A stretch of DNA of 64,000 nt from Fusobacterium sp. JB019 (GTDB lineage: Bacteria > Fusobacteriota > Fusobacteriia > Fusobacteriales > Fusobacteriaceae), in NCBI GenBank assembly GCA_030673965.1, contig JAUTCN010000002.1:1-64000 (forward strand). Direction: 5' to 3'. Both the position numbers and the translations under genes were made by a program. Under the pieces are notes generated by a model. That model was not told the DNA's origin, ran no database searches, and saw nothing but the letters and a program-made list of their open reading frames with translations. Positions within the stretch are counted from its first letter, which is position 1; each line of letters opens with the position of its first letter. Positions 1 through 64,000 of this stretch are shown piece by piece.

Positions 1-153
1 GTCCGTTATTTTACTATCTTCTGAAAATCTTTTTCCAGGAGCAGATACAACAGTTGCACTTATATTGCTATCCTTTAGTATAATATCTTTGACTTTTTTG
101 AATTGTTTGGCATCAGCTAGAGAAGATCCACCAAATTTTGCGACTTTTATCAT
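1..153 (-). CDS. Aspartokinase, N-terminal part (cut by window edge)
   Basis: Reading leftward from an ATG at 153, 51 codons are visible before the edge. The protein begins MIKVAKFGGSSLADAKQF, which contains the KFGGSS nucleotide/aspartate-binding motif at the start of aspartokinases, followed by an open frame ending ...SAPGKRFSEDSKITD. Aspartokinase phosphorylates aspartate, the first step to threonine, methionine and lysine. It lies back to back with thrC-thrB, so the 128-base gap probably carries divergent promoters. Which isoform it is, and whether it carries an ACT regulatory domain, cannot be seen. Confidence 0.9.
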   Translation of the reverse strand, partial: MIKVAKFGGSSLADAKQFKKVKDIILKDSNISATVVSAPGKRFSEDSKITD

Positions 154-213
154 AAGTATTCTCCCTTTTTTGCTAAAATTGTAAAAAAAATTATGTTTTT
201 TTCATAAAAACAC

Positions 214-242
214 TTGTATTTATTTGAAAAACATTATATCAT
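214..242 (+). promoter_or_regulatory. Probable promoter of thrC-thrB
   Basis: TTGTAT at 214-219 and TATCAT at 237-242 are separated by 17 bases, about 40 bases upstream of the thrC start. The match is moderate in an AT-rich gap, so this is a best guess. Confidence 0.4.
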
Positions 243-281
243 AGCAAGTAATTAAATGCAATATACTTTGGAGGAAAAATT

Positions 282-1769
282 ATGAAACCTAATTATGAGA
301 GCACAAGAAACCAAAAAATTAAATGTTTAGCTTCTGAAGCTGTGGCAAAGGGAATAGCTTTAGATGGAGGATTATTTGTTAGAAATGACATTGAAGATTT
401 AAAATTAAATTTGAAAGATTTATTAAATAAATCCTATATAGATATAGCTAAGGTTGTTTTATCCAAAATGTTGGATGATTACACTGAAGAGGAAATAGAT
501 GAGCTAGTTGAAAAAGCTTACAAGAATAAATTTTCAAATGAAGAGATAACTCCAGTTAAAAAAGTAGGGGAAGACTTTGTTGTGGAACTTTTCCACGGAC
601 CAACTTCAGCTTTTAAGGATATAGCTCTTTCATTATTACCACATTTATTAAAAAAATCACTAGAGAAAAATAATATAAAAGAAGAGGTGTTAATATTAAC
701 AGCTACTTCAGGAGATACGGGAAAAGCGGCTTTAGAGGGATTTAAAGATGTTCCTGGAATAAAAATATTAGTAATATATCCAAATGATGGAGTAAGTAAG
801 GTTCAAGAAAAACAAATGAGATCTCAAGAGGGGTCAAACACTTTTGTTTATGCTATAAATGGAAATTTTGATGATGCTCAAAGTCAAGTGAAAAAATTAT
901 TTACAGATGATAATTTAAAAGAAGAATTATTAGAAAAGAAAGTTAGATTATCTTCAGCTAATTCAATTAATATAGGAAGATTAGTACCTCAAATGGTTTA
1001 TTATTTCTATTCTTATATGAAACTTGTAAATTTAAAAGAAATTAATTTTGGAGATGAAATAAATTTCACAGTTCCAACAGGAAATTTTGGAGATATATTA
1101 GCAGGATATTATGCAAAACTTTTAGGTCTACCTATCAATAAATTGATTTGTGCATCTAATGAAAATAATGTTCTTTGTGACTTTATAAAAACAGGAAGTT
1201 ATGATAAGAATAGAGAATTTTATAAAACAATTTCTCCTTCAATGGATATATTAATTTCAAGTAATTTAGAAAGATTGCTTTATCATATGAGTGGTAATGA
1301 AAATCATTATATTAATAACTTAATGGAAAGTCTTAAAAATAAAGGTAAGTATGAAATAAGCGGAGATGTAAAGGATAACATAAAGAAAATATTTAAAGGT
1401 GGATATTCCACAGATATAGAAACAAAAGCAGAGATAAAAAGAATTTATGAAAAATATTCATATGTTTTAGATCCTCATACAGCAGTAGCATTCAATGTTA
1501 TGGAAAAAAATAGAGAAGAGGGTTATAAAAATGTAGTTTTAGCAACTGCAAGTCCATATAAATTTAGTAAATCTGTATACGAAGCAATATTTCAAGATGA
1601 AAAAGAATCAGATGCAATGGTTGACGAGTTTGAAATTATGGAAAAATTATATGAAAAAACAAAGGTTGAAATTCCTAGTAATCTAAGAAATTTAAAAGAT
1701 AAGAAGGATATTCATACTTCTGTAATAGATAAGGATAAAATTAAAGATTGTTTCGAGGTGATATTATGA
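282..1769 (+). CDS. thrC: Threonine synthase
   Basis: The 495-residue protein is a PLP-dependent threonine synthase that converts O-phosphohomoserine to threonine. The N-terminal region has the family pattern, and FHGPTSAFKDIA places the PLP-binding lysine at K112. SGDTGKAA and VPTGNFGDI match the phosphate-binding loops of the long (about 500-residue) class. The ATG follows GGAGG with good spacing. The stop codon overlaps the thrB start, so the two genes are translationally coupled. Together with the divergent aspartokinase it forms a threonine-biosynthesis cluster. Confidence 0.96.
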   Translation: MKPNYESTRNQKIKCLASEAVAKGIALDGGLFVRNDIEDLKLNLKDLLNKSYIDIAKVVLSKMLDDYTEEEIDELVEKAYKNKFSNEEITPVKKVGEDFVVELFHGPTSAFKDIALSLLPHLLKKSLEKNNIKEEVLILTATSGDTGKAALEGFKDVPGIKILVIYPNDGVSKVQEKQMRSQEGSNTFVYAINGNFDDAQSQVKKLFTDDNLKEELLEKKVRLSSANSINIGRLVPQMVYYFYSYMKLVNLKEINFGDEINFTVPTGNFGDILAGYYAKLLGLPINKLICASNENNVLCDFIKTGSYDKNREFYKTISPSMDILISSNLERLLYHMSGNENHYINNLMESLKNKGKYEISGDVKDNIKKIFKGGYSTDIETKAEIKRIYEKYSYVLDPHTAVAFNVMEKNREEGYKNVVLATASPYKFSKSVYEAIFQDEKESDAMVDEFEIMEKLYEKTKVEIPSNLRNLKDKKDIHTSVIDKDKIKDCFEVIL

Positions 1770-2641
1770 TAAAGATAAAAGTTCCAGCAACTACTGCTAA
1801 TATAGGACCAGGATTTGATTCTTTAGGATTAGCTTTTAAATTATATTCATATTTTTCATTTGAAGAAATAGAAGAGGGATTAGAGATTCTTGGATGTGAG
1901 GAAGAATATAGAAATAAAGAAAATCTTGTTTACACTTCTTTTAAAAAAACTTTGGATAAATTAGAAGTTTTCGTTAAGGGAGTTAGAATAAAAATAGAAA
2001 GTAATATTCCAGTTTCAAGAGGACTTGGAAGCAGCGCAGCTTGTATAATAGGTGGAGTTATGGGAGCAAATGAAATATGTGGTGGAAAACTTTCTAAGAT
2101 GGAAATATTTAATATTTGTAATGAAATAGAAGGGCATCCTGATAATATTAGTCCAGCTATTTTTGGTGGATTAACAGCTTCTTTAGTTCATGACAATGTT
2201 CCTTATTTTACAAAATATAATATAAATGAAAATTTTTCATTTTGTGCAATGATACCAGGATTTAAGTTATCCACAGAGGAAGCTAGAAAAGTTTTGCCAA
2301 ATATAGTATTATATAATCAAGCAACACATAATATTTCTAGAACCGCAGTTTTATTGAAGTCACTAGAAGATGGAAATAAAGATTTAATTAAGATAGCTCT
2401 AGAAGATAAAATTCATGAACCTTATAGAAAAAATCTCATAGATGAGTATAAGGAAGTTAGAGATATATGTGAAAGAAATCAAGTTATTGGATTTTTTATA
2501 AGTGGAGCAGGGCCAACTTTAATGGGAATTGTAGATGGTGATTTAAATAAGGAAAATTTAGAAAAGGAAATATCTAATTTGAAAAATCATTGGGCGATAC
2601 AAAAATTAGATGTAGATTTACAAGGGGCTTTGGTTTTATAA
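1766..2641 (+). CDS. thrB: Homoserine kinase
   Basis: This is a 291-residue GHMP-family kinase that makes O-phosphohomoserine, the substrate of ThrC. The ATP loop PVSRGLGSSAACIIGG and the N-terminal KVPATTANIGPGFDSLG are diagnostic. A TTG at 1748 would add six residues, but the ATG at 1766 sits after GAGGTG at 1755-1760 and overlaps the thrC stop as ATGA, so I place the start there. The C-terminal ISGAGPTLMGI is the third GHMP motif. Confidence 0.95.
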   Translation: MIKIKVPATTANIGPGFDSLGLAFKLYSYFSFEEIEEGLEILGCEEEYRNKENLVYTSFKKTLDKLEVFVKGVRIKIESNIPVSRGLGSSAACIIGGVMGANEICGGKLSKMEIFNICNEIEGHPDNISPAIFGGLTASLVHDNVPYFTKYNINENFSFCAMIPGFKLSTEEARKVLPNIVLYNQATHNISRTAVLLKSLEDGNKDLIKIALEDKIHEPYRKNLIDEYKEVRDICERNQVIGFFISGAGPTLMGIVDGDLNKENLEKEISNLKNHWAIQKLDVDLQGALVL

Positions 2642-2660
2642 AGGATGTAGAGGGGGAATT

Positions 2661-3098
2661 ATGAAGGATAAATATTTAATAGTTAGTAAAAAAATACTTC
2701 CAGATTATTACGAAAAAGTTATTGAAGCTAGAAGAATGTTAGAATTAGGTAAGACAAAGAGTGTCAGTGAAGCAGTTAAAATGGTGGGAATAAGTAGGAG
2801 CACTTATTATAAATATAAGGATGATGTTTTTTTACCTTGTAACAGCACCCTAGGAAAAAAAGCTTTAGTTTCTTTAATGTTAGAACATAAAAGAGGAGTT
2901 TTATCAGAGGTTATTAATTATTTATCAACTGTAAACGGAAATATAATTACAATAAATCAAAATATGCCAATTAATAATTCTGCTTCTGTAATAATTTCTT
3001 TGGATATTTCAGATATAAATATACCAATTGAAGAAATTATTGTGGGACTAAAGGATATAAAAGATGTTATTTCTGCAAAATTAATATCTTTAGAATAA
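2661..3098 (+). CDS. ACT domain protein, UPF0735 (PheB-like)
   Basis: The protein has 145 residues. The first half (SVSEAVKMVGISRSTYYKYKD) is a helix-turn-helix-like segment and the second half (about 70-145) is a single ACT domain, a fold that usually binds an amino acid. The order and length match the UPF0735/PheB family. It follows thrB by 19 bases with an AGAGGGGG ribosome site, so it is the third gene of the threonine operon. An amino-acid-sensing role is inferred; its function is not established. Confidence 0.85.
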   Translation: MKDKYLIVSKKILPDYYEKVIEARRMLELGKTKSVSEAVKMVGISRSTYYKYKDDVFLPCNSTLGKKALVSLMLEHKRGVLSEVINYLSTVNGNIITINQNMPINNSASVIISLDISDINIPIEEIIVGLKDIKDVISAKLISLE

Positions 3099-3100
3099 AA

Positions 3101-3130
3101 AAAAGCAGTAGCTTGTAAGCTACTGCTTTT
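3101..3130. terminator. Bidirectional terminator between threonine operon and phoR
   Basis: A 14-bp stem (AAAAGCAGTAGCTT paired with AAGCTACTGCTTTT) has a two-base loop and a T-run on each strand. It serves the operon ending at 3098 and phoR ending at 3120. Confidence 0.9.
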
Positions 3131-4808
3131 TTATTTCTATTTTAAAGGTAGATCCTTTATTTTCTTCTGATAATACTGAAATTTCACCATCTAATTGTTC
3201 AACTAGAGTTTTAACTATGGAAAGACCAAGTCCAGTTCCACCTAGATTAGTAGTTCTAGCCTTATCAATCCTATAAAATCTATCAAATATCTTATTTAAT
3301 TTATTTTTTGGAATTCCAATTCCGTTATCTGTTACATTAATACTATAGGTAGCATAGTTTTCCTTTATGGATATATTAACTTTTGGAATTTCAGATTTGT
3401 TATACACAATACTATTTTCTATAAGGTTTTTAAGTATTAAATCTAGTTTTTCAAAGTCACTGAAAATATCACTGATATTATCATGAAATTCAAATGAAAC
3501 ATTGGCATTCTTATTTAAAATGATCATATCCAAAGATTTTAAAACTGATTTTTTAAGATCTTCAAGGGAGAAAAGTTTTAAATTTGTTGATGGATAATTT
3601 TCAATTTTTGAAATATTTAAGAAATCAGAAATTATATTTTCTAATTTATTTACATTGTGATTAACAGTTTCTAAAAATTCAGATTTTAACTCATCAGGTG
3701 CATCTTCTAGAGCAATTAAATATCCCTTTATATTTGTCAAAGGAGTTTTTAATTCATGGCCCACATTATTAATGAATTTTTTTTGAAACTCTATTGTTTT
3801 TTTAGTTTTAGTTATATTTTTTATAGTAATAAGAAGTCTAGCTTCAGATTTTAGATTTTTTATGGAAACTATAAAATATTCCTTTATAGATGAAATATAA
3901 ATTTCCTTTGATATATCTTTATTTTCTTTCAAACTTTCTTTTATGATGCTAACTATTTCAATGTGTTTAATAGCTTCTAAATATTTATATTTATCCTTTA
4001 AGACTAAATAATCTAAAGAATTATTCTTTATAATGAAGTTTCCATTGGCGTCAAGTAAACCAATGAAAGAATCCACAGATGTGATAACTGTATTTAAAAT
4101 TTTTCTTTCAACATCTAAAGAATTAATATTTTCTAAATTAAATTTTTGCCATTCTTTTAAAATATTCCAAAATTCAAGAAGCCAAGCTTCATCCTTTAAA
4201 GTTTTTGAATTTAATTTTTCTCCGTCAATTAAAAAAGTTTTCATTTTATTTATTTTATTATAAAGATCTCTTTTAATATAATTTTTATAGAAAAAATGAA
4301 TAGAATAATTTAAAATTAAGAAAAATATTATTAATAAAGAAGAAAATAATTTAAGTTGATATAACTGTTTACTATAATCTCCAGAAGTTCTAAGGATGTA
4401 AAAATCATTATTAATATTTTTAAATCTAAGGGCATAATAAGCATAGTTTAAGTCTAAAGTTTTACTTTTTCTAATTGCAAAACCTTCTCCTAAAGTAATG
4501 GCTTCCTTAATTTCTTCTCTGTCCCTATGATTATCCATAAAATGTTCATTATCTTTATTTTTAGAATCATATATTACAGTTCCTTTGTTATCTATAAGAG
4601 TAAATCTTATCTTAGATCTTTCAAAAAGATTAGTGTATTTTTCATAAGGATTTTTTTCTGCAATAGTTTTTATAAGTAAAGCGTCCTTTTGCAAATTTTG
4701 TTTCTCAATGTTTCTATAAAGGTTGGATAAAATTTCAGAATTAACAAAAACAAAAATAAGTTCTAAAAATAAAATTATTATTAATGTAACTATTTCTTTT
4801 CTTCTAAT
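3120..4808 (-). CDS. phoR: Phosphate sensor histidine kinase PhoR
   Basis: This is a membrane histidine kinase paired with the upstream regulator. It has an N-terminal membrane segment (IVTLIIILFLELIFVF), an extracytoplasmic part, a second membrane helix, a PAS-like linker, the H-box (FINNVGHELKTPLTNIKGYL), N-box (LILKNLIENSIVYN), DNGIGIP, FDRFYR and GGTGLGLSIV. The first ATG/GTG/TTG in frame is a TTG at 4694, which would delete the first membrane helix. The frame is open back to 4808, where ATT follows AGGAG and overlaps the phoB end by 19 bases; I propose that ATT as the start (562 residues). The start is inferred; the family is certain. Confidence 0.88.
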   Translation of the reverse strand: MRRKEIVTLIIILFLELIFVFVNSEILSNLYRNIEKQNLQKDALLIKTIAEKNPYEKYTNLFERSKIRFTLIDNKGTVIYDSKNKDNEHFMDNHRDREEIKEAITLGEGFAIRKSKTLDLNYAYYALRFKNINNDFYILRTSGDYSKQLYQLKLFSSLLIIFFLILNYSIHFFYKNYIKRDLYNKINKMKTFLIDGEKLNSKTLKDEAWLLEFWNILKEWQKFNLENINSLDVERKILNTVITSVDSFIGLLDANGNFIIKNNSLDYLVLKDKYKYLEAIKHIEIVSIIKESLKENKDISKEIYISSIKEYFIVSIKNLKSEARLLITIKNITKTKKTIEFQKKFINNVGHELKTPLTNIKGYLIALEDAPDELKSEFLETVNHNVNKLENIISDFLNISKIENYPSTNLKLFSLEDLKKSVLKSLDMIILNKNANVSFEFHDNISDIFSDFEKLDLILKNLIENSIVYNKSEIPKVNISIKENYATYSINVTDNGIGIPKNKLNKIFDRFYRIDKARTTNLGGTGLGLSIVKTLVEQLDGEISVLSEENKGSTFKIEIKKQ

Positions 4809-5467
4809 TTGTAACCAACTCCTTTTATAGTTTTTATGTATTTTGAAAAAGTAGGAAGTTTATCCCGAAGCTTGGAAATATAAACATCCACAGTTCTATC
4901 TCCAGGATAATAACTACTATTCCAAATTTTATCTAATATTTGTTCCCTTGTAATAACTAAATTTTTGTTTTGTATAAGAAAACTAAGTAAGTCATATTCT
5001 TTTTTTGAAAGTTCCACTTCCTTTTCTTCTGAAATAACAACATGTTCCTTTGATTTTATCATTATATCTTTGAAAATAATATTATCTTCTATATCTATGT
5101 TATTTTCCTTAAGAAGTTTTTTTGTTCTAAGTACTAATTCTCTAGGATCAAATGGTTTTTTTAGATAATCATCAGCTCCTATTTCAAGTCCTTGTAATAC
5201 ATCATCAATGTCAGTTTTAGCAGTGACCATTATTATTTTAGGATTTCCATATTCACCAGGAAGGGTTTTTATTATTTTTGTAAAGTTAGTCCCATCAATT
5301 CCAGGTATCATTAAATCAAGGATTATAGCATCGTAATGATTTTCCTTAAGAAACTTTAATCCATCTAGTCCATTTTCAGTTTTATCTACTTGAAAATTTT
5401 CTTTTTTTAAAAAATAATAAATTAATTTTTGTATTTCTAAGTCATCTTCAATAATTAGTATTCTCAT
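4790..5467 (-). CDS. phoB: Response regulator PhoB/PhoP, OmpR family
   Basis: The 225-residue protein has a receiver domain at about 1-120 with acidic pocket E7-D8-D9, phospho-acceptor D51 (AIILDLMIPG) and K104 (YLKKPFDP). A winged-helix DNA-binding domain at about 130-223 ends in RTVDVYISKLRDKL and IKTIKGVGYKLEE. It sits in pstS-phoB-phoR order on the minus strand, so it should be autoregulated from the Pho box upstream of pstS and bind both boxes at 6423-6508. Confidence 0.93.
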   Translation of the reverse strand: MRILIIEDDLEIQKLIYYFLKKENFQVDKTENGLDGLKFLKENHYDAIILDLMIPGIDGTNFTKIIKTLPGEYGNPKIIMVTAKTDIDDVLQGLEIGADDYLKKPFDPRELVLRTKKLLKENNIDIEDNIIFKDIMIKSKEHVVISEEKEVELSKKEYDLLSFLIQNKNLVITREQILDKIWNSSYYPGDRTVDVYISKLRDKLPTFSKYIKTIKGVGYKLEEKK

Positions 5468-5506
5468 AAAACTTCTCCTTGTGTTTTCTTGTATTATACC
5501 ACAAAA

Positions 5507-6355
5507 TTATAAACCTCTTGGTATAAATCCTTCATTTTTTACAATTTGTTGTCCATCATTTGAAGTTGCAAAATCAACAAGTTTTTCAATTGTTTCTTCT
5601 TTATCTGAATTTTTAGGAACATACCAATATACTTCTCTTGCTATAGGGTATGATTTATTAGAAACGTTTTTAACTGAAGGAGTAATTCCATCAACAGCTA
5701 AAGAATGAACAGTTTCATCCATATATCCCATTCCGATATAACCAATTGCATTTATATTGCTTTTAACTTCTTGTTTAATAGCTTGGTTAGAAGGGGCATA
5801 TAAAGTTTTAGATCCATATTCTTTATTATTTTTCTTGTTTTCTCTTATAATATGTTCTTTGAAAAATTCGTGAGTTCCTGAAGAAGAATCTCTTGAAAGA
5901 ACAACTATAGGGCTATCTGTTCCACCTATTTCTTTCCAGTTTGTGATTTCTCCTCTAAATATCTCTCCTAATTTTTTAGAACTAATATCTTTTACTTTAT
6001 TATTATTGTTAACTATTATAGTTATTCCGTCGTATCCAAGAACAATTTCTTCAACTTTTATATTTCCTTCCTTTGCCTTTTCATATTCCTTACCTTTCAT
6101 GCTTCTAGAGGCCATTGCTATATCAGTTGTTTTATTTAATAAAGATGATATTCCTACTCCAGAACCTCCTCCAGTAACTGCTATTTTTGTATCTGGATTT
6201 TTAGACATATATTTTTCTGCTATTCCTTGTGAAACATTAAGGATTGTATCAGATCCTTTTAATTCTATAATAGTTGATTTTTTACTTCCGCATCCTGTAA
6301 ATAAAGCTCCAATAACTAAACAAATTCCTAATAAATTTCTCTTTTTTAATTTCAT
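5507..6355 (-). CDS. pstS: Phosphate-binding lipoprotein PstS
   Basis: This is the 282-residue solute-binding protein of the high-affinity phosphate importer. The signal peptide ends in lipobox LFTGC, so C22 is the lipidated cysteine. GSDTILNVSQGIAEKY, TGGGSGVGISSLL and DSSSGTHEFFKE are the phosphate-contacting loops of PstS. It is transcribed divergently from pstCAB-phoU and is first in an operon with phoB and phoR; the gap to phoB is 39 bases. Confidence 0.95.
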   Translation of the reverse strand: MKLKKRNLLGICLVIGALFTGCGSKKSTIIELKGSDTILNVSQGIAEKYMSKNPDTKIAVTGGGSGVGISSLLNKTTDIAMASRSMKGKEYEKAKEGNIKVEEIVLGYDGITIIVNNNNKVKDISSKKLGEIFRGEITNWKEIGGTDSPIVVLSRDSSSGTHEFFKEHIIRENKKNNKEYGSKTLYAPSNQAIKQEVKSNINAIGYIGMGYMDETVHSLAVDGITPSVKNVSNKSYPIAREVYWYVPKNSDKEETIEKLVDFATSNDGQQIVKNEGFIPRGL

Positions 6356-6422
6356 GTATTCCTCCTTAAAAATTTAAATGTAAAAAATTAATTAAACTTC
6401 ACAATACCACTATAATATTTTC

Positions 6423-6462
6423 TTGTTAAATACATATGAAATTAATGTAAATTTTGTGTAAA
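6423..6462 (-). promoter_or_regulatory. Four-part Pho box for pstS-phoB-phoR
   Basis: On the minus strand four 7-base units (TTTACAC, TTTACAT, TTCATAT, TTAACAA) are separated by exactly 4 bases, giving an 11-base period as in Bacillus PhoP boxes (TTAACA-like direct repeats). Nine bases after the last TTAACA comes TATAGT, a good -10, leading to pstS. It mirrors the plus-strand box at 6469-6508. Confidence 0.8.
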
Positions 6463-6468
6463 AAAAAG

Positions 6469-6522
6469 TTAACATAAAATTTACACAAGATTAATATTAA
6501 TTTAACAAGAAGAATATATAAT
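6469..6522 (+). promoter_or_regulatory. Four-part Pho box and -10 for pstCAB-phoU
   Basis: Units TTAACAT, TTTACAC, TTAATAT and TTAACAA start at 6469, 6480, 6491 and 6502, an exact 11-base period. TATAAT at 6517-6522 begins nine bases after the last TTAACA, and no -35 is needed if the regulator activates. PhoB-type control in low phosphate is inferred from the spacing and the neighbouring genes. Confidence 0.82.
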
Positions 6523-6559
6523 GAATCTGATAATAAAATAAATTATTTGAGGTGAAAGA

Positions 6560-7438
6560 ATGAAAAAAATAAGAAAGTTAAAAGATTTATTTATGAAAAA
6601 ATTTCTTTTTAGCACAGGAATTTTAAATATTGGAATAATTTTTGCAATGTTTTTATTTATATTTATTAATGGAATGAAATTTTTTAAAGATTATAATGTT
6701 AAAGATTTTTTATTTGGAAAGAGTTGGATATCTCTATCTGGAAAATTTGGAATTTTACCATTACTGGTTGGAAGCTTTTGGGTTACTTTAATAGGAGTTA
6801 TTATTTCAGTTCCCCTTGGAATATTAACAGCAATTTATATAGGAGAATATGCTCCTAAAAGGATTAAATCTGGAATGAAGATAATAATAGAAGTGATGTC
6901 AGCTATTCCTTCAGTTGTATTAGGTTTTATTGGATTATATATTTTAGCAGGACCTGTGAAAAGAATATTTTCTTTAAACAGTGGATTAACTGCTCTTACA
7001 GGGGGAGTTATGCTAGCTTTCATGGCTTTTCCAACAATAGTTTCAATGACAGAAGATGCATTGAATGCTCTAGATAGTTCTTATAAGGAAGCTTCTTTAG
7101 CTCTTGGAGCAAATAAAACAGAGACTATATTCAATGTTTTAGTTCCAGCAGCTTTTCCAGGAATTTTAGCAGGTATAATGCTTGGGTTTGGAAGAATAGT
7201 TGGAGAAACTTTAACAGTTTTAATGATTACAGGAAACGCTCCAATTCTAGCTAAAAGTCCTTTAAGTTCTGTAAGAACATTAACAGCTACAATAGCAGCT
7301 GAAATGGGAGAAGTAGTTCAAGGAAGTGCTCATTATCATTCTTTATTTGCAATTGGAATAATACTTTTTATAATTAGTTTTATCACAAATACCCTAGCAG
7401 AGCATTATGTTAGAAAATCAAGAAACTTAAAAAATTAA
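6560..7438 (+). CDS. pstC: Phosphate ABC transporter permease PstC
   Basis: The 292-residue membrane protein has about six hydrophobic helices. The permease-ATPase coupling loop [30 protein letters not shown] is the EAA motif. The N-terminal helix near residues 15-35 precedes the permease fold, as usual for PstC. Its ATG follows GAGGTG. It is first of the rightward pst operon and forms a channel heterodimer with PstA. Confidence 0.94.
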   Translation: MKKIRKLKDLFMKKFLFSTGILNIGIIFAMFLFIFINGMKFFKDYNVKDFLFGKSWISLSGKFGILPLLVGSFWVTLIGVIISVPLGILTAIYIGEYAPKRIKSGMKIIIEVMSAIPSVVLGFIGLYILAGPVKRIFSLNSGLTALTGGVMLAFMAFPTIVSMTEDALNALDSSYKEASLALGANKTETIFNVLVPAAFPGILAGIMLGFGRIVGETLTVLMITGNAPILAKSPLSSVRTLTATIAAEMGEVVQGSAHYHSLFAIGIILFIISFITNTLAEHYVRKSRNLKN

Positions 7439-7467
7439 GGATAATTTTAAAAGAAGGAGAAAAAAAT

Positions 7468-8316
7468 ATGATAATAATAAAGGATAGGGGAGAAAAGATT
7501 TTTAAAGTTTTTATAAAAACGATAGGACTTTTATCAATTGTTCCAGTTATTTTAATTCTTTTGTTTATAACTATAAAGGGAATTTCAGGAATAAATTTTG
7601 ATTTTATATTTAGTATGCCAACAGATGGTATGCGTAGTGGAGGTATATTTCCAGCAATTGTTGGAACGATTTATTTAACCTTTGGAACTATTTTATTTGC
7701 AGTTCCCTTTGGAATACTTACAGGAATATATTTAGTTGAATATGCTAAAGAAAGTTTTTTTAAAAGATTTATAAACTTAACTATTATAAATCTAGCAGGA
7801 ATACCAAGTATAATTTATGGTCTTTTTGGAATGGCTTTATTTGTAGTATTTTTAAATTTTGGATCATCAATATTAGCGGGATCTTTAACTCTTGGGATAA
7901 TGTGTTTACCTGTTATTATAACAGCAGTAAGGGAAGCTTTGTTAAATGTTCCAAATAGTTTAAGGGAAGCTTCTCTAGCTCTTGGTGCAACTAAGTGGGA
8001 GACAACTATTAAAGTAGTTCTTCCAGCAGCTCTTCCTGGAATATTAACAGGGATAATTCTAAGTGTTTCTAGGGCAGCTGGAGAAACGGCTCCGATTATG
8101 TTTACAGCAGCAGCTTTTTATTTTCCATTTTTGCCAAGTGGAATATTTGATAAGGTAATGGCTCTTCCATATCACTTATTTGTAATATCAACTCAAGTTC
8201 CTAATATGCCAATTTCAAATATGTATGGAACTTTATTTGTACTTGTGTTTATAACTGTTGGCTTTAATTTGTTAGGTGCTTTTATAAGAAGAATTTATAA
8301 GAATAAAGGAGAATAA
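7468..8316 (+). CDS. pstA: Phosphate ABC transporter permease PstA
   Basis: The 282-residue partner permease has EAA loop [29 protein letters not shown] and [13 protein letters not shown], typical of PstA. It starts after AGAAGGAG and ends two bases before pstB, so translation is tightly coupled. Confidence 0.94.
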
Positions 8317-8318
8317 TC

Positions 8319-9071
8319 ATGGATAGAATAAAAATAGAAGATTTTAATTTTTATTATGGGAAATTTCAAGCAATAAAAAATATAAATATGAATATAAAGG
8401 ATAAAAAGGTAACAGCTTTGATTGGTCCATCAGGATGCGGGAAATCAACATTTTTAAGATCAATCAATAGAATGAATGATCTTATTTTAGATATTAAATA
8501 TGAGGGTAAGATTTCTTTAGATGGAAAGGATGTTCTTGATAAAAACTATAATGTTACAGAACTTAGAAAAAAAGTAGGAATGGTATTTCAAAAACCAAAT
8601 CCATTTCCAAAAAGTATATATGAAAATATAACTTACGCTCCAATTCTTCACGGGGAAAAGGATACGAAGGTTTTAGATGAAATTGTTGAAAATTCTTTAA
8701 AGGCAGTTGCTTTATGGGATGAGGTAAAAGATAAACTACATGAATCAGCCTTAAGATTATCAGGAGGGCAACAGCAAAGATTATGTATAGCAAGAGCAAT
8801 ATCAGTTAATCCAGAAATATTACTTATGGATGAACCAACATCAGCTCTAGATCCAATATCAACAACAAGGATAGAAGAATTAATTAGAAAATTATCAAAG
8901 GACTATACTATTGTAATTGTTACTCATAATATGCAACAAGCTTCAAGAATCTCAGAATATACAGGATTTTTCTATCAAGGAAATTTAGAAGAATTTGATA
9001 AAACAGAAATAATTTTTACAGCACCAAATAATAAAAAGACAGAGGATTATATTACTGGAAAATTTGGGTAA
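8319..9071 (+). CDS. pstB: Phosphate ABC transporter ATPase PstB
   Basis: The 250-residue ATPase energises PstCA. It has Walker [11 protein letters not shown]-loop [17 protein letters not shown] (the PNPFP is PstB-specific), signature LSGGQQQR, Walker [14 protein letters not shown] and the H-loop IVTHNMQQ. Length and motifs are complete. Confidence 0.96.
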
Positions 9072-9104
9072 GATACTAAAAAGATGAAAAAATTAGGAGG
9101 AAAC

Positions 9105-9803
9105 ATGAGAAATTTAGAAGAGAGTTTAAAGGGATTGAATGAACATTATTTAGAGATGTTGAAAAATTTAAATAGAATGTTAGATGTGAATATTGAAATG
9201 GTGGAAGAGGGAAGTAATATCAGTAGTTTATATGGAGAATGTCTTGTTATTGAAGATATAATAAATGCTTTTGAAGTTAACTTAAAAGAAAATTCAATAA
9301 TAGCCATAGCTAGATTTCAACCTGCAGCTAAAAATTTAAGAGAACTTGTGATGCTTATAGATGGTGGAAGATTAGTTGAAAGAATGGGAGATATTTTAAA
9401 GAAAAATATCAAGATATTAAAGGAAATTAATGAAGAGTCTCCAGAGTTAGCTAAAATTTTAAATAAAAGGTTGCTTTCCTATATAAAACAAATTAAAGAT
9501 GTTTATGAAGTATATATTTCTTCTTTTATAAACGGTCAAGAATCTCTTTTGTATGAATTGATAGTTTCTGATGAAAAGATAAATCAAGAGGCAAATAGGA
9601 TAATTCTAGAAATGGAAGAATGTATGAAAGAAGATGATGAAAAAATTCATCATTTAGTAAAAGGAATAATACTTACTAAAAAATATGAAAGATTTGCAGA
9701 TCATATTATTCATTTGGTTGTGGATTTAGTCTATATTTTAAAGGGAGAGAATTTAAGGAAAAAAGAATTATTAGAAAATGAAGTTTTTGATGTCAGTAGA
9801 TAA
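9105..9803 (+). CDS. phoU: Phosphate signalling protein PhoU
   Basis: The 232-residue all-helical protein belongs to the PhoU family and links Pst transport to PhoR signalling as a negative regulator. A start at 9084 is open, but the ATG at 9105 follows TTAGGAGG with four-base spacing, so I use 9105. The sequence has two related three-helix halves with conserved acidic residues, as expected for metal-binding PhoU. It is last in the operon. Confidence 0.9.
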   Translation: MRNLEESLKGLNEHYLEMLKNLNRMLDVNIEMVEEGSNISSLYGECLVIEDIINAFEVNLKENSIIAIARFQPAAKNLRELVMLIDGGRLVERMGDILKKNIKILKEINEESPELAKILNKRLLSYIKQIKDVYEVYISSFINGQESLLYELIVSDEKINQEANRIILEMEECMKEDDEKIHHLVKGIILTKKYERFADHIIHLVVDLVYILKGENLRKKELLENEVFDVSR

Positions 9804-9807
9804 TAAT

Positions 9808-9837
9808 AAAACCAGGGGTGTCTAACACTCCTGGTTT
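9808..9837 (+). terminator. Terminator after phoU
   Basis: A stem beginning AAACCAGGGGTGT pairs with ACACTCCTGGTTT (one G-T pair) and is followed by a T-rich stretch. It separates phoU from the convergent encapsulin gene. Confidence 0.85.
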
Positions 9838-9861
9838 GTTATTAAAGTAATAAAACTATGA

Positions 9862-10635
9862 TTATTCTAAAATTATAAATAATTCTTTATCTAGTATTCT
9901 AAAAACAAAACTTTCAGTTATAAATAAAGTAACTTCTCTGCTTGTGTGAGTTTGATAACCTATTGAAAAATCATTTCCTATGGATAATTCAAAGTTTTCA
10001 TTTTTATGAGGAATTAAAATAGTTTTTGGAGTAAATTTACTAACTATAACTTCTCCCTTTATAAGTTCTTTTATTCTTTTTATAAGAGGGATATGGCTAT
10101 CTATAGAATTTAATTTAATCCATGTGTCGTAATTAACAATTAAATCTAATTTATCAGAAATATATTTATCCTTTAAAATTATTACAGCTTTAGATATGCT
10201 TTCTAAAATTTCTTTAGGAGTTTCCCCTATCTTCATAGGAGGATTTTCACAAGAATTTATAAGTCCTTCCACATTATCTAATCCATTATAGATTAAATCT
10301 TCTTCAAATTTAGCAGCTTTAAATATAGCTTTATCAAGATTTGTTAAGTTGATGTTGTTATCACCTCTACTGATATTATCAAGTTCCCATCTATTTAAAG
10401 TAAAATTGAATCTAGTTTCAATTAAAGGTAAGACATCGTAAACTCCATATTCCATATCTTCTACTTTTTTTAAATTTATCTTTCCAGTTGGAATACTTTT
10501 TAAATCTCCTACATTTTTAATGGACATAACTTTTCTAGCAGAAATAATTTTCACTAAAATTTCTTTAGTTCTTTCATTTAAAACTTCCCAAGCTTCATTT
10601 GATATTGGAGCCATGTTTTTATTTAGATTATTCAT
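9862..10635 (-). CDS. Encapsulin shell protein (HK97-fold nanocompartment)
   Basis: The 257-residue protein matches family 1 encapsulins, which share the HK97 phage capsid fold and self-assemble into protein cages. Visible family landmarks are MAPISNEAWEVLNERTKEIL, a central YDVLPLIETRFNFTL, and AKFEEDLIYNGLDNVEGL. It is downstream of the ferritin-like cargo gene by 12 bases on the same strand, the usual cargo-shell arrangement. The role is inferred to be iron storage and protection from oxidative iron chemistry. No tail, portal or terminase genes are nearby, so it is not a prophage remnant. Confidence 0.9.
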   Translation of the reverse strand: MNNLNKNMAPISNEAWEVLNERTKEILVKIISARKVMSIKNVGDLKSIPTGKINLKKVEDMEYGVYDVLPLIETRFNFTLNRWELDNISRGDNNINLTNLDKAIFKAAKFEEDLIYNGLDNVEGLINSCENPPMKIGETPKEILESISKAVIILKDKYISDKLDLIVNYDTWIKLNSIDSHIPLIKRIKELIKGEVIVSKFTPKTILIPHKNENFELSIGNDFSIGYQTHTSREVTLFITESFVFRILDKELFIILE

Positions 10636-10647
10636 AAATACTCTCCT

Positions 10648-10986
10648 TTACTTTAAAAAAATATCATCAGAATCATCTTTTTCTTCTGTAATATTTTTAT
10701 CGGTATTTTCTTCTAAATCTAAAAGAGATCCTTCAGTAAATAAATAGTCTGCAGATTCCTTTGCAAATGCAGGCATATTTCTTCTTAACCATTCAAAAAG
10801 CATTACAGCATGTTCTGTCTCCTCATCTCTATTATGTTCTAAAATAGCTTTTAATTCAGGATCTTCACATACATCAGCTCTTTGATTGTACCAATCAATA
10901 GCTTCAACTTCTTCTTTTAAGCTGTTAAGAGCTCTGCTTTGATCTTTAACTTTAGCGCTCAAATTAGCTTCATGATATTGTGACAT
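10648..10986 (-). CDS. Encapsulated ferritin-like protein (EncFtn)
   Basis: The 112-residue protein has two helices that dimerise to form the ferroxidase centre in this family. E25, E26, E28, Y33, E56 and H59 line up, at a constant offset, with the iron ligands of characterised EncFtn proteins (EEVEAIDWY and DEETEH). The acidic C-terminal tail ending SDDIFLK is likely the cargo-loading peptide that docks inside the encapsulin shell; this is inferred from position. It is first of a two-gene operon with encapsulin and has an AGGAGG ribosome site. Confidence 0.9.
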   Translation of the reverse strand: MSQYHEANLSAKVKDQSRALNSLKEEVEAIDWYNQRADVCEDPELKAILEHNRDEETEHAVMLFEWLRRNMPAFAKESADYLFTEGSLLDLEENTDKNITEEKDDSDDIFLK

Positions 10987-11029
10987 ATTTATCTACCTCC
11001 TTGTTAATAAATAACTAGTATCTACTTTA

Positions 11030-11058
11030 AATATACGACTAAAATCTTTTAATGTCAA
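11030..11058 (-). promoter_or_regulatory. Promoter of the encapsulin operon
   Basis: On the minus strand a perfect TTGACA is followed after 17 bases by TATATT, about 45 bases upstream of the ferritin gene. It is a strong vegetative promoter by sequence. Confidence 0.7.
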
Positions 11059-11064
11059 CCCTTA

Positions 11065-12390
11065 TCAGCTTAATTTATAACTCTTTATATTTGTAAATCT
11101 TTTTATAAATGGCATGCTAGCTAGGCTAGTTGCAAAATCTGCAAAGGGAAGATTTAACCAAACACCATCAAGACTTAAAATATCAGGGAAAAACATAAAT
11201 GCAACACATCCAAATCCAAAACTTCTAGCTACTGAAAGTACAACTGATATAAGTGGTTGATTGATAGCTTGAAGGTAAGCTATGTTGACACAATTAAATC
11301 CAAGAAAAGATATTGCCACTGAATATAATATGAAACCTCTAGTGCATGCTGCTATCATTTCAGGATCCTTTGTGAAAATTCTAATTATATTATCAGAAAA
11401 AGTAAAAACACTGACTAAAGATATAACTGAAATAATAAAAGTAAATTTATGTGCAATTTTAAAAGATTCCTTTATTTTATCTAATTTTTGTTTTCCGTAA
11501 TTATAACTAATAATTGGCTGACCTGCTTGAGCTAAACCTAAGAATAACATTCTATAAAACATAAAAGCGTAGGCCACAATACTATAGGCTGCAGCAGCAA
11601 AAACACCACCTATTCTCATAAATTCGATATTTAATAAAATAGAAATAACTCCAACTGAAAATTCCAACATAAAAGAAGGAAAACCAATTAAAATTATTGA
11701 GAAAATTAAATTAAAATCTATTTTTTTAAATTCTATTTTAAAAGTAGAATTAATAAAATGAGTGAAAAGATAAAGAGCTGAGACAATTTGACTTATTGCT
11801 GTAGCAGTAGCTCCCCCTTCAATACCCATATTAAATTTGAAAATAAAAATATAGTCTAAGATTATATTTGTAATTGCTCCAATTATAGTTGAAGTCATAG
11901 CTTTTTTAGGATTACCGTCATTTCTAACCACTGCATTTAGTGAAGAAGATAGCATCAGGAAAAAAGCTGCTGTTGTACAAGGATATAAATACCCTTTAAT
12001 TAAAGGGAGAATTTCATCATTTCCTCCTAAAAAATAAATTAATGGATTTGTGAATTTAAATACTAAAAGAGCAATTAGTAAATAAATAACTAAATTCAAA
12101 AAAATAATATGAGTGAAGCATTTGTTTTGGTATTTAATATCTCCTTTTTTAAAAGCAATTAAAGTAGCTCCACCTATCCCAAGCATAAAACTAACAGAGG
12201 TTCCTAAAGTTAAGACAGGATATCCGATGTTAACCGCTGCCATAGCAGTACTTCCAACTCCTCTAGCGATAAAAATTCCATCTATAATAGTGTATAGTGA
12301 AATCACCAACATACTTACTATAGAAGGGATAGCAAATTTAATAAAAAGAGAAAAAATAGAGTCTCTCTCTAAATCAATTTTTGTAGTCAT
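11065..12390 (-). CDS. MATE family efflux transporter
   Basis: The 441-residue membrane protein has about twelve hydrophobic segments and the duplicated MATE fold. IPSIVSMLVISLYTIIDGIFIARGVG near the N terminus and GQPIISYNYGKQK in the second half are typical of MepA/NorM-like pumps. A TTG at 12411 would add seven residues; ATG at 12390 fits an AAAGGA site better. A tiny ATG-GAT-GCA-AAA-TGA frame overlaps that ATG as ATGA and could couple translation. The substrate is unknown. Confidence 0.85.
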   Translation of the reverse strand: MTTKIDLERDSIFSLFIKFAIPSIVSMLVISLYTIIDGIFIARGVGSTAMAAVNIGYPVLTLGTSVSFMLGIGGATLIAFKKGDIKYQNKCFTHIIFLNLVIYLLIALLVFKFTNPLIYFLGGNDEILPLIKGYLYPCTTAAFFLMLSSSLNAVVRNDGNPKKAMTSTIIGAITNIILDYIFIFKFNMGIEGGATATAISQIVSALYLFTHFINSTFKIEFKKIDFNLIFSIILIGFPSFMLEFSVGVISILLNIEFMRIGGVFAAAAYSIVAYAFMFYRMLFLGLAQAGQPIISYNYGKQKLDKIKESFKIAHKFTFIISVISLVSVFTFSDNIIRIFTKDPEMIAACTRGFILYSVAISFLGFNCVNIAYLQAINQPLISVVLSVARSFGFGCVAFMFFPDILSLDGVWLNLPFADFATSLASMPFIKRFTNIKSYKLS

Positions 12391-12739
12391 TTTGCATCCA
12401 TTTCCTTTCAAATTAATTACTAGCTAGATAATATTACATCAAAAAAAATTTTTTGCAATAGTTTTTTTATAATTTTTTTAATATCTTTTATAAAGCTTTG
12501 AAAAATAAAAGATTATAAATGGATTTAAAAATAGAAATTTCATTTTTAGAAAAAAAGATTTTTAAAATGAACATAAAATTAGAAATTATAATAATTGTGT
12601 AAAAAAAACAGGGATTTAAACAAAAATTTAAACAAAAATAATTAAACAAATAAATAAAACAAAAAAAGGTTGCAATTTACATATTACTTGTGTTAATATG
12701 TACAAAATTAAATAATTTCAATGTGAGGGGATGGTTTAT
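12391..12739 (+). promoter_or_regulatory. AT-rich intergenic region with promoter for the TrpXYZ-type operon
   Basis: There is no convincing gene here. Near the right end TTGCAA and TAATAT are 18 bases apart (about 12671-12700), a plausible promoter. Short A-rich near-repeats (TTTAAACAAAAA variants) occupy about 12612-12660. I see no T-box, riboswitch or terminator motif. Confidence 0.4.
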
Positions 12740-13663
12740 ATGAAAAAAGTAATAATTTTAGTGATAGCAAGTTTGTTTATGTTTGGATGTGGAAAAAAAC
12801 AAGAGAAAATAAATATAGGAATAACTCAAATAATAGAGCATCCAGCTTTAGATGCGGCCACTGAAGGTTTTAAAGAAGCTTTAGCAGATGGAGGCTATAC
12901 AGAAGATAAAGTAAATATAGAAGTACAAAATGCTCAAGGAGATTTTGGAGTGGCTCAAACAATAGCTTCTTCATTTGTTCAAGATAAAAAAGATTTGATT
13001 TTAGCTGTATCAACACCATCAGCTCAATCAGTATTTAATGTTACAAAAGAGATTCCTCTTTTAATAACAGCAGTAACAGATCCAGTTGCAGTAGGTTTAG
13101 TTGGAGATAATATAACAGGAACAAGTGATATGGCTCCAATTGATAAACAAATTCAATTAATGAAAGCATTACTTCCAAATGCTAAGAGAATAGGTTTCTT
13201 GTATAATACAAGTGAAGAAAATTCAAGAGTGTTTTTAAAGAAGATGAAAGAAATAGCAGAGCCACAAGGATTTGAGATAGTGGAAAAGGGAGTTACTAAT
13301 ATAAATGAAGTTGGACAAGCAATAGATGTACTATTAGATGAAATAGATGTATTGTATACTCCAAGTGATAATGTTGTAACTGCATCTATGAGTTTAATAT
13401 CAAATAGAGCAGAAGGAAAAAATATTCCTGTGATAACATCTGACGGAGCACAATTTGAAGCAGGAGCTTTAGCAACAGAAGCAATTGACTTTAAAAAATT
13501 AGGATATCAAACAGGAAAAATGGCAGTAAGAGTATTAAATGGTGAGAAACCAAGTGACATGCCAATAGAAACTTTAAAGGATACTGAGCTAATGATAAAT
13601 GAAGAAATGGCTAAAAAATTTAACGTAATTATTCCAAAAGAACTAAAAAATAAATTAAATTAA
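12740..13663 (+). CDS. ABC transporter substrate-binding lipoprotein (TrpX-like), copy 1
   Basis: The 307-residue lipoprotein has signal peptide MKKVIILVIASLFMFGCG; C17 is the lipidation site. The mature part is a PF04392-type (ABC_sub_bind) periplasmic-binding fold: NIGITQIIEHPALDAATEGF, a conserved STPSAQSV, and NITGTSDMAP. An ATG at 12731 directly abuts GAGGGG, so the ATG at 12740 with nine-base spacing is preferred. It is followed by a close paralogue, a permease and an ATPase. Families of this type import tryptophan or other aromatic substrates; the substrate here is not determined. Confidence 0.88.
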   Translation: MKKVIILVIASLFMFGCGKKQEKINIGITQIIEHPALDAATEGFKEALADGGYTEDKVNIEVQNAQGDFGVAQTIASSFVQDKKDLILAVSTPSAQSVFNVTKEIPLLITAVTDPVAVGLVGDNITGTSDMAPIDKQIQLMKALLPNAKRIGFLYNTSEENSRVFLKKMKEIAEPQGFEIVEKGVTNINEVGQAIDVLLDEIDVLYTPSDNVVTASMSLISNRAEGKNIPVITSDGAQFEAGALATEAIDFKKLGYQTGKMAVRVLNGEKPSDMPIETLKDTELMINEEMAKKFNVIIPKELKNKLN

Positions 13664-13842
13664 TGATATATACGAACAAGAAAATAGAAATTTTTAAAAA
13701 AAATTCATTGAAAATAAAGGCTTTATGAAAAAAAATCCTTGAAATAGAGAACAAAAGAATAAAAAAATTGTTATCTATAAATAAATACTTAATAGTGATA
13801 TCATTATCTCATATAAAAACAAATCTTTAGGAGATGATGAAT

Positions 13843-14805
13843 ATGAAAATAATTAAGAAAAATATAAAAAAGATAGGAATGACTTTACTAGGTTTAATGT
13901 TTTTAGTTGGATGTGGAAAGGAAAAAGCTAAAGAAACTAAAAAGATAAATATAGGAATAACACAAATAATAGAACATGCAGCTTTAGATGCTGTTGCTGA
14001 AGGTTTTAAAGAAGCTTTAGCAGATGGAGGATATACAGCAGATAAAGTAAATATAGAAATGCAAAATGCTCAAGGGGATTTTGGAGTAGCTCAAACAATA
14101 GCTTCTTCATATGTACAAGATAAAAAAGATTTAGTCTTAGCAATATCTACTCCTTCAGCTCAAGCAATGTATAATGCTACAAAGGAGATACCAGTATTAA
14201 TTTCAGCAGTAACTTCTCCAGAAGCTGTAGGATTAACAGGAGATAATATAACAGGAACAAGTGATATGGCTCCAGTTGATAAACAAGTTCAATTAATGAA
14301 AAAATTATTACCAGAATCAAAAACAATAGGAGTTGTTTATAATACAAGTGAAGAAAATTCTCAAGTTTTAGTTAAAAAGTTAAAAATTGAAGGTGAAAAA
14401 TATGGTTATAAAGTTATAGAAAAGGGTATAACTAATATAAATGAAATTGGACAAGCTTTAGATGTTTTACTAAAGGATATAGATGTACTTTATACACCAA
14501 CAGATAATTTAGTTGTTGCAGCAACACCTTTAGTATTAGCTAAAGCAAATGAAGAAAATGTTCCAGTTATAGGTTGCATAAAAGACCAAGTTGAAAAAGG
14601 AGCATTAGCAACAGAAACATTAGATTATAAACAATTAGGTTATCAAACAGGAGAGATAGCAATAAGAGTATTAAATGGAGAAGATCCTAAAGATATTCCA
14701 GTTGAAACACAAAAAGATACGAAATTATTAATAAACAAAGAAGCAGTAAGTAGATTAAATATTAATTTACCACAAGAACTTAAAGATAGAGCAGAAATGA
14801 TGTAA
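13843..14805 (+). CDS. ABC transporter substrate-binding lipoprotein (TrpX-like), copy 2
   Basis: This is a tandem paralogue of the preceding gene with long identical stretches (EGFKEALADGGYT, NAQGDFGVAQTIASS, GDNITGTSDMAP). Signal peptide lipobox LVGC gives C24. Three possible starts are clustered (13834, 13837, 13843); the last has eight-base spacing to TAGGAG. The duplicates differ around the binding cleft (STPSAQSVFNV versus STPSAQAMYNA; TSDGAQFEAG versus IGCIKDQVEKG), so they may bind different ligands for the shared permease. Confidence 0.88.
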   Translation: MKIIKKNIKKIGMTLLGLMFLVGCGKEKAKETKKINIGITQIIEHAALDAVAEGFKEALADGGYTADKVNIEMQNAQGDFGVAQTIASSYVQDKKDLVLAISTPSAQAMYNATKEIPVLISAVTSPEAVGLTGDNITGTSDMAPVDKQVQLMKKLLPESKTIGVVYNTSEENSQVLVKKLKIEGEKYGYKVIEKGITNINEIGQALDVLLKDIDVLYTPTDNLVVAATPLVLAKANEENVPVIGCIKDQVEKGALATETLDYKQLGYQTGEIAIRVLNGEDPKDIPVETQKDTKLLINKEAVSRLNINLPQELKDRAEMM

Positions 14806-14824
14806 AGGTAAAGGGGGAAAAGGG

Positions 14825-15673
14825 ATGTTAGTTGGTACTTTAGAACAGAGTTTGATATTTGCAATAATGGTTATGGGGGTATATATATCTTTTAGGATAT
14901 TAGACTTTCCTGATATGACAGTTGACGGAAGTTTTCCCCTAGGTGCATCAATAGTTGCTAGTTGTCTAGTAAAAGGAGTTAATCCAGTTTTAGCTTTAAT
15001 TTTAGCTGTAATTGGTGGTAGTATAGCAGGATTTATAACAGGGTATATAAATGTTAAATATAAAATAGCAAATTTACTTGCAGGAATAATTGTAATGACA
15101 GGACTATACAGTATTAATATAAAAATAATGGGAAGATCAAACATTTCATTATTCACAGTAAATCATTTGTTTACTTTAAATATTAATAAATTATTATTAA
15201 TTGGAATCATAGTTGTTCTTTGTAAATTAGCTTTAGATTTCCTATTTAAAACAAAATTTGGTTTCATACTAAAAGCTTTGGGAGATAATGAAACTTTAGT
15301 TGAAACTTTGGGAGTGAATAAAAACAAATTAAAAATATATGGACTAGTTATTTCCAATGGAATAGTTGCTTTGTCAGGTGGATTATATGCACAGTATCAA
15401 GGCTTTGCAGATGTTGGAATGGGAACTGGAACAATCGTAACAGGACTAGCTTCTATAATAATAGGAGAAACGATTATAAAAAATAGAAGAAAGTTTGCTT
15501 TAACAACTACTGTTATAGTAGGAACTATTATTTATAAGATTATAATAACTTTAGCTTTAAAGATTGGATTCAATGCAAGTGATTTAAAATTAATATCAGC
15601 TATTATAGTAGTTGTTATCTTAGCTTTAAAGAATAATAAAGTATTGAAAAAAGGGGGGATTAAAAATGCTTAA
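14825..15673 (+). CDS. ABC transporter permease (TrpY-like)
   Basis: The 282-residue membrane protein has about eight hydrophobic segments of the branched-chain/ribose permease superfamily (COG4120 type). N-terminal FRILDFPDMTVDGSFPLGA is characteristic. AAGGGGG precedes the start, and the end overlaps the ATPase gene by eight bases. Confidence 0.88.
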   Translation: MLVGTLEQSLIFAIMVMGVYISFRILDFPDMTVDGSFPLGASIVASCLVKGVNPVLALILAVIGGSIAGFITGYINVKYKIANLLAGIIVMTGLYSINIKIMGRSNISLFTVNHLFTLNINKLLLIGIIVVLCKLALDFLFKTKFGFILKALGDNETLVETLGVNKNKLKIYGLVISNGIVALSGGLYAQYQGFADVGMGTGTIVTGLASIIIGETIIKNRRKFALTTTVIVGTIIYKIIITLALKIGFNASDLKLISAIIVVVILALKNNKVLKKGGIKNA

Positions 15674-16457
15674 ATTAAATTCTATAACAAAAACATTTAC
15701 ATCGGAGTTAGGGACTGAAAAGAAGGTTTTCAATAACTTAAATTTAGAAGTGAATAAAGGTGAATTTATAACAGTAATAGGAAGTAATGGAGCTGGAAAA
15801 TCAACTCTTTTAAATTTAATAATGGGTAGTATAGAGCCAGATCAAGGTAAGGTTTCTTTAGAAGAAAAAGATATTACAAATTTGAAATTCTATAAGAAAA
15901 ATACTTTCATATCTAAGGTTTATCAAGATCCTAAAGTGGGAACTGCACCATCTATGACTGTTTTTGAAAATCTTTCAATGGCAGATAATAAAGGAAAAAG
16001 ATTTAATTTCACTATGGGTTTAAATCATAAAAGAAAATCTATATATAAAAATCTTTTAAAAGAATTAGATTTAGGAATAGAAAATCAATTAGATACAGAA
16101 GTTGGGTTATTATCAGGAGGACAAAGACAGTGTTTAGCTCTATTAATGGTAACTTTAAATAAACCAAAATTATTACTTTTAGATGAGCATACAGCAGCTT
16201 TAGATCCAAAAACTTCTAAAATAATATTAGATAAAACTGATGAAATTGTTAGAAAAAATAATATAACAGCTATGATGATAACTCATAATTTGGAAGATGC
16301 AATTACTTATGGAGACAGACTGATAATGCTTCATGAGGGGAAAATAATTTTAAATGTTTCTGGAAAAGAGAAGAAAAATTTAACTACAGAAAAATTATTA
16401 GAAAAATTCCAAAATGCAAAGGGCCAAATAGATGACAAAAGTGTGTTTGCAGCATAA
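15666..16457 (+). CDS. ABC transporter ATPase (TrpZ-like)
   Basis: The 263-residue ATPase has Walker A GSNGAGKST, signature LSGGQRQ, Walker B LLLLDEHTAALDP and H-loop MITHN. It completes the importer with the two binding proteins and the permease and is followed by a terminator. Confidence 0.9.
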   Translation: MLKLNSITKTFTSELGTEKKVFNNLNLEVNKGEFITVIGSNGAGKSTLLNLIMGSIEPDQGKVSLEEKDITNLKFYKKNTFISKVYQDPKVGTAPSMTVFENLSMADNKGKRFNFTMGLNHKRKSIYKNLLKELDLGIENQLDTEVGLLSGGQRQCLALLMVTLNKPKLLLLDEHTAALDPKTSKIILDKTDEIVRKNNITAMMITHNLEDAITYGDRLIMLHEGKIILNVSGKEKKNLTTEKLLEKFQNAKGQIDDKSVFAA

Positions 16458-16480
16458 GTCTAATAAACAAAAAAAAATAT

Positions 16481-16510
16481 AAAGCAATCTTATGAAAATA
16501 AGGTTGCTTT
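16481..16510 (+). terminator. Terminator after the TrpXYZ-type operon
   Basis: AAAGCAATCTTA pairs with TAAGGTTGCTTT across a six-base loop and is followed by a T-run. Confidence 0.88.
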
Positions 16511-16632
16511 TTTTTGTTTTTAGAGAAAAATGATAAAAAAATGATAAAAATTTTATTAGGGTTAATAAAAAAATTATATAAGCTCAAGCTTTGGTAAATA
16601 AAGGCTTAGGCAGGGGTGAGTGATAAAAAAGC

Positions 16633-16684
16633 TATCACTAGTGATAAAAAAATTATTGACAAATCTGATAAAAAAAGGTATTCT
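16633..16684 (+). promoter_or_regulatory. Promoter with 14-bp palindromic operator for the YheO-type regulator
   Basis: TATCACTAGTGATA at 16633-16646 is a perfect palindrome. TTGACA at 16656-16661 and TATTCT at 16679-16684 are 17 bases apart. TGATAAAAA recurs five times between 16531 and 16675. The palindrome just upstream of -35 is a likely operator, perhaps autoregulatory. Confidence 0.65.
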
Positions 16685-16735
16685 TTTATTATGAAAGTTA
16701 CAAAAATCAACATAGAGTTAAAAAAGAGGTGAATT

Positions 16736-17398
16736 ATGTCTAAAGCGGAACAGATTTTAAACAAATATATGATTATAGGAGAATTCATTTCTAAATGTTT
16801 TGGAGAGAACGTTGAAGTTATCCTACATGATTTAAGAGATATTGATCACTCAGGTGTAAAAATATTTAATAATTACGTAAGTGGTAGAAGTGATGGTGCT
16901 CCAATGACTGAGTTTGGTCTTAATTTACTTGAAAGTGAAATATTTAAAAATGAAGATTTTGTTATGAATTATAAAGGTGTCACTGGAGGGAAAATTTTAA
17001 GATCATCAACTTTATTTATAAAGGATGATAAAGAGAATCTTTTAGGTATGCTTTGTGTGAATGTAGATATTACTAAATATCTTACAATGAGTAAAGAATT
17101 AAATGATTTAGCTTATTATGGAATAAAGAAAGAGGATATAGATAAGCCTACCATGGTTGCAGATTTTCCAAAATCAGTAAAAGAAATGATAAATGCTTCT
17201 CTTTCTAGTTATTTAACAAAAAATGGTTATGATTGGCAAAGACTTAATAAAGAAGAAAAATTAAATGTAATAAAAAAATTAAATAGTAAAGGAATATTTA
17301 ATTTAAGAGGTGGAATTTCAGAAGTTTCAGAATCTTTAAAAATTTCAGAACCTACAATATATAGATATTTAAATATTGTAAAAAAAATGGAAAGCTAA
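16736..17398 (+). CDS. YheO-type transcriptional regulator (PAS-like plus HTH)
   Basis: The 220-residue protein has an N-terminal YheO-like PAS domain (about 10-120; FGENVEVILHDL, KFINN-type core) and a C-terminal helix-turn-helix (about 175-218; GGISEVSESLKISEPTIYRYLNIVKK). The order matches the YheO/DauR family of small-molecule-responsive regulators. It stands alone after a palindromic operator and before the por operon. Either the ABC importer or the por genes could be its target; related half-sites (TAGTGATATCATTA) occur upstream of the second binding-protein gene near 13797. Confidence 0.82.
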   Translation: MSKAEQILNKYMIIGEFISKCFGENVEVILHDLRDIDHSGVKIFNNYVSGRSDGAPMTEFGLNLLESEIFKNEDFVMNYKGVTGGKILRSSTLFIKDDKENLLGMLCVNVDITKYLTMSKELNDLAYYGIKKEDIDKPTMVADFPKSVKEMINASLSSYLTKNGYDWQRLNKEEKLNVIKKLNSKGIFNLRGGISEVSESLKISEPTIYRYLNIVKKMES

Positions 17399-17463
17399 AA
17401 AATTTGTTAGGCTGCTGTGGTCTATAGAATTTATATAGAAAAGATAGTAAAGGAGACGAAAGG

Positions 17464-18039
17464 ATGAAAGACGTAGTAGAAATTAGATGGCATGGTAGAG
17501 GTGGACAAGGAGCAAAAACTGCATCACTTCTTTTAGCAGATTCTGCTTTTAGTACTGGTATGTATGTTCAAGGATTCCCTGAGTACGGTCCTGAAAGAAT
17601 GGGTGCGCCGATTACAGCGTATAACCGTATATCGAAAGAAAGAGTTAGAGTTCATTCTAACATTTACGAACCTGAGTTTGTAGTTGTAGTAGATGAAACT
17701 TTACTTTCTAGTGTTGATGTTACAAAAGGATTACAAGAAAAAGGAGCAATAGTAATTAATTCAGCTAAATCTCCTGAAGAAATTAAACCTTTATTAAAAG
17801 GATATAAAGGAAGAGTTTATACTTGCGATGCAAGAGAAATCTCTGAAGAATGTTTAGGAAAAAATTTCCCAAATACTCCAATGTTAGGTGCCATAGTAAA
17901 AGTTAGTGGTGTTATTGACGAGGCTCAATTTATAGAATCAATGGAAGATTCTTTTAAACACAAATTTGCAACTAAACCAGAAGTGCTTAAAGGAAATATG
18001 GAAGCTTTAGTACGTTCTATGAAAGAGGTGAAAGAATAG
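17464..18039 (+). CDS. porG: 2-oxoacid:ferredoxin oxidoreductase, gamma subunit
   Basis: The 191-residue protein is the gamma subunit (PorG/VorC type): IRWHGRGGQGAKTAS at the start and a GFPEYGPERMGAPI loop. It begins a four-gene operon encoding a four-subunit pyruvate or 2-ketoisovalerate synthase that decarboxylates 2-oxoacids to acyl-CoA and reduces ferredoxin. The substrate cannot be decided from sequence reading alone. The ribosome site AAAGGAGACGAAAGG is strong. Confidence 0.92.
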   Translation: MKDVVEIRWHGRGGQGAKTASLLLADSAFSTGMYVQGFPEYGPERMGAPITAYNRISKERVRVHSNIYEPEFVVVVDETLLSSVDVTKGLQEKGAIVINSAKSPEEIKPLLKGYKGRVYTCDAREISEECLGKNFPNTPMLGAIVKVSGVIDEAQFIESMEDSFKHKFATKPEVLKGNMEALVRSMKEVKE

Positions 18040-18040
18040 G

Positions 18041-18343
18041 ATGAAAAATAAAAAAGGTGTAGCTATAGAAGAAACAATGTCTTGGAAAGACATAACTCCA
18101 GGTGGAATAGTTTATGAAGCAGGAAGTGCAAGACACTTTAAAACAGGTGACTGGAGATCAATGAGACCAGTATTTGTTGCTGATAAATGTAAACAATGTT
18201 TATTATGTGCTCCAGTTTGTCCAGATTCTTCAATTCCAGTAAAAGATGGAAAAAGAGAAGATTTTGACTACGATCATTGTAAGGGTTGTGGAATTTGTTA
18301 TGAAGTATGTCCATTTGGGGCAATCGAATTTGTTAAAGAATAG
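18041..18343 (+). CDS. porD: 2-oxoacid:ferredoxin oxidoreductase, delta (2x[4Fe-4S]) subunit
   Basis: The 100-residue ferredoxin-like subunit has two CxxCxxCxxxC clusters: CKQCLLCAPVCP and CKGCGICYEVCP. It carries electrons from the TPP site to external ferredoxin. It starts one base after porG. Confidence 0.94.
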   Translation: MKNKKGVAIEETMSWKDITPGGIVYEAGSARHFKTGDWRSMRPVFVADKCKQCLLCAPVCPDSSIPVKDGKREDFDYDHCKGCGICYEVCPFGAIEFVKE

Positions 18344-18361
18344 AGTTGGGAGGAAAAATTA

Positions 18362-19543
18362 ATGAGTATAAAAGAAAGAATGTCAGGTAATGAAGCCATA
18401 GCAATAGCTATGAGACAAATAAATCCAGATGTAATGCCAGCTTTCCCTATTACACCATCAACTGAGATACCTCAATATTTCTCACAATTTGTTGCTAATG
18501 GAAAAGTGGATACTGAATTTATTCCAGTTGAATCAGAACATAGTGCTATGTCAGCAGCAATTGGTGCTGAAGCAGCAGGAGCAAGAACATTTAGTGCTAC
18601 TTCATCTTGTGGATTAGCTTTAATGTGGGAAATGCTATATGTAGCAGCTTCATCAAGATTACCAATAACTTTAGCTTGTGTAAACAGAGCTTTATCAGGT
18701 CCAATAAATATCAATGCAGATCATAGTGATTCTATGGGTGCAAGAGATGCAGGTTGGATTCAAATATATAGTGAAACAAATCAAGAAGCTTATGATAACT
18801 TTATTCAAGCTGTTATAATTGGAGAAGATCCAGAAGTTCAATTACCAGTAATGGTTTGTCAAGATGGATTTATTACTTCTCACGCAGTTGAAAATATTGA
18901 ATTATTAGAAGATAAAGTAGTTAAAGATTTCGTAGGAGAATATGAGCCAGAAGATTACTTATTAAATGCAGCTAGACCAATAGCTCATGGACCTTATGAT
19001 ATTGAAAAATATTATATAGAACATAAGAGATTACAAGCTCAAGGAATGATCAATGCTAAAGAAGTTATTTTAAAAGTAGCTGAAAAATTTGAAAAAATTT
19101 CTGGAAGAAAATACGGATTATTTGAAGAATATAAATTAGATGATGCAGAAGTAGCAGTTGTAGTTATAAACTCAACAGCTGGTACAGCAAAAGAAGCAGT
19201 TGATGAATTAAGAGCTGAAGGTAAAAAAGTAGGAGTGTTAAAAATTAGAGTATTTAGACCATTCCCAATGAAAGAAATTGCTGATGCCCTTAAGCATTTA
19301 GATATGGTAGCAGTTATGGATAAATCAGAAGGATTCTCAGCTTGTGGAGGACCAGTTTTCGCAGAAACTAGATCAGCTTTATATGATGTAGTAAATGCTC
19401 CAAAAATAGTAAACTATGTTTATGGTTTAGGAGGAAGAGACGTAACTGTTAATCACATAAGAGGAATTTTTGAAACTTTACTAGCTGAAAAAGATAGTAA
19501 AGAGGCTTTGGAAACATACAGATATCTAGGTGTAAGAGAATAG
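18362..19543 (+). CDS. porA: 2-oxoacid:ferredoxin oxidoreductase, alpha subunit
   Basis: The 393-residue alpha subunit begins with SGNEAIAIAMRQINPDVMPAFPITPSTEI, containing the conserved YPITPST-type loop that contacts the substrate. The transketolase-C-like domain follows at about 240-390. It is separated from porD by 18 bases with GGGAGG. Confidence 0.94.
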   Translation: MSIKERMSGNEAIAIAMRQINPDVMPAFPITPSTEIPQYFSQFVANGKVDTEFIPVESEHSAMSAAIGAEAAGARTFSATSSCGLALMWEMLYVAASSRLPITLACVNRALSGPININADHSDSMGARDAGWIQIYSETNQEAYDNFIQAVIIGEDPEVQLPVMVCQDGFITSHAVENIELLEDKVVKDFVGEYEPEDYLLNAARPIAHGPYDIEKYYIEHKRLQAQGMINAKEVILKVAEKFEKISGRKYGLFEEYKLDDAEVAVVVINSTAGTAKEAVDELRAEGKKVGVLKIRVFRPFPMKEIADALKHLDMVAVMDKSEGFSACGGPVFAETRSALYDVVNAPKIVNYVYGLGGRDVTVNHIRGIFETLLAEKDSKEALETYRYLGVRE

Positions 19544-19554
19544 GAGGAAATTCA

Positions 19555-20493
19555 ATGGCATATAATTTTAAAGAAGTAATGAATAAGCCTGAAAGACTAA
19601 CTGGTGGACAAAGAATGTGTGCTGGTTGTGGAGGACCAATCGCGGTTAGAACAGTCTTAAGAGCATTAAAACCAGAAGATCACGCAGTTATATGTAGTGC
19701 TACAAGTTGTTTAGAAGTATCTACATTCTTATATCCATATACAGCTTGGACTGATTCATTTATTCACTCAGCATTTGAAAATGCAGCAGCTACAATAAGT
19801 GGAGTAGAAACAGCTTATAAAGTATTAAAGAAAAAAGGTAAAGTTAAAGAAAACTTTAAATTTATCGCCTTTGGTGGAGACGGTGGAACATATGATATCG
19901 GATTCCAATCATTATCAGGAGCAATGGAAAGAGGACATGACATGGTTTATGTATGTTATGACAATGGAGCTTACATGAATACAGGTATTCAAAGATCTTC
20001 AGCAACTCCTCATTTTGCTGATACAACTACAACTCCAGCTGGATCAGTAATTCCAGGAAAAATTCAAGTTCAAAAAGATTTAGGTGCTATAATAGCTGCT
20101 CATAATGTAGCTTATGTTGGGCAATCTACATTCTTAGGAAACATGAAAGATTTATATGAAAAAGCTGAAAAAGCAATATATACAGAAGGAGCATCTTACT
20201 TATCAGTAATGGCACCATGTCCAAGAGGATGGAGATATAGTGCAGAAAAAATAATGGAAATTTGTAAAGCAGCAGTTGAAACTTGCTACTGGCCATTATA
20301 TGAAGTTATCGATGGAGAATGGAAACTTTCATATAAACCTAAAAAGAAACTTCCAGTTACAGAATTCTTAAAAACTCAAGGTAGATTTAAACATCTATTC
20401 AAAAAAGGAAATGAGCACATGTTAGAACAATTCCAAAAAGAAGTTGATCTAAGATGGGAAAGATTATTAAAAAGATGTGGAGAAGAATTATAA
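19555..20493 (+). CDS. porB: 2-oxoacid:ferredoxin oxidoreductase, beta (TPP) subunit
   Basis: The 312-residue TPP-binding subunit has CAGCGGP near the N terminus, a TPP motif GDGGTYDIGFQSLSGAMERGH followed by NGAYMNTGIQRS, and further cysteines for the proximal [4Fe-4S] cluster. It completes the gamma-delta-alpha-beta order. Confidence 0.94.
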   Translation: MAYNFKEVMNKPERLTGGQRMCAGCGGPIAVRTVLRALKPEDHAVICSATSCLEVSTFLYPYTAWTDSFIHSAFENAAATISGVETAYKVLKKKGKVKENFKFIAFGGDGGTYDIGFQSLSGAMERGHDMVYVCYDNGAYMNTGIQRSSATPHFADTTTTPAGSVIPGKIQVQKDLGAIIAAHNVAYVGQSTFLGNMKDLYEKAEKAIYTEGASYLSVMAPCPRGWRYSAEKIMEICKAAVETCYWPLYEVIDGEWKLSYKPKKKLPVTEFLKTQGRFKHLFKKGNEHMLEQFQKEVDLRWERLLKRCGEEL

Positions 20494-20577
20494 TAAAATA
20501 AATAAAAATAATAAGAACAGTAAGAACAATTAAATAAAATATGAACATGATACGCGGTAATCTTTAAAGAATAATAA

Positions 20578-20657
20578 ATTTGTCTTTTTGTAGGGAAAAA
20601 ACAAATAAAGTAGTGCAGGCCTCCTCTATAGGGGGCCATAACTGCTAAGGGAGGAAG
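20578..20657 (+). promoter_or_regulatory. Structured 5' UTR of nhaC-like gene, candidate riboswitch
   Basis: Two folded elements precede the gene. Hairpin 1 (20578-20606) pairs ATTTGT plus TTTTT with AAAAA plus ACAAAT around loop GTAGGG. Element 2 pairs AGTAGT (20609-20614) with ACTGCT (20641-20646), enclosing GGCCTCC (20618-20624) paired with GGGGGCC (20631-20637). The CCTCC of the inner stem is also complementary to the ribosome site GGGAGG (20649-20654), so two exclusive folds could switch translation. The ligand is unknown; an ion-sensing role is inferred from the antiporter gene. Confidence 0.6.
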
Positions 20658-20658
20658 T

Positions 20659-22005
20659 ATGGAGGAGAAAAAAAGTAGTTTTTTAGGATTAGTACCATTT
20701 TTAGTTTTCATATTGATATATTTAGGAACTGGGATTACTTTAAATTTAAAAGGTGTTCCAATGGCATTTTATCAATTGCCAGCACCAGTAGCTATATTTG
20801 TAGGTGTAATTGTAGCGTTTTTAATATTTAAAGGTAAATTAACAGAGAAGTTTGATTGTTTTCTTAAAGGATGTGGAGATCAGGACATTCTAATTATGTG
20901 TATAATCTATTTATTGGCAGGAGGATTCGCAGCAGTTTCTAAAGCCATGGGCGGAGTAGATTCTACAGTAAACTTTGGATTGACTTATATCCCGCCTCAA
21001 TTTATTGCAGCTGGATTATTTATAATTGCAGCTTTTATTTCCACAGCAACAGGAACATCAGTAGGATCAATAGTTGCACTAGGACCTATAGGTGTAGGAC
21101 TTGCAGAAAAAAGTGGAGTTCCAATGGCCTTTGTTATGGCAGCTTTAATAGGTGGAGCAATGTTTGGTGATAATTTATCAGTTATATCAGATACTACCAT
21201 TGCTGCAACAAGAACACAAGGTGTTGAAATGAGAGATAAATTTAGAGTAAACTTAGTAATAGCAGGAATAGCTGCAATTATTACTTTAGTTTTATTAGTA
21301 GTGTTTGGAAAACCAGAAATGGTTCCAGAAGTGCAAGAATATTCTTATAATATAATTAAAATAGTTCCTTATATTTTAGTTTTAGGATTATCCCTTGCAG
21401 GAATAAATGTATTCGTAGTACTTACTTTAGGAATAGTAGTTTCAGGAATAATAGGATTTTCTTTTGGAGAATTCACATTACTTGCTTATGCTGGAGAAAT
21501 TTATAATGGTTTCAAAGGTATGAACGAAATATTCTTACTATCTTTATTAACAGGAGGACTTGCAGCCTTGGTTAGAAGAGCTGGAGGAGTTCATTGGTTA
21601 ATAGATCAAGCATCAAAAATGATGACAGGAAAGAAAAGTGCTACATTAGGAATAGGAATGTTAGTAGGATTAATAGATGTAGCTGTAGCAAATAATACAG
21701 TTGCAATTATCATTAGTGGACCAATTGCCAAGAATATTAGTGATAAGTATGAAATAGACCCTAGAAAAACTGCTACAATACTTGATATATTTTCTTGTGT
21801 AGGACAAGGAGTAATACCATACGGGGCTCAAATGTTAATTCTTTTGAGTTTTACAAATGGAGCTATCAGTTTCTTAGATGTGTTCCCATTATTATGGTAC
21901 CAAGGACTATTATTAGTTCTTACTCTAGTTTCAATATATATTCCATTTGCAGATATGTATATTAAAAAACATCCTTGGGATTTTGAAGCAGGTAAGGCAG
22001 AATAG
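20659..22005 (+). CDS. NhaC-type Na+/H+ antiporter family protein
   Basis: The 448-residue protein has about twelve membrane helices. TGTSVGSIVALGPIGVGLAEKSG and GGAMFGDNLSVISDTTIAAT are the two hallmark loops of the NhaC family; the second carries the acidic residues used for ion exchange. Family members exchange Na+ for H+, although some relatives move amino acids, so the substrate is not certain. Expression is probably set by the folded leader described just upstream. Confidence 0.85.
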   Translation: MEEKKSSFLGLVPFLVFILIYLGTGITLNLKGVPMAFYQLPAPVAIFVGVIVAFLIFKGKLTEKFDCFLKGCGDQDILIMCIIYLLAGGFAAVSKAMGGVDSTVNFGLTYIPPQFIAAGLFIIAAFISTATGTSVGSIVALGPIGVGLAEKSGVPMAFVMAALIGGAMFGDNLSVISDTTIAATRTQGVEMRDKFRVNLVIAGIAAIITLVLLVVFGKPEMVPEVQEYSYNIIKIVPYILVLGLSLAGINVFVVLTLGIVVSGIIGFSFGEFTLLAYAGEIYNGFKGMNEIFLLSLLTGGLAALVRRAGGVHWLIDQASKMMTGKKSATLGIGMLVGLIDVAVANNTVAIIISGPIAKNISDKYEIDPRKTATILDIFSCVGQGVIPYGAQMLILLSFTNGAISFLDVFPLLWYQGLLLVLTLVSIYIPFADMYIKKHPWDFEAGKAE

Positions 22006-22056
22006 TTATAAAATTGTAGAAGAGTTTTTAGTTATAAAATCACATTTGTTTAAGAG

Positions 22057-22086
22057 AAAAGAGAGAAATTTCCCATTCTCTCTTTT
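22057..22086 (+). terminator. Terminator after the nhaC-like gene
   Basis: AAAAGAGAGAA pairs with TTCTCTCTTTT across an eight-base loop and runs into T6. Confidence 0.88.
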
Positions 22087-22177
22087 TTCTTTTGTCCAAA
22101 AACATTGATAAAAAAATAAAACTATATTATACTATAGGCAAAACTAGACATATTAAAATAAGAGTTAAGGAGAAAAA

Positions 22178-22972
22178 ATGATAAAATTAATAGCTACAGA
22201 TATGGACGGAACTTTGCTTAATGATGAAAAGCAAATAGATAATAAATTTTGGAATATTCATGAGAAATTAACAGAAAAAGGAATACATTTTTTAATAGCA
22301 AGTGGAAGACAATATTATAATATTTTTGAATATGTAAAACATTTAAAAGCAAATATTATAATTCTTGCAGAAAATGGTTCTATTATAATGGAAGATGGGA
22401 AGGAATTATTTTCAAAATGTTTACCAAAGGAAGATGCAATAAAACTTATTGAGGTTGGAAGAAATATTCCAACAGGTCATTTAATCTTCTGTGGTAAGAA
22501 GAAAGCTTATATAGAAAATACAGATCCTGAATTTATAACTGAATTAGAAAAATATTATAAAAAATATGAAATTGTAGAGGATATTACTAAGGTTGATGAT
22601 GAGGCTTTGAAAATAACTATTTGTGATTTAACAGGAGCAGAAAAAAATACTTATCCTTATTATAAAGATTATTATGATAAGTATAAGGTAGCTATTTCTG
22701 GTGAAATATGGGTAGATGTAGTTGATAAAGATATAAACAAGGGAGTAGCTTTAGAAATCTTGCAAGAAAAATTAGGAATAAAGAAAGCTGAAACAATGGT
22801 TTTTGGAGATTATTTAAATGATTATGAATTAATGCAACAAGGAGATTATAGTTTTGCTATGGAAAATGCTCATCCAGAATTAAAAGCTATTGCAAAATAT
22901 AGTGGTGGAGATAATAATGATGCAGGAGTAGTAAAAACAATAGAAGAATATATTTTTAATAAAAAAATATAA
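22178..22972 (+). CDS. HAD-family (Cof-type) sugar phosphatase
   Basis: The 264-residue HAD hydrolase of the Cof/YidA group has catalytic motif I DMDGTLLN with nucleophile and acid aspartates (D8, D10), motif II SGRQYYN, and motif III/IV GDYLNDYELM near the C terminus with a type IIB cap between. It should dephosphorylate a sugar phosphate or flavin-type substrate. It is a monocistronic gene between two terminators. Confidence 0.9.
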   Translation: MIKLIATDMDGTLLNDEKQIDNKFWNIHEKLTEKGIHFLIASGRQYYNIFEYVKHLKANIIILAENGSIIMEDGKELFSKCLPKEDAIKLIEVGRNIPTGHLIFCGKKKAYIENTDPEFITELEKYYKKYEIVEDITKVDDEALKITICDLTGAEKNTYPYYKDYYDKYKVAISGEIWVDVVDKDINKGVALEILQEKLGIKKAETMVFGDYLNDYELMQQGDYSFAMENAHPELKAIAKYSGGDNNDAGVVKTIEEYIFNKKI

Positions 22973-22983
22973 TAGATAAATTA

Positions 22984-23009
22984 AAAAAGGAAGCGAATGC
23001 TTCCTTTTT
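22984..23009. terminator. Bidirectional terminator
   Basis: AAAAAGGAAGC pairs with GCTTCCTTTTT around GAAT, with T-runs on both strands. It is shared by the phosphatase gene and the convergent racemase gene. Confidence 0.9.
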
Positions 23010-23849
23010 TTAGTCTATGTATAATACTCCTTCTGCAACTATGTGGACTAATCCAGTTAAGTACACAGAGGAGATAATATTATCACTTTGATGAACGTTT
23101 ATTTTTAAAGTTCCTCCAGGTTGGTGGACATCAACTTCAACATTTTTTTTTAAAAGATAGGATTTAATAATTCCTACAGCTGTTGAACCAGATCCGCATC
23201 CTCTTTCCCAAACTAAACTATTAGTTTCTTTTACATAAACAAGAGGAGTTATGAACATGGATTCACTATCTAAAAACATAATTCCAATAGCTTCAAAATT
23301 ATCTAACTTGGATTCTTTTAAAAATTCTTGAAAGAATTCTTTTCTATCTTTTTCATAAACACCTTCAACTACATAATGAGCTATTCCAGGAAACTTTACA
23401 ATATATCCTGAGTAGACTTTGTTTTTAAAGGAAAGATCAAATTTTTCAATGCTTTCATGAAGAGCCATTTTTATTTTAGCTTCATAAGTTTTACTATTTC
23501 CTTTGGATATAACTTCACATGAAATATCCTCATTAGAACCTGAAACTTCAAACTTTACTAAATGTCTATCTCCAACATTTCTAACAGTATGGTGATTTCT
23601 ATTTACAAGGACTGCTGCAAGAGCGCAACTTGCATTGCAACAAAATTCACCACCCATCATATATAATTTGATTCCAATTCTTTCATCATTTTTTTGTGAC
23701 TTTTCTAAAAAACCAACTTGTTCTGCATGAATATTATTATAATTCATAATCTTATTTGCAATTTCTATATATTTACTTCTTGGTAATGGATCTAATACTA
23801 GTACTGTCATATTTTCTGTAGGATTTATTTTTATAAAATTTAATTTCAT
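23010..23849 (-). CDS. DapF/CntK-like cofactor-independent amino-acid racemase
   Basis: The 279-residue protein has the two-domain DapF fold, which uses two cysteines as acid and base. The first motif reads MMGGEFCCNASCA (C70/C71) in place of DapF's GNGARC. The second reads ERGCGSGSTAVG (C218), lacking the GETLA-like loop that DapF has between ERG and its cysteine. That shorter loop and the C70-72/C216-218 spacing resemble histidine racemases such as CntK. I infer an amino-acid racemase, possibly for histidine, rather than diaminopimelate epimerase. Confidence 0.75.
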   Translation of the reverse strand: MKLNFIKINPTENMTVLVLDPLPRSKYIEIANKIMNYNNIHAEQVGFLEKSQKNDERIGIKLYMMGGEFCCNASCALAAVLVNRNHHTVRNVGDRHLVKFEVSGSNEDISCEVISKGNSKTYEAKIKMALHESIEKFDLSFKNKVYSGYIVKFPGIAHYVVEGVYEKDRKEFFQEFLKESKLDNFEAIGIMFLDSESMFITPLVYVKETNSLVWERGCGSGSTAVGIIKSYLLKKNVEVDVHQPGGTLKINVHQSDNIISSVYLTGLVHIVAEGVLYID

Positions 23850-23872
23850 ACATCCTCCTGAGAATAATCTTT

Positions 23873-24793
23873 TTATTTTTTAGCTTTAGCAGTAGGTTTT
23901 ACCTCAACTTTTCCTTTGTCACTAACTGCAGAAAATGCAGTTGCAAGATTTGCTACACCTTGAAGTTCAGAAGGAATAATTATTTTTGTTGCTTTTCCAT
24001 CTGCTACTTGAGTGAAAGTTTCCATTGCTTTTAAAGATAAAACTTTTTCACTTGGATTAGCTTCAGTTAAAAGTTTAAGAGCTTTAGCTTGTGCAGTAGT
24101 TACTTCAATTAAAGCTTCAGCTTCCCCTTGAGCTACTTTTATAGCAGCTTCTTTAGAAGCTTCTGCTCTTAAGATAGCTGATTCTTTTTCTCCTTCAGCA
24201 ACTAAAATTGCAGATTTTTTCTTACCTTCAGCAATTAAAACAGATTCTCTTCTTTCTCTTTCTGCTTTCATTTGTTTTTCCATAGCATCTTGAATTTCAG
24301 CAGGAGGAATTATGTTTTTAAGTTCCACTCTGTTAACTTTAATTCCCCAAGGATCAGTAGCTTCATCTAAGATAGCTCTCATTTTTGTATTAATTACATC
24401 TCTAGAAGTTAAAGTAGCATCTAATTCTAAATCTCCAATTATATTTCTAAGTGTAGTGGCAGTTAAATTTTCAATTGCATTTAAAGGATGTTCCACACCA
24501 TAAGTATATAGTTTTGGGTCAGTTATTTGAAAATAAATAACAGTATCTATTTGCATAGTTACATTATCTCTAGTTATAACTGGTTGAGGTGGGAAATCAA
24601 TTACTTGTTCCTTTAAAGAAACTTTTCTTGAGATACGATCGATGAATGGAATTTTCACCTTTAATCCAACTCCCCAAGTTGTTAAATAAGCTCCTAATCT
24701 CTCAATAACAAAGGCACGAGATTGAGGAACGATTCTGATATTCATTATAGTTAATATAATTAAAACTAGTATTAATAAAAATAGTATAAGCAT
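23873..24793 (-). CDS. SPFH/stomatin-like membrane protein (QmcA type)
   Basis: The 306-residue protein has one N-terminal membrane helix followed by a Band 7/SPFH domain (about 17-180; RLGAYLTTWGVGLKVKIPFIDRI) and a helical coiled-coil region rich in KAERERR and AEGEKESA. Such proteins scaffold lipid microdomains. It sits 12 bases downstream of an NfeD gene on the same strand, a common partner arrangement. Confidence 0.92.
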   Translation of the reverse strand: MLILFLLILVLIILTIMNIRIVPQSRAFVIERLGAYLTTWGVGLKVKIPFIDRISRKVSLKEQVIDFPPQPVITRDNVTMQIDTVIYFQITDPKLYTYGVEHPLNAIENLTATTLRNIIGDLELDATLTSRDVINTKMRAILDEATDPWGIKVNRVELKNIIPPAEIQDAMEKQMKAERERRESVLIAEGKKKSAILVAEGEKESAILRAEASKEAAIKVAQGEAEALIEVTTAQAKALKLLTEANPSEKVLSLKAMETFTQVADGKATKIIIPSELQGVANLATAFSAVSDKGKVEVKPTAKAKK

Positions 24794-24805
24794 TTTTTAC
24801 CTCCC

Positions 24806-25213
24806 TTAAGATTCACATTTTTCTAAAATTAATTTGTTTCCTGTTATTTCCTTAACAATGCCGAAGTCGTTTACATTTAATTTTTCATCGCAAACAGCTT
24901 TCCAATGTTTTCCGTCTAGTTTAACTTCATATAAGTCATGATTTAATACTTTTATAATTTTTACTTTTTGTCCATAAATTCTATTTTCAATTGGAGTTTT
25001 TTTACGAAGTAGTTTTTTAACAAAAGGTTTTGTTAAAATAAGTAATGCTAAACTGATTCCTATAAAAATATAAAATTCATAAAGTAAATTATTAATTTTT
25101 CCAGCTATAATTGTTAAAATCATTGCTGCAATAGCAAACCAAATACTAACTAATGCAGGAAAAGCAATTTCTATTACGGCAAACACAATAAATAATACAA
25201 ACCAAATAACCAT
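24806..25213 (-). CDS. NfeD family protein
   Basis: The 135-residue protein has two to three N-terminal membrane helices (about 1-65) and a C-terminal OB-fold (about 75-135; YGQKVKIIKVLNHDLYEVKLDGKHWKAV). This short form of NfeD lacks the ClpP-like domain and pairs with the SPFH gene downstream. Confidence 0.9.
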   Translation of the reverse strand: MVIWFVLFIVFAVIEIAFPALVSIWFAIAAMILTIIAGKINNLLYEFYIFIGISLALLILTKPFVKKLLRKKTPIENRIYGQKVKIIKVLNHDLYEVKLDGKHWKAVCDEKLNVNDFGIVKEITGNKLILEKCES

Positions 25214-25234
25214 TTAATCTCCTCCTTTAGTCAA

Positions 25235-25816
25235 TTAAAATTTTATTGCAGCTGCGAACATAAATCTGTGATTTTCGATATTATATTCAGCATTTCTAGC
25301 CTTATCATTAAGTTCTCCTGTATTTGTTTTATAAGAAAGTTCAATAGATAATTCTTCAATTTCTAATCCTATTCCAAAAGCATAATAAAAACCATTTTCA
25401 AAACTATAGTTATCATTATCTTTTATGTCATTATAAGAAAAACCTAAATCACCCTTTAAATATGGAGTCCATTGTCCGATTCTTAAAGAAGGTATGGTAG
25501 TTTTAACAGTTGCATATATAGGGATAGAATGCATATCTGGGATATTAGAATCTTTAAAAGATGAATCATATTTAAAAGCTCCATTCCACTGATATCCTAT
25601 ACCAACACCTGCTTCAAATCCATTTGAAATTTCTCTAGTTCCTTCAATTGCAAATCCATAAGCTGCTTCGTCCACCTGTTCTTTTACTCCTTGTTTTTCT
25701 TCAATTTTGTATTTTGCAAATGGAGAAAATTCACCTCTAAAATAAATATTATTGTCATTAGTAGCCCCTAAAGAAAAAGTTGAAATAGCTAAAAGTCCAA
25801 ATATTATTTTTTTCAT
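25235..25816 (-). CDS. Outer-membrane beta-barrel protein
   Basis: The 193-residue secreted protein has a signal peptide (MKKIIFGLLAISTFSLGA) and alternating hydrophobic strands typical of small eight-stranded barrels (GVGIGYQWNGAFKY, PYLKGDLGFSYND, FMFAAAIKF). The last residue is aromatic, a sorting signal for outer-membrane barrels. It agrees with a diderm host. The function is unknown. Confidence 0.8.
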   Translation of the reverse strand: MKKIIFGLLAISTFSLGATNDNNIYFRGEFSPFAKYKIEEKQGVKEQVDEAAYGFAIEGTREISNGFEAGVGIGYQWNGAFKYDSSFKDSNIPDMHSIPIYATVKTTIPSLRIGQWTPYLKGDLGFSYNDIKDNDNYSFENGFYYAFGIGLEIEELSIELSYKTNTGELNDKARNAEYNIENHRFMFAAAIKF

Positions 25817-25959
25817 AAGAATCCTCCTTGATAATTTAAGAAATTATATTATATTATGTTATATCCTTATTATACTATTTTTTTCAAAAAAATGCAGAAA
25901 TAAAATAAATAAACTATGTTATAATAAGACTAGAAGACTTATAAGAAAGGGTGATAATA

Positions 25960-27339
25960 ATGCTAGATAAAAAATTATTAAATAAAATTTTAGAAGAAGC
26001 TCTATCCACAGGGGGAGATTTCGCAGAAATTTTTATAGAAAAAAAGAATGTAAACAGCCTTTTTTTGACTGAAGGGAAATTAGAAAGATCAAATTCAGGA
26101 AAAGATTTTGGTGTGGGAATAAGAATATTTAAAGAAACTTATTCTGTCTATGGTTATACAAATGATATTGAAGAAGAAAATTTAATGAATTCAGTAAGAA
26201 AAATATCTAAAGCTATAGAAGGAATAAAAAAAGATATAGTTATAAATTTAGAAAAGAAAGAATATGAAAATATAAATAAAATAGAAGTTTATCCAGAAGA
26301 TGTACATAAAAGTGAAAAAGTTAAGATTATGAAAAAAGCATATAATGCGGCTAAAAATTATGATCCTATAATAAAAGAAGTAAGAATATCTTATTTAGAT
26401 GTAAAACAAAATGTTACTATAATAAATAGTGATGGATTATGGGTTGATGATGAAAGAGTTAGAAGTAGAATAAGTATTGAAAGTATTGCTGAAGAAAATG
26501 GAGAAATGCAAACAGGAAGAACAAGTCCTGGAGCTTCAATGGGATTTGAATTCCTAAGGGATTTAGACATTGAAAGCTATGCAAAGGAAGCTTCAAGAAT
26601 TGCAAAAACAATGCTTTATGCAGATTATTGTCCAAGTGGTAAGATGCCTGTTATAATTGATCATAAATTTGGAGGAGTTATTTTCCATGAGGCTTGTGGA
26701 CACGGGCTAGAAGCTACAAGTGTGGCAAAGGGGAATTCTATATTTGCAGGAAAAGTTGGAGAGCAAATTGCAAGTCCTTTAGTAACATTTGTTGATGATG
26801 GAACTTTGAAAAATGAATGGGGAAGTTTGACTGTTGATGATGAAGGAACAAAAACAAAAAGAAATGTTTTAATAGAAAAAGGAATATTAAAAGGTTATAT
26901 GATAGATAAGCTAAATGGTAGAAGAATGGGAATGGAATCTACAGGAAGCGGAAGAAGAGAATCATATAAATATTCTCCTACATCTAGAATGACTAATACA
27001 TTTATTTTAAATGGAGATTCTAATTTAGAAGAAATGATAAAAAATACTAAAAAAGGATTATATGCAAAATATATGGGTGGTGGATCAGTAAATCCAGCCA
27101 CAGGAGATTTTAATTTTGCAGTTATGGAAGGTTATTTAATAGAAGAGGGGAAAATAACAAAACCTGTAAGAGGGGCTACATTAATAGGAAATGGTGGAGA
27201 AGTTTTAAAGAAAATAGACATGGTAGGAGATAATTTAGGATATGGACAAGGGATGTGTGGTTCAGTATCTGGAAGCATTCCTACAAATGTTGGACAACCA
27301 GCAATCAGAATTAAAGAAATTTTAGTTGGTGGAAGATAA
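25960..27339 (+). CDS. tldD: Metalloprotease TldD
   Basis: The 459-residue protein belongs to the TldD/PmbA family, which degrades unfolded peptides and matures some modified peptides. The zinc motif HEACGH (in GGVIFHEACGHGLEAT) and C-terminal GNGGEVLKKIDMVGDNL are typical. A GTG at 25951 is open but ATG at 25960 is better spaced from AAAGG. No partner TldE gene is in the window. Confidence 0.9.
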   Translation: MLDKKLLNKILEEALSTGGDFAEIFIEKKNVNSLFLTEGKLERSNSGKDFGVGIRIFKETYSVYGYTNDIEEENLMNSVRKISKAIEGIKKDIVINLEKKEYENINKIEVYPEDVHKSEKVKIMKKAYNAAKNYDPIIKEVRISYLDVKQNVTIINSDGLWVDDERVRSRISIESIAEENGEMQTGRTSPGASMGFEFLRDLDIESYAKEASRIAKTMLYADYCPSGKMPVIIDHKFGGVIFHEACGHGLEATSVAKGNSIFAGKVGEQIASPLVTFVDDGTLKNEWGSLTVDDEGTKTKRNVLIEKGILKGYMIDKLNGRRMGMESTGSGRRESYKYSPTSRMTNTFILNGDSNLEEMIKNTKKGLYAKYMGGGSVNPATGDFNFAVMEGYLIEEGKITKPVRGATLIGNGGEVLKKIDMVGDNLGYGQGMCGSVSGSIPTNVGQPAIRIKEILVGGR

Positions 27340-27352
27340 GAGTGAATAATAT

Positions 27353-27388
27353 AGAGAAAAGCTAGATGTAAAATTCTAGCTTTTCTCT
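27353..27388 (+). terminator. Strong terminator between tldD and cas13c
   Basis: A 13-bp perfect stem (AGAGAAAAGCTAG / CTAGCTTTTCTCT) with a ten-base loop is followed by T6. It isolates cas13c from the tldD transcript. Confidence 0.93.
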
Positions 27389-27449
27389 AATTTTTTATAA
27401 AATATTGTATGGAATATAAATTATAAACTAGTAAGAAGGAGAAAAATTT

Positions 27450-30400
27450 ATGACTAAAAAAATAAAAAATAAAAGCTCTATTGTTAGAATTATTATTTCA
27501 AATTTTGATTATGAAAAAATTAAAGAATTAAAGATTCTTTATAAAAAGCATGCAGGTGTAGATACTATTGGAATTCAGATGGAAAAAATAAATTTTGATA
27601 CTGCTGATGAAACAAATAAAATATTCTTTGTAGAGGGAACTCCTAAAGGAAGAAAGGATACTTTAAAAAGAGAAAACATAGGATTAGAATGTGAAACTGA
27701 TAAGGAACATAATATTATTGTTAAAAAATATTATGAAGGAGAAATGATAAAAAATTATAAGATTTCAGGAATATATGAAAAAACAAAATCAAACGAAATT
27801 TTAGTAACAGTAGAGTTAGAAGATTTATTAAATAAAAATGATTCAGATAAGAGAACAATTAAAACAAAAACTACTAGAAAATTATTAAAAGAAGAAGTTT
27901 GTAAAAATTATGCTCTAATAGAAAAAACTGATTTTTCTAAAATAGATTCTAATAAAATTTATAATATAAATAGATTTTTAGATTATCGTTCTAATATGTT
28001 ATATTATTATATTTTTATAAATTATTTTATTATGAAATCAGTTAAAAAAGAAGATTTATCATTAAAAGAAGGAAATGAAAAAGAAATTTGGAAAATTTTT
28101 CAAGTTAAAGATATAAATATCATAAAAAATATTAAAGAGGATATAAAGAAACAATTAAAGGAAAATATATCTCAGTTTATTGAAAATTATGAAGAGAGAA
28201 TAGAAAAATTAAAAGAAAAGGATAACCATCAACATCAAGAGTTAGTTGAAATAAGTAAAGAAAAATTAATAGAACATCTAGATTTAGACATTGATAAAAT
28301 ATTAGAATTATTAGTTGATTTAAGGCATAAATTGATGCATTATGATTATTCATATTTTAATGATCTTTTTACTGGAAAATTAAATTCACAAGAATCTCAA
28401 AAATTAAAATATTTACTTGATTTAAATATTTTTAAAGAATTATCAAAAATAAAAGAAGCTCAGTTAAAAGAAAAATTAAATTATATAACTGATAAAGATG
28501 AAATAGAAATTTTTCAAGGTAAAAAAACTGAAAAAGCTAAAACTATCTATAATCTTTATAATCGTATATGTAATGCTAAAAGAGGTTTTAATAATTATGT
28601 AAATAGTTTTTTTTATAATGATGGTGAAGAAATAATAGAAGTAAAAGAATTAATAAATAATGATTTTGAAAATAGAGATTTAGATAAATTTAAAAATAGA
28701 AGTAATAAGGATAAGGAACTTTTAAATGGAGAAGCTTATTATTCAGATATTCATTTATTTAAAGACTATAAAAAATTATATAATAGAAAAAAAGAGCTTG
28801 TAACAGAGCAATCATCATTAATTGATTATAAGAATAAAGATCAGAAGAAAAGATTGAAAGATCTTAATAATCTTCAAACTAAAAAGAAACAAGAAATGGA
28901 AAAAATAACAAATTTTAATTCTTTGAATAGGTTAGAATATAAAATGAAAATTGCATTTGGGATATTAAATGAAGAGAAGATTTTACATACTTTAAAAGGA
29001 AATTATTTAAATAGAACAGAATTATTTAAACAAGAAAAGATTAATAAAGTTGCTGAATATCTAAAAATTTCTATTGATGATAGCTCAAATAAAAGTTATA
29101 TAGAAGATTTAACTAAAGCTTTAGATAACAATAAGGAAGAGAGTATTTTGAAGGATAAAGTAGAGAATAATTTAATTAAATTTTATACTTTAATTTATTT
29201 ATTACTTCCAAGAGAAATAAAAGGAGATTTTTTAGGATTTATAAAGCATAATTATTATCAAATGAAAAACAATAATTTTGAATCAGAAGAATTAAAAAAT
29301 GAAAATGAAGAAGATAATTTTTTTCATAATTTAAGAAGATTTGAGGCAATTAACAAAAAAATAGAAATTTTTTCATATGATTTTTCTTTCTTAAATGGTG
29401 GAGATATAGAAATACAAAATTTATATACTAAACTAGGAATTGAAGGAAAATTCTTTAAAAGAAATGGTGTTGAAAAAGATTTTTTCAAACATAATATTTT
29501 TGTTACTTTGATAAAATATTATGAAAATATATTTAAACTTTGTAATGATGTAGAATTATCTTGTTTACTTGCTTATTGCTCAGAAAATAATAAAAAATTA
29601 GAAATAGATGAATTAGAAAAAGATATAAAACCAGGAAAATATTTAAATTTTTCAAATGTAATTAAATATTCATTAAAAAAATTTAATTTGATAGATAAAT
29701 TACAAATGGAAAAAAGTTTAAGCAACATTAAATCAAAATTAGATTTAAGAAATAAAATAGATCATTTAAATTTTAAAGAATTATTTATTGATGTTTTAAA
29801 TAATGAAGGGCAATTAAAAGAAGAGGAAGATAAATTAATACAAGTTTTTAAAGAATTATCAGGTGTTATTAATTTTAGAGCTTTAGATAAAAATATAATG
29901 AATGATTTTTATATGAGGAAAGAACAGCTTCACTTTAATTTAAGAAAATATTTAGCAGAAAATGGAATGAAAGAAAAAACTTCGAAAGATTATTTATCTA
30001 AGCAATCTAAAGAAAAAGAATTATTAGCTTTTTATAAATTAACAAAAGATAACTATCCAGAAATAATAAAAACTATTAATTTTGTGAATGCTTATATTGA
30101 AAAAGGAGAGCTTGATTTAAAAATAAAAAAAGGTTTTAAAGATAAATATGGAATGAAAGAAATTAATTTAATCAAAAAGAAAAATAGAAAAACAGAAAAA
30201 TATCCAAAAAACATAGAAAATATAGAAAAAGATAATAATGAATTAGAAAAAGCGCAATTAATAAGAAAATTAAATGAAGATGTTTCTTTATTGATTGGTT
30301 TATATAAAAGAGAGAAGACCATTAAAATTAAAAAATATATTACAGATAAAATTTTAAAAAGAGATGATGTAAAAGCATTAACATTTAGAATTCATAATAG

Positions 30401-30797
30401 CTTAAATGTAGATTTAGTAAAAAAATTATATTTTGAAATAGTAAATAATAAATTAAATGTTTATATGGATGATAGGTATCTTAATTATGATTCTGAAAAT
30501 AGTTCTATTGAATTGTTTGACAATATAATTATAGAATTTAAATATGAAAATGATAATAAAAAAAGTGAAGAATTTTTTGAAATTAAAGGATATTTAAAAA
30601 ATAATTCAAGTAAAGTTTATTATCACAATACTTTTGATTATAAGAATAATAAAATTATTCTTCATCAAACAGAACATAATGCTAAAGAAATTGAGTATAA
30701 AAAGAAAATTAAAATTGGAGGTAAGGACATAGATGTTAGAACTAAAAATTTAAAACATGATTGGGATTTTAAATTTTGGGAAGTTAAACACTCTTAA
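27450..30797 (+). CDS. cas13c: Cas13c, type VI-C CRISPR RNA-guided RNase
   Basis: The 1115-residue, lysine-rich protein carries two RxxxxH HEPN active sites: RHKLMH (R292, H297) and RNKIDH (R767, H772). These are the catalytic pairs of Cas13 nucleases, which cleave target and bystander RNA once the crRNA pairs. Size, a single effector, an array with a 5' repeat handle directly downstream, and absence of cas1/cas2 fit type VI-C. A third RxxxxH (RKEQLH, R823) does not look like a HEPN motif. The ATG follows AGAAGGAG at 27435-27442, and a strong terminator stands upstream, so transcription is independent. Base composition is slightly poorer in GC than the flanks, consistent with transfer. Confidence 0.9.
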   Translation: MTKKIKNKSSIVRIIISNFDYEKIKELKILYKKHAGVDTIGIQMEKINFDTADETNKIFFVEGTPKGRKDTLKRENIGLECETDKEHNIIVKKYYEGEMIKNYKISGIYEKTKSNEILVTVELEDLLNKNDSDKRTIKTKTTRKLLKEEVCKNYALIEKTDFSKIDSNKIYNINRFLDYRSNMLYYYIFINYFIMKSVKKEDLSLKEGNEKEIWKIFQVKDINIIKNIKEDIKKQLKENISQFIENYEERIEKLKEKDNHQHQELVEISKEKLIEHLDLDIDKILELLVDLRHKLMHYDYSYFNDLFTGKLNSQESQKLKYLLDLNIFKELSKIKEAQLKEKLNYITDKDEIEIFQGKKTEKAKTIYNLYNRICNAKRGFNNYVNSFFYNDGEEIIEVKELINNDFENRDLDKFKNRSNKDKELLNGEAYYSDIHLFKDYKKLYNRKKELVTEQSSLIDYKNKDQKKRLKDLNNLQTKKKQEMEKITNFNSLNRLEYKMKIAFGILNEEKILHTLKGNYLNRTELFKQEKINKVAEYLKISIDDSSNKSYIEDLTKALDNNKEESILKDKVENNLIKFYTLIYLLLPREIKGDFLGFIKHNYYQMKNNNFESEELKNENEEDNFFHNLRRFEAINKKIEIFSYDFSFLNGGDIEIQNLYTKLGIEGKFFKRNGVEKDFFKHNIFVTLIKYYENIFKLCNDVELSCLLAYCSENNKKLEIDELEKDIKPGKYLNFSNVIKYSLKKFNLIDKLQMEKSLSNIKSKLDLRNKIDHLNFKELFIDVLNNEGQLKEEEDKLIQVFKELSGVINFRALDKNIMNDFYMRKEQLHFNLRKYLAENGMKEKTSKDYLSKQSKEKELLAFYKLTKDNYPEIIKTINFVNAYIEKGELDLKIKKGFKDKYGMKEINLIKKKNRKTEKYPKNIENIEKDNNELEKAQLIRKLNEDVSLLIGLYKREKTIKIKKYITDKILKRDDVKALTFRIHNSLNVDLVKKLYFEIVNNKLNVYMDDRYLNYDSENSSIELFDNIIIEFKYENDNKKSEEFFEIKGYLKNNSSKVYYHNTFDYKNNKIILHQTEHNAKEIEYKKKIKIGGKDIDVRTKNLKHDWDFKFWEVKHS

Positions 30798-30800
30798 GTC

Positions 30801-30829
30801 TTTACAAATAAAAGTTTTAGTGGTATAAT
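30801..30829 (+). promoter_or_regulatory. Strong promoter for the small hydrophobic peptide gene
   Basis: TTTACA at 30801-30806 and a perfect TATAAT at 30824-30829 are 17 bases apart, starting four bases after the cas13c stop. Transcription would start near 30836 and give a roughly 90-base 5' UTR. Confidence 0.75.
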
Positions 30830-30929
30830 TGCTTTGAAAATATCAAGTTGTTATTTTTAGCTTTAATCTTTTAAATAGATTTTATTAATGAAGAGTCGTT
30901 AAGACAAATCTAATTTTAGGAGGTTACAT

Positions 30930-30992
30930 ATGGACTTATTTATCCTTATAGCTAATATAGCAATTGCAGTTATTCAGTATTTTGCTAAATAA
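30930..30992 (+). CDS. 20-residue hydrophobic peptide, candidate type I toxin
   Basis: AGGAGG at 30918-30923 lies six bases before an ATG that opens a 20-codon frame (MDLFILIANIAIAVIQ... ending YFAK). The peptide is one membrane-spanning stretch with a charged end, the look of type I toxin peptides. The mRNA has its own strong promoter. Its 5' end (AAAATATCAAGTTG, 30837-30850) is perfectly complementary over 14 bases to its 3' end (CAACTTGATATTTT, 31006-31019), as in toxin mRNAs held silent by end-to-end pairing. A minus-strand promoter TTGTCT-17-TAAAAT (30907 to 30879) could make an antisense RNA over the 5' UTR. The toxin role is inferred. Confidence 0.6.
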   Translation: MDLFILIANIAIAVIQYFAK

Positions 30993-31000
30993 TTGTAATT

Positions 31001-31022
31001 AATATCAACTTGATATTTTTTT
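31001..31022 (+). terminator. AT-only terminator of the small peptide mRNA
   Basis: AATATCA pairs with TGATATT around ACT and is followed by T-rich sequence. The same bases form the long-range pairing partner of the 5' end. Confidence 0.6.
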
Positions 31023-31037
31023 ATTTGCTTTCAAAAA

Positions 31038-31079
31038 CTGTCGACCTCCGATAAGGAAAAAACACCTATAGATCGACAG
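31038..31079 (+). repeat. Hairpin element, copy 1 (upstream of the Cas13c array)
   Basis: A 42-base element has outer stem CTGTCGA/TCGACAG, an inner AGG/CCT stem around a variable eight-base loop (AAAAAACA), and a T-run after it. The core matches copy 2 at 32187-32228 outside the loop; the match extends upstream through TTTCAAAAA. The single-stranded ACCTCC is complementary to GGAGGT of the small peptide's ribosome site. It may be a terminator, an sRNA or a mobile-element end. Confidence 0.7.
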
Positions 31080-31091
31080 ATTTTTAATTCC

Positions 31092-31120
31092 TTGATTTTA
31101 TTATCATTATGTAATATACT
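31092..31120 (+). promoter_or_regulatory. Promoter in the leader of the Cas13c array
   Basis: TTGATT at 31092-31097 and TATACT at 31115-31120 are 17 bases apart and face the array. A weak dyad TGAAAAAA/TTTTTTCA follows at about 31132-31153. Confidence 0.6.
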
Positions 31121-31212
31121 ATTTTTAGTAGTGAAAAAAAAGAGCTTTTTTCATGAGTTCGACAATAGTACACACTTTGAGCCAATGATATCAAAGATTT
31201 ATATCACTACCT

Positions 31213-31836
31213 AGACTAAACTCACTAATGTGAGATTTAAACCTTCAAAGTTCCATACTTGGTTTGGGTGGAGTTTTAAGACTAAACTCACTAATGTGAG
31301 ATTTAAACTTTTTTTAAAACTTTTAATTGTTCTTTTGTTTTCTCAGACTAAACTCACTAATGTGAGATTTAAACAAGCTCGAGATATCAAAAATTTCATC
31401 TGTAACTTTATAGACTAAACTCACTAATGTGAGATTTAAACTATAACTTCAAATAATATTTATCACTTTGAAAAGAGACTAAACTCACTAATGTGAGATT
31501 TAAACTTGTACTTGACAGTAATATTGCTGCGGAATACAGTCAGACTAAACTCACTAATGTGAGATTTAAACTCCATTCCAACTGTAAGAGGATTATGAAT
31601 CATCATAGACTAAACTCACTAATGTGAGATTTAAACTGTTTTTAGTATCAACATTGAACATTCTATGTAACAAGACTAAACTCACTAATGTGAGATTTAA
31701 ACATTTTTGAAATTCATTTATACCAAACTTATCTATATAGACTAAACTCACTAATGTGAGATTTAAACCTGTAAAATTCGTCTTTTTGTCCTTGTTCGGT
31801 GTATAAAGACTAAACTCACTAATGTGAGATTTAAAT
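31213..31836 (+). CRISPR. Type VI-C CRISPR array, 10 repeats and 9 spacers
   Basis: The 30-base repeat starts AGACTAAACTC, contains stem CTCAC-TAAT-GTGAG, and ends GATTTAAAC. Repeats begin at 31213, 31279, 31345, 31412, 31476, 31542, 31607, 31673, 31739 and 31807. Spacers are 34-38 bases. Only the last repeat differs (final base T, not C), so the leader is on the left and transcription is rightward. A crRNA with the repeat at its 5' side fits Cas13c. Spacer 6 (31572-31606) reads, on the complementary strand, as MMIHNPLTVGM, a ClpP-like phage prohead protease motif. Confidence 0.97.
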
Positions 31837-32186
31837 ATAAATCTACTACATTTTTAAGTGAGCATTTTCATGCATAATTATATTAGCATTTATATTGTTT
31901 TAAAGAAAATTAAAAAAATACAAACAAAATATAAAAATGAAGTAATTCACTCTCTGCCTGAAGGATATGGGAGTAGCTTAGAAATAAAATATATTATAAA
32001 TTGGAAAAGAAGTAGATAAAATTTTTTATAAAAAAAAAATAGGATTTTTAAAAAATTAAAGAAGAGAGAATAATTAAATTTTATATAATAAAATGAATTT
32101 AATAGAATCTCGAGTGAAAGTTTTAAATCAAAATATTTTAGATATTTTAACTATAACTGATATTAAAAATTAATTAGTTTCAAAAA
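31837..32186. other. Inter-array region with no convincing gene
   Basis: This 350-base AT-rich stretch separates the Cas13c array from hairpin copy 2. An open frame at 31870-32019 (49 codons, includes VIHSLPEGYGSSLEIKY) has no ribosome site and no recognised family; it may be a fragment. No promoter or repeat is clear. Confidence 0.5.
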
Positions 32187-32228
32187 CTGTCGACCTCCGA
32201 TAAGGCAATTTTACCTATAGATCGACAG
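32187..32228 (+). repeat. Hairpin element, copy 2 (between the two arrays)
   Basis: This is identical in stem sequence to copy 1 and in the same orientation 1149 bases away. Only the eight-base loop differs (CAATTTTA), and T6 follows. A partial inverted match (GGGGGTCGACAG, 32317-32328) lies in the leader of the second array, with 11 of 12 bases complementary to the CTGTCGACCTCC of the hairpin and the twelfth able to form a G-U pair in RNA. Confidence 0.7.
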
Positions 32229-32321
32229 TTTTTTATAAAAATAATAAAATAAAAGAATTATATAAAAATTGAGAGAGTAGATAAGAAAAACTTATAGTAA
32301 AAATTATAAAAATTTAGGGGG

Positions 32322-32351
32322 TCGACAGAAACGACTTTCTTGTGCTATAAT
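32322..32351 (+). promoter_or_regulatory. Promoter in the leader of the second array
   Basis: TCGACA at 32322-32327 and TATAAT at 32346-32351 are 18 bases apart. TSS would be near 32358, about 18 bases before the first repeat. Confidence 0.65.
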
Positions 32352-32375
32352 TTTGAATAGGTTACAAGGGTACCT

Positions 32376-33541
32376 AATTTAATCTAACCAATGTGGAATG
32401 TAAATCTACCTACCATCATTGCTTTTATTTGCTCTATCTTTTTAATTTAATCTAACCAATGTGGAATGTAAATTTAACTGAAAGCACAAATTATAAAGAA
32501 ATAAGCTGGGAATTTAATCTAACCAATGTGGAATGTAAATTCATTTTTCAAGCTCTTTAAATAAAGCTTTAAAAGAAATTTAATCTAACCAATGTGGAAT
32601 GTAAATACCGGAAAAGTTTACAACAATTATTATTTTCAAATAGAATTTAATCTAACCAATGTGGAATGTAAATCTTTTTTATTTATTTTTATTAGTGGAT
32701 TGCTGTCATAATTTAATCTAACCAATGTGGAATGTAAATAAAGAAAAACAAGGGGCTATATTAAATCAACTGTTTGAATTTAATCTAACCAATGTGGAAT
32801 GTAAATTGGGGCTTACCATATCTTCAGGAATATAGTCAGGGTAATTTAATCTAACCAATGTGGAATGTAAATGAATTAGGTGGACAAATTAAAGTTTTAG
32901 TGCCTAAAATTTAATCTAACCAATGTGGAATGTAAATTCATCCCCTGTTAAGCACTTCTCTCTTCGATTATAGCTTAAATTTAATCTAACCAATGTGGAA
33001 TGTAAATTTGTGTTCATCAGAAAAAACACAAAGTTTGTCCTAGCAATTTAATCTAACCAATGTGGAATGTAAATCAATGGCATCTTTAAAGGATAATAAA
33101 TTTTTATCAAGAAATTTAATCTAACCAATGTGGAATGTAAATAAATACTATATCTTTTACATTTTCCTTTGCTCCGTTCAATTTAATCTAACCAATGTGG
33201 AATGTAAATATAACATTAATGTTCCTATAGTGGAAATTATAGGAATTTAATCTAACCAATGTGGAATGTAAATGGAGGTGGATTGTTAAGAGAAACAGAG
33301 TTATATCTGTAATTTAATCTAACCAATGTGGAATGTAAATTAATACCGCACGAGCTACTATAAGACCATCTTTGTTTAATTTAATCTAACCAATGTGGAA
33401 TGTAAATTTATGAATAGTCTCTGTATAGCAGACACTGCATAAAAATTTAATCTAACCAATGTGGAATGTAAATTATCAGAAAGAAATTATGGATGCTTTT
33501 AATAATTCTAAAATTTAATCTAACCATTGTGGAACAAGTTA
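32376..33541 (+). CRISPR. Second CRISPR array, 18 repeats and 17 spacers, type I-B-like repeat
   Basis: The 30-base repeat starts AATTTAATCTAACC, has a short CCA/TGG stem and ends GGAATGTAAAT. Starts are 32376, 32444, 32511, 32577, 32644, 32710, 32777, 32843, 32908, 32978, 33045, 33113, 33180, 33244, 33311, 33378, 33444 and 33512. Spacers are 34-40 bases. The last repeat is degenerate (CCATTGTGG, then the 3' end lost), so the leader is on the left. The repeat resembles type I-B repeats of Fusobacterium and Clostridium by its TAAAT end; no Cascade genes are in the window. It aligns with the Cas13c repeat at 21 of 30 positions. Confidence 0.95.
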
Positions 33542-33863
33542 AAACTACCTTTAATGAGGGTAAAAACAACAAAAAATGCTTAATTTTGTACTAATTAAAT
33601 GAACAATTGTCTGGAAAATAGTAAAAATAGGTGTTTTTTGTATTTTTTGCTTCTTAAAATCTTTTTAATAAAAGAGTTACAAGGAGGGTTAACGTGCCTG
33701 TTAGAGGGGTTCTAGAAGGCCAAAATTAACCTATGTAATTACAAGGGGAAAGTGTGAAAATGTTCTTATTCTTGAAATAAGAGGCTATTTTTTTCTAAAA
33801 AAATATATTATTAAAGGTTGTAATTATATAATGTTACAATTTTTTTGTATAAAATATGTTTGC
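33542..33863 (+). other. Region with two mini-ORFs and a terminator between the array and decayed repeats
   Basis: AAGGAGGG at 33681-33688 is five bases before GTG at 33694, opening an 11-codon frame (VPVRGVLEGQN, stop at 33729). A second site, AAGGGG at 33743-33748, precedes GTG at 33754 with an eight-codon frame (stop at 33780). TCTTATT/AATAAGA (33764-33782) plus a T-run from 33787 looks like a terminator overlapping the second frame. TATAAT at 33827-33832 could start a transcript into the decayed repeats. No known gene is recognised; a mini-ORF toxin RNA is one possibility. Confidence 0.45.
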
Positions 33864-33953
33864 TTATTAATCTAACCATTATGGAATGTAAAGATTTGAA
33901 TTATTTATTAATCAAGAAGTTTAACCTTAATCTAACCATTGTGGAATATATAA
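33864..33953 (+). CRISPR. Decayed two-repeat CRISPR unit with a 30-base spacer
   Basis: Units at 33864-33893 and 33924-33953 keep TTAATCTAACCATT and TGGAAT of the second array's repeat but vary at the ends. Both carry CCATT, as does the degenerate last repeat of the array, while the other 17 carry CCAAT. The 30-base gap between them is spacer-sized. A partial third copy (GTGGAATTGAAAT) starts near 33956. It has its own upstream TATAAT (33827). Confidence 0.65.
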
Positions 33954-34032
33954 CTGTGGAATTGAAATATCTTTTCCACTTTTTTTTATTAGATTAATAT
34001 TAATTTTTTTTAATTGATGTTAGTAAAATGAA

Positions 34033-34060
34033 CAATTAAAATTTTAATTGGACTTTTTTA
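34033..34060 (+). terminator. Palindrome with T-run
   Basis: CAATTAAAATTTTAATTG at 34033-34050 is a perfect 18-base palindrome followed by GACTTTTTT. It may end transcription from the decayed CRISPR unit. The stem is AT-rich, so strength is doubtful. Confidence 0.45.
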
Positions 34061-34181
34061 TAAGTTATAGGTTATAATTGAATGTAACACTATATATTGA
34101 CTATAAAATATAAGAGAAAAGACTAATAAAATTATAAATAAAAAGAAATAAAATAAGATAAAAAATTGGGAAGGAGAAAGA

Positions 34182-34829
34182 ATGTCAGGATATGTTTTTG
34201 AAAAATTATCTATAAAAATTAATGGGGTGGAAAAATTTTACAATGTACCAAAAGTAAATGAATGTCCTCATTGTCATAAAGGAATAGCTCCATATGTTTT
34301 ATCTATAACTGAAACTGATTTAGAGACAAGAACTTTTGCAATAATGGCCCAGTGTCCACGCTGTAGTAGATATTTTGCAATGGCTTACAAATTACCTTTT
34401 GGAACAAAAGTTGCAGAACCTATAGAATACGTGTATACTAATAAAAAAATTAATAATGAATTACCTATTGAATTAAATAATATTTCTAAAAGATTTATAG
34501 AAATGTATAATCAATCATTAATTGCAGAACAAAATAATCTTGATAAGATTGCTGGAATGGGATTCAAAAAATCAATTGATTTTCTGATAAAGGATTATCT
34601 AATTAATTTTAGAAAAAAAGAAGAAAATAAAATTTTAAACTTATCTTTAGAAGATGAGATAGAAGAAATAGAAGATTCTAAAATTAAAAATTTAGTTTTA
34701 TCATATAAATGGCTAAATTATTGTGATTTTTGCAATAGTGATTTTGATAAGGAAGATATAGAAGAAATGAAAAAATTTATTAATATTTTTTCTAAATTTT
34801 TTATTTATAACGCTTCAATAGAAAAATAG
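34182..34829 (+). CDS. DUF4145-like protein with N-terminal zinc ribbon
   Basis: The 215-residue protein has CPHC at about residue 28 and CPRC at about residue 59, a treble-clef/zinc-ribbon pair, then a helical domain (about 100-175; EQNNLDKIAGMGFKKSIDFLIKDYL) like DUF4145, a HEPN-related domain found alone and in restriction subunits. No RxxxxH active site is present, so RNase activity is unlikely. Promoter TTGAAT-18-TATAAA (34078-34107) and GGGAAGGAG precede it. Whether it belongs to the CRISPR locus or is just a neighbour is unknown. Confidence 0.7.
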   Translation: MSGYVFEKLSIKINGVEKFYNVPKVNECPHCHKGIAPYVLSITETDLETRTFAIMAQCPRCSRYFAMAYKLPFGTKVAEPIEYVYTNKKINNELPIELNNISKRFIEMYNQSLIAEQNNLDKIAGMGFKKSIDFLIKDYLINFRKKEENKILNLSLEDEIEEIEDSKIKNLVLSYKWLNYCDFCNSDFDKEDIEEMKKFINIFSKFFIYNASIEK

Positions 34830-34860
34830 TTTTAAAATTTATCATAGGGAGAAGAAAAAT

Positions 34861-35022
34861 ATGAAAATGAGTATAGCGTCAATTATAGTAACAGTATTAG
34901 GGTTAGTTTTTGCTGTTTTAGGATTTATGAGTAATGATAGAAAAAAAAGGATATTAGCAGGATTAATACTATTATTTTTAGCTATGGGAATAGGAAAAGA
35001 TTTAGGCTGGTGGCTTAATTAG
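34861..35022 (+). CDS. Small membrane protein, 53 residues
   Basis: An ATG at 34861 follows GGGAGAAG and opens 53 codons. The product has two hydrophobic helices (SIASIIVTVLGLVFAVLGFM and AGLILLFLAMGIG) joined by NDRKKR and ends in GWWLN. It lies 31 bases after the DUF4145-like gene, so the two are likely co-transcribed. No family is recognised. Confidence 0.7.
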   Translation: MKMSIASIIVTVLGLVFAVLGFMSNDRKKRILAGLILLFLAMGIGKDLGWWLN

Positions 35023-35140
35023 GATAATAATTAACCTTTAGATAAATTTATATAAAATAAATTTTTTTTCTAGCTAAATATATGATATAATCTTGAAAAT
35101 ATAAATTAATTTTAAAAAGTTTACGATAGGGGAGGAAAAA

Positions 35141-37432
35141 ATGTTTAAAATACTAAAAAAAGAATGGCTAAGTGAAAAAATATGTCTTATGGAAATAGAG
35201 GCGAAGAAACTATCCTCTTCTGCTAAACCAGGACAATTTTTAATTGTAAAAATAGATGAAGTAGGAGAAAGAATACCTTTAACTATATGTGATTATGATG
35301 AAGTAAAAGGAACTGTTACTATTGTTTTCTTTGTAGTTGGTCAAAGTACTAAGGAAATGGCTGAGCTAAAAGAGGGAGATTTCTTCCAAGATGTAGTTGG
35401 ACCTCTTGGAAAAGAAAGCGAATTTTTACATGAAAATATAGATGAACTAAAGGATAAAAAAGTTTTATTTATAGCAGGTGGTGTTGGAACAGCTCCAATA
35501 TATCCTCAAGTTAAATGGTTTAACAAACAAGGAATGACAGCAGATGTTATTATAGGAGCTAAATCTAAAGATTTAGTTATACTAGAAAAAGAAATGAAAG
35601 AAGTTGCAGGGGATGTATATGTTGCAACTGATGATGGAAGTTATGGATATAAGGGATTAGTTACAGATGTTTTGGAAGATCTTGTGAAAAATAAAGGGAA
35701 ACATTATGATTATGTTGTAGCTATAGGTCCTATGATTATGATGAAATTTGTATGTTTAAAAACAAAAGAATATAATATTAAAACTATTGTTAGTCTAAAT
35801 ACATTAATGGTTGATGGAACTGGAATGTGCGGAGCTTGTAGAGTAAGAATAGGAGAAAATATAAAATTTGCTTGTGTTGATGGTCCTGAATTTGATGGAC
35901 ATAAGGTTGATTTTGATGAAGCTATGAGAAGACAACTTATGTATAAGACACAAGAGGGAAGAGAAATTTTAGTTAAAGAAGATGGAGATACTCATTCAGC
36001 AGAAGATTGTCCAATAGGGCACGATCATGATGAGATTGAAAAAACTGAGACTAAAATAAAAGGAAGAGTTCCTGTAAGAGAACAAGATCCTCAAGTTAGA
36101 GCTACTAATTTTAAAGAAGTTACATATGGATATACATTGGAAGAAGCTATGGAAGAAGCTTCAAGATGTTTAAATTGTAAAAATCCTTTATGTGTTGCAG
36201 GATGTCCGGTTTCAATTGATATTCCAGGATTTATTCAAGAAGTAAAAAAAGGAAATGTAAAGGGAGCAGGAGAAATATTAATGAAATATACTTCTTTACC
36301 TGCAGTTTGTGGTAGAGTTTGCCCTCAAGAGACACAATGTGAAGGAAAATGTATACTAGGAATAAAGGGAGAAGCAGTAGCAATTGGAAAATTAGAAAAA
36401 TTTGTAGGGGATTATATGTTAAATAATCCTGTAGATGTTGAAATAGCAGAAAAGAAAGATGCAAAAGTTGCAGTTGTTGGAAGTGGACCAGCAGGATTAA
36501 CTGTTGCAGGAGATTTAGCTAAAATGGGATATGATGTAACAGTATTTGAAGCTTTACATAAAACAGGTGGAGTTCTTACATATGGTATACCTGAATTTAG
36601 ATTACCTAAGGATGATGTTGTTCAAAAAGAAATAAATAATATTAAAAAATTAGGAGTTAAATTTGCTACAAATGAAATAATCGGAAAGACTACAATAATA
36701 GATAAACTTTTAGGAGAAGAAGGATATGAAGCTATATTCATAGGTAGTGGAGCAGGACTTCCTAGATTTATGAATATACCAGGAGAAAATTTAAATGGAG
36801 TTTTCTCTGCAAACGAATTCTTAACAAGAGTAAATCTAATGAAAGCATATAAAGATGAATATAGAACACCAGTAAGAGTTGGAAAAAAAGTTGCAGTTAT
36901 CGGTGGAGGAAATGTTGCAATGGATTCTGTAAGAACTGCTAAAAGATTAGGAGCAGAAGCTCATATTGCATACAGAAGAAGTGAAAAGGATTTCCCAGCT
37001 AGATTAGAAGAAGTTCATCACGCTAAGGAAGAGGGAGTTATCATTGATGAATTAACTTTACCAAAGGAAATCTTAGGAGATGAAAATGGAAATGTAGTTG
37101 GTATGAGATGTATTAGAACAAGACTTGGAGAAAAGGATGCATCAGGAAGATCTTCATTTATAGAAGTTGAAAATTCTGAATTTATAATGGATGTTGACAC
37201 TGTTATAATGGCTTTAGGAACTTCATCTAATACTTTAATTCCTTCAACTACTGAGAATTTAGAAATAAATAGATGGAATGGAATTGTTACTGATGATGAT
37301 GGACAAACTTCAAGAGAAGGAATATTTGCTGGAGGAGACGCAGTTTCTGGTGCAGCAACAGTTATTCTTGCAATGGGAGCAGGGAAAAAATCAGCGATTG
37401 CCATAGATGAATATATAAAATCAAAGAAATAA
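35141..37432 (+). CDS. Fused NfnAB-type ferredoxin:NADP oxidoreductase / glutamate synthase-like
   Basis: The 763-residue protein fuses two subunits. Residues 1 to about 285 are the NfnA/SudB part: FAD/NAD domain (ERIPLTICDYD, FIAGGVGTAPIYP) and a [2Fe-2S] region (MVDGTGMCGACRV). The rest is the NfnB/GltD-like part, with two [4Fe-4S] clusters (CLNCKNPLCVAGCP, CGRVCPQETQCEGKC) and two nucleotide folds (VVGSGPAGLTVAGDLA, VIGGGNVAMDS). It likely couples reduced ferredoxin, NADH and NADPH by electron bifurcation. Annotation as a glutamate synthase small chain is the main alternative. Confidence 0.88.
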   Translation: MFKILKKEWLSEKICLMEIEAKKLSSSAKPGQFLIVKIDEVGERIPLTICDYDEVKGTVTIVFFVVGQSTKEMAELKEGDFFQDVVGPLGKESEFLHENIDELKDKKVLFIAGGVGTAPIYPQVKWFNKQGMTADVIIGAKSKDLVILEKEMKEVAGDVYVATDDGSYGYKGLVTDVLEDLVKNKGKHYDYVVAIGPMIMMKFVCLKTKEYNIKTIVSLNTLMVDGTGMCGACRVRIGENIKFACVDGPEFDGHKVDFDEAMRRQLMYKTQEGREILVKEDGDTHSAEDCPIGHDHDEIEKTETKIKGRVPVREQDPQVRATNFKEVTYGYTLEEAMEEASRCLNCKNPLCVAGCPVSIDIPGFIQEVKKGNVKGAGEILMKYTSLPAVCGRVCPQETQCEGKCILGIKGEAVAIGKLEKFVGDYMLNNPVDVEIAEKKDAKVAVVGSGPAGLTVAGDLAKMGYDVTVFEALHKTGGVLTYGIPEFRLPKDDVVQKEINNIKKLGVKFATNEIIGKTTIIDKLLGEEGYEAIFIGSGAGLPRFMNIPGENLNGVFSANEFLTRVNLMKAYKDEYRTPVRVGKKVAVIGGGNVAMDSVRTAKRLGAEAHIAYRRSEKDFPARLEEVHHAKEEGVIIDELTLPKEILGDENGNVVGMRCIRTRLGEKDASGRSSFIEVENSEFIMDVDTVIMALGTSSNTLIPSTTENLEINRWNGIVTDDDGQTSREGIFAGGDAVSGAATVILAMGAGKKSAIAIDEYIKSKK

Positions 37433-37439
37433 ATAATTC

Positions 37440-37473
37440 TAAAAGCTATCATATTTGTTGTGGTAGCTTTTTT
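37440..37473 (+). terminator. Terminator after the NfnAB-type gene
   Basis: AAAAGCTATCA pairs imperfectly with TGTGGTAGCTTTT and is followed by T8. Confidence 0.8.
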
Positions 37474-37559
37474 TTTATTTAAAAATAACTTTGACAAATA
37501 GTTTTAAAGTTGTATAATGAAATAGTTTAACTTAAAAAAGAGGGAGAGGATATTGGGAT

Positions 37560-39182
37560 ATGATTAGTTATACACCAAAATTATTTAAAGTTTTGAAAAC
37601 TTATTCAAAAGAACAATTTATGAGTGACTTCATCGCAGGAGTGATAGTAGCTATTATTGCATTACCTTTATCTATAGCTTTAGCTTTGGCCTCAGGAGTG
37701 GGACCAAAAGAAGGACTTTATACAGCTATAGTAGCAGGATTTGTAATAGCAACCTTCGGTGGGTCAAGAGTACAGGTTAGTGGACCAACAGCAGCTTTTG
37801 CAACAATAGTTGCAGGAATAGTTGCCACTAAAGGTATGGAAGGATTAGTAGTTGCAACAATTTTAGCAGGAATTATTTTAATATTAATGGGAGTATTTAA
37901 GATGGGAGCGTTAATTAAATACATTCCATATACTATAGTCACGGGATTTACTGCAGGGATAGCAATAACAATACTTATAGGACAGATAAAAGATTTTTTA
38001 GGATTAACTTTTAATAAAGCTCCAATAGAATCTTTAGATAAAATATATGAGGTGATAATTAATTTAAATACTATTAAAACTGAAAGTTTAATTATAGGGA
38101 CGGCTTCTTTAATTATTTTAATATTCTGGCCTAAGATAAATGAAAGAATACCAGGAAGTTTAATAGCAGTAGTTATTACTTCAGTGGCAGTAAAAATTTT
38201 AGGATTAAACGTAAATACAATAGGATCTTTGTATAATGTTTCAGCAAGTTTACCTAGTTTTAATTTTCCAGTAGTTAATATTAATATAATCACAGAATTA
38301 TTACCAAGTGCTTTTACAATAGCAATATTAGCTTCAATAGAATCATTACTTTCATGTGTTGTTTCTGATGGAATGATAGGAGGAAAGCATGATTCTAATT
38401 CAGAATTAATAGGACAAGGTCTTGGAAATATAGCTTCAGGATTATTTGGAGGAATACCAGCAACAGGAGCAATAGCAAGAACAGCAGCTAATGTAAAAAA
38501 TGGGGGACGTTCTCCAATAGCAGCAATGGTACATGCTGTAGTTTTATTATTAGTATTAATAGTTTTAATGCCTTATGCAGCTTTAATTCCAATGCCAACA
38601 ATAGCAGCTATTTTATTTATGGTAGCTTATAATATGTCAGGTTGGAGAGAATGTTTAGGGATATTAAAAAGAGCTCCGAAATCTGATATAGCAGTATTTG
38701 TAATTACTTTTTTACTAACTATCATATTTGATTTGGTAATTGCTATAGAGGTTGGATTAATTGTAAGTTCTTTATTGTTTATGAAGAGAATGGTTGATGA
38801 GACAAAGGTTCGTCGTTGGACAGAAACTGAAATGGATACAGAGAATTTACGTGAAATTCCAAAAGATATATTAGTATATGAAATTGAAGGACCAATGTTC
38901 TTTGCAGCAGCAGAAACTTTTTTAAGTATATTACCAGATAAAAATACAAGAGTTATTATTATAAGAATGCGTTCTGTGGGAGCTATTGATGTTTCAGTAA
39001 TGAAAGTAATAAAAGGATTTATAAAAAAATGTGAAGAGGATAATATAAAAATAATTATTTCAAATATTCAAAGTCAACCTTATAAAGCTTTATTAAAAGC
39101 AGGTTATGTACAAAAAATAGGAGAAGATAATTTTGTTCCTAATATACATGTAGCTCTTGAAAGAGCAAAAAATTTGAAATAA
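37560..39182 (+). CDS. SulP family anion transporter with STAS domain
   Basis: The 540-residue protein has about twelve to fourteen membrane helices with SulP motifs (GVGPKEGLYTAIVAGFVIATFGGSRVQVSGPTAAF) and a C-terminal cytoplasmic STAS domain (about 430-540; GAIDVSVMKVIKGFIKKC). Family members carry sulfate, bicarbonate or dicarboxylates; the substrate is not fixed by sequence. A GGGAGAGG site precedes it. Confidence 0.9.
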   Translation: MISYTPKLFKVLKTYSKEQFMSDFIAGVIVAIIALPLSIALALASGVGPKEGLYTAIVAGFVIATFGGSRVQVSGPTAAFATIVAGIVATKGMEGLVVATILAGIILILMGVFKMGALIKYIPYTIVTGFTAGIAITILIGQIKDFLGLTFNKAPIESLDKIYEVIINLNTIKTESLIIGTASLIILIFWPKINERIPGSLIAVVITSVAVKILGLNVNTIGSLYNVSASLPSFNFPVVNINIITELLPSAFTIAILASIESLLSCVVSDGMIGGKHDSNSELIGQGLGNIASGLFGGIPATGAIARTAANVKNGGRSPIAAMVHAVVLLLVLIVLMPYAALIPMPTIAAILFMVAYNMSGWRECLGILKRAPKSDIAVFVITFLLTIIFDLVIAIEVGLIVSSLLFMKRMVDETKVRRWTETEMDTENLREIPKDILVYEIEGPMFFAAAETFLSILPDKNTRVIIIRMRSVGAIDVSVMKVIKGFIKKCEEDNIKIIISNIQSQPYKALLKAGYVQKIGEDNFVPNIHVALERAKNLK

Positions 39183-39185
39183 AAA

Positions 39186-39218
39186 AAAGGAGTTGTTACT
39201 TATTGTAACAGCTCCTTT
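39186..39218. terminator. Bidirectional terminator
   Basis: AAAGGAGTTGTTAC pairs with GTAACAGCTCCTTT, with one G-T pair, between convergent genes; an A/T-run lies on each side. Confidence 0.85.
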
Positions 39219-39229
39219 AGTTTCTATTA

Positions 39230-39619
39230 TTATTTTATTTTATTGAATAATAATTTTTTACCATTAATAGTTTTTAAAATTAATTGATCATTTTCAAAGT
39301 TAAATGAATTAACTTTACTTAAATCATCAAGATAATTAATTTCAGCATTCATTGCTTTAGTAGGACCACTCATCATAGTAGAACCAATTGCACTAAATTT
39401 TAGGTTGTTTCCTTCAACTTGATATTTACCAAAGTAATTATTAACTCCTGAATATCCAAAGAAATTATCCTCTGCAAATTCAATAGAAATCTTATAATCC
39501 TTAGAAGAAGAAGCTAAAGAATAACTTTTTCCTAGAAAATCTTGATTAGGTAATTTTCTTAAAGAAGAACATCCTATTAAAGATAAACCTAAAATAATAG
39601 ATAATAAAACTTTTTTCAT
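39230..39619 (-). CDS. META-domain (HslJ-like) lipoprotein
   Basis: The 129-residue lipoprotein has signal and lipobox SLIGC (C17), and a META-domain pattern: NFFGYSGVNNYFGKYQVEGNNLKFSAIGSTMMSGP. META proteins are envelope stress-related; their exact role is unknown. It precedes nothing on its strand and ends at a terminator. Confidence 0.8.
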   Translation of the reverse strand: MKKVLLSIILGLSLIGCSSLRKLPNQDFLGKSYSLASSSKDYKISIEFAEDNFFGYSGVNNYFGKYQVEGNNLKFSAIGSTMMSGPTKAMNAEINYLDDLSKVNSFNFENDQLILKTINGKKLLFNKIK

Positions 39620-39633
39620 ATATCCTCCTAGTA

Positions 39634-40494
39634 TTAATTTTTTTTATTAAGTTTATATATAAATAAACTAGATATTATTATTAAGACAATGCTAATTACA
39701 TGGGGAGCTCTAAATCCATAAAACATTAAATCTTCAGCTCTAAAGAAACTAACAAATATTCTAATAATACTATAAATGATAATATAACTACACCATAAAG
39801 TTCCAGTTTTATAATTTTTCTTTCTTAAGAAAAACCAAAGAAATAAAACTCCAATTAAATTTAAGACTAATTCATATAACATGGCAGGATGTAATGGTAG
39901 ATTAGGAAACTCAGTACCTGCAGGGGAAGAATTAGGAAAAACTAATCCCCAAGGAACAAGTTCTTTAAATTTACCTTTATCCATAACAGATAAAGCATTA
40001 TATTGATTGAACCATTCATAGAATCTAGGCTTTAGAGTGAAGATATATTTTAAGGGAGTAAAAGTGGGTACTCCATAAATTTCTCCGTTCATAAGATTTC
40101 CAATTCTACCAATAGCTTGTCCTAAAAGAAGAGGAGTAGCAGCGCAATCCCCTAAAAGTAAAGGATTAATTTTTTTAAAATATCCATAGATACAAGTTCC
40201 AATTATTCCTCCTAAAATACCACCGTGAATTGCCATTCCTCCCTTCCAAACAGCGAAAATATCGTTAGGAAAAGCAAGATAATAATCTAAATTAAAAAGA
40301 ACATAGTATGTACGTCCTCCAATTAATCCAGAAATCATAGCAATGAAGGCATAGTTTTCTATGGTTTCAGGTGAAATTCCCTTTTTCTGCCCATATTTTT
40401 TTGCAATTTCTATTCCAAGTAAGAAAGATATTGCATACATAAGACCGTAGTAAGTTATTTTTATTTTTCCAAGTGAAAAAAGTATAGGGTTCAT
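39634..40494 (-). CDS. lgt: Prolipoprotein diacylglyceryl transferase
   Basis: The 286-residue membrane enzyme adds diacylglycerol to the lipobox cysteine of prolipoproteins such as PstS and the TrpX-like and MglB binding proteins here. Family signature GRIGNLMNGEIYG and seven hydrophobic segments are visible. It probably forms a short operon with the META lipoprotein gene downstream on the same strand. Confidence 0.94.
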   Translation of the reverse strand: MNPILFSLGKIKITYYGLMYAISFLLGIEIAKKYGQKKGISPETIENYAFIAMISGLIGGRTYYVLFNLDYYLAFPNDIFAVWKGGMAIHGGILGGIIGTCIYGYFKKINPLLLGDCAATPLLLGQAIGRIGNLMNGEIYGVPTFTPLKYIFTLKPRFYEWFNQYNALSVMDKGKFKELVPWGLVFPNSSPAGTEFPNLPLHPAMLYELVLNLIGVLFLWFFLRKKNYKTGTLWCSYIIIYSIIRIFVSFFRAEDLMFYGFRAPHVISIVLIIISSLFIYKLNKKN

Positions 40495-40676
40495 GTTTTC
40501 TCCTTTAAAATTTATTAGTATTTATGTTTAATTCACTCTAGATTATATCATTTTATGAGTAATAAATAAATTATTTAAAAAAAATAATAGAAAAATATTG
40601 TAAAAAAAATTAAAATGATATAGAATTTAGCTAGGTAAAAGGAAACGTATTTTTTTATACTATAAAGGGGGATTAG

Positions 40677-41879
40677 ATGAATTTGAGAAAAATAATAGGA
40701 GAAGATATATATTGGATAGGGATAAATGATAGAAAGACACAAAGATTTGAAAATTATTTACCACTACCTTATGGTGTAACATATAATTCTTATTTAATAG
40801 ATGATGAAAAAGTTTGCTTAGTGGATACTGTTGAAACAGGAGCTAGTGCAGAATTTTTAAAGAAAATAAAACATGTAATAGGAGATAAAAAAATAGATTA
40901 CTTAATAGTTAATCATATGGAACCAGATCATTCTGGAGCTATGGGAGAAATTATGGAAATGTTCCCAGAAATCAAAATAGTAGGAAATATGATGACTTTA
41001 AGAATGATAAAAGCTTTTTATCATGATTTTGATGAAAATAAATTTAAATGTGTAAAAGAAGGGGAAGAATTAGATTTAGGAAAACATAAATTAGTTTTTG
41101 CTACAATTCCAATGGTACACTGGCCAGAATCAATGGTAACTTATGATGCAACTTCTAAGATATTATTCTCAAATGATGCCTTTGGTGGATTTGGAGCATT
41201 AAATGGTGGAATTTTTGATGATGAAGTTGAATTTGATGATTTCAAAGATGAAATGAGAAGATACTATGCAAATATAGTTGGAAAATACGGAATGCAAGTA
41301 AATAAAGCTATTTCTAAATTAGCTCCATTAGAAATCAAATATATTTGTCCATCTCATGGTCTTTTATGGAAAGAAAAAGTAGAAACTGTTATAAAACTTT
41401 ATTCTGATTGGGCTAGCTTTATTCCAGAAGAAAAAGGAGTTGTAATAGCTTATGGAACAATGTATGGAAATACAGAAAAAATGGCTGAAATAATAGCAAA
41501 GGAATTATTTGATTCTGGAGTGAAAAATGTAAAAATTTATGATGTTTCTAAAACAGATTCATCAATAATTATTAGTGATATTTGGAAATATCAAGGTCTT
41601 ATATTAGGTTCTTGTGCTCATAATAATGCAGTATATCCAAAAATGTTACCTGTGATAGAAAAATTAAAAAATTACGGGCTTAAAAATAGATATTTAGGAA
41701 TATTTGGAAATATGATGTGGAGCGGTGGAGGAGTTAAAGCTTTAGAATGTTTTGCAAATGAAGTAAAAGGAATCGAACAAATTGGAGAATCTGTTGAGGC
41801 TAAAGGAGCTCCAGATGAAGAGATTGTAAATAGATTAAAAAAATTAGCTAAAGAAATGGCTGATAAAATTTTAGCATAA
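40677..41879 (+). CDS. Flavodiiron protein (A-type flavoprotein, FprA/NorV-like)
   Basis: The 400-residue protein has an N-terminal metallo-beta-lactamase-like domain with diiron ligands (HMEPDHSGAM; further histidines at VHWPE and CPSHGLLW) and a C-terminal flavodoxin domain (about 250-400; YGTMYGNTEKMAE). Such enzymes reduce oxygen to water or nitric oxide, protecting anaerobes. AAAGGGGG precedes the ATG. Confidence 0.92.
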   Translation: MNLRKIIGEDIYWIGINDRKTQRFENYLPLPYGVTYNSYLIDDEKVCLVDTVETGASAEFLKKIKHVIGDKKIDYLIVNHMEPDHSGAMGEIMEMFPEIKIVGNMMTLRMIKAFYHDFDENKFKCVKEGEELDLGKHKLVFATIPMVHWPESMVTYDATSKILFSNDAFGGFGALNGGIFDDEVEFDDFKDEMRRYYANIVGKYGMQVNKAISKLAPLEIKYICPSHGLLWKEKVETVIKLYSDWASFIPEEKGVVIAYGTMYGNTEKMAEIIAKELFDSGVKNVKIYDVSKTDSSIIISDIWKYQGLILGSCAHNNAVYPKMLPVIEKLKNYGLKNRYLGIFGNMMWSGGGVKALECFANEVKGIEQIGESVEAKGAPDEEIVNRLKKLAKEMADKILA

Positions 41880-41895
41880 AAGAGAGGGTTATTAG

Positions 41896-42669
41896 ATGTA
41901 TATAGTTTTTGATGTAGGGAATACTCACATGTGTACTAGCATATTAAGAAATGATGGATTTGTTTTGGAGACTTTTAGAAAATCAACTGATGAAAAGACT
42001 ACAGAGGATGAATTTTATACTTTTTTTAAAAGTATGCTTGAGGTTAATGAAATTAAAATAGATGAGATTAAAGGAATGATGGTTTCATCTGTGGTACCTA
42101 TGGTAACTCAAATGTTAAAATATTTTGCAAAAAAATATTTTGATATTGATATTTTTGTAGTAGATATTAATAAGAAATTACCATTTACATTTGAAGAGGG
42201 AAATAATCCTAAAGGTATGGGGCCAGATAGGATAATAGATATAGTACAAGCTTTAAAGGAATATCCAGATAGAAATTTAATTATATTTGATTTTGGGACA
42301 GCTACAACTTATGAGGTCTTAAAAAAGAATGTTTATGTTGGTGGAGGAATATTTCCTGGAATAAGAACAACATTTAATGCTTTATTTGGAAGAACAGCTA
42401 GATTACCAAAGGTTGACTATTGTGAAATTGATACTGTTTTAGGAAAAGATACAGTGGAACAAATTCAAGCAGCAATATTTAACGGCTATATAGGTCAGGT
42501 AAAATATTTAATTGAAAAAATAAAAGAAGAATTAGGTGAAGATTGTTTTGTTATAGCCACAGGAGGTCTTAGCAAAATAATGGGTGAAAAAATTAAAGAA
42601 ATAGATGTTTGTAGTTCAAAATTAAGTATTAGAGGAATATATACTCTATATAAAATGAATTTAAAGTAA
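41896..42669 (+). CDS. coaX: Type III pantothenate kinase
   Basis: The 257-residue CoaX phosphorylates pantothenate, the first step of CoA synthesis. It belongs to the ASKHA fold: DVGNTHMCTSIL phosphate loop, MGPDRIID and FDFGTATTYEV. It follows the flavodiiron gene by 16 bases, suggesting co-transcription. Confidence 0.93.
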   Translation: MYIVFDVGNTHMCTSILRNDGFVLETFRKSTDEKTTEDEFYTFFKSMLEVNEIKIDEIKGMMVSSVVPMVTQMLKYFAKKYFDIDIFVVDINKKLPFTFEEGNNPKGMGPDRIIDIVQALKEYPDRNLIIFDFGTATTYEVLKKNVYVGGGIFPGIRTTFNALFGRTARLPKVDYCEIDTVLGKDTVEQIQAAIFNGYIGQVKYLIEKIKEELGEDCFVIATGGLSKIMGEKIKEIDVCSSKLSIRGIYTLYKMNLK

Positions 42670-42674
42670 ATATA

Positions 42675-42702
42675 AAAGCCTTGGTAAAAACCAAGGCTTT
42701 TT
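42675..42702. terminator. Bidirectional terminator
   Basis: AAAGCCTTGG pairs with CCAAGGCTTT around TAAAAA, followed by T2C; it lies between coaX and the convergent GntR gene. Confidence 0.85.
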
Positions 42703-42704
42703 CA

Positions 42705-43340
42705 TTAAAATAATAATCCAAGATAATAAATATAAGAATTTTCAATATGTTCTTCAAAAGCTTTAATAGCTTCTTCTTTTTTACCATCTAAAATTAAATC
42801 GATAATGTGAATATGTTCGTCATTAGATGTAAAAATTCTTTCCATGCTTCTTTTATCAAAAGAAAGTTTTCTAACTCTAATAAGATGTTCAAATGTTGTT
42901 TTCATCATAGACTGTACAAAAACGTTGTCAACAGAATTTAAAAAATATAGATGAAAATCGTTATCTAATTTATCTCTATCTTCTTGAGATAAAGAATTGT
43001 AGGCTTCAAATCTTTTCTTAAAAATTTTTAATTTTATTTCTGAAAGATTTGGGAAAGCCATTCTTACAATAACAGGCTCAAAATTTTTCCTCGCTTGGAA
43101 AATATTATTTAACATAGTTTCATCAACTTCTGTTACAAACATTCCTTTTCTTGGAAGACTTGTAATCCAAAGTTCAGATTCTAGTCTTGCCAGTGCTTCT
43201 CTTATAGGTGTTCTACTTACATCAAGTAATTCACTTAGCTTTTTTTCTTCTAAATAATCACCAGGTCTAAATTCAACATCCATAATTTTATGCTTAATAA
43301 GGTCATAGGCCTTTTCTTTTAAATTTAAGTAACCTTCCAT
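42705..43340 (-). CDS. GntR family (FadR subfamily) regulator
   Basis: The 211-residue regulator has an N-terminal winged helix (about 5-72; LSELLDVSRTPIREALARLE) and a helical FCD ligand domain. An upstream in-frame start at 43415 would add 25 odd hydrophobic residues; ATG at 43340 has GAGGAGG at proper spacing and is preferred. The target is unknown; the neighbours give no clear clue. Confidence 0.87.
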   Translation of the reverse strand: MEGYLNLKEKAYDLIKHKIMDVEFRPGDYLEEKKLSELLDVSRTPIREALARLESELWITSLPRKGMFVTEVDETMLNNIFQARKNFEPVIVRMAFPNLSEIKLKIFKKRFEAYNSLSQEDRDKLDNDFHLYFLNSVDNVFVQSMMKTTFEHLIRVRKLSFDKRSMERIFTSNDEHIHIIDLILDGKKEEAIKAFEEHIENSYIYYLGLLF

Positions 43341-43492
43341 AATTTCCTCCTCTAAAATACAGTCTTTTCTAAAAAAGACTACTCTTAGTATACAATTAAA
43401 AAATAAAAGTATCAAGGAAAAATTTTAAAAATATAGAAGAAATTTTAATAATATGATAAAATTATAATATAAAATTTAAGGAAAGGTGAAAA

Positions 43493-44299
43493 GTGAAGGA
43501 TAAAAATATAAGATTAATAGTGACGGATTTAGATGGGACTTTTGTTAACAAAAGTAAAGAAGTTACAAAAACAAATAGAAAAGCAGTAAATTCCTTAATA
43601 GAAAAAGGGCTAGAATTTGTAGTAGCTTCTGGAAGAGATTATACAAGTATAAAGGATATAACTAAGGATATTAAGAAGATAAGATATCATATTTGTTTGA
43701 ACGGGGCTAAGATTTATAAAAATGATGAAATAATATATCAAAAAACTGTAGATAAAGATATTTGTTTTGATATATTGAAAAAAGCTACAGAAATGAATAT
43801 AAATTATAGTGGTACAGCAGGAAAAGATATATGTTATTCTCAACTGGATACTGAATATTATAAAGAATTTTCTCTTGAGGAAAAAAACTTTAATTTTATT
43901 TCAAATGAGGATAAGAAAAATATAGTTGCCAAAGATTTTGAAAAGATGGTTTTTTATGGAGATTTGGATCATTTAAAAATTTTAAGAGATTATGTTGAAA
44001 ATAAATATTCTTCAGTAGTAAATGTTTTTGTCTCTGGGGATAGAATAATGGATATTGTTAATATTGAATCTAATAAAGGAAATGCACTTAAGATAGTATC
44101 AAAAGATTGCGGAGTTTCTCTAGATGATGTAATAGCTTTTGGAGATAATGAAAATGACTTAGCTATGTTAGAAGAGGCAGGTTTAGCTGTAGCTGTTAAA
44201 AATGCAAAGGAAATAGTAAAGAAAAGAATAGAAGAAATAACAGATTCCAATGAAGAAAGTGGAGTTGGAAATTACTTGAACAAATATTTTAAATTATAA
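43493..44299 (+). CDS. HAD-family (Cof-type) phosphatase
   Basis: The 268-residue HAD hydrolase starts with GTG after GAAAGGTG. Motif I is VTDLDGTFV, motif II ASGRDYT, motif [16 protein letters not shown]. It is paralogous to the gene at 22178. The gene for exonuclease III follows after 16 bases. Confidence 0.88.
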
Positions 44300-44315
44300 A
44301 TTACTAGGAGGGAAA

Positions 44316-45068
44316 ATGAAATTTATTTCATGGAATGTTAACGGAATTAGAGCTTGTGTAAAAAAGGGATTTTTAGATTTCTTCAGTGAGGCAGATGCAG
44401 ATATATTTTGTCTTCAAGAAACTAAATTACAAGCAGGACAAATAGATTTAGAATTAGAAGGGTATCATCAATATTGGAATTATGCAGAAAGAAAAGGATA
44501 TTCAGGTACAGCTTTATTTACAAAGGTAAAACCTATTGAAGTAACTTATGGAATGGGAATAGAAGAGCATGATAAGGAAGGAAGAATAATAACTGCAGAA
44601 TACGAAGATTTTTATTTTGTAACTATTTATACTCCAAATTCAAAAACAAAATTAGAAAGATTAGATTATAGAATGATTTGGGAAGATGAATTCAAATCAT
44701 ATTTAAAAGGATTAGAAAAAACTAAACCTGTTGTTTTTTGTGGAGATTTAAATGTAGCTCATAAAGAAATAGATTTAAAAAACCCAAAAGCAAATAGAAA
44801 AAATGCAGGATTTACAGATGAAGAAAGAGGGAAATTTGATAATTTAGTTAATGATGGATTTATAGATACTTTCCGTTATTTCTATCCTGATGCAATAGAA
44901 AGATATTCTTGGTGGTCATATAGATTTAATGCAAGATCAAGGAATGCAGGCTGGAGAATAGATTATTTCATGGTTTCAGAATCTTTAGCTGATAAATTAG
45001 AATCAGCAGAAATTCATAGTGAAATATTAGGTTCAGATCATTGCCCAGTTGAAGTTATTATAAAATAA
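44316..45068 (+). CDS. xth: Exodeoxyribonuclease III / AP endonuclease
   Basis: The 250-residue base-excision repair enzyme has [17 protein letters not shown] (metal-binding E), CGDLNVAH and the C-terminal SDHCPV. All catalytic motifs of the ExoIII family are present. GGAGGG precedes the ATG. Confidence 0.95.
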
Positions 45069-45075
45069 TTAAATT

Positions 45076-45106
45076 AAAAAGCAGCATTTTTTTCATGCTG
45101 CTTTTT
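45076..45106. terminator. Bidirectional terminator
   Basis: AAAAAGCAGCAT pairs with ATGCTGCTTTTT, with T-runs on both sides, between convergent genes. Confidence 0.88.
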
Positions 45107-45107
45107 T

Positions 45108-45542
45108 TTATTTCACACATGTTTTTTTATTAAGATATAATCTAAATAATTCTGAAACAACAAGGAAACCTAAAATTATAGCTCCGCAAACAATAAGTGT
45201 TTCAGCTCCTTTTTTTAAGGCCATAGAGTATTTTTTATTTATAAGATAAAACATAGTATAATAAGCTCCTCCTCCAGGAACAAGTGGAGTTAATGTTGGA
45301 ATTAATGCAGAGGTTATGGGAGTTTTAAAATAGATAGCTATTAGTTGTGAAACAAAAGTTATCCAAGCTCCAGCTAAAAAGAAAGAAATTCCAATAGAAA
45401 ATCCAAGTTTAGTTGTAAATAAATATATTATCCACCCAATAGCTCCACCGATAGCAGACCAAAATGCAATTTTTCCACGGACATTAAATATAATTGTAAA
45501 TCCAACAACACTTAAGATAGAAAAGATAAATTGAGTTATCAA
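45108..45542 (-). CDS. Threonine/serine exporter, ThrE C-terminal-type half
   Basis: The 144-residue protein has about four membrane helices (VVGFTIIFNV, GGAYYTMFYL) and matches the second half of ThrE exporters, which is often a separate gene. The start is TTG at 45542, overlapping the upstream stop, with GGGAGGTG before it. Confidence 0.8.
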   Translation of the reverse strand: MITQFIFSILSVVGFTIIFNVRGKIAFWSAIGGAIGWIIYLFTTKLGFSIGISFFLAGAWITFVSQLIAIYFKTPITSALIPTLTPLVPGGGAYYTMFYLINKKYSMALKKGAETLIVCGAIILGFLVVSELFRLYLNKKTCVK

Positions 45543-46312
45543 TATATAACACCTCCCATGAAAGTAAATATTTTAAAAACAAGTCCAACTCCCACAGAAA
45601 GTGAAGCGGCTACCATAATAACTTCCATTAATCTAGAACTTCCTGCCATTAAATCTCCAGCAATAAAATCTCTCATTGCATTTGCAAAGGCTAGTCCAGG
45701 AACTAATATCATAAGACAAGCAATAATAATAATTGAAGTTTTTTCAGTATATCCAAGATAAGTAGCAACACATGCAACAGTTGTACATGCAGCGCTTCCT
45801 GCAATATTTACTAAAACTCCATTAATTTTATATTTATTAAAAAAGGAAGTAGCAAGGCTTAGGAAAAATCCTCCAAAGGCACCAACAATTGCTTCTGACT
45901 TTCCTCCACCAAAAACAATTCCAAATGACATTCCAACAATAACACATCCAATTACATATCTATGAAATTCTAAGAAGTAATTATCATTTACTTTAGTCAT
46001 TTCTCTATAAAAATCTTTATAACTATAATTTTCTATATTATTAATGAGGTTATTTACAAGATGAAGTTTTTGAATATTCAAATCTCTAGAGTTTATTCTA
46101 GTGACTTTAGAACGATACTCTTTATCTCTTCCTGAAAGAGATACAACGATACAAGTTAATGTAGAAAAAGTTTCAACTTCGTATCCAAAATTTTTACCAA
46201 TGGTACAAATTATTTCTTCAGTTTTATAGACTTCTGCTCCATTTTTTAGGTATAATTTTCCAACAAAAGATACAAGTTCCAAAACTTCATATTCACTGCA
46301 TTTGCATCCCAT
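45539..46312 (-). CDS. Threonine/serine exporter, ThrE N-terminal-type half
   Basis: The 257-residue protein has a soluble N-terminal domain and about five helices. Landmarks include GAEVYKTEEIICTIGKNFG and GLAFANAMRDFIAGDLMAGSSR. It pairs with the downstream gene, translated by stop-start overlap. A TTG at 46324 would add four residues, but ATG at 46312 has GGAGG before it. Confidence 0.85.
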   Translation of the reverse strand: MGCKCSEYEVLELVSFVGKLYLKNGAEVYKTEEIICTIGKNFGYEVETFSTLTCIVVSLSGRDKEYRSKVTRINSRDLNIQKLHLVNNLINNIENYSYKDFYREMTKVNDNYFLEFHRYVIGCVIVGMSFGIVFGGGKSEAIVGAFGGFFLSLATSFFNKYKINGVLVNIAGSAACTTVACVATYLGYTEKTSIIIIACLMILVPGLAFANAMRDFIAGDLMAGSSRLMEVIMVAASLSVGVGLVFKIFTFMGGVIY

Positions 46313-46449
46313 AAATTCCTCCAATTAATTACGACTTTATTACACCTAAATTATATCAAAAAATAAATTACAATACTATAAAATAATTGTGAAAGTGTAT
46401 TAAAACACTAAATAATATTGACTAATTAGATAAAAAAGGTTATTATAAT

Positions 46450-46504
46450 GGGAGGTAAGCAGGTGGGCGACTTTAACAACCCATATAGCTTGCTATTTTT
46501 TTTT
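46450..46504 (+). promoter_or_regulatory. Guanidine-IV-like (mepA motif) riboswitch with terminator
   Basis: A -10 near 46438-46446 (TTGACT-17-TATTAT) would start RNA just before GGGAGG. The RNA forms GTAAGC (46455-46460) paired with GCTTGC (46488-46493), then TGGG (46464-46467) with CCCA (46480-46483) around a 12-base loop with CGACTTTAACAA. It ends in TA plus nine T, an intrinsic terminator. Size, terminator and MATE target match the mepA/guanidine-IV class; the assignment is from memory of that class, not an alignment. Confidence 0.65.
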
Positions 46505-46522
46505 GTTAAATAAGGAGTAGAA

Positions 46523-47869
46523 ATGAAAAAGATGGACAATAAATTTATTAAATCCCTAGTGATTTTAGCCATACCGATAATATTACAAAATTTAATTACA
46601 GCATCATTAAATTTGCTAGACAATATAATGATTGGACATTTAGGAGTTAGTGAGATAGCATCTATTGGTCTTGCAAATCAATATTATTTGATATTTTTTA
46701 TGACTGTTACTGGATGTGCATTTGGTTCTGGTATATTTATGTCACAATTTTGGGGAAGGAAGGATATAAAAAGTATAAAAAAATATTTGGGGATAGCAAT
46801 AATATCTTCAGTTGGTTTTTCTATATTATTTGCTTTAGTAGCCTTTATATATCCGGAATATATAATTAAAATTTTCACAGATGATATACAGGTAATAAAT
46901 TTAGGAGTGGGATATTTAAAATTTGTTGCTTTAAGTTATATATTTACAGCTTTATCTGTTACAATTCAAACTTGTCTTAGAAGTACAGGACAAACAGCTC
47001 TTCCAATGAAAGGAAGTATAATTGGATTAGTTTTTAATGGTATTTTAAATTATATATTTATTTTTGGTAAATTAGGGGTACCTGCTATGGGTGTTTCTGG
47101 TGCTGCAATAGGTACAACTTTTTCAAGATTTTTTGAATTATCATATTTAATATACATGATTTATTCTAAAGATAATATAATTAAATCAACATTTAAAGAA
47201 ATGTTTGGTTTTTCAAGTTTTATGTTAAAATCTTATATTAGAAAAGCAAGCCCTGTAATTGCAAATGATTTTCTATGGATAATGGGAATGACTTTTTATT
47301 CTAAAGCTTACGCATTACTAGGAACAGAATCAATTGCCACAATGCAAATAGCTCTTATTATGAATAATTTATTTTTAATTTGCGGGCAAGGAATTGCTAT
47401 AGCAGCAGCAATAATGATAGGAAATAATATTGGGGAAGGAAAAGCTTTTTTAGAAATAAAAAAAGATGCATATAATATTTCTATATTTACAATAGTAATA
47501 GGAATAATTATAGGAATAATATTTTTTATAGTAGCTCCTTATGTAATGCTTTTATTTAATGTAACTCAGTCAGTTAAAGAAGATGTAATTTTTATAATAA
47601 GAACTATGTCAGTAGTTCTTCCACTTAGATTTTTTGGAGTCTTACAAATTATAGGAACATTTAGAAGTGGAGGGGATGTTTTATATGCTATTTATACAGA
47701 AATGATGAGCTTATGGGTAGTAGGTATTCCTTTAGCTTTCTTTTCAGCAATATATTTAAAAGTGGATATAAGAATTGTATATATGTTTGTTTGTGCAGAA
47801 GATATAGCAAAAATATTCTTTATTATACCTAGATTAAAATCAGGAAAATGGATAAAAGTTATAATATAA
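46523..47869 (+). CDS. MATE family efflux transporter
   Basis: The 448-residue protein has about twelve helices; LDNIMIGHLGVSEIASIGLANQYY and GQGIAIAAAIMIGNNIGEGKA are MATE signature loops. With the leader just upstream, it may export guanidinium or a related cation (inferred). AAGGAG lies five bases before the ATG. Confidence 0.88.
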   Translation: MKKMDNKFIKSLVILAIPIILQNLITASLNLLDNIMIGHLGVSEIASIGLANQYYLIFFMTVTGCAFGSGIFMSQFWGRKDIKSIKKYLGIAIISSVGFSILFALVAFIYPEYIIKIFTDDIQVINLGVGYLKFVALSYIFTALSVTIQTCLRSTGQTALPMKGSIIGLVFNGILNYIFIFGKLGVPAMGVSGAAIGTTFSRFFELSYLIYMIYSKDNIIKSTFKEMFGFSSFMLKSYIRKASPVIANDFLWIMGMTFYSKAYALLGTESIATMQIALIMNNLFLICGQGIAIAAAIMIGNNIGEGKAFLEIKKDAYNISIFTIVIGIIIGIIFFIVAPYVMLLFNVTQSVKEDVIFIIRTMSVVLPLRFFGVLQIIGTFRSGGDVLYAIYTEMMSLWVVGIPLAFFSAIYLKVDIRIVYMFVCAEDIAKIFFIIPRLKSGKWIKVII

Positions 47870-47870
47870 T

Positions 47871-47890
47871 AAAGCTCCCTAGGGAGCTTT
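47871..47890. terminator. Bidirectional terminator
   Basis: A perfect 20-base palindrome, AAAGCTCCCT and its complement, lies between convergent genes. Confidence 0.85.
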
Positions 47891-47896
47891 ATTTAA

Positions 47897-48364
47897 TTAT
47901 TCATCATTTTCTTCTTTTATATTAGCCTCAATATAGATATTATTTGCCATTTGTTTCATAACTTTTTTAGCAACTTTTAAATCTTCTTGAGAAATATTTT
48001 GAGTAAGTATTTCACTACTTTTTAGAAGGATATTTATGATATCATTTTTTATTGTTAGTCCTTTTTTAGTAATATAAAGATTATGAATCCTTTTGTTTTC
48101 TGGATTTTTTATTTTATAAACATAATCATTAGCAATTAGTTCTTTAATTGCTTTGGCAACTTCAGATTTTCTAATTTTTAAATTCTCAACAATATCTTCT
48201 TGGCAGATTCCTTCATTATGATAAAGTTCTACTAAAACTTTAAATTCATGTCTTTTTATATTATAAGGGGTTACTTTTTTATAAATATAATTAAATAAAT
48301 ATCTTGAAGTAACATCAATATATTTACCTATTGAAACATTTCCTGTGATAAATTTCATATCCAT
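47897..48364 (-). CDS. MarR family regulator
   Basis: The 155-residue protein has a winged helix (about 40-105; CQEDIVENLKIRKSEVAKAIKELIANDYVYK). The fold and length fit MarR. It is upstream in genome order of an MFS gene on the same strand, separated by about 70 bases; it probably controls that transporter. Confidence 0.85.
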   Translation of the reverse strand: MDMKFITGNVSIGKYIDVTSRYLFNYIYKKVTPYNIKRHEFKVLVELYHNEGICQEDIVENLKIRKSEVAKAIKELIANDYVYKIKNPENKRIHNLYITKKGLTIKNDIINILLKSSEILTQNISQEDLKVAKKVMKQMANNIYIEANIKEENDE

Positions 48365-48433
48365 ATAGATCTCCTTTTCAAATTGTTTCTTACTATAAAG
48401 TATATCAAATTATGACAGAATTTATAATTTATT

Positions 48434-49582
48434 TTATTCAAAAATAGAAATTTTATTTTTGGAAAGCTTAAATAGTGTAATTGACAGTAATATTCCAATT
48501 AAAATAAAAGAAAATATAAATGGAAATTTTATTAAATTATTATTAAGACATTTTGCTGTAAAATTTATTGATAGAGGTGATAAAAATTGTCCAAAGTACA
48601 TACTGCTGTTAACTAATGCCATGGCAAAAGTACTGTTTTTATGTGAAGTATATTTTCCTGTAGTCACAAAAATTAAAGGAAGTATAATTCCTAGGCCAAT
48701 ACCAATAAAAATTAAAGAAAAAACTATTTTTATTATAGAATTAGATATTGTTAGCAATAAGAATCCAATAAACATAGTTGTTAATGAAAAAGTTAAAGTG
48801 TATTTTTTAAAATAATTTGAGAAAGTATGGAAAAAAATTCCAATTACAAAAGAAGTTAAATTTAATGTAGAAATGATAATCCCTGATATACGTGCATCTC
48901 CTAATTGCATATTTTTTATAATTATAGATATGTTAGTTGGAACAGAATAAAAAACAATATTAACTATTCCTATTAGTAACATTAATAGATATATATTTTT
49001 ATTTAAAGGAGAAATTTTATTGTATTTTTTAGCTTCATGTTTTTGATGCTCTGGTAAATTAAAAATTATCATAAATAATGTAAAAAAGGCAATTCCATAA
49101 ACACCAAATGAGAATCTCCAGTTAATAGAGGTTAATACACCAGCTGAAATTATTGCAATAACAGCTCCTAAATTATTTACTGCCATAGCATATCCCATCA
49201 TTTTGTTTCGTTCGGCACCTTTGAAAAAATCTATAATTAATCCTGTTGAAAGAGGAAGAATTAATCCAACTCCAATACCTAAAAGAGCTCTGAAAAGAAA
49301 TAAAACATAAATATTTTTAGCAAATCCACCTCCAAGACCACCTATAATATAAATGCTAACTCCCACGATTAATAGAGATCGTTTTTTTATTTTGCCTGTT
49401 AATTTTCCTGAGATTATACTAGATGGAATAATCATAAGAGAAGAAATTGTTAGAATCATTTTTATAAATAAATCTGTAGAATTATTAAAAGTTTCGCTTA
49501 TGTTTCCAAGAGCTGGAGCTATAGCTGCTCCAGACATGATAAGTAATATAGAAATGGAAAGTATGGATAATTTTGTTTTCAT
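48434..49582 (-). CDS. MFS transporter
   Basis: The 382-residue protein has about twelve membrane helices, with the MFS signature GKLTGKIKKRSLLIVG after helix 2 and GRxxG-like loop GIGVGLILPL. A drug or metabolite exporter is likely; the substrate is unknown. It lies 38 bases from a DUF169 gene on the same strand. Confidence 0.85.
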   Translation of the reverse strand: MKTKLSILSISILLIMSGAAIAPALGNISETFNNSTDLFIKMILTISSLMIIPSSIISGKLTGKIKKRSLLIVGVSIYIIGGLGGGFAKNIYVLFLFRALLGIGVGLILPLSTGLIIDFFKGAERNKMMGYAMAVNNLGAVIAIISAGVLTSINWRFSFGVYGIAFFTLFMIIFNLPEHQKHEAKKYNKISPLNKNIYLLMLLIGIVNIVFYSVPTNISIIIKNMQLGDARISGIIISTLNLTSFVIGIFFHTFSNYFKKYTLTFSLTTMFIGFLLLTISNSIIKIVFSLIFIGIGLGIILPLIFVTTGKYTSHKNSTFAMALVNSSMYFGQFLSPLSINFTAKCLNNNLIKFPFIFSFILIGILLSITLFKLSKNKISIFE

Positions 49583-49620
49583 GAAGATTCTCCTTTTAGT
49601 ATAATTATTTAGTGTTAATA

Positions 49621-50433
49621 TTATTTAATAATATCTTGCCAAAGAGGGGACTTAAATATACCTTCTTTAGCTTCTTTTTCAAGTTCTAGAAATAAGTTCC
49701 AAGGGACAGCATAAGTTAATAAATCTTTTGGTAAAATATTTTGTATAGTTTTTCTGGCAGCTAGATCAATCATTCCTAATACAGCTTTAGGATTATTACT
49801 TTCTCCTTCTTTAAAAACATAGGCTCCTATCATTTGACATGCTGCTCCTTGAGGAGTTATTGTTTCATTAATTCCTTTTCTGATAGATCCTGTAAGGGTA
49901 ATAAGAGCTGTTAGCTGAAGAGGATTTACATTAAAGATTACAGATTCTGGAATTTCATCTTTTTTTAAATCTTTTAAAGGTTTTAAAATTACATATTTTT
50001 CTGGCCAATTATAAATAGGTAATTCTTCTGTAATCCATTTATAAGCTTTTTCTCTTGTCTTTTGAAACCGTTCTCCTTCAATAAGTTTTTTTCTAACATG
50101 AGGATTAGCTTGCTCAGCTATTTTTCTATATTCTTCAGGATTTTTAGCGTCTTCAATTCCTTTAGAGAAAAAAGCTGAAAAAGTTTCATATCCTCCCATA
50201 TTATTAGAATAACCTGATCCAAATCCTAATCCAGCTTTAGCACCTGGGCATCCGTAGGTTTCACGATCAAAAACTGCAATTTTACTATTTTTAGTAACTT
50301 GTGCATAAAGAGACATTATACATACATATTTTTCTGGTTGGGCTTGAATAGAATTTTTAGGTTTTTCATTACTTCTTAAAAGAACCACAGTTTCTAAATA
50401 TGGTTTTAAACAATTAACAATATTACTGTTCAT
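49621..50433 (-). CDS. DUF169 family protein
   Basis: The 270-residue protein is a DUF169 (COG2043) member, with a conserved RETYGCPGAKAGLGFG stretch. Family members have unknown function. It precedes the MFS and MarR genes in the same direction, so the three may form an operon. Confidence 0.75.
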   Translation of the reverse strand: MNSNIVNCLKPYLETVVLLRSNEKPKNSIQAQPEKYVCIMSLYAQVTKNSKIAVFDRETYGCPGAKAGLGFGSGYSNNMGGYETFSAFFSKGIEDAKNPEEYRKIAEQANPHVRKKLIEGERFQKTREKAYKWITEELPIYNWPEKYVILKPLKDLKKDEIPESVIFNVNPLQLTALITLTGSIRKGINETITPQGAACQMIGAYVFKEGESNNPKAVLGMIDLAARKTIQNILPKDLLTYAVPWNLFLELEKEAKEGIFKSPLWQDIIK

Positions 50434-50530
50434 AAATTTTCCCTCCTGTATAGTTTCGATTAGAAACTATTATACATGACAGAGCTTAAATAATCAATAT
50501 TTTTTTATTTCTTTTTAGAATTAATACAAA

Positions 50531-50564
50531 AAAAAGGAATTAGATATTAACTTAATTCCTTTTT
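50531..50564 (-). terminator. Terminator of the arg operon
   Basis: On the minus strand AAAAAGGAATTAA pairs with TTAATTCCTTTTT and runs into a T-run, just beyond the argF stop. Confidence 0.85.
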
Positions 50565-50595
50565 ATATTTAAAGTGAAGTATATAATTAAAATTT

Positions 50596-51579
50596 TTAAT
50601 TGTTGAAAGAAGAAACCATAATAGCTTTTATTGAATGAAGTCTATTTTCAGCTTGATCAAAAACAACAGAGTTTTCACTTTGAAAAACCTCATCTGAAAC
50701 TTCAAGTTCTTTTGTTCCAAATTCTTTGAAAATTTCATTTCCTATATCAGTTTCTAAATCATGAAAAGCAGGAAGACAATGTAAGAATATAGCATCATTT
50801 TTAGCATAAGACATTGCTTTTTCATTTACTTGATAAGGCTTTAAAGAAGCAATTCTTTTTTTCCAAGTTTCCTTTGTTTCTCCCATTGAAACCCAAACAT
50901 CTGTATAAATAGCATCTACATCTTCTAATCCTTTTTCAACTGAATCAGTGAAAGTTAAATTAGCATTTGTTTTTTCAGATATTTTAGAACAAATATCTAT
51001 TAAATTTTTTTCAGGAAATAAATCTTTAGGAGCAACAATTCTAAAATCTAATCCTAGTTTAGCAGCACCTACCAAAAGTGAGTTAGCTACATTATTTCTT
51101 CCATCTCCAATATATGCTAATTTAACACCTTTAAGTTTTCCTTTGTGTTCTTTAATAGTTAGAAAATCTGCAATTATTTGAGTAGGATGATAACTATCAG
51201 TAAGTCCATTCCAAACAGGAACTCCAGAATAAAGAGCTAAATCCTCAACACTTTCTTGTTTATAACCTCTATATTGAATACCATCAAACATTCTTCCAAG
51301 TACTTTAGCAGTATCTTTAATAGATTCTTTTTTTCCAATCTGACTTCCTGAAGAATCAAGATATGTGGTATTAGCCCCTTGATCTGAAGCTGCAACTTCA
51401 AAGGCACATCTAGTTCTAGTTGAAGTTTTTTCAAATATAAGAGCAATATTTTTTCCAACTAATGTTTTTTCTTCCATACCTAATTTTTTATCTTTTTTTA
51501 ATTTAGCTGATAAATTTATTAAATTATTAATTTCTTCTTGTGTAAAATCTAGTAATTTTAAAAAATGTTTTTTATTCAT
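50596..51579 (-). CDS. argF: Ornithine carbamoyltransferase
   Basis: The 327-residue enzyme makes citrulline from ornithine and carbamoyl phosphate. [11 protein letters not shown] is the carbamoyl-phosphate loop, and HCLPAFHD the ornithine motif. It is last in argCJBDF; argG/argH are elsewhere. A catabolic role is possible, but the operon context says biosynthesis. Confidence 0.94.
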
Positions 51580-51597
51580 CTTTTCCCTCCAGTAATA

Positions 51598-52767
51598 TTA
51601 AAATTCTTTTATAGTTTCTTCTAAAAGTTCAGCAGCTTTATCCAGTTCTTTGTAAGTAACATTTAAAGGTGGAAGTAATCTAACTGTATTATTTCCAGCT
51701 CCAACTAATAAGAAATGTTTTTCAAAAGCTTTTTTTACAAAGTCACCAACCTTTATTTTATCTTTTAATTTTAGACCAAGTAAAAGGCCCATTCCATTTA
51801 TATTTTCAAATAATTCATATTTTTCAATTAACAAATTAATTTTTCCTTTGAAATAAGAACCTTTTTTATTAACTTCAGCTAAAATATTATTTGAAGTTAA
51901 TTGATCCACAACAGTATTTGCAACTGAGCAAGCTAGGGGATTACCTCCGAAAGTTGATCCGTGATCTCCTGGTTTTAGTGTGTCAGCAGCTTTTTTTCCA
52001 ACAAGAACAGCTCCAATTGGAAATCCACCTCCAAGACCTTTAGCAACAGTTATAATATCAGGAGTTACAGAAAATTTTTGGTAGGCAAAGAATGTTCCAA
52101 GTCTACCTATTCCACATTGAACATCATCAGTTATAAGTAGAGCATTATTTATATCACATAAATTTTTAACTGTTTGTAAAAATTCAGGATCTATTTCAAT
52201 TATTCCACCTTCTCCTTGTATAAGTTCAATAATTACACCGCAAACTGTTCTATCAAACTTAGCATAAAAATCTTTTATATTATTAAATTCACATTGGACA
52301 GTTCCACCTAGGATAGGCTTATATGGAGTTTGATATTTTTCTTGTCCAGTTACAGAAAGAGCTCCTAAAGTTCTTCCATGAAAAGAGTTTTTCATATAAA
52401 GTATTTTGTTTTTATCCTTAGAGAAGTTTTTACCAAATTTTCTAGCTATTTTTAAAGCTAATTCATTTGCTTCTGTTCCACTATTACAGAAAAACACCTT
52501 GTCTAAATCTCCAAGTTTGTTTAATTTATCAGCAAGATTTAATTGCTTATCATTCCAATAAAGATTTGATATATGCATAAGAGTTTCACTTTGGTTTTTT
52601 ATAGTTTTTACAATTTCAGGATTACTATGTCCTAAACAGTTTACAGCAATTCCAGAAACAAAATCGAAATATTTTTCATTATTTATATCATAAAGATAAA
52701 CACCCTTTCCCTTTGTAAATATAGCATCAAATCTATTATATGTATTTAAAACATTGTTAGTATTCAT
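51598..52767 (-). CDS. argD: Acetylornithine aminotransferase
   Basis: The 389-residue class III PLP aminotransferase has NSFHGRTLGALSVTG, LITDDVQCGIGR and VAKGLGGGFPIGAV, where the lysine binds PLP. It converts N-acetylglutamate semialdehyde to N-acetylornithine. It sits 18 bases before argF. Confidence 0.95.
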   Translation of the reverse strand: MNTNNVLNTYNRFDAIFTKGKGVYLYDINNEKYFDFVSGIAVNCLGHSNPEIVKTIKNQSETLMHISNLYWNDKQLNLADKLNKLGDLDKVFFCNSGTEANELALKIARKFGKNFSKDKNKILYMKNSFHGRTLGALSVTGQEKYQTPYKPILGGTVQCEFNNIKDFYAKFDRTVCGVIIELIQGEGGIIEIDPEFLQTVKNLCDINNALLITDDVQCGIGRLGTFFAYQKFSVTPDIITVAKGLGGGFPIGAVLVGKKAADTLKPGDHGSTFGGNPLACSVANTVVDQLTSNNILAEVNKKGSYFKGKINLLIEKYELFENINGMGLLLGLKLKDKIKVGDFVKKAFEKHFLLVGAGNNTVRLLPPLNVTYKELDKAAELLEETIKEF

Positions 52768-52780
52768 TAAATTCCTCCCT

Positions 52781-53656
52781 TTAATTTTTTATAATTGTAG
52801 TTCCAGTATTTGAATTTGTAAATAATTCAAGAAGTAGTGAGTGATCAAGATTTCCATCAATTATATGAACATGGTCAACTCCATTTTTTAAAGAAGATAG
52901 ACATGCTTCAACCTTTGGAATCATTCCATCTGTAATAATTTTATTTTCAATAAGAGTCTTTGCTTCATGATAGTTTAAAGATTCTATTTTAGAAGAATAA
53001 TTATTAATATCAGTCATTATTCCAGGAGCATTTGTAATAAATATAAATTTATGAGCTTTTAGTTTACTAGCAATTGAGCTAGCAGCATAATCAGCATTTA
53101 TATTATAAGTATTTCCATTATTATCAATCCCAATGCTTGAAATAACAGGGATATAATCCTCTTTTATAAGTGTATATAAAATTTTAGGATTAATATCTAA
53201 GATTTCCCCTACATTTCCAATATCAATTTTTTCATTATTATCAATTATATATTTTTTTTCTGCCAGAATAAGGTTACTGTCTTTTCCACTTAGTCCAATT
53301 GAGTTTCCACCATATTTATTGATTAAAGAAACTAGGTTTTTATTAACTTTTCCAGATAAAATCATTTCAACTATTTCCATAGTTTCGTCATCAGTTACCC
53401 TGTTTCCTTTTAAGAAAACAGAATCTTTATTTAATTTTTTTAGCATCTTATTAATATCAGGTCCACCTCCATGAATAACAACTGGATGACTTCCTAATTT
53501 TTTTAAAAAGATAATATCTTTTATAAACTCATGTTTTTTATTTTCATTTACTAAAGCATTACCACCATATTTAATAACTATAATTTTTCCAACCAGATTA
53601 TTAATATGAGGAATAGCTTCAATAAAGGCATTAGTTTTAATTTCTTTTTTTTCCAT
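52781..53656 (-). CDS. argB: Acetylglutamate kinase
   Basis: The 291-residue amino-acid kinase has VIKYGGNALVN and VIHGGGPDINKML phosphate loops, and a GMIPKVEACLSSLKNGV C-terminal signature. It lacks an arginine-responsive N-terminal helix extension of any clear kind. It is third gene of the operon. Confidence 0.95.
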   Translation of the reverse strand: MEKKEIKTNAFIEAIPHINNLVGKIIVIKYGGNALVNENKKHEFIKDIIFLKKLGSHPVVIHGGGPDINKMLKKLNKDSVFLKGNRVTDDETMEIVEMILSGKVNKNLVSLINKYGGNSIGLSGKDSNLILAEKKYIIDNNEKIDIGNVGEILDINPKILYTLIKEDYIPVISSIGIDNNGNTYNINADYAASSIASKLKAHKFIFITNAPGIMTDINNYSSKIESLNYHEAKTLIENKIITDGMIPKVEACLSSLKNGVDHVHIIDGNLDHSLLLELFTNSNTGTTIIKN

Positions 53657-53667
53657 AATTTCTCCTT

Positions 53668-54885
53668 TTATGAACGATAAGAACCGTTTATTTTTACATA
53701 TTGATAGCTAAGGTCGCATCCCCATGCTTTAGCATTATATTTTCCATCTTTTAAATCAACTAAAATATTTATTTCATCTTCTTTTAAAATTTCTTTAATA
53801 TGATCTTCATTAAATGGGACTCCAGCTCCATTTTTAACAACTTGCATAGAATTTTCATTTGCGTTTAAATGGATATCAATGTTTTCTATATTAAAATCAG
53901 CTTCAGAATATCCAACAGCACATAAAATTCTTCCCCAGTTAGCATCTTCTCCAAAGAAAGCACATTTAGTTAAATTAGAAGTTATTATAGATTTTGCAAC
54001 TAATTTAGAATCTTTTTTTGTTTTCCCGTTTAATACAGAAACTTCTAAAAGTTTAGTAGCTCCTTCTCCGTCCTTTGCAATTAATTTAGCTAAAGTTTTA
54101 TTAACATAATCAAGAGCATCTTTAAATATTTTTAAATCTTCATTTTCACTATCTATTAATTTATTTTTAGCAGCTCCATTTGCCATAATAATACACATAT
54201 CATTAGTACTAGTATCTCCATCAACAGATATCATATTGAAAGTATTGTCCACACTTTCTTTAAAGATTTTTTTTAGTAATTCTTTTGAAATATTAATATC
54301 TGTAAATAAATTTCCAAGCATAGTTGCCATATTAGGATGAATCATACCTGATCCCTTTGCAATTCCAGAAAGAGTAACTGTTTTGTTATCAATTTCCATT
54401 TGAACTGTAACTTGTTTAGGGAAGGTATCAGTTGTAAGTATTGCTAAGGCAGCGTCATTTCCTCCATCCTTTGATAATTTTGTACAAATATTATTTATTC
54501 CAGAAGTTATTTTATCCATTGGAAGAGGAAGACCAATTATTCCAGTTGATTGAACAAGTACTTCTTTTGGTGAGATATTTAAATTTTTACTAACAAGTTC
54601 AGTCATTTTAATAGCATCTTCATATCCATTTTCTCCGTTACATGCATTGGCGTTTCCACTGTTTATTATTAAAGCTTGAGTGTTTGTATTTTCTATATTA
54701 GTCATACTTAAAATAACAGGTGCAGCCTTTACTTTATTTTGTGTGAAAGCTCCAGCAGCTATTGATTGTTCTTCACTATAAATTAAACATAAGTCTTTTT
54801 TTCCACTTTTTTTAAGGCCACACGATATTCCTGCAGCTTTTATTCCTTTAACTGTTGTAATAGATGCGTCTTTTAAAATTTTCAT
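53668..54885 (-). CDS. argJ: Bifunctional ornithine acetyltransferase / N-acetylglutamate synthase
   Basis: The 405-residue ArgJ recycles the acetyl group from N-acetylornithine to glutamate, giving a cyclic arginine pathway. The autocleavage site is KGSGMIHPNMATMLG, where the threonine is the nucleophile of the beta subunit. No argA or argE is nearby, consistent with the cyclic route. Confidence 0.95.
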   Translation of the reverse strand: MKILKDASITTVKGIKAAGISCGLKKSGKKDLCLIYSEEQSIAAGAFTQNKVKAAPVILSMTNIENTNTQALIINSGNANACNGENGYEDAIKMTELVSKNLNISPKEVLVQSTGIIGLPLPMDKITSGINNICTKLSKDGGNDAALAILTTDTFPKQVTVQMEIDNKTVTLSGIAKGSGMIHPNMATMLGNLFTDINISKELLKKIFKESVDNTFNMISVDGDTSTNDMCIIMANGAAKNKLIDSENEDLKIFKDALDYVNKTLAKLIAKDGEGATKLLEVSVLNGKTKKDSKLVAKSIITSNLTKCAFFGEDANWGRILCAVGYSEADFNIENIDIHLNANENSMQVVKNGAGVPFNEDHIKEILKEDEINILVDLKDGKYNAKAWGCDLSYQYVKINGSYRS

Positions 54886-54898
54886 ATGTTTCTCCTTT

Positions 54899-55939
54899 TT
54901 ATATATTCATGCCCAAATACGTTAGGCCTTCAAATTCATTAAAATTAAATAAAATATTCATGTTTTGAACTGCTTGACCTGCAGCTCCTTTTATTAAATT
55001 ATCAATAGCTGAAATAACTATTATTTTATTTGTTCTAGGATCAATTTTTAAACTGATATCACAGAAGTTACTTCCCTTTACAAATCTTGTTTCTGGAAGA
55101 TAATCTAGAACTCTAACAAAATAACTAGAGTTATAAAACTCTTTATAAATTTTTAAAATATCCTCTAAAGATTTAGAAACTTTTAAACTAGCATATGATA
55201 CTGCTAAAATTCCACGGTTCATAGGAACAAGATGTGGTGTAAATAAAGTTTTTATTTCTTTGTTTCCAATTAAAGAAAGTTCTTGTTCTATTTCAGCAGT
55301 ATGTCTATGAGTTCCAACTCCGTAAGCTTTTATAGATTCATTACATTCACAAAATAGGCTTCCTGTTTTTAAAGATCTACCAGCTCCAGAAACTCCTGAC
55401 TTAGCATCAATTATAATGGAATTAAGATCAATTAAATTATTTTTAACTAAAGGAGCAAGAGCTAGTAAACTAGCAGTTGCATAACATCCAGGATTAGCAA
55501 TTATTTTTGCTTTTTGTATTTCTTCCTTTGATTTTAATTCAGGTAAACTATATATAGAGTCCTTGATTAGTTCAGGGAAATTAAATTTTATTTTATACCA
55601 ATTGGAGAAAATTTCAGGATCAGTTAATCTAAAATCAGCTCCAAGATCAATTACTTTAACATTATTTTCTACAGCTAATTTTACTAAATTAGCAGATTTT
55701 CCATGAGGAAGAGCTAAAAATAAAACATCAATATTTTTAAGATTTTTAGAAGCTTCTTCAGGGGATATAAGTTTAGAGTCCAACCTGTATTTAAAGTTAG
55801 GATAAATTTCACTAAATTTTTCACCAAAATAGCTATTAGAAGCCATAAATTCAATTTTTACAAATTTGTGGTTTACTAGTAACCAAACAAGTTGTTGCCC
55901 TGCATATCCAGTAGCTCCAATGATTCCTACTTTTAACAT
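54899..55939 (-). CDS. argC: N-acetyl-gamma-glutamyl-phosphate reductase
   Basis: The 346-residue NADP enzyme has GATGYAGQQLVWLL nucleotide fold and NPGCYATASLLAL with catalytic cysteine. First structural gene of the operon, its ATG follows TAGGAGG directly after two tandem terminators. Confidence 0.95.
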   Translation of the reverse strand: MLKVGIIGATGYAGQQLVWLLVNHKFVKIEFMASNSYFGEKFSEIYPNFKYRLDSKLISPEEASKNLKNIDVLFLALPHGKSANLVKLAVENNVKVIDLGADFRLTDPEIFSNWYKIKFNFPELIKDSIYSLPELKSKEEIQKAKIIANPGCYATASLLALAPLVKNNLIDLNSIIIDAKSGVSGAGRSLKTGSLFCECNESIKAYGVGTHRHTAEIEQELSLIGNKEIKTLFTPHLVPMNRGILAVSYASLKVSKSLEDILKIYKEFYNSSYFVRVLDYLPETRFVKGSNFCDISLKIDPRTNKIIVISAIDNLIKGAAGQAVQNMNILFNFNEFEGLTYLGMNI

Positions 55940-55952
55940 TTTAACCTCCTAC

Positions 55953-56029
55953 AAAAAAAACCAGTGATTTAGATATTATTCTAAATACACTGGTTCAAAT
56001 AAAAAAAGCCAACATAAGGGAATGTTGGC
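55953..56029 (-). terminator. Tandem leader terminators (attenuator) before argC
   Basis: Transcribed leftward, hairpin 1 is GCCAACAT/ATGTTGGC (56029-56008) with a seven-T run. Hairpin 2 is AACCAGTG, ATTTAGA and their complements (55995-55959) followed by T8. Both lie between the leader peptide and argC, so they should stop transcription unless overridden. Confidence 0.85.
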
Positions 56030-56077
56030 AAAACAAATCTAATAATTTTGTTAATTATAAAAAAGTAAATTAAAAAA

Positions 56078-56155
56078 TTATGACGTTAATCGAACATTCA
56101 GAATAATAGTTTTATTATGTTTAGTCATTATCCTGAAATTCCTTAGTAACATCAT
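56078..56155 (-). CDS. arg operon leader peptide, 25 residues
   Basis: AAGGAGG lies five bases before tandem ATG codons at 56155 and 56152. The peptide begins MMLLRNFRIMTKHNK and ends VRLTS. Arginines at 5, 8 and 22 are coded by AGG, AGG and CGA, rare codons in a genome that mainly uses AGA. It stands between a perfect TTGACA promoter and two terminators, the layout of ribosome-mediated attenuation. Arginine sensing is inferred. Confidence 0.7.
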   Translation of the reverse strand: MMLLRNFRIMTKHNKTIILNVRLTS

Positions 56156-56185
56156 GTTTTCCTCCTTTTAATTTATTTGATTAGG

Positions 56186-56214
56186 ATATTAACACAAAAA
56201 GATTATCCTGTCAA
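56186..56214 (-). promoter_or_regulatory. Promoter of the arg operon
   Basis: On the minus strand TTGACA (56214-56209) and TAATAT (56191-56186) are 17 bases apart, about 30 bases before the leader peptide start. Confidence 0.75.
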
Positions 56215-56245
56215 CAAAAAAATAAATTAAAGGAGAAAAAACAAA

Positions 56246-57772
56246 TTAATTAAGTGATTTTATAAAGGTTTCAAAGGCGTTATTTCCATTGATATCATTT
56301 TTGAAAACTCCTGCATTTTCAAGAACTTTAGAAAAGATTAAGCCTATTTCTTCCTGTAAGATATTTTCAATATTATTTTTATTTAACTTGTTATTATATT
56401 TTTTTAATAAAGTTTCACACCATTTAACGTGTTTTGAAACTTTTGTATTATTTTTTATTAAATTAATCGAATCATTTTTAAGTAAAAGTTCCATAAGAAT
56501 TGAAATTTCTTCCTTTAATCTTCCTGGTAAAACAGCAAGTCCCATAACTTCAATAAGTCCAATATTTTCTTTTTTTATATGATGAAGTTCTTCATGGGGA
56601 TGAAATATTCCTAAAGGATATTTTTCAGATGTTCTATTGTTTCTTAAAACAAGATCTAACTCATATTCATCATCTTTTTTTCTTGCTATTGGAGTTATTG
56701 TATTGTGAGGAGTCTCATTTGAAAAAGCTAAGATATCACATTTAGGATCTGAATAATTTTTCCATTTTATAAAGATTTTATTAGCTAATTCTATTAGAGC
56801 TTTTTTATCTTTTCCTCTAAGTCTTATAACACTCATAGGCCATTTTACTTTTTCAACTTGAATATTTTCATAATTTTTTATAGTAAAAGTTTTTTCTTTA
56901 GAAGCTATTGCCATTGGAAAATCATGACATCCCCCTTGGAAATGTTCATGGCTTAATATAGAACCTCCGACGATAGGTAAATCAGCATTTGAACCAATGA
57001 AATAATGAGGGAAGATATCTATAAAATCAAATAATTTTTCAAAAGTATCTTTATTTATTTTCATAGGATTATGTTCTCCAGAAAGAACAATGCAATGCTC
57101 ATTATAATATACATATGGAGAATACTGTAAGAACCAAGCTTCATTTTCTAAACTTATTGGAATTATCCTATGATTTTGTCTTGCAGGATGATTTAGATTT
57201 CCTGAATATCCAACATTTTCTTTACAAAGAAGACATTTTGGATAAGAAGAAGATTTAATAAGTTTAGCCTTTGCTATATCCCTTGGATCTTTTTCAGGTT
57301 TAGAAAGATTAATAGTTATTTCTAAATTTCCATATTCTGTTTTAGATAGCCAGTGAAGATTTTTTTCTATTCTATCCATTCTTATATAATTTGTATTTTG
57401 AGAAAACTCATAATAATTACTAGTGGCTAATTTTGGTGAAACTTCATAGTCTTTTTTAAATTTTTTGGTTATGTCACTTGGTTTTAAAATAAATTCTCCC
57501 ATTATTTTAGTATCAAATAAATCTCTCTGGCTAGTAGTATCTTCTATTAGTTTATTTTCCACAGCGAAATCACAAATTTTATTTAAAATTTTATGGATAG
57601 GTTTTTTTTCAAATATTATTGGTTGTAAAGAACTTATGTCTATAGAGTCTATTTTCAAAATATTATAAACTTTATTTCTAAAATAAGAGAAATCTTCTTT
57701 TTCAATAAAATTAACATGTAGGGCGTAGTCTAGTAAGTTTTCAATTTCTAAATAAATATTTTTATTATTCAC
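56246..57772 (-). CDS. galT: UDP-glucose-hexose-1-phosphate uridylyltransferase, class II
   Basis: The 508-residue enzyme is the Firmicutes-type GalT of the Leloir pathway. The conserved HPARQNHRIIPI and SHEHFQGG carry substrate-binding and nucleophilic histidines. GTG start at 57772 overlaps the galK stop by one base and has AGGTGA before it, so translation is coupled. Confidence 0.92.
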   Translation of the reverse strand: MNNKNIYLEIENLLDYALHVNFIEKEDFSYFRNKVYNILKIDSIDISSLQPIIFEKKPIHKILNKICDFAVENKLIEDTTSQRDLFDTKIMGEFILKPSDITKKFKKDYEVSPKLATSNYYEFSQNTNYIRMDRIEKNLHWLSKTEYGNLEITINLSKPEKDPRDIAKAKLIKSSSYPKCLLCKENVGYSGNLNHPARQNHRIIPISLENEAWFLQYSPYVYYNEHCIVLSGEHNPMKINKDTFEKLFDFIDIFPHYFIGSNADLPIVGGSILSHEHFQGGCHDFPMAIASKEKTFTIKNYENIQVEKVKWPMSVIRLRGKDKKALIELANKIFIKWKNYSDPKCDILAFSNETPHNTITPIARKKDDEYELDLVLRNNRTSEKYPLGIFHPHEELHHIKKENIGLIEVMGLAVLPGRLKEEISILMELLLKNDSINLIKNNTKVSKHVKWCETLLKKYNNKLNKNNIENILQEEIGLIFSKVLENAGVFKNDINGNNAFETFIKSLN

Positions 57773-58947
57773 TATAAATCACCTAGCTTTTTAGAGCCAT
57801 CCCCAATATTTGCAATATAAAAATCAGCAGCAAGTCCTGTTTCTTCTTTATATTTTTTTCCAACATTTTTAATAAATTCATCTATAGAATCATTTTTAAC
57901 TATACTTACAGCACATCCACCAAATCCAGCTCCAGTCATTCTAGCACCAATTGTTCCAGGTTCTTTCCAAGCAAATTTTACAATAGAATCAAGTTCAAAT
58001 CCAGTAACTTCATAATTATCTCTAAGGGAAATATGAGATTCATTCATCAATTTTCCAAAAGTTTCAATATCATTTTTTTTAAGTGCTTTAATACTATTTA
58101 AAACTCTTTCATTTTCACTAACAGCGTGGGTAGCTCTAAGTAATGCTTCTTCAGATTTTATAAAATGCTTAACTTCTTCAAATTCTTTTAATGAAAGATC
58201 ACATAAATTATTAATATTAACATTAGAATTTTGTAAATCTTTTAAAGCTTCTTCACATGAATTTCTTCTTTCATTGTATTTAGAATCTGCAAGACCTCTT
58301 CTTTTATTAGTATTCATAATGACAATTGAAGCATTTTCAAGAGAAATAGGAGCATATTCATAGTCTAAAGTATCACAATTAAGTAAAATAGCATGATCTT
58401 TTTTTCCCATTCCCACAGCAAATTGATCCATAATTCCACAACTAACTCCTATAAATTCATTTTCAGCTTTTTGAGAATATTTAACAATATCAACCATAGG
58501 AATATTTAAATTAAAAGTTGTATTTAAAATAGTTCCCATTAAAACTTCTAAGGAAGCTGAAGAAGATAAACCAGCACCATTTGGAATATTTCCATAAAAG
58601 ACGATATCTAAACCAAAAGGGATATTAAAATTATTGTCTTTTATTACTTTGATTACTCCTTTACAATAATCACCCCACACATCAGTCTTTATTAATTCAT
58701 TAATATTAAAATTAATTATGTTATCCTCAGGAAAGTTAATAGAAAATAAATTAAAGTTTTGGTCTTCTCTTTTTCTACAAATAGCATAAGTACCAAAACT
58801 TAAAGCACAAGGAAAAACAAATCCCCCGTTATAATCAATATGTTCTCCAATTAAATTAACTCTTCCAGGAGTAAAATAAAACTCTTTATTTTCTAAATTT
58901 CCAAATAATTCTTGGAATTTAACAAGCATTAGATTTTTAATATCCAT
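57772..58947 (-). CDS. galK: Galactokinase
   Basis: The 391-residue GHMP kinase phosphorylates galactose. Motifs are the galactokinase signature GRVNLIGEHIDYNGG, ATP loop GAGLSSSASLEV and GARMTGAGFGGCAVS. A GTG at 58953 would add two residues, but ATG at 58947 follows GGAGGG. Confidence 0.95.
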   Translation of the reverse strand: MDIKNLMLVKFQELFGNLENKEFYFTPGRVNLIGEHIDYNGGFVFPCALSFGTYAICRKREDQNFNLFSINFPEDNIINFNINELIKTDVWGDYCKGVIKVIKDNNFNIPFGLDIVFYGNIPNGAGLSSSASLEVLMGTILNTTFNLNIPMVDIVKYSQKAENEFIGVSCGIMDQFAVGMGKKDHAILLNCDTLDYEYAPISLENASIVIMNTNKRRGLADSKYNERRNSCEEALKDLQNSNVNINNLCDLSLKEFEEVKHFIKSEEALLRATHAVSENERVLNSIKALKKNDIETFGKLMNESHISLRDNYEVTGFELDSIVKFAWKEPGTIGARMTGAGFGGCAVSIVKNDSIDEFIKNVGKKYKEETGLAADFYIANIGDGSKKLGDL

Positions 58948-58969
58948 TTTCACCCTCCTAAATTATATA

Positions 58970-59118
58970 TTATGTGCTTTAATTATACTTTGTGTTGAAA
59001 AAAAAACAACTTCTTTTACTAAAAAGATACCACACTTAATTAAAAAAGTTAAAAAAGTTTTAGGAATACCCTATTTTTCTTTTGACAAATATTATAAAAT
59101 ATATTAAAAATAGATATA
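58970..59118. promoter_or_regulatory. Divergent promoter region between galK and the ROK regulator
   Basis: On the minus strand TATAAT (58987-58982) with TTGTTT about 16 bases upstream drives galK. On the plus strand TTGACA at about 59083 is 17 bases from a weak -10. GTTG-T9-CAAC is a dyad around 58994-59010 that could bind the ROK protein. Confidence 0.5.
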
Positions 59119-59137
59119 AGATATTTAGGAGAGAGAG

Positions 59138-60322
59138 ATGAAAGAGAGCGTAAGAGAGTACGAAATATTAAAAGTAATAAAAGAGAGAATGAGTATTTCT
59201 AGAATGGAATTAGCGAAGCTATTTAATCTTACTCCAGCAAGAATTTCTAAATTAATCAATAATTTATTGGAAGAAGAGATAGTTGTAGAAAAGGAAGAGG
59301 GAAGATCCACAGGTGGAAGACGCCCAATGCTTTTATCTATAAATGAAGATAAATTTAAAAATATTTTAGGAATAAATATCACAGCTAATGACAGAATATT
59401 TTTATCCATAAGTAAGATAAATGGGGACTTTATTAAAAAAATTAAAATAGATCTTTTAGAGAAAAACAAAAAAGATATGTTGAATTTTTTAGATAAGTTA
59501 ATTAGAAAAAATTTAGAAAAAAATGAAAATATCGGAGTCATTGTTCTTGTTGTAACAGGTCCAGTAGATGAAGAATTTTCTAAAATTCTAATGTCTCCTC
59601 ACTATGAGTGGGAAACTAATAATATTGTAAGGTATCTAGAAAGAAAATATGATTTACCCATCATTTTAGAAAATGATGTAAGAGCAATGGCTTATACAGA
59701 AAAACAAATAGGTTCTTGCAAGGAAGTTGAAAATTTTGTAATGTTAAATTTATGTCAAGGGATAGGGACTTCATCTTTTATAGATAATAAAATGTATAGA
59801 GGTTTTCATTCTATGGCAGGAGAAATAGGACACATAGTAATTAATACAAATAGTATTAGAAAATGTTCTTGTGGAAAAAGAGGATGTTTAGAGGCAGAAG
59901 CTTCAGATAAGGCTATATTAAAAAGATTAGAGTCTGAAATAAAAGTTGGGAAATATAGTATTTTAAAAGAGATATTGCAAAAAAAAGGAAAGTTAGAGAT
60001 AAAAGATGTTTTATATGGAATCAAGAAGAGAGATTTTCTAGTTATAAAAGCTATTACAGAGGCTGTTGAATATATTGCTCAAGGATTAAATATTATTATT
60101 TCAATAGTGGATCCTGAAAAGATAGTTTTGGCAGGAGAGCTTTTTAAAAGTGAATTTGTAATGGAGAATATAAGGTTTTATTTAAATAAAATATCTTTAG
60201 ATATTCAAAAATGTGAAATAGAAAGCACTAAATTAGGAGAAGATCTAATGTATTACTCAGCTATATCTGTAGTTAGAGAAAATTTGTTTGAGAATTTAAA
60301 ATTTACAGAAAAATACATATAA
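59138..60322 (+). CDS. ROK family transcriptional regulator
   Basis: The 394-residue protein has an N-terminal winged helix (about 5-60; MSISRMELAKLFNLTPARISKLINNLLEE) and a C-terminal ROK sugar-kinase-like domain with the zinc motif CSCGKRGCLEAEAS and MAGEIGHIV. Divergent from galKT and upstream of galM, it is probably the galactose repressor. Confidence 0.88.
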   Translation: MKESVREYEILKVIKERMSISRMELAKLFNLTPARISKLINNLLEEEIVVEKEEGRSTGGRRPMLLSINEDKFKNILGINITANDRIFLSISKINGDFIKKIKIDLLEKNKKDMLNFLDKLIRKNLEKNENIGVIVLVVTGPVDEEFSKILMSPHYEWETNNIVRYLERKYDLPIILENDVRAMAYTEKQIGSCKEVENFVMLNLCQGIGTSSFIDNKMYRGFHSMAGEIGHIVINTNSIRKCSCGKRGCLEAEASDKAILKRLESEIKVGKYSILKEILQKKGKLEIKDVLYGIKKRDFLVIKAITEAVEYIAQGLNIIISIVDPEKIVLAGELFKSEFVMENIRFYLNKISLDIQKCEIESTKLGEDLMYYSAISVVRENLFENLKFTEKYI

Positions 60323-60339
60323 AAGTTAGGTGAAAATTC

Positions 60340-61368
60340 ATGGGAGGTATAGAAAAAAAGTATTTTGGAAAATTAAAAACAGGGGAAGAAGTATATTCTT
60401 ATATTCTTAAAAATAAAGAATTAGAAGTAGAAGTTTTGGATTATGGAGGGATTATTCGGCGGATTTTAACAAAGGATAGAGAAGGGAAAGCTGAAAATAT
60501 AGTCTTAAATTTTAAAACTTTAGAAGAATATGAAAATAATCCAGATTATCATTTAGGTGGAATAGTTGGAAGAAATGCAGGAAGAATAAAAGATGGAAAG
60601 CTCAAAATTAAAAATGAAATATACCAGCTTCAATTAAATAATGAGGGGAATAATTTACATGGTTATCCAGATTATTTTGTAACTAAATTATGGAAAGAGT
60701 CAAGAATTATACAAGAGGATCAACTGAAATTGATTCTTAGTAGAAAATCTCCTCATATGGAATCTAATTTTCCAGGAAATATAGATTTGAGAGTTATTTA
60801 TACTTTGAAAGAAAATAAGCTAATAATAGAATATATAGGTATTCCAGATAGAGAAACCTATATGAACTTAACAAATCACACTTATTTTAATTTAAGTGGA
60901 GATGTTAAGGAGGACATTGGAAATCAAAAAATACAACTATTTTGTGATAAATATATACAAGTTGACGAATCAACTTTACCAAAAAATATTTCAAATGTAG
61001 ATTTGAGCGTATTTGATTTAAGAAAAGAAACGGTGTTAAATGAAATATTAAAATCAGATAATGAACAAATAAAAATAGTTAATAACGGACTAGATCATCC
61101 CTTTATTTTTTCTAAAAAAATGAAAATAGATGGGAAGATTTTACATGAGAAAAGTGGAAGAACTATGGAGGTTAAAACAAATCAACCTGTTGTGGTTGTT
61201 TATACTGGAAATTATCTAGATGAAATATTTGAGAAAAATCATTTGGGAGTTTGTTTGGAAATGCAAGATTATCCAGATGTATTGCAATTTTTAAGTGGAA
61301 ATGCAAAATTATATTCTGAAAAAAACAAATATTACAATAAAAGTGAATATACTTTTTATAGTTTTTGA
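60340..61368 (+). CDS. galM: Galactose mutarotase (aldose 1-epimerase)
   Basis: The 342-residue GalM interconverts alpha- and beta-galactose before GalK. NLTNHTYFNLSG contains a conserved histidine; a further catalytic glutamate in LGVCLEMQDYPD is present. It lies 17 bases after the ROK gene. Confidence 0.9.
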   Translation: MGGIEKKYFGKLKTGEEVYSYILKNKELEVEVLDYGGIIRRILTKDREGKAENIVLNFKTLEEYENNPDYHLGGIVGRNAGRIKDGKLKIKNEIYQLQLNNEGNNLHGYPDYFVTKLWKESRIIQEDQLKLILSRKSPHMESNFPGNIDLRVIYTLKENKLIIEYIGIPDRETYMNLTNHTYFNLSGDVKEDIGNQKIQLFCDKYIQVDESTLPKNISNVDLSVFDLRKETVLNEILKSDNEQIKIVNNGLDHPFIFSKKMKIDGKILHEKSGRTMEVKTNQPVVVVYTGNYLDEIFEKNHLGVCLEMQDYPDVLQFLSGNAKLYSEKNKYYNKSEYTFYSF

Positions 61369-61398
61369 CAAAACTTTGAACAAAAAAAGTTTAATTTA

Positions 61399-61427
61399 TT
61401 GACAAAAAATATTAATTGAAGTATAAC
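61399..61427 (+). promoter_or_regulatory. Promoter of mglB-mglA
   Basis: TTGACA at 61399-61404 and TATAAC at 61422-61427 are 17 bases apart. AACTTTG and short A-rich dyads upstream may be operator sequence. Confidence 0.7.
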
Positions 61428-61500
61428 TATAGATAGTAAGATGAACATAAAAATATAGCAGAGTTATAAAATTGAAAAAAAATTAGGAGGTAGTTATATT

Positions 61501-62508
61501 ATGAAAAAGGCGGGATTATTATTAGGATCAGTAATATTAGCAGCAGGTTTAGTAGGATGTGGAGGAGATAAAAAAGCAGATGAGCCACAAAAACTAAGAG
61601 TAGGTTTTACAGCATATAAATATGACGATAACTTTATAGCATTATTTAGAAAAGTAGTTGAAAGTGAAGCATCTAAAGTTGCAGATAAAGTTGAATTACA
61701 AATGAATGATTCTCAAAATAGTCAAACTACACAAAATGATCAAATAGATGTTATGTTATCTAAGGGAGTAGATTCTTTAGCTATAAACTTAGTTGACCCA
61801 GCAGCAGGACAAACAGTAGCAAACAAAATAAAAGAAGCTGGAATACCAGTAGTATTTTATAATAAAAGACCAAAAGATTCAGTTATTCAATCTTATGACA
61901 AAGCTTATTATGTTGGAATAGATCCTAATGCACAAGGAATTGCTCAAGGTGAATTAGTTGGGAAATATTGGAAAGCTCATCCTGAATTAGATTTAAATAA
62001 TGATGGAGTTATCCAATATGTAATGTTAAAAGGAGAACCAGGACATCCAGATGCAGAAGCAAGAACAAAATATTCAATAATTGCATTACATGATATGGGA
62101 ATTGAAACTGAGCAGTTACATTTAGATACAGCTATGTGGGATACAGCAATGGCAAAAGATAAAATGGATGCATGGTTATCAGGACCAAATGGAGATAATA
62201 TAGAAGTTATTATTTGTAACAATGATGGAATGGCATTAGGTGCTATTGAATCACAAAAAGCATTCGGAAAAACATTACCAGTATTTGGTGTAGATGCTCT
62301 TCCTGAAGCTCTTGTAAAAATCAAAAAAGGTGAAATGGCTGGAACAGTTCTTAATGATGCTGATGGTCAAGGTAAAGGAACATTTGATATAGCTGTTAAC
62401 TTAGCAGCAGGAAAAGAAGCAACTGAAGGAACAGATTTAGTATTAGAAAATAGAGTATTATTAGTTCCAAGTATCGGAATTGACGCAGATAATGTAGATC
62501 AATATTAA
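61501..62508 (+). CDS. mglB: Galactose/methyl-galactoside-binding lipoprotein MglB
   Basis: The 335-residue lipoprotein has lipobox AGLVGC (C20). The mature part is a sugar-binding periplasmic fold; [25 protein letters not shown] and [12 protein letters not shown] are typical of MglB/GGBP. It has TAGGAGG before the ATG. Confidence 0.93.
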
Positions 62509-62548
62509 TTTTAGTCAAGATTAAATTATAAAAATTAAATTAATTTTT

Positions 62549-62576
62549 AGAGGGAGTGATTTTCACTCTCTCTTTT
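62549..62576 (+). terminator. Partial terminator between mglB and mglA
   Basis: AGAGGGAGTGA pairs with TCACTCTCTCT across a three-base loop and runs into TTT. It may lower mglA expression relative to the abundant binding protein. Confidence 0.7.
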
Positions 62577-62619
62577 AATGAAACTAGATGCTTAAATTAT
62601 TAGAGAAATGGAGAAAACT

Positions 62620-64000
62620 ATGGAAAATAAAGAATATTTATTAGAAATGAATAAAATTTCTAAATCATTTCCAGGAGTAAAGGCCTTAGATGAAGTTTCA
62701 TTGAAAGTTAGACCACACAGTGTTCATGCTCTTATGGGAGAAAATGGAGCTGGAAAATCTACACTTATGAAATGTTTATTTGGGATTTATAGGAAAGATG
62801 GAGGAACTATTCAGTTTGATGGAAAAGAAATTAATTTTACATCAACTAGGGAAGCATTGGATAATGGAGTTTCAATGGTTCATCAAGAATTAAATCAAGT
62901 TATTCAAACAAATGTATTAGATAATATTTGGTTAGGAAGATTTCCAACTAAAGGATTATTTGTTGATGAAAAAGCAATGTATGATAAGACTATTGAAATT
63001 TTTAAAAATTTAGAAATAAATTTAAATCCAAGAATGAAAGTTAAAGATTTATCAGTATCTCAAAGACAAATGATAGAGATAGCAAAGGCAGTTTCATATG
63101 ATTCTAAAATAATAGTTATGGATGAGCCTACTTCTTCTTTAACAGAAAATGAAGTAGAACATTTATTTAAAATTATAAGAAGACTTAGAGAAAATGGTTG
63201 TGGAATAATTTATATTTCTCATAAAATGGAAGAAATAAAAGCTATATCTGATGACATTACAATAATGAGAGATGGAAAATGGATAGCAACAGAAAAAGTA
63301 GATGATTTAACTACAGATGAAATAATAAATCTTATGGTTGGAAGAGACTTAACAGATCGTTTCCCTCCAAAGGACAATAAACCAGGAGAAGTGATATTAG
63401 AAGTAGAAGATTTAACAGCAAAGTATCAACCTTCAATAAAAGAAATTAGTTTTCAATTACATAAAGGAGAAATTTTAGGTGTTGCAGGACTAGTTGGAGC
63501 TAAAAGAACAGATATAGTTGAGACAATATTTGGGATTAGAGAAAAAGAGAAGGGGAAAATAAAATTATTTGGAAAAGAAATAAATAATAAATCTCCTAAA
63601 AAAGCTGTAAAAAATGGTTTTGCTTTAGTTACAGAGGAACGTAGAGCAACAGGGATATTTTCAATGCTAGACATTAAAGAAAATACAGTTTTAGCAAATA
63701 TTGATAGTTATGTAAAAAAAGATCAATTATTAGATAATGAAAAAATGAGAGATGATACTCAGTGGGGAATTGATAGTATGAGAACTAAGACTCCAACTCA
63801 GCGTACTCGTATTGGAAGTCTTTCAGGAGGAAATCAACAAAAAGTAATACTTTCAAGATGGCTTTTAACAGAACCTGATGTTCTTATGTTAGATGAGCCT
63901 ACTAGAGGAATTGATGTAGGAGCTAAATATGAAATTTATCAGCTTATGATAGAACTTGCCAAAAAAGGTAAAGGAATTATAATGGTTTCATCAGAGATGT
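62620..64000 (+). CDS. mglA: Galactose/methyl-galactoside ABC transporter ATPase (cut by right edge)
   Basis: From ATG at 62620 the frame stays open to the edge (460 codons). It holds two ATPase domains: Walker [17 protein letters not shown] and MDEPTSSL in the first; a degenerate GLVGAKR P-loop, then [15 protein letters not shown] and [17 protein letters not shown], in the second. This is the double-domain form of sugar importers. Confidence 0.92.

What the first reader, a model, noticed from the sequence alone, without database searches (positions are those of the whole stretch)
30801..31022. Toxin-like hydrophobic mini-gene between cas13c and its array
A strong promoter starts four bases after the cas13c stop and drives a 20-codon gene with an AGGAGG site. 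The peptide is a single hydrophobic span. The mRNA ends pair over 14 bases (30837-30850 with 31006-31019), a hallmark of type I toxin mRNAs, and a minus-strand promoter (30907-30879) could make an antisense RNA. A toxin wired into a Cas13 locus would recall the CreTA addiction modules of other CRISPR types, where loss of Cas frees a toxin. I know of no such module described for type VI-C.
Basis: partly seen in the sequence, partly recalled or inferred. Interest (0 to 1): 0.85.

Follow-up and report, generated by a model that had tools for sequence, protein, structure and literature searches.

The report
Toxin-like mini-gene conserved behind cas13c
Directly behind the gene for the RNA-cutting immune enzyme Cas13c sits a tiny gene for a 20-residue membrane-seeking peptide, and equivalents with different sequences sit in the same spot in every other Fusobacteria Cas13c locus that could be read to its end, which suggests an overlooked toxin-like partner of this CRISPR type.

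Summary
The promoter, AGGAGG site, 20-codon hydrophobic frame and exact 14-base pairing of the mRNA ends are all present, and the predicted mRNA fold is far more stable than shuffles. The main new result is conservation. Each of the three other Fusobacteriaceae species whose cas13c 3' end could be read undamaged has a similar mini-gene starting 2-4 bases after the cas13c stop (27, 31 and 25 aa). One of them (G006) was predicted first and then found on a separate contig. A fifth locus, with a broken cas13c, keeps the promoter and both RNA ends but has lost the frame. The peptides have no relatives elsewhere in the family. A blind scan of about 0.7 Mb of strand put the three post-cas13c frames then held at the top of its hydrophobicity ranking. 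Leptotrichia cas13a loci and the genome's other CRISPR arrays lack it. The addiction (CreTA-like) reading is not supported: no ectopic repeats, no spacer complementarity, and in one species the mini-gene is intact although cas13c is interrupted. The antisense promoter is at chance level. Best reading: an RNA-gated, type I-toxin-like membrane peptide, a regular part of type VI-C loci. Toxicity and the link to Cas13c are inferred, not shown.

The parts
27450..30797 (+). cas13c, type VI-C effector (1115 aa)
   Evidence: NCBIfam NF038193, E 1e-159
30801..30829 (+). promoter TTTACA-17-TATAAT with extended -10 (TGn), 3 nt after the cas13c stop; start site about 30836
   Evidence: the -35 starts 2-5 nt after the stop in all five loci with a readable 3' flank
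30837..30850 (+). 5' arm of the mRNA, pairs with 31006-31019
   Evidence: exact complement; no shuffle of 500 as good
30836..30929 (+). 94-nt structured 5' untranslated region; SD fully paired in the predicted ensemble
30918..30923 (+). Shine-Dalgarno AGGAGG
   Evidence: sequence; AGGAGG also in G028, G030 and G006
30930..30992 (+). mini-gene, 20 codons plus stop: MDLFILIANIAIAVIQYFAK
   Evidence: analogues at the same place in G028, G030 and G006
31006..31027 (+). 3' arm (31006-31019) and U-tract: short palindromic hairpin that doubles as terminator
31038..31079 (+). CTGTCGACCTCC...ATCGACAG hairpin, the 5' part of the leader of this genome's other CRISPR arrays; a boundary element, not part of the mini-gene
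   Evidence: 7 further copies, each upstream of an array of the other repeat
31092..31120 (+). candidate promoter of the VI-C array (TTGATT-17-TATACT), separate from that of the mini-gene
31214..31836 (+). type VI-C CRISPR array, 10 repeats GACTAAACTCACTAATGTGAGATTTAAAC

Best explanation
The mini-gene is a real, conserved component of type VI-C loci. It is an independently transcribed gene of about 170-200 nt for a 20-31-residue membrane-active peptide of the type I-toxin kind (TisB-like in style), appended to the 3' end of cas13c. Its mRNA is folded so that translation is held down: the 5' end is tied to the 3' end, or in G030 to the start codon, and the SD or AUG is buried. The peptide is made only when that lock, or an RNA that keeps it closed, is removed. 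The most likely purpose is a second arm of Cas13c immunity: when Cas13c is activated and cuts cellular RNA, the lock or an unstable RNA antitoxin is lost and the peptide depolarises the membrane, deepening dormancy. Shown by sequence: gene anatomy, positional conservation, mRNA end pairing in three of four intact units plus the relic, uniqueness to cas13c loci. Inferred: transcription, membrane activity and toxicity, identity of the antitoxin, activation by Cas13c.
For: Position: mini-genes directly behind cas13c in four species of three genera (window; L043 = G028, 27 aa; L040 = G030, 31 aa; L087 = G006, 25 aa), with -35 boxes 2-4 nt after the stop and AGGAGG. G006 was a prospective test: the missing C-terminal part of cas13c was located first, then the mini-gene behind it. 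Chance: a blind SD+ATG+15-40 aa scan of 706 kb of strand ranked the three post-cas13c frames then held first in hydrophobicity (2.65, 2.49, 1.40; next 0.66). A further 285 kb, partly overlapping, gave the fourth (2.23) and one other (2.17). Architecture with different letters: end duplexes AAAATATCAAGTTG, GCAGGATAT and GUGAGUGCCC, p <= 0.03 in G000, G028 and G006, and p 0.002 in the relic. Specificity: no relatives of the peptides outside cas13c loci in 98 Fusobacteriota genomes (single-peptide searches) or 61 Fusobacteriaceae genomes (profile); absent behind cas13a and beside the other CRISPR arrays. Decay: in Cetobacterium somerae NZ_CP092523 (G009), where cas13c is split into two CDS, promoter and both RNA ends remain but the frame is gone. 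Precedent: activated Cas13a indirectly switches on TA RNases (PMC11042736), and Csx28 of VI-B2 depolarises the membrane after Cas13b sensing (PMC13288109).
Against: No antitoxin RNA was identified: minus-strand promoters are at chance level and absent at that grade in G028, and no antisense partner was found nearby. End pairing is not significant in G030 (p about 0.11). The G030 peptide is only moderately hydrophobic. Promoter-like sites within 0-6 nt of a stop are not rare in this AT-rich DNA (12 of 216 control genes at 9/12 or better). Only five loci exist in the data and the peptides are too divergent for a selection test. Removing the 3' arm does not open the SD in silico. Toxicity was not testable.
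Confidence: 0.6

Rival explanations
1. Self-contained type I toxin-antitoxin module (antisense RNA antitoxin) that merely stabilises the cas13c locus or its mobile island, with no dependence on Cas13c activity.
For: Toxin and mRNA anatomy fit type I toxins. In G006 the mini-gene is intact although cas13c is interrupted by a repeated element, so its control seems not to need Cas13c. One locus lies on a plasmid. C. difficile has type I TA modules beside CRISPR arrays (PMC6563280).
Against: No antisense promoter above chance or conserved between loci. Strict placement behind cas13c, and absence from all other places tested, is more than a free-moving stabiliser would need.
Confidence: 0.4
2. Non-toxic accessory membrane peptide of Cas13c, a minimal functional counterpart of Csx27/Csx28 that anchors or modulates Cas13c or forms pores with it.
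For: Strict cas13c linkage; hydrophobic or amphipathic peptides; membrane accessory proteins are known for VI-B (PMC13288109).
Against: An accessory subunit would not need its own promoter and a translation-locking mRNA fold; the peptides share almost no sequence although Cas13c itself aligns at 33-36%.
Confidence: 0.2
3. CreTA-like addiction: Cas13c with a crRNA-like guide represses the toxin, and loss of Cas13c frees it.
For: Toxin-like gene inside the CRISPR locus; the frame was lost in the locus whose cas13c is broken (G009).
Against: No ectopic degenerate repeat near the mini-gene; none of 25 spacers is significantly complementary; the repeat is not a specific antisense of the untranslated region; G006 has an interrupted cas13c and an intact mini-gene.
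Confidence: 0.1
4. Chance: an AT-rich intergenic stretch with a fortuitous frame.
For: Short AT-rich frames are often hydrophobic by accident.
Against: Four of four undamaged 3' flanks, one prospectively predicted, against one other hydrophobic SD-led frame in nearly 1 Mb of strand.
Confidence: 0.02

Closest known systems
Type I toxins of the TisB/Hok/AapA kind (small hydrophobic peptide, structured mRNA, RNA antitoxin)
   Same: 20-31-residue hydrophobic peptide; strong SD held in structure; long-range 5'-3' pairing of the mRNA
   Different: No antisense or trans RNA antitoxin found; no sequence relationship found; tied to cas13c. Similarity to TisB, Hok and AapA rests on my own knowledge.
Type I TA modules adjacent to CRISPR arrays in Clostridioides difficile (CD2517.1-RCd8, CD2907.1-RCd9; Maikova 2018 as reviewed in PMC6563280)
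   Same: Toxin-like membrane peptide gene beside a CRISPR array
   Different: There the neighbours are array loci scattered over the chromosome, the toxins are mostly 50-59 aa and antisense RNAs are proven; here the neighbour is the cas13c gene itself, and the other arrays of this genome have none
CreTA (type VIII, CRISPR-regulated toxin-antitoxin; PMC9458426)
   Same: Small toxic-type gene within a CRISPR-Cas locus
   Different: CreTA has ectopic degenerate repeats and a guide that lets the effector repress the toxin promoter; neither is found here
Csx28/Csx27 of type VI-B
   Same: Membrane-directed partner gene beside a Cas13 gene
   Different: Csx28 is a conventional pore-forming protein that acts with Cas13b; here a 20-31-residue peptide with its own promoter and locked mRNA

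Membership tests
Type I toxin-antitoxin | small hydrophobic membrane peptide under 60 aa | tested here: met
   20 aa, best 15-residue Kyte-Doolittle mean 2.49; 2.65, 2.23 and 1.40 in the relatives
Type I toxin-antitoxin | structured, translation-locked toxin mRNA | tested here: met
   z -7.6, SD unpaired probability 0.00, end duplex reached by 0 of 500 shuffles in the window; G028 and G006 also end-paired, G030 not
Type I toxin-antitoxin | RNA antitoxin antisense or complementary to the toxin mRNA | tested here: inconclusive
   only chance-level minus-strand promoters; no complementary segment within 9 kb
Type I toxin-antitoxin | toxicity on expression, neutralised by the RNA | not testable with these tools
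   needs expression experiment
CreTA (type VIII TA) | ectopic degenerate CRISPR repeats beside the toxin | tested here: not met
   best local matches no better than shuffles in G000, G028 and G030
CreTA (type VIII TA) | guide with partial complementarity to the toxin gene | tested here: not met
   25 spacers/tails, none significant against the mRNA
CreTA (type VIII TA) | toxin freed when the Cas effector is lost | tested here: inconclusive
   genomic hint only, against: G006 carries an interrupted cas13c with an intact mini-gene
Csx27/Csx28 accessory proteins | sequence or domain match to Csx27/Csx28 | tested here: not met
   no Pfam or NCBIfam match for the window peptide; a 20-mer gives little power
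Type VI-C CRISPR-Cas | cas13c effector with associated array | tested here: met
   NF038193 hit, 10-repeat array

The most novel reading that the evidence does not exclude
Type VI-C CRISPR systems carry a built-in membrane toxin as a second effector: a peptide whose mRNA is locked end to end and is unlocked by Cas13c's own collateral RNA cutting (of the lock or of an RNA antitoxin), so that phage sensing is converted into membrane depolarisation by an RNA switch and not by a second messenger or a pore protein.
Probability: 0.3. Interest if true: 0.93.

Novelty: new variant of a known kind. Interest (0 to 1): 0.78.

Why it matters
The papers searched name no accessory gene for Cas13c. A toxin-like peptide gene at a fixed place behind cas13c would give type VI-C a second component, missed because it is 20-31 codons long and unrecognisable by sequence similarity. 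It makes the question of how Cas13 brings cells to dormancy directly testable in VI-C, by comparing loci with and without the mini-gene. It would also matter for tool use, because cloned native VI-C loci would carry a hidden toxic gene. If Cas13c cleavage unlocks the mRNA, this would be a new kind of link between CRISPR sensing and cell arrest.

Tried and rejected
Peptide search with the window sequence alone and DNA search found no relatives; the counterparts are visible only by position and anatomy. Two scans of genome contigs and three of viral contigs with Cas13c gave no further loci; phages none; plasmids gave one, the Cetobacterium relic, which is G009 itself. Rfam: nothing. crRNA-type antitoxin: no spacer complementarity, no ectopic repeat. 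Repeat RNA as antisense of the SD region: suggestive in the window only (p 0.05), not specific across loci, dropped. Leader peptide of the array: rejected because in G030 the array lies upstream of cas13c while the mini-gene stays behind it. Cas13a loci as further members: no mini-gene. The hits of the promoter stretch in Leptotrichia (query 2-32) are ordinary promoters of an unrelated gene. In silico removal of the 3' arm did not open the SD, so a simple 'trim and open' switch is not supported by this model alone.

Full report
What is in the window. cas13c (27450-30797) is a type VI-C effector by NCBIfam (NF038193, 533 bits). Three bases after its stop a promoter begins (TTTACA-17-TATAAT with TGn). 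The predicted start site is about 30836. A 94-nt untranslated region follows, then AGGAGG (30918-30923) and ATG...TAA (30930-30992, MDLFILIANIAIAVIQYFAK). The unit ends at a short palindrome and U-tract at 31006-31027. The first 14 nt of the RNA (30837-30850) are the exact complement of 31006-31019. The end duplex (-17.9 kcal/mol) is not reached by any of 500 shuffles, and the SD is paired in the ensemble; the full fold has z = -7.6. The exception is weight: the minus-strand promoter is of a grade that is common by chance.

Conservation. One genome per species was searched: 61 Fusobacteriaceae and 98 Fusobacteriota genomes contain cas13c in five species. Behind each I looked for the same anatomy. 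G028 (L043) has TTGTAA-17-TACAAT 4 nt after the stop, AGGAGG, and MLNFKICILVLKAALVVLEVCEYVMDK; its RNA starts GCAGGATAT and has ATATCCTGC after the stop codon. G030 (L040) has TTGCAA-17-TATACT 2 nt after the stop, AGGAGG, MNIITILLSFQIMYDAYKLIVDVKKLLEMIK and a strong terminator; here the 5' end is predicted to pair with the start-codon region and not with the 3' end. In G006 cas13c ends at a contig edge. Before looking further I searched for the missing C-terminal part, found it on another contig, and found directly behind it TTGATT-17-TATTTT 2 nt after the stop, AGGAGG and MNYELLICLLGLAKSIIELIIIYKK, with GAGUGCCC at the RNA start and GGGUGCUC before the U-tract. In G009 (Cetobacterium somerae plasmid NZ_CP092523, cas13c annotated as two pieces) the promoter, the 5' GAGUGCCC and the 3' GGGUGCUC-U7 remain, but the frame between start and 3' arm is gone. 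So all four undamaged 3' flanks carry the mini-gene, and the fifth carries its relic. The peptides are nearly unrelated in sequence, and the arms of the RNA are different letters that still pair.

Is it chance? A blind scan for SD, ATG and a 15-40 codon frame over 706 kb of strand (window plus loci fetched for other reasons) gave about a dozen frames; the three most hydrophobic were the three post-cas13c frames then held. The additional 285 kb, partly overlapping, gave the G006 peptide and one other hydrophobic frame. At roughly one to two such frames per Mb of strand, a hit in a given 150-nt stretch has a probability of a few in ten thousand; three independent repeats are far beyond chance. 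Promoter-like sites near stops are less telling, since 12 of 216 control genes have one at 9/12 or better within 0-6 nt. Searches with single peptides and with their profile find nothing else convincing. The gene is absent behind Leptotrichia cas13a and beside the other arrays of the same genome.

How it may work. The anatomy is that of a type I toxin: a short hydrophobic peptide, strong SD, own promoter and terminator, and an RNA whose ends are tied together and whose SD or AUG is buried. I found no antitoxin RNA. Minus-strand promoters are at chance level and differ between loci. No spacer, ectopic repeat or repeat RNA is a credible guide or antisense. The mini-gene stays behind cas13c even where the array is on the other side (G030), so it is not an array leader peptide. 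In G006 it is intact although cas13c is interrupted at a repeated element, which speaks against an addiction module that needs Cas13c as repressor. The remaining reading with most weight is a membrane-active, RNA-gated peptide that adds to Cas13c-induced dormancy. Two precedents make this plausible: Cas13a activity indirectly activates toxin-antitoxin RNases (PMC11042736), and Csx28 depolarises the membrane downstream of Cas13b (PMC13288109). Activation by Cas13c cutting is a hypothesis; simple removal of the 3' arm does not expose the SD in the model.

Comparison with known systems. Closest in anatomy are type I toxins. Closest in genomic setting are the C. difficile type I modules beside CRISPR arrays, a co-localisation that the review calls not previously reported in other genomes (PMC6563280). 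CreTA is not met on its defining repeats and guide. No paper found in the held library describes a mini-gene or accessory gene for type VI-C; the library does not hold most subscription papers. I file it as a new variant of a known kind: type I-toxin-like, with a new and strict partnership with cas13c.

Limits. Five species, one genome each; no transcripts, no expression data; the peptides are too different for a selection test; the interruption of cas13c in G006 is from a draft assembly.

Noticed in passing
window 31038-31079 and 32187-32228: A CTGTCGACCTCC...ATCGACAG hairpin before the VI-C array is the 5' part of the leader of the genome's other CRISPR arrays (repeat TTTAATCTAACCAATGTGGAATGTAAAT). 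Six further copies on the same contig each precede such an array by about 160 nt, with a second complementary element GGGGGTCGACAG just upstream of the array (attenuator-like alternative pairing). The VI-C array seems to have taken over part of another type's leader; a similar GTCGACC..ATCGAC element follows the mini-gene in G006 (L087).
   Followed up: partly
window 31207-31213 and 32369-32375: Both leader types end in TACCTA immediately before the first repeat; this could be a shared docking site for one adaptation machinery serving both array types.
   Followed up: no
window 32375-33530 approximately: A second CRISPR array of a different repeat family (TTTAATCTAACCAATGTGGAATGTAAAT) directly downstream of the VI-C array.
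   Followed up: partly
L041 (G009) around 7240-7440 of the reverse complement: Decayed VI-C locus on a Cetobacterium somerae plasmid: cas13c in two pieces, array inverted relative to other loci, and the mini-gene reduced to promoter and paired ends without its frame.
   Followed up: partly
L043:4974-5232 and 9050-9373: G028 has two VI-C arrays with near-identical leaders, one on either side of cas13c.
   Followed up: no
L099:2610, minus strand: The only other strongly hydrophobic SD-led mini-frame in the control DNA (MRQGLVLECFSFLIMVVYQNIYQRRLMNL); probably chance.
   Followed up: no

Follow-up and report, generated by a model that had tools for sequence, protein, structure and literature searches.

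The regulatory region of the arginine biosynthesis operon of Fusobacterium sp. JB019 was analysed in a window of 64 000 nucleotides, i.e. the whole stretch of contig JAUTCN010000002.1 from position 1 to position 64 000. The region sits on the minus strand between galT, which ends at 56246, and argC, which starts at 55939. A preliminary description of this DNA had placed a leader ahead of argCJBDF, and all five downstream genes were confirmed with NCBIfam models. Directly upstream of the arg promoter, galT and galK-like open reading frames (ORFs), both with GTG starts, occupy 56246–58953 on the minus strand. The features are listed in the order of transcription.

56186–56214, minus strand: sigma-70-type promoter, TTGACA (56214–56209), 17 nt, TAATAT (56191–56186), 10 of 12 consensus matches
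56161–56168, minus strand: Shine–Dalgarno sequence AAAGGAGG of the leader ORF
56078–56155, minus strand: leader peptide ORF, MMLLRNFRIMTKHNKTIILNVRLTS and stop codon, 25 amino acids
56127–56137, minus strand: arm 1, UUCAGGAUAAU, overlapping the second AGG codon; partner in arm 2, AUUAUUCUGAA (from folds, and covariation in relatives)
56093–56108, minus strand: arm 2 (anti-arm), of which GAAUGUU (56099–56093) pairs with terminator 1
56008–56029, minus strand: terminator 1 (arms 3:4), GCCAACAU-UCCCUU-AUGUUGGC, then seven U
55958–55996, minus strand: terminator 2, bulged stem of 16 pairs, then a U run (folding, −17.9 kcal/mol)
55945–55950, minus strand: Shine–Dalgarno sequence AGGAGG of argC
54899–55939, minus strand: argC, N-acetyl-gamma-glutamyl-phosphate reductase (TIGR01850, 426 bits, cut-off 233.6)
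53668–54885, minus strand: argJ (NF003802, 513 bits, cut-off 351)
52781–53656, minus strand: argB, acetylglutamate kinase (TIGR00761, 250 bits, cut-off 151.3)
51598–52767, minus strand: argD, acetylornithine transaminase (TIGR00707, 472 bits, cut-off 410)
50596–51579, minus strand: argF, ornithine carbamoyltransferase (TIGR00658, 431 bits, cut-off 280.85)

The TTGACA promoter, the 25-residue peptide with AGG, AGG and CGA codons and the two tandem terminators of the preliminary description were thus all recovered, terminator 1 by a consensus scanner and by folding and terminator 2 by folding. A TG precedes the −10 element, and transcription is expected to start near 56179. The scanner returned two sites (0.2 expected on both strands of 1.2 kb), one being terminator 1 and the other lying elsewhere; terminator 2 was missed because its stem has a bulge. 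Folding also gave the antiterminator that had been suggested to overlap 56008–56029: the GAAUGUU of arm 2 pairs with AACAUUC (56026–56020) in terminator 1. The 5′ part of arm 2, UAUUAUUCUGAAU (56108–56096), can pair with terminator 2, where AUUUAGAAUAAUA (55986–55974) is able to form the duplex.

The arginine codons of the leader ORF are codon 5 (AGG, 56143–56141), codon 8 (AGG, 56134–56132) and codon 22 (CGA, 56092–56090). In the long ORFs of the window, 2.7% of all codons specify arginine. AGG and CGA, which had been described as rare, are indeed uncommon there (30 and 2 of 455 arginine codons), since 396 of the 455 are AGA. This commonest codon is missing from the leader, which with three codons has a probability of 0.002 by chance. 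Three arginines in 25 codons are mildly unusual for one sequence (P = 0.029), so the window sequence is by itself suggestive only. Unlike it, the comparative evidence given below makes a compelling case, at the level of sequence, for a putative arginine leader peptide.

ArgC was searched at E values up to 1e-60 and matched in 31 of 98 Fusobacteriota genomes. The DNA 5′ of argC was read in 30 loci and the region of G062 was scanned. A second, distant ArgC-like frame of this genome (G000:C12:5220–5696, L002) is 38% identical over query residues 3–188; it is carried by a contig of 5.9 kb, and the assembly is listed with 4% contamination. The comparison across Fusobacteria that the preliminary description had called for showed that the arginine reading frame is kept: a Shine–Dalgarno sequence and a short ORF with a run of arginine codons are found upstream of argC in 26 of the 31 ArgC-bearing genomes. 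The peptides include a close homologue from the same genus, MMLLRHFRIINKYNRNYYSECSTRDHDFLT (locus L003), as well as MMLLRHFRIINKYNRN (same genus), MMFRISRTRRQIKNQYKSF (Ilyobacter group) and, from a second family that we take to be Leptotrichiaceae, MKMIRRIRDNRIAAQF and MIKFIRRIRERNFRIKYPCHD. All 26 leaders are followed by terminator 1 and then by a second hairpin with a T run, which is weak in one genus (−6.6 to −7.1 kcal/mol, five loci). No leader was present directly before argC in the five other loci (L007, L008, L011, L031 and G062); in L007, L008 and L011, argG and argH precede argC. Outside the phylum (L032–L041), no comparable leader was seen by eye among the candidates listed. The argC region of one Fusobacteriota genome is identical to NC_014633.1 (Ilyobacter polytropus DSM 2926), where the arginine leader is unannotated in a plasmid gene table said to be incomplete.

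In the peptides of 17 representative argC leaders, arginine was enriched 6.5-fold relative to the proteins of the window, followed by cysteine at 1.6-fold. The enrichment is confined to one frame: 50 leaders of the argC and argG types (the latter are described below) contain 165 arginine codons in frame, vs. 24 and 12 in the two other frames. The in-frame codons are 107 AGG, 55 AGA, 2 CGA and 1 CGT.

The pairings were analysed in 18 relatives, in which arm 1, comprising the Shine–Dalgarno sequence, the start codon and the arginine codons, forms a helix with arm 2 farther downstream, ahead of terminator 1. For arm 1:arm 2 and terminator 1 together, 96.5% of the cells pair, and both sides are changed in 12 of 34 pairs. 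The covariation score was 0.379 vs. 0.220 for shuffled data (0 of 500 as high); slid controls gave 0.06–0.10, a comparison that favours the structure because RNAalifold itself proposed it. In the window, arm 2 was compared with its own shuffles and gave P = 0.002 with terminator 1 and P = 0.004 with terminator 2. When partners were permuted among 17 representatives, the observed summed duplex energy was reached in 5 of 20 000 permutations for terminator 1 and in 0 of 20 000 for terminator 2. Arm 2 matches the terminators of its own leader more closely than those from other lineages. Control segments farther downstream (10 loci) gave mean z values of 0.11 and 0.13. Taken locus by locus, the shuffles reached P < 0.05 in only 5 of 17 cases for terminator 1 and 4 of 17 for terminator 2.

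Several search models were discarded. A covariance model built from 18 leaders, mainly of one family, found the window's leader only at an E value of 1.5 and pointed to an unrelated place in this genome (150 of 4500 candidates scored). A leader pattern from one family matched all 17 argC leaders of that family and 16 other places; four of these 16 were read, and all lay in or over genes. When both families were aligned together with MAFFT, arms 1 and 2 were misaligned, so RNAalifold on the joint alignment gave terminator 1 only.

The effect of a ribosome on these pairings was simulated. Transcripts were folded up to the loop of terminator 1, and bases covered by the ribosome (assumed footprint, from 14 nt upstream to 17 nt downstream of the first P-site base) were barred from pairing. 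The stall was placed at the best arginine codon between positions 3 and 14, and the readout was the pairing between the arm-2 region and the 5′ arm of terminator 1. In the 26 argC leaders, the mean antiterminator pairing was 0.14 without ribosome, 0.57 with the ribosome stalled at arginine and 0.08 with the ribosome at the stop codon. Relative to no ribosome, the arginine stall gave a higher value in 24 of the 26 and a lower value in none. For the window's leader the three values were 0.08, 0.71 and 0.08. The gain on stalling was 0.43 with the real sequences vs. 0.18 with arm 2 shuffled. Effective stall positions were codons 3 to about 13, and in 17 representatives arginine occupied 41 of 102 effective vs. 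23 of 240 ineffective codons; the Fisher P value (2e-10) is overstated, and the P values of the simulation are not independent tests, because the loci are related. Codons adjoining the arginine codons were equally effective, so a specificity for arginine does not follow from the fold by itself. No switch was seen in the simulation for the candidate leaders of G039, G040 and L044/L045.

Folding at equilibrium with the complete hairpin gave another picture. Terminator 1 formed in nearly every ribosome state, the window's leader included, and a clear switch was seen only in L004 and L006; L005, L022 and L023 showed a drop at the stop codon instead, the opposite of the model. Since the complete terminator 1 wins at equilibrium, the switch can work in the model only if the antiterminator forms earlier, and the model rests on the order of synthesis. 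Classical attenuators rest on it likewise.

Terminator 2 was treated in the same way. Once terminator 1 is passed, its pairing with arm 2 in the window's leader was 0.01 without ribosome, 0.61 on arginine stall and 0.00 at the stop codon, and it was nested outside the first pairing. Stalling raised this pairing in 10 of the 26 leaders and lowered it in 5; a rise was seen in 8 Fusobacteriaceae leaders (f1 groups L001–L010 and L024) and failed in most leaders of the other family. On these counts, the hypothesis that terminator 2 is jointly controlled is plausible here, for Fusobacteriaceae leaders only, and is not general.

Two arginine leaders in series, each followed by a terminator, precede argC in G053 (L024), G055 (L009) and G057 (L010). 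Both leaders of each pair simulate as switches, and the pairs may act as double attenuators. In G044 (L043, 2290–2700), the DNA upstream of argH-argG-argC contains a kink-turn-like element (see below) and two terminators with no clear first leader; a later Shine–Dalgarno sequence is followed by ATA and an arginine-containing frame, perhaps a decayed leader.

Arginine leaders were also found before other operons. A second one in this genome (G000:C8:132593; L127, 3294 onward), beginning with MLLVMNLRSRRFHKNEYSSFF, has a Shine–Dalgarno sequence and a terminator. The genes behind it encode a protein of the lysine/arginine/ornithine-binding family (188 bits against TIGR01096, under the cut-off of 256) and then ArgG. 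It simulates at 0.26, 0.94 and 0.28 (no ribosome, arginine stall and stop codon), and 0 of 25 shuffles reached it. ArgG was found in 66 of the 98 genomes and 58 upstream regions were scanned. An ORF with a Shine–Dalgarno sequence, at least three arginines and a terminator was present in 13 of 58 on the sense strand and in 0 of 58 on the antisense strand; with two arginines in the first 16 codons, the numbers were 26 and 1 of 58. Matches in L153, L165 and L171 were judged to be due to chance. Eighteen argG-type leaders, the second leader of this genome among them, simulate at 0.22, 0.67 and 0.20.

A pattern search of the 98 genomes was noisy, the backwards control also giving matches. At least 14 further leaders were picked by eye among the matches listed (MLRNFRIR..., MIRRFRIR..., MFFSKLRIR...), 12 of the 14 in genomes with no ArgC match. 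They mostly precede ABC importer operons with a protein of the lysine/arginine/ornithine-binding family, or an amidohydrolase gene together with a gene for such a protein. Twenty-two leaders of transporter and hydrolase operons were entered in the simulation, and four with no terminator detected by the script were left out of the mean; the 18 others gave 0.26, 0.61 and 0.15, with pairing up in 16 and down in 0. A tally over the argC, argG and transporter leaders gave about 55 of the 98 genomes with at least one arginine leader. In L228, L241 and L243 (G027–G029), a leader of sequence MLLRHERHGISNL or MLLRRESQGISNL precedes an antiporter-like gene, which matches a Na+/H+ antiporter model weakly and perhaps encodes an arginine/ornithine antiporter.

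Many Fusobacteriaceae arginine leaders carry an additional element between arm 2 and the terminator, GMAAAGAUU-variable hairpin-AUGAGYAUA, which in our estimation resembles the kink-turn consensus. Its pattern was found at 37 places in the 98 genomes vs. 3 for the backwards control, and in a pattern search of this genome it gave 0 matches. Thirty loci were fetched and six were set aside: L220, L227, L239 and L240 were judged to lie in genes, and L219 and L231 had a gap too short for the hairpin and no leader. In 23 of the 24 retained loci an arginine leader is present upstream of the element (82–98 nt where measured); L248 was retained with no arginine leader upstream. Its stem shows covariation: of 23 distinct copies, 22 have all five tested positions paired. 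The element loci are L004–L006, L009, L010, L024, L205–L208, L210 and most of L221–L247.

Known regulators were then searched for. An ArgR site had been named in the preliminary description as another possible explanation of the control. A profile search of this genome with PF01316 (ArgR) gave no match, while 9 of 14 control genomes matched. In the order, 0 of 96 genomes pass the cut-off, G050 having a weak match below it. Over the 98 genomes of the phylum, any match was obtained in three, and the cut-off was passed by one (G097, another family of the class). In this distant class member, a 326 aa open frame (G097:C2:618–1247; L051, L054) has two matches to the Arg_repressor domain and is possibly a fused ArgR pair. 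No Rfam family matched in the window at gathering thresholds, and none matched in 16 argC loci up to an E value of 0.5, so no T-box and no known riboswitch was detected; in this the statement that no T-box sequence is present held.

What computation showed is thus the ORF with its codon bias and conservation, the pairings, and the direction in which the switch is predicted to act. We consider it likely (probability about 0.87) that the leader is a ribosome-mediated transcription attenuator reading the supply of charged tRNA-Arg, in a Fusobacteriota arginine regulon where it would replace ArgR. Such an attenuation by arginine had been put forward in the preliminary description; the conserved arginine frame, the absence of ArgR and the antiterminator pairing, all of them computational, support it. 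From these results we infer translation of the leader, ribosome stalling, tRNA sensing, read-through and any effect in vivo. RNA polymerase would start near 56179 and a ribosome would begin the leader ORF. With ample arginine, the ribosome would pass the AGG codons and reach the stop codon or leave; arm 2 would then be covered or paired again with arm 1, terminator 1 (and 2) would fold and the transcript would end ahead of argC. Under arginine shortage, a stall at AGG codon 5 or 8 would place the ribosome over arm 1. Arm 2, thus freed, would capture the 5′ arm of terminator 1 while the 3′ arm is still to be made, and the polymerase would continue into argCJBDF. For the window's leader, a further duplex may then form between the 5′ part of arm 2 and terminator 2 (5′ arm and loop), enclosing the first one. 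Leader peptides would stand in the Fusobacteriota arginine regulon where ArgR stands elsewhere. A wider proposal is made tentatively, at somewhat less than even odds: the whole Fusobacteriota arginine regulon (synthesis, argG, arginine-type ABC importers, and related hydrolase and antiporter operons) would be controlled by arginine leader-peptide attenuation replacing ArgR and, in addition, the anti-arm of Fusobacteriaceae argC leaders would, through nested pairing, inactivate one terminator after the other, with terminator 2 mimicking the arm that holds the arginine codons.

Other mechanisms could produce some of these observations. SpeFL and TnaC are arrest peptides that stall the ribosome by a ligand in the exit tunnel. 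If the nascent leader similarly bound arginine or ornithine there, the signal would be the free ligand, not tRNA charging; a short arginine-containing ORF before the genes fits this, as does the recurrence of LR[NSQ]R[KR] and RRIRE cores within lineages. However, outside arginine the peptides vary widely between families and between the operons of one genome, and arrest is disfavoured because a binding peptide should keep more than arginine. Moreover, if excess arginine caused the stall at these codons, the genes would be switched on, the wrong response for a biosynthetic operon. An arrest peptide therefore has a slim chance of being the right explanation. It is very unlikely that the RNA itself contains an aptamer sensing arginine, the ORF being incidental. 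The covarying helices are well conserved, and so is the kink-turn-like element in many related leaders, as would be expected of a riboswitch, but that element has no match in this genome, Rfam gave no match in the window or in the 16 argC loci, and we saw no sequence core shared by the two arginine leaders of this genome. The feature common to all leaders is the in-frame arginine codons.

Attenuation might also be absent, the promoter being constitutive or under a factor other than ArgR and ordinary terminators insulating the upstream galT. Intergenic terminators are common and galT ends just upstream at 56246, but the combination of leader and terminators is also seen at argC loci with other neighbouring genes, and ahead of further arginine operons. 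Insulation is further disfavoured by the position of the promoter: it is downstream of galT and upstream of the terminators, so that these would block transcription from the operon's own promoter, and we regard this explanation as highly improbable. A T-box, in which uncharged tRNA-Arg binds the leader directly, can practically be dismissed. The available part of PMC1262725 names T-boxes as the means by which arginine genes are controlled at the RNA level in other bacteria, but the Rfam searches described above yielded none in the window or in the 16 loci, and in the available part of PMC2494555 the survey lists 0 T-boxes for 2 Fusobacteria/Thermotogae genomes.

The attenuator proposed here resembles the trp, his, leu, ilv, thr and phe attenuators: a Shine–Dalgarno sequence and a short ORF rich in codons for the amino acid of the pathway, mutually exclusive arms (1:2, 2:3 and 3:4), a terminator before the first structural gene, and a stop codon at a position where a ribosome that has completed the peptide precludes antitermination. 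It differs by the tandem terminators after all 26 argC leaders, by serving transport too, by the phylum, Fusobacteriota, and by the amino acid, since PMC1262725, in its available part, puts arginine under T-boxes, not attenuators, and lists attenuators for histidine, threonine and phenylalanine. The Salmonella speF leader also reads the arginine level via a leader and alternative mRNA conformations, but according to the part available it controls ornithine decarboxylase for polyamines and not an arginine operon (PMC6386406). In Staphylococcus aureus rbfL, a short ORF with AGA and AGG likewise senses arginine limitation by ribosome pausing; as described in the available part of PMC13009471, stalling there closes off a ribosome-binding site, and translation of a biofilm regulator falls; a terminator switch is not involved. 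Control by ArgR and ARG boxes has the same target genes, but ArgR is absent here and none is above cut-off in the order. The accessible portion of a screen including Fusobacteria genomes (PMC8632094) contains no arginine-operon leader, and that of PMC9026213 contains nothing on control. No published description of an arginine-operon attenuator in bacteria was found in searches of an open-access library; novelty is provisional because most subscription papers lie outside this coverage. As far as the literature was found, the attenuator is thus provisionally new for arginine operons and classical in mechanism.

Arginine is a textbook case of repressor control in bacteria. A phylum without ArgR appears to use translation as the sensor for arginine synthesis and uptake, and control of arg genes without ArgR becomes directly testable. 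If terminator 2 does obey the same anti-arm, this would be an unusual two-step attenuator. The arginine leader also marks out, among the numerous polar-amino-acid ABC systems of these bacteria, those that can be named arginine transporters.
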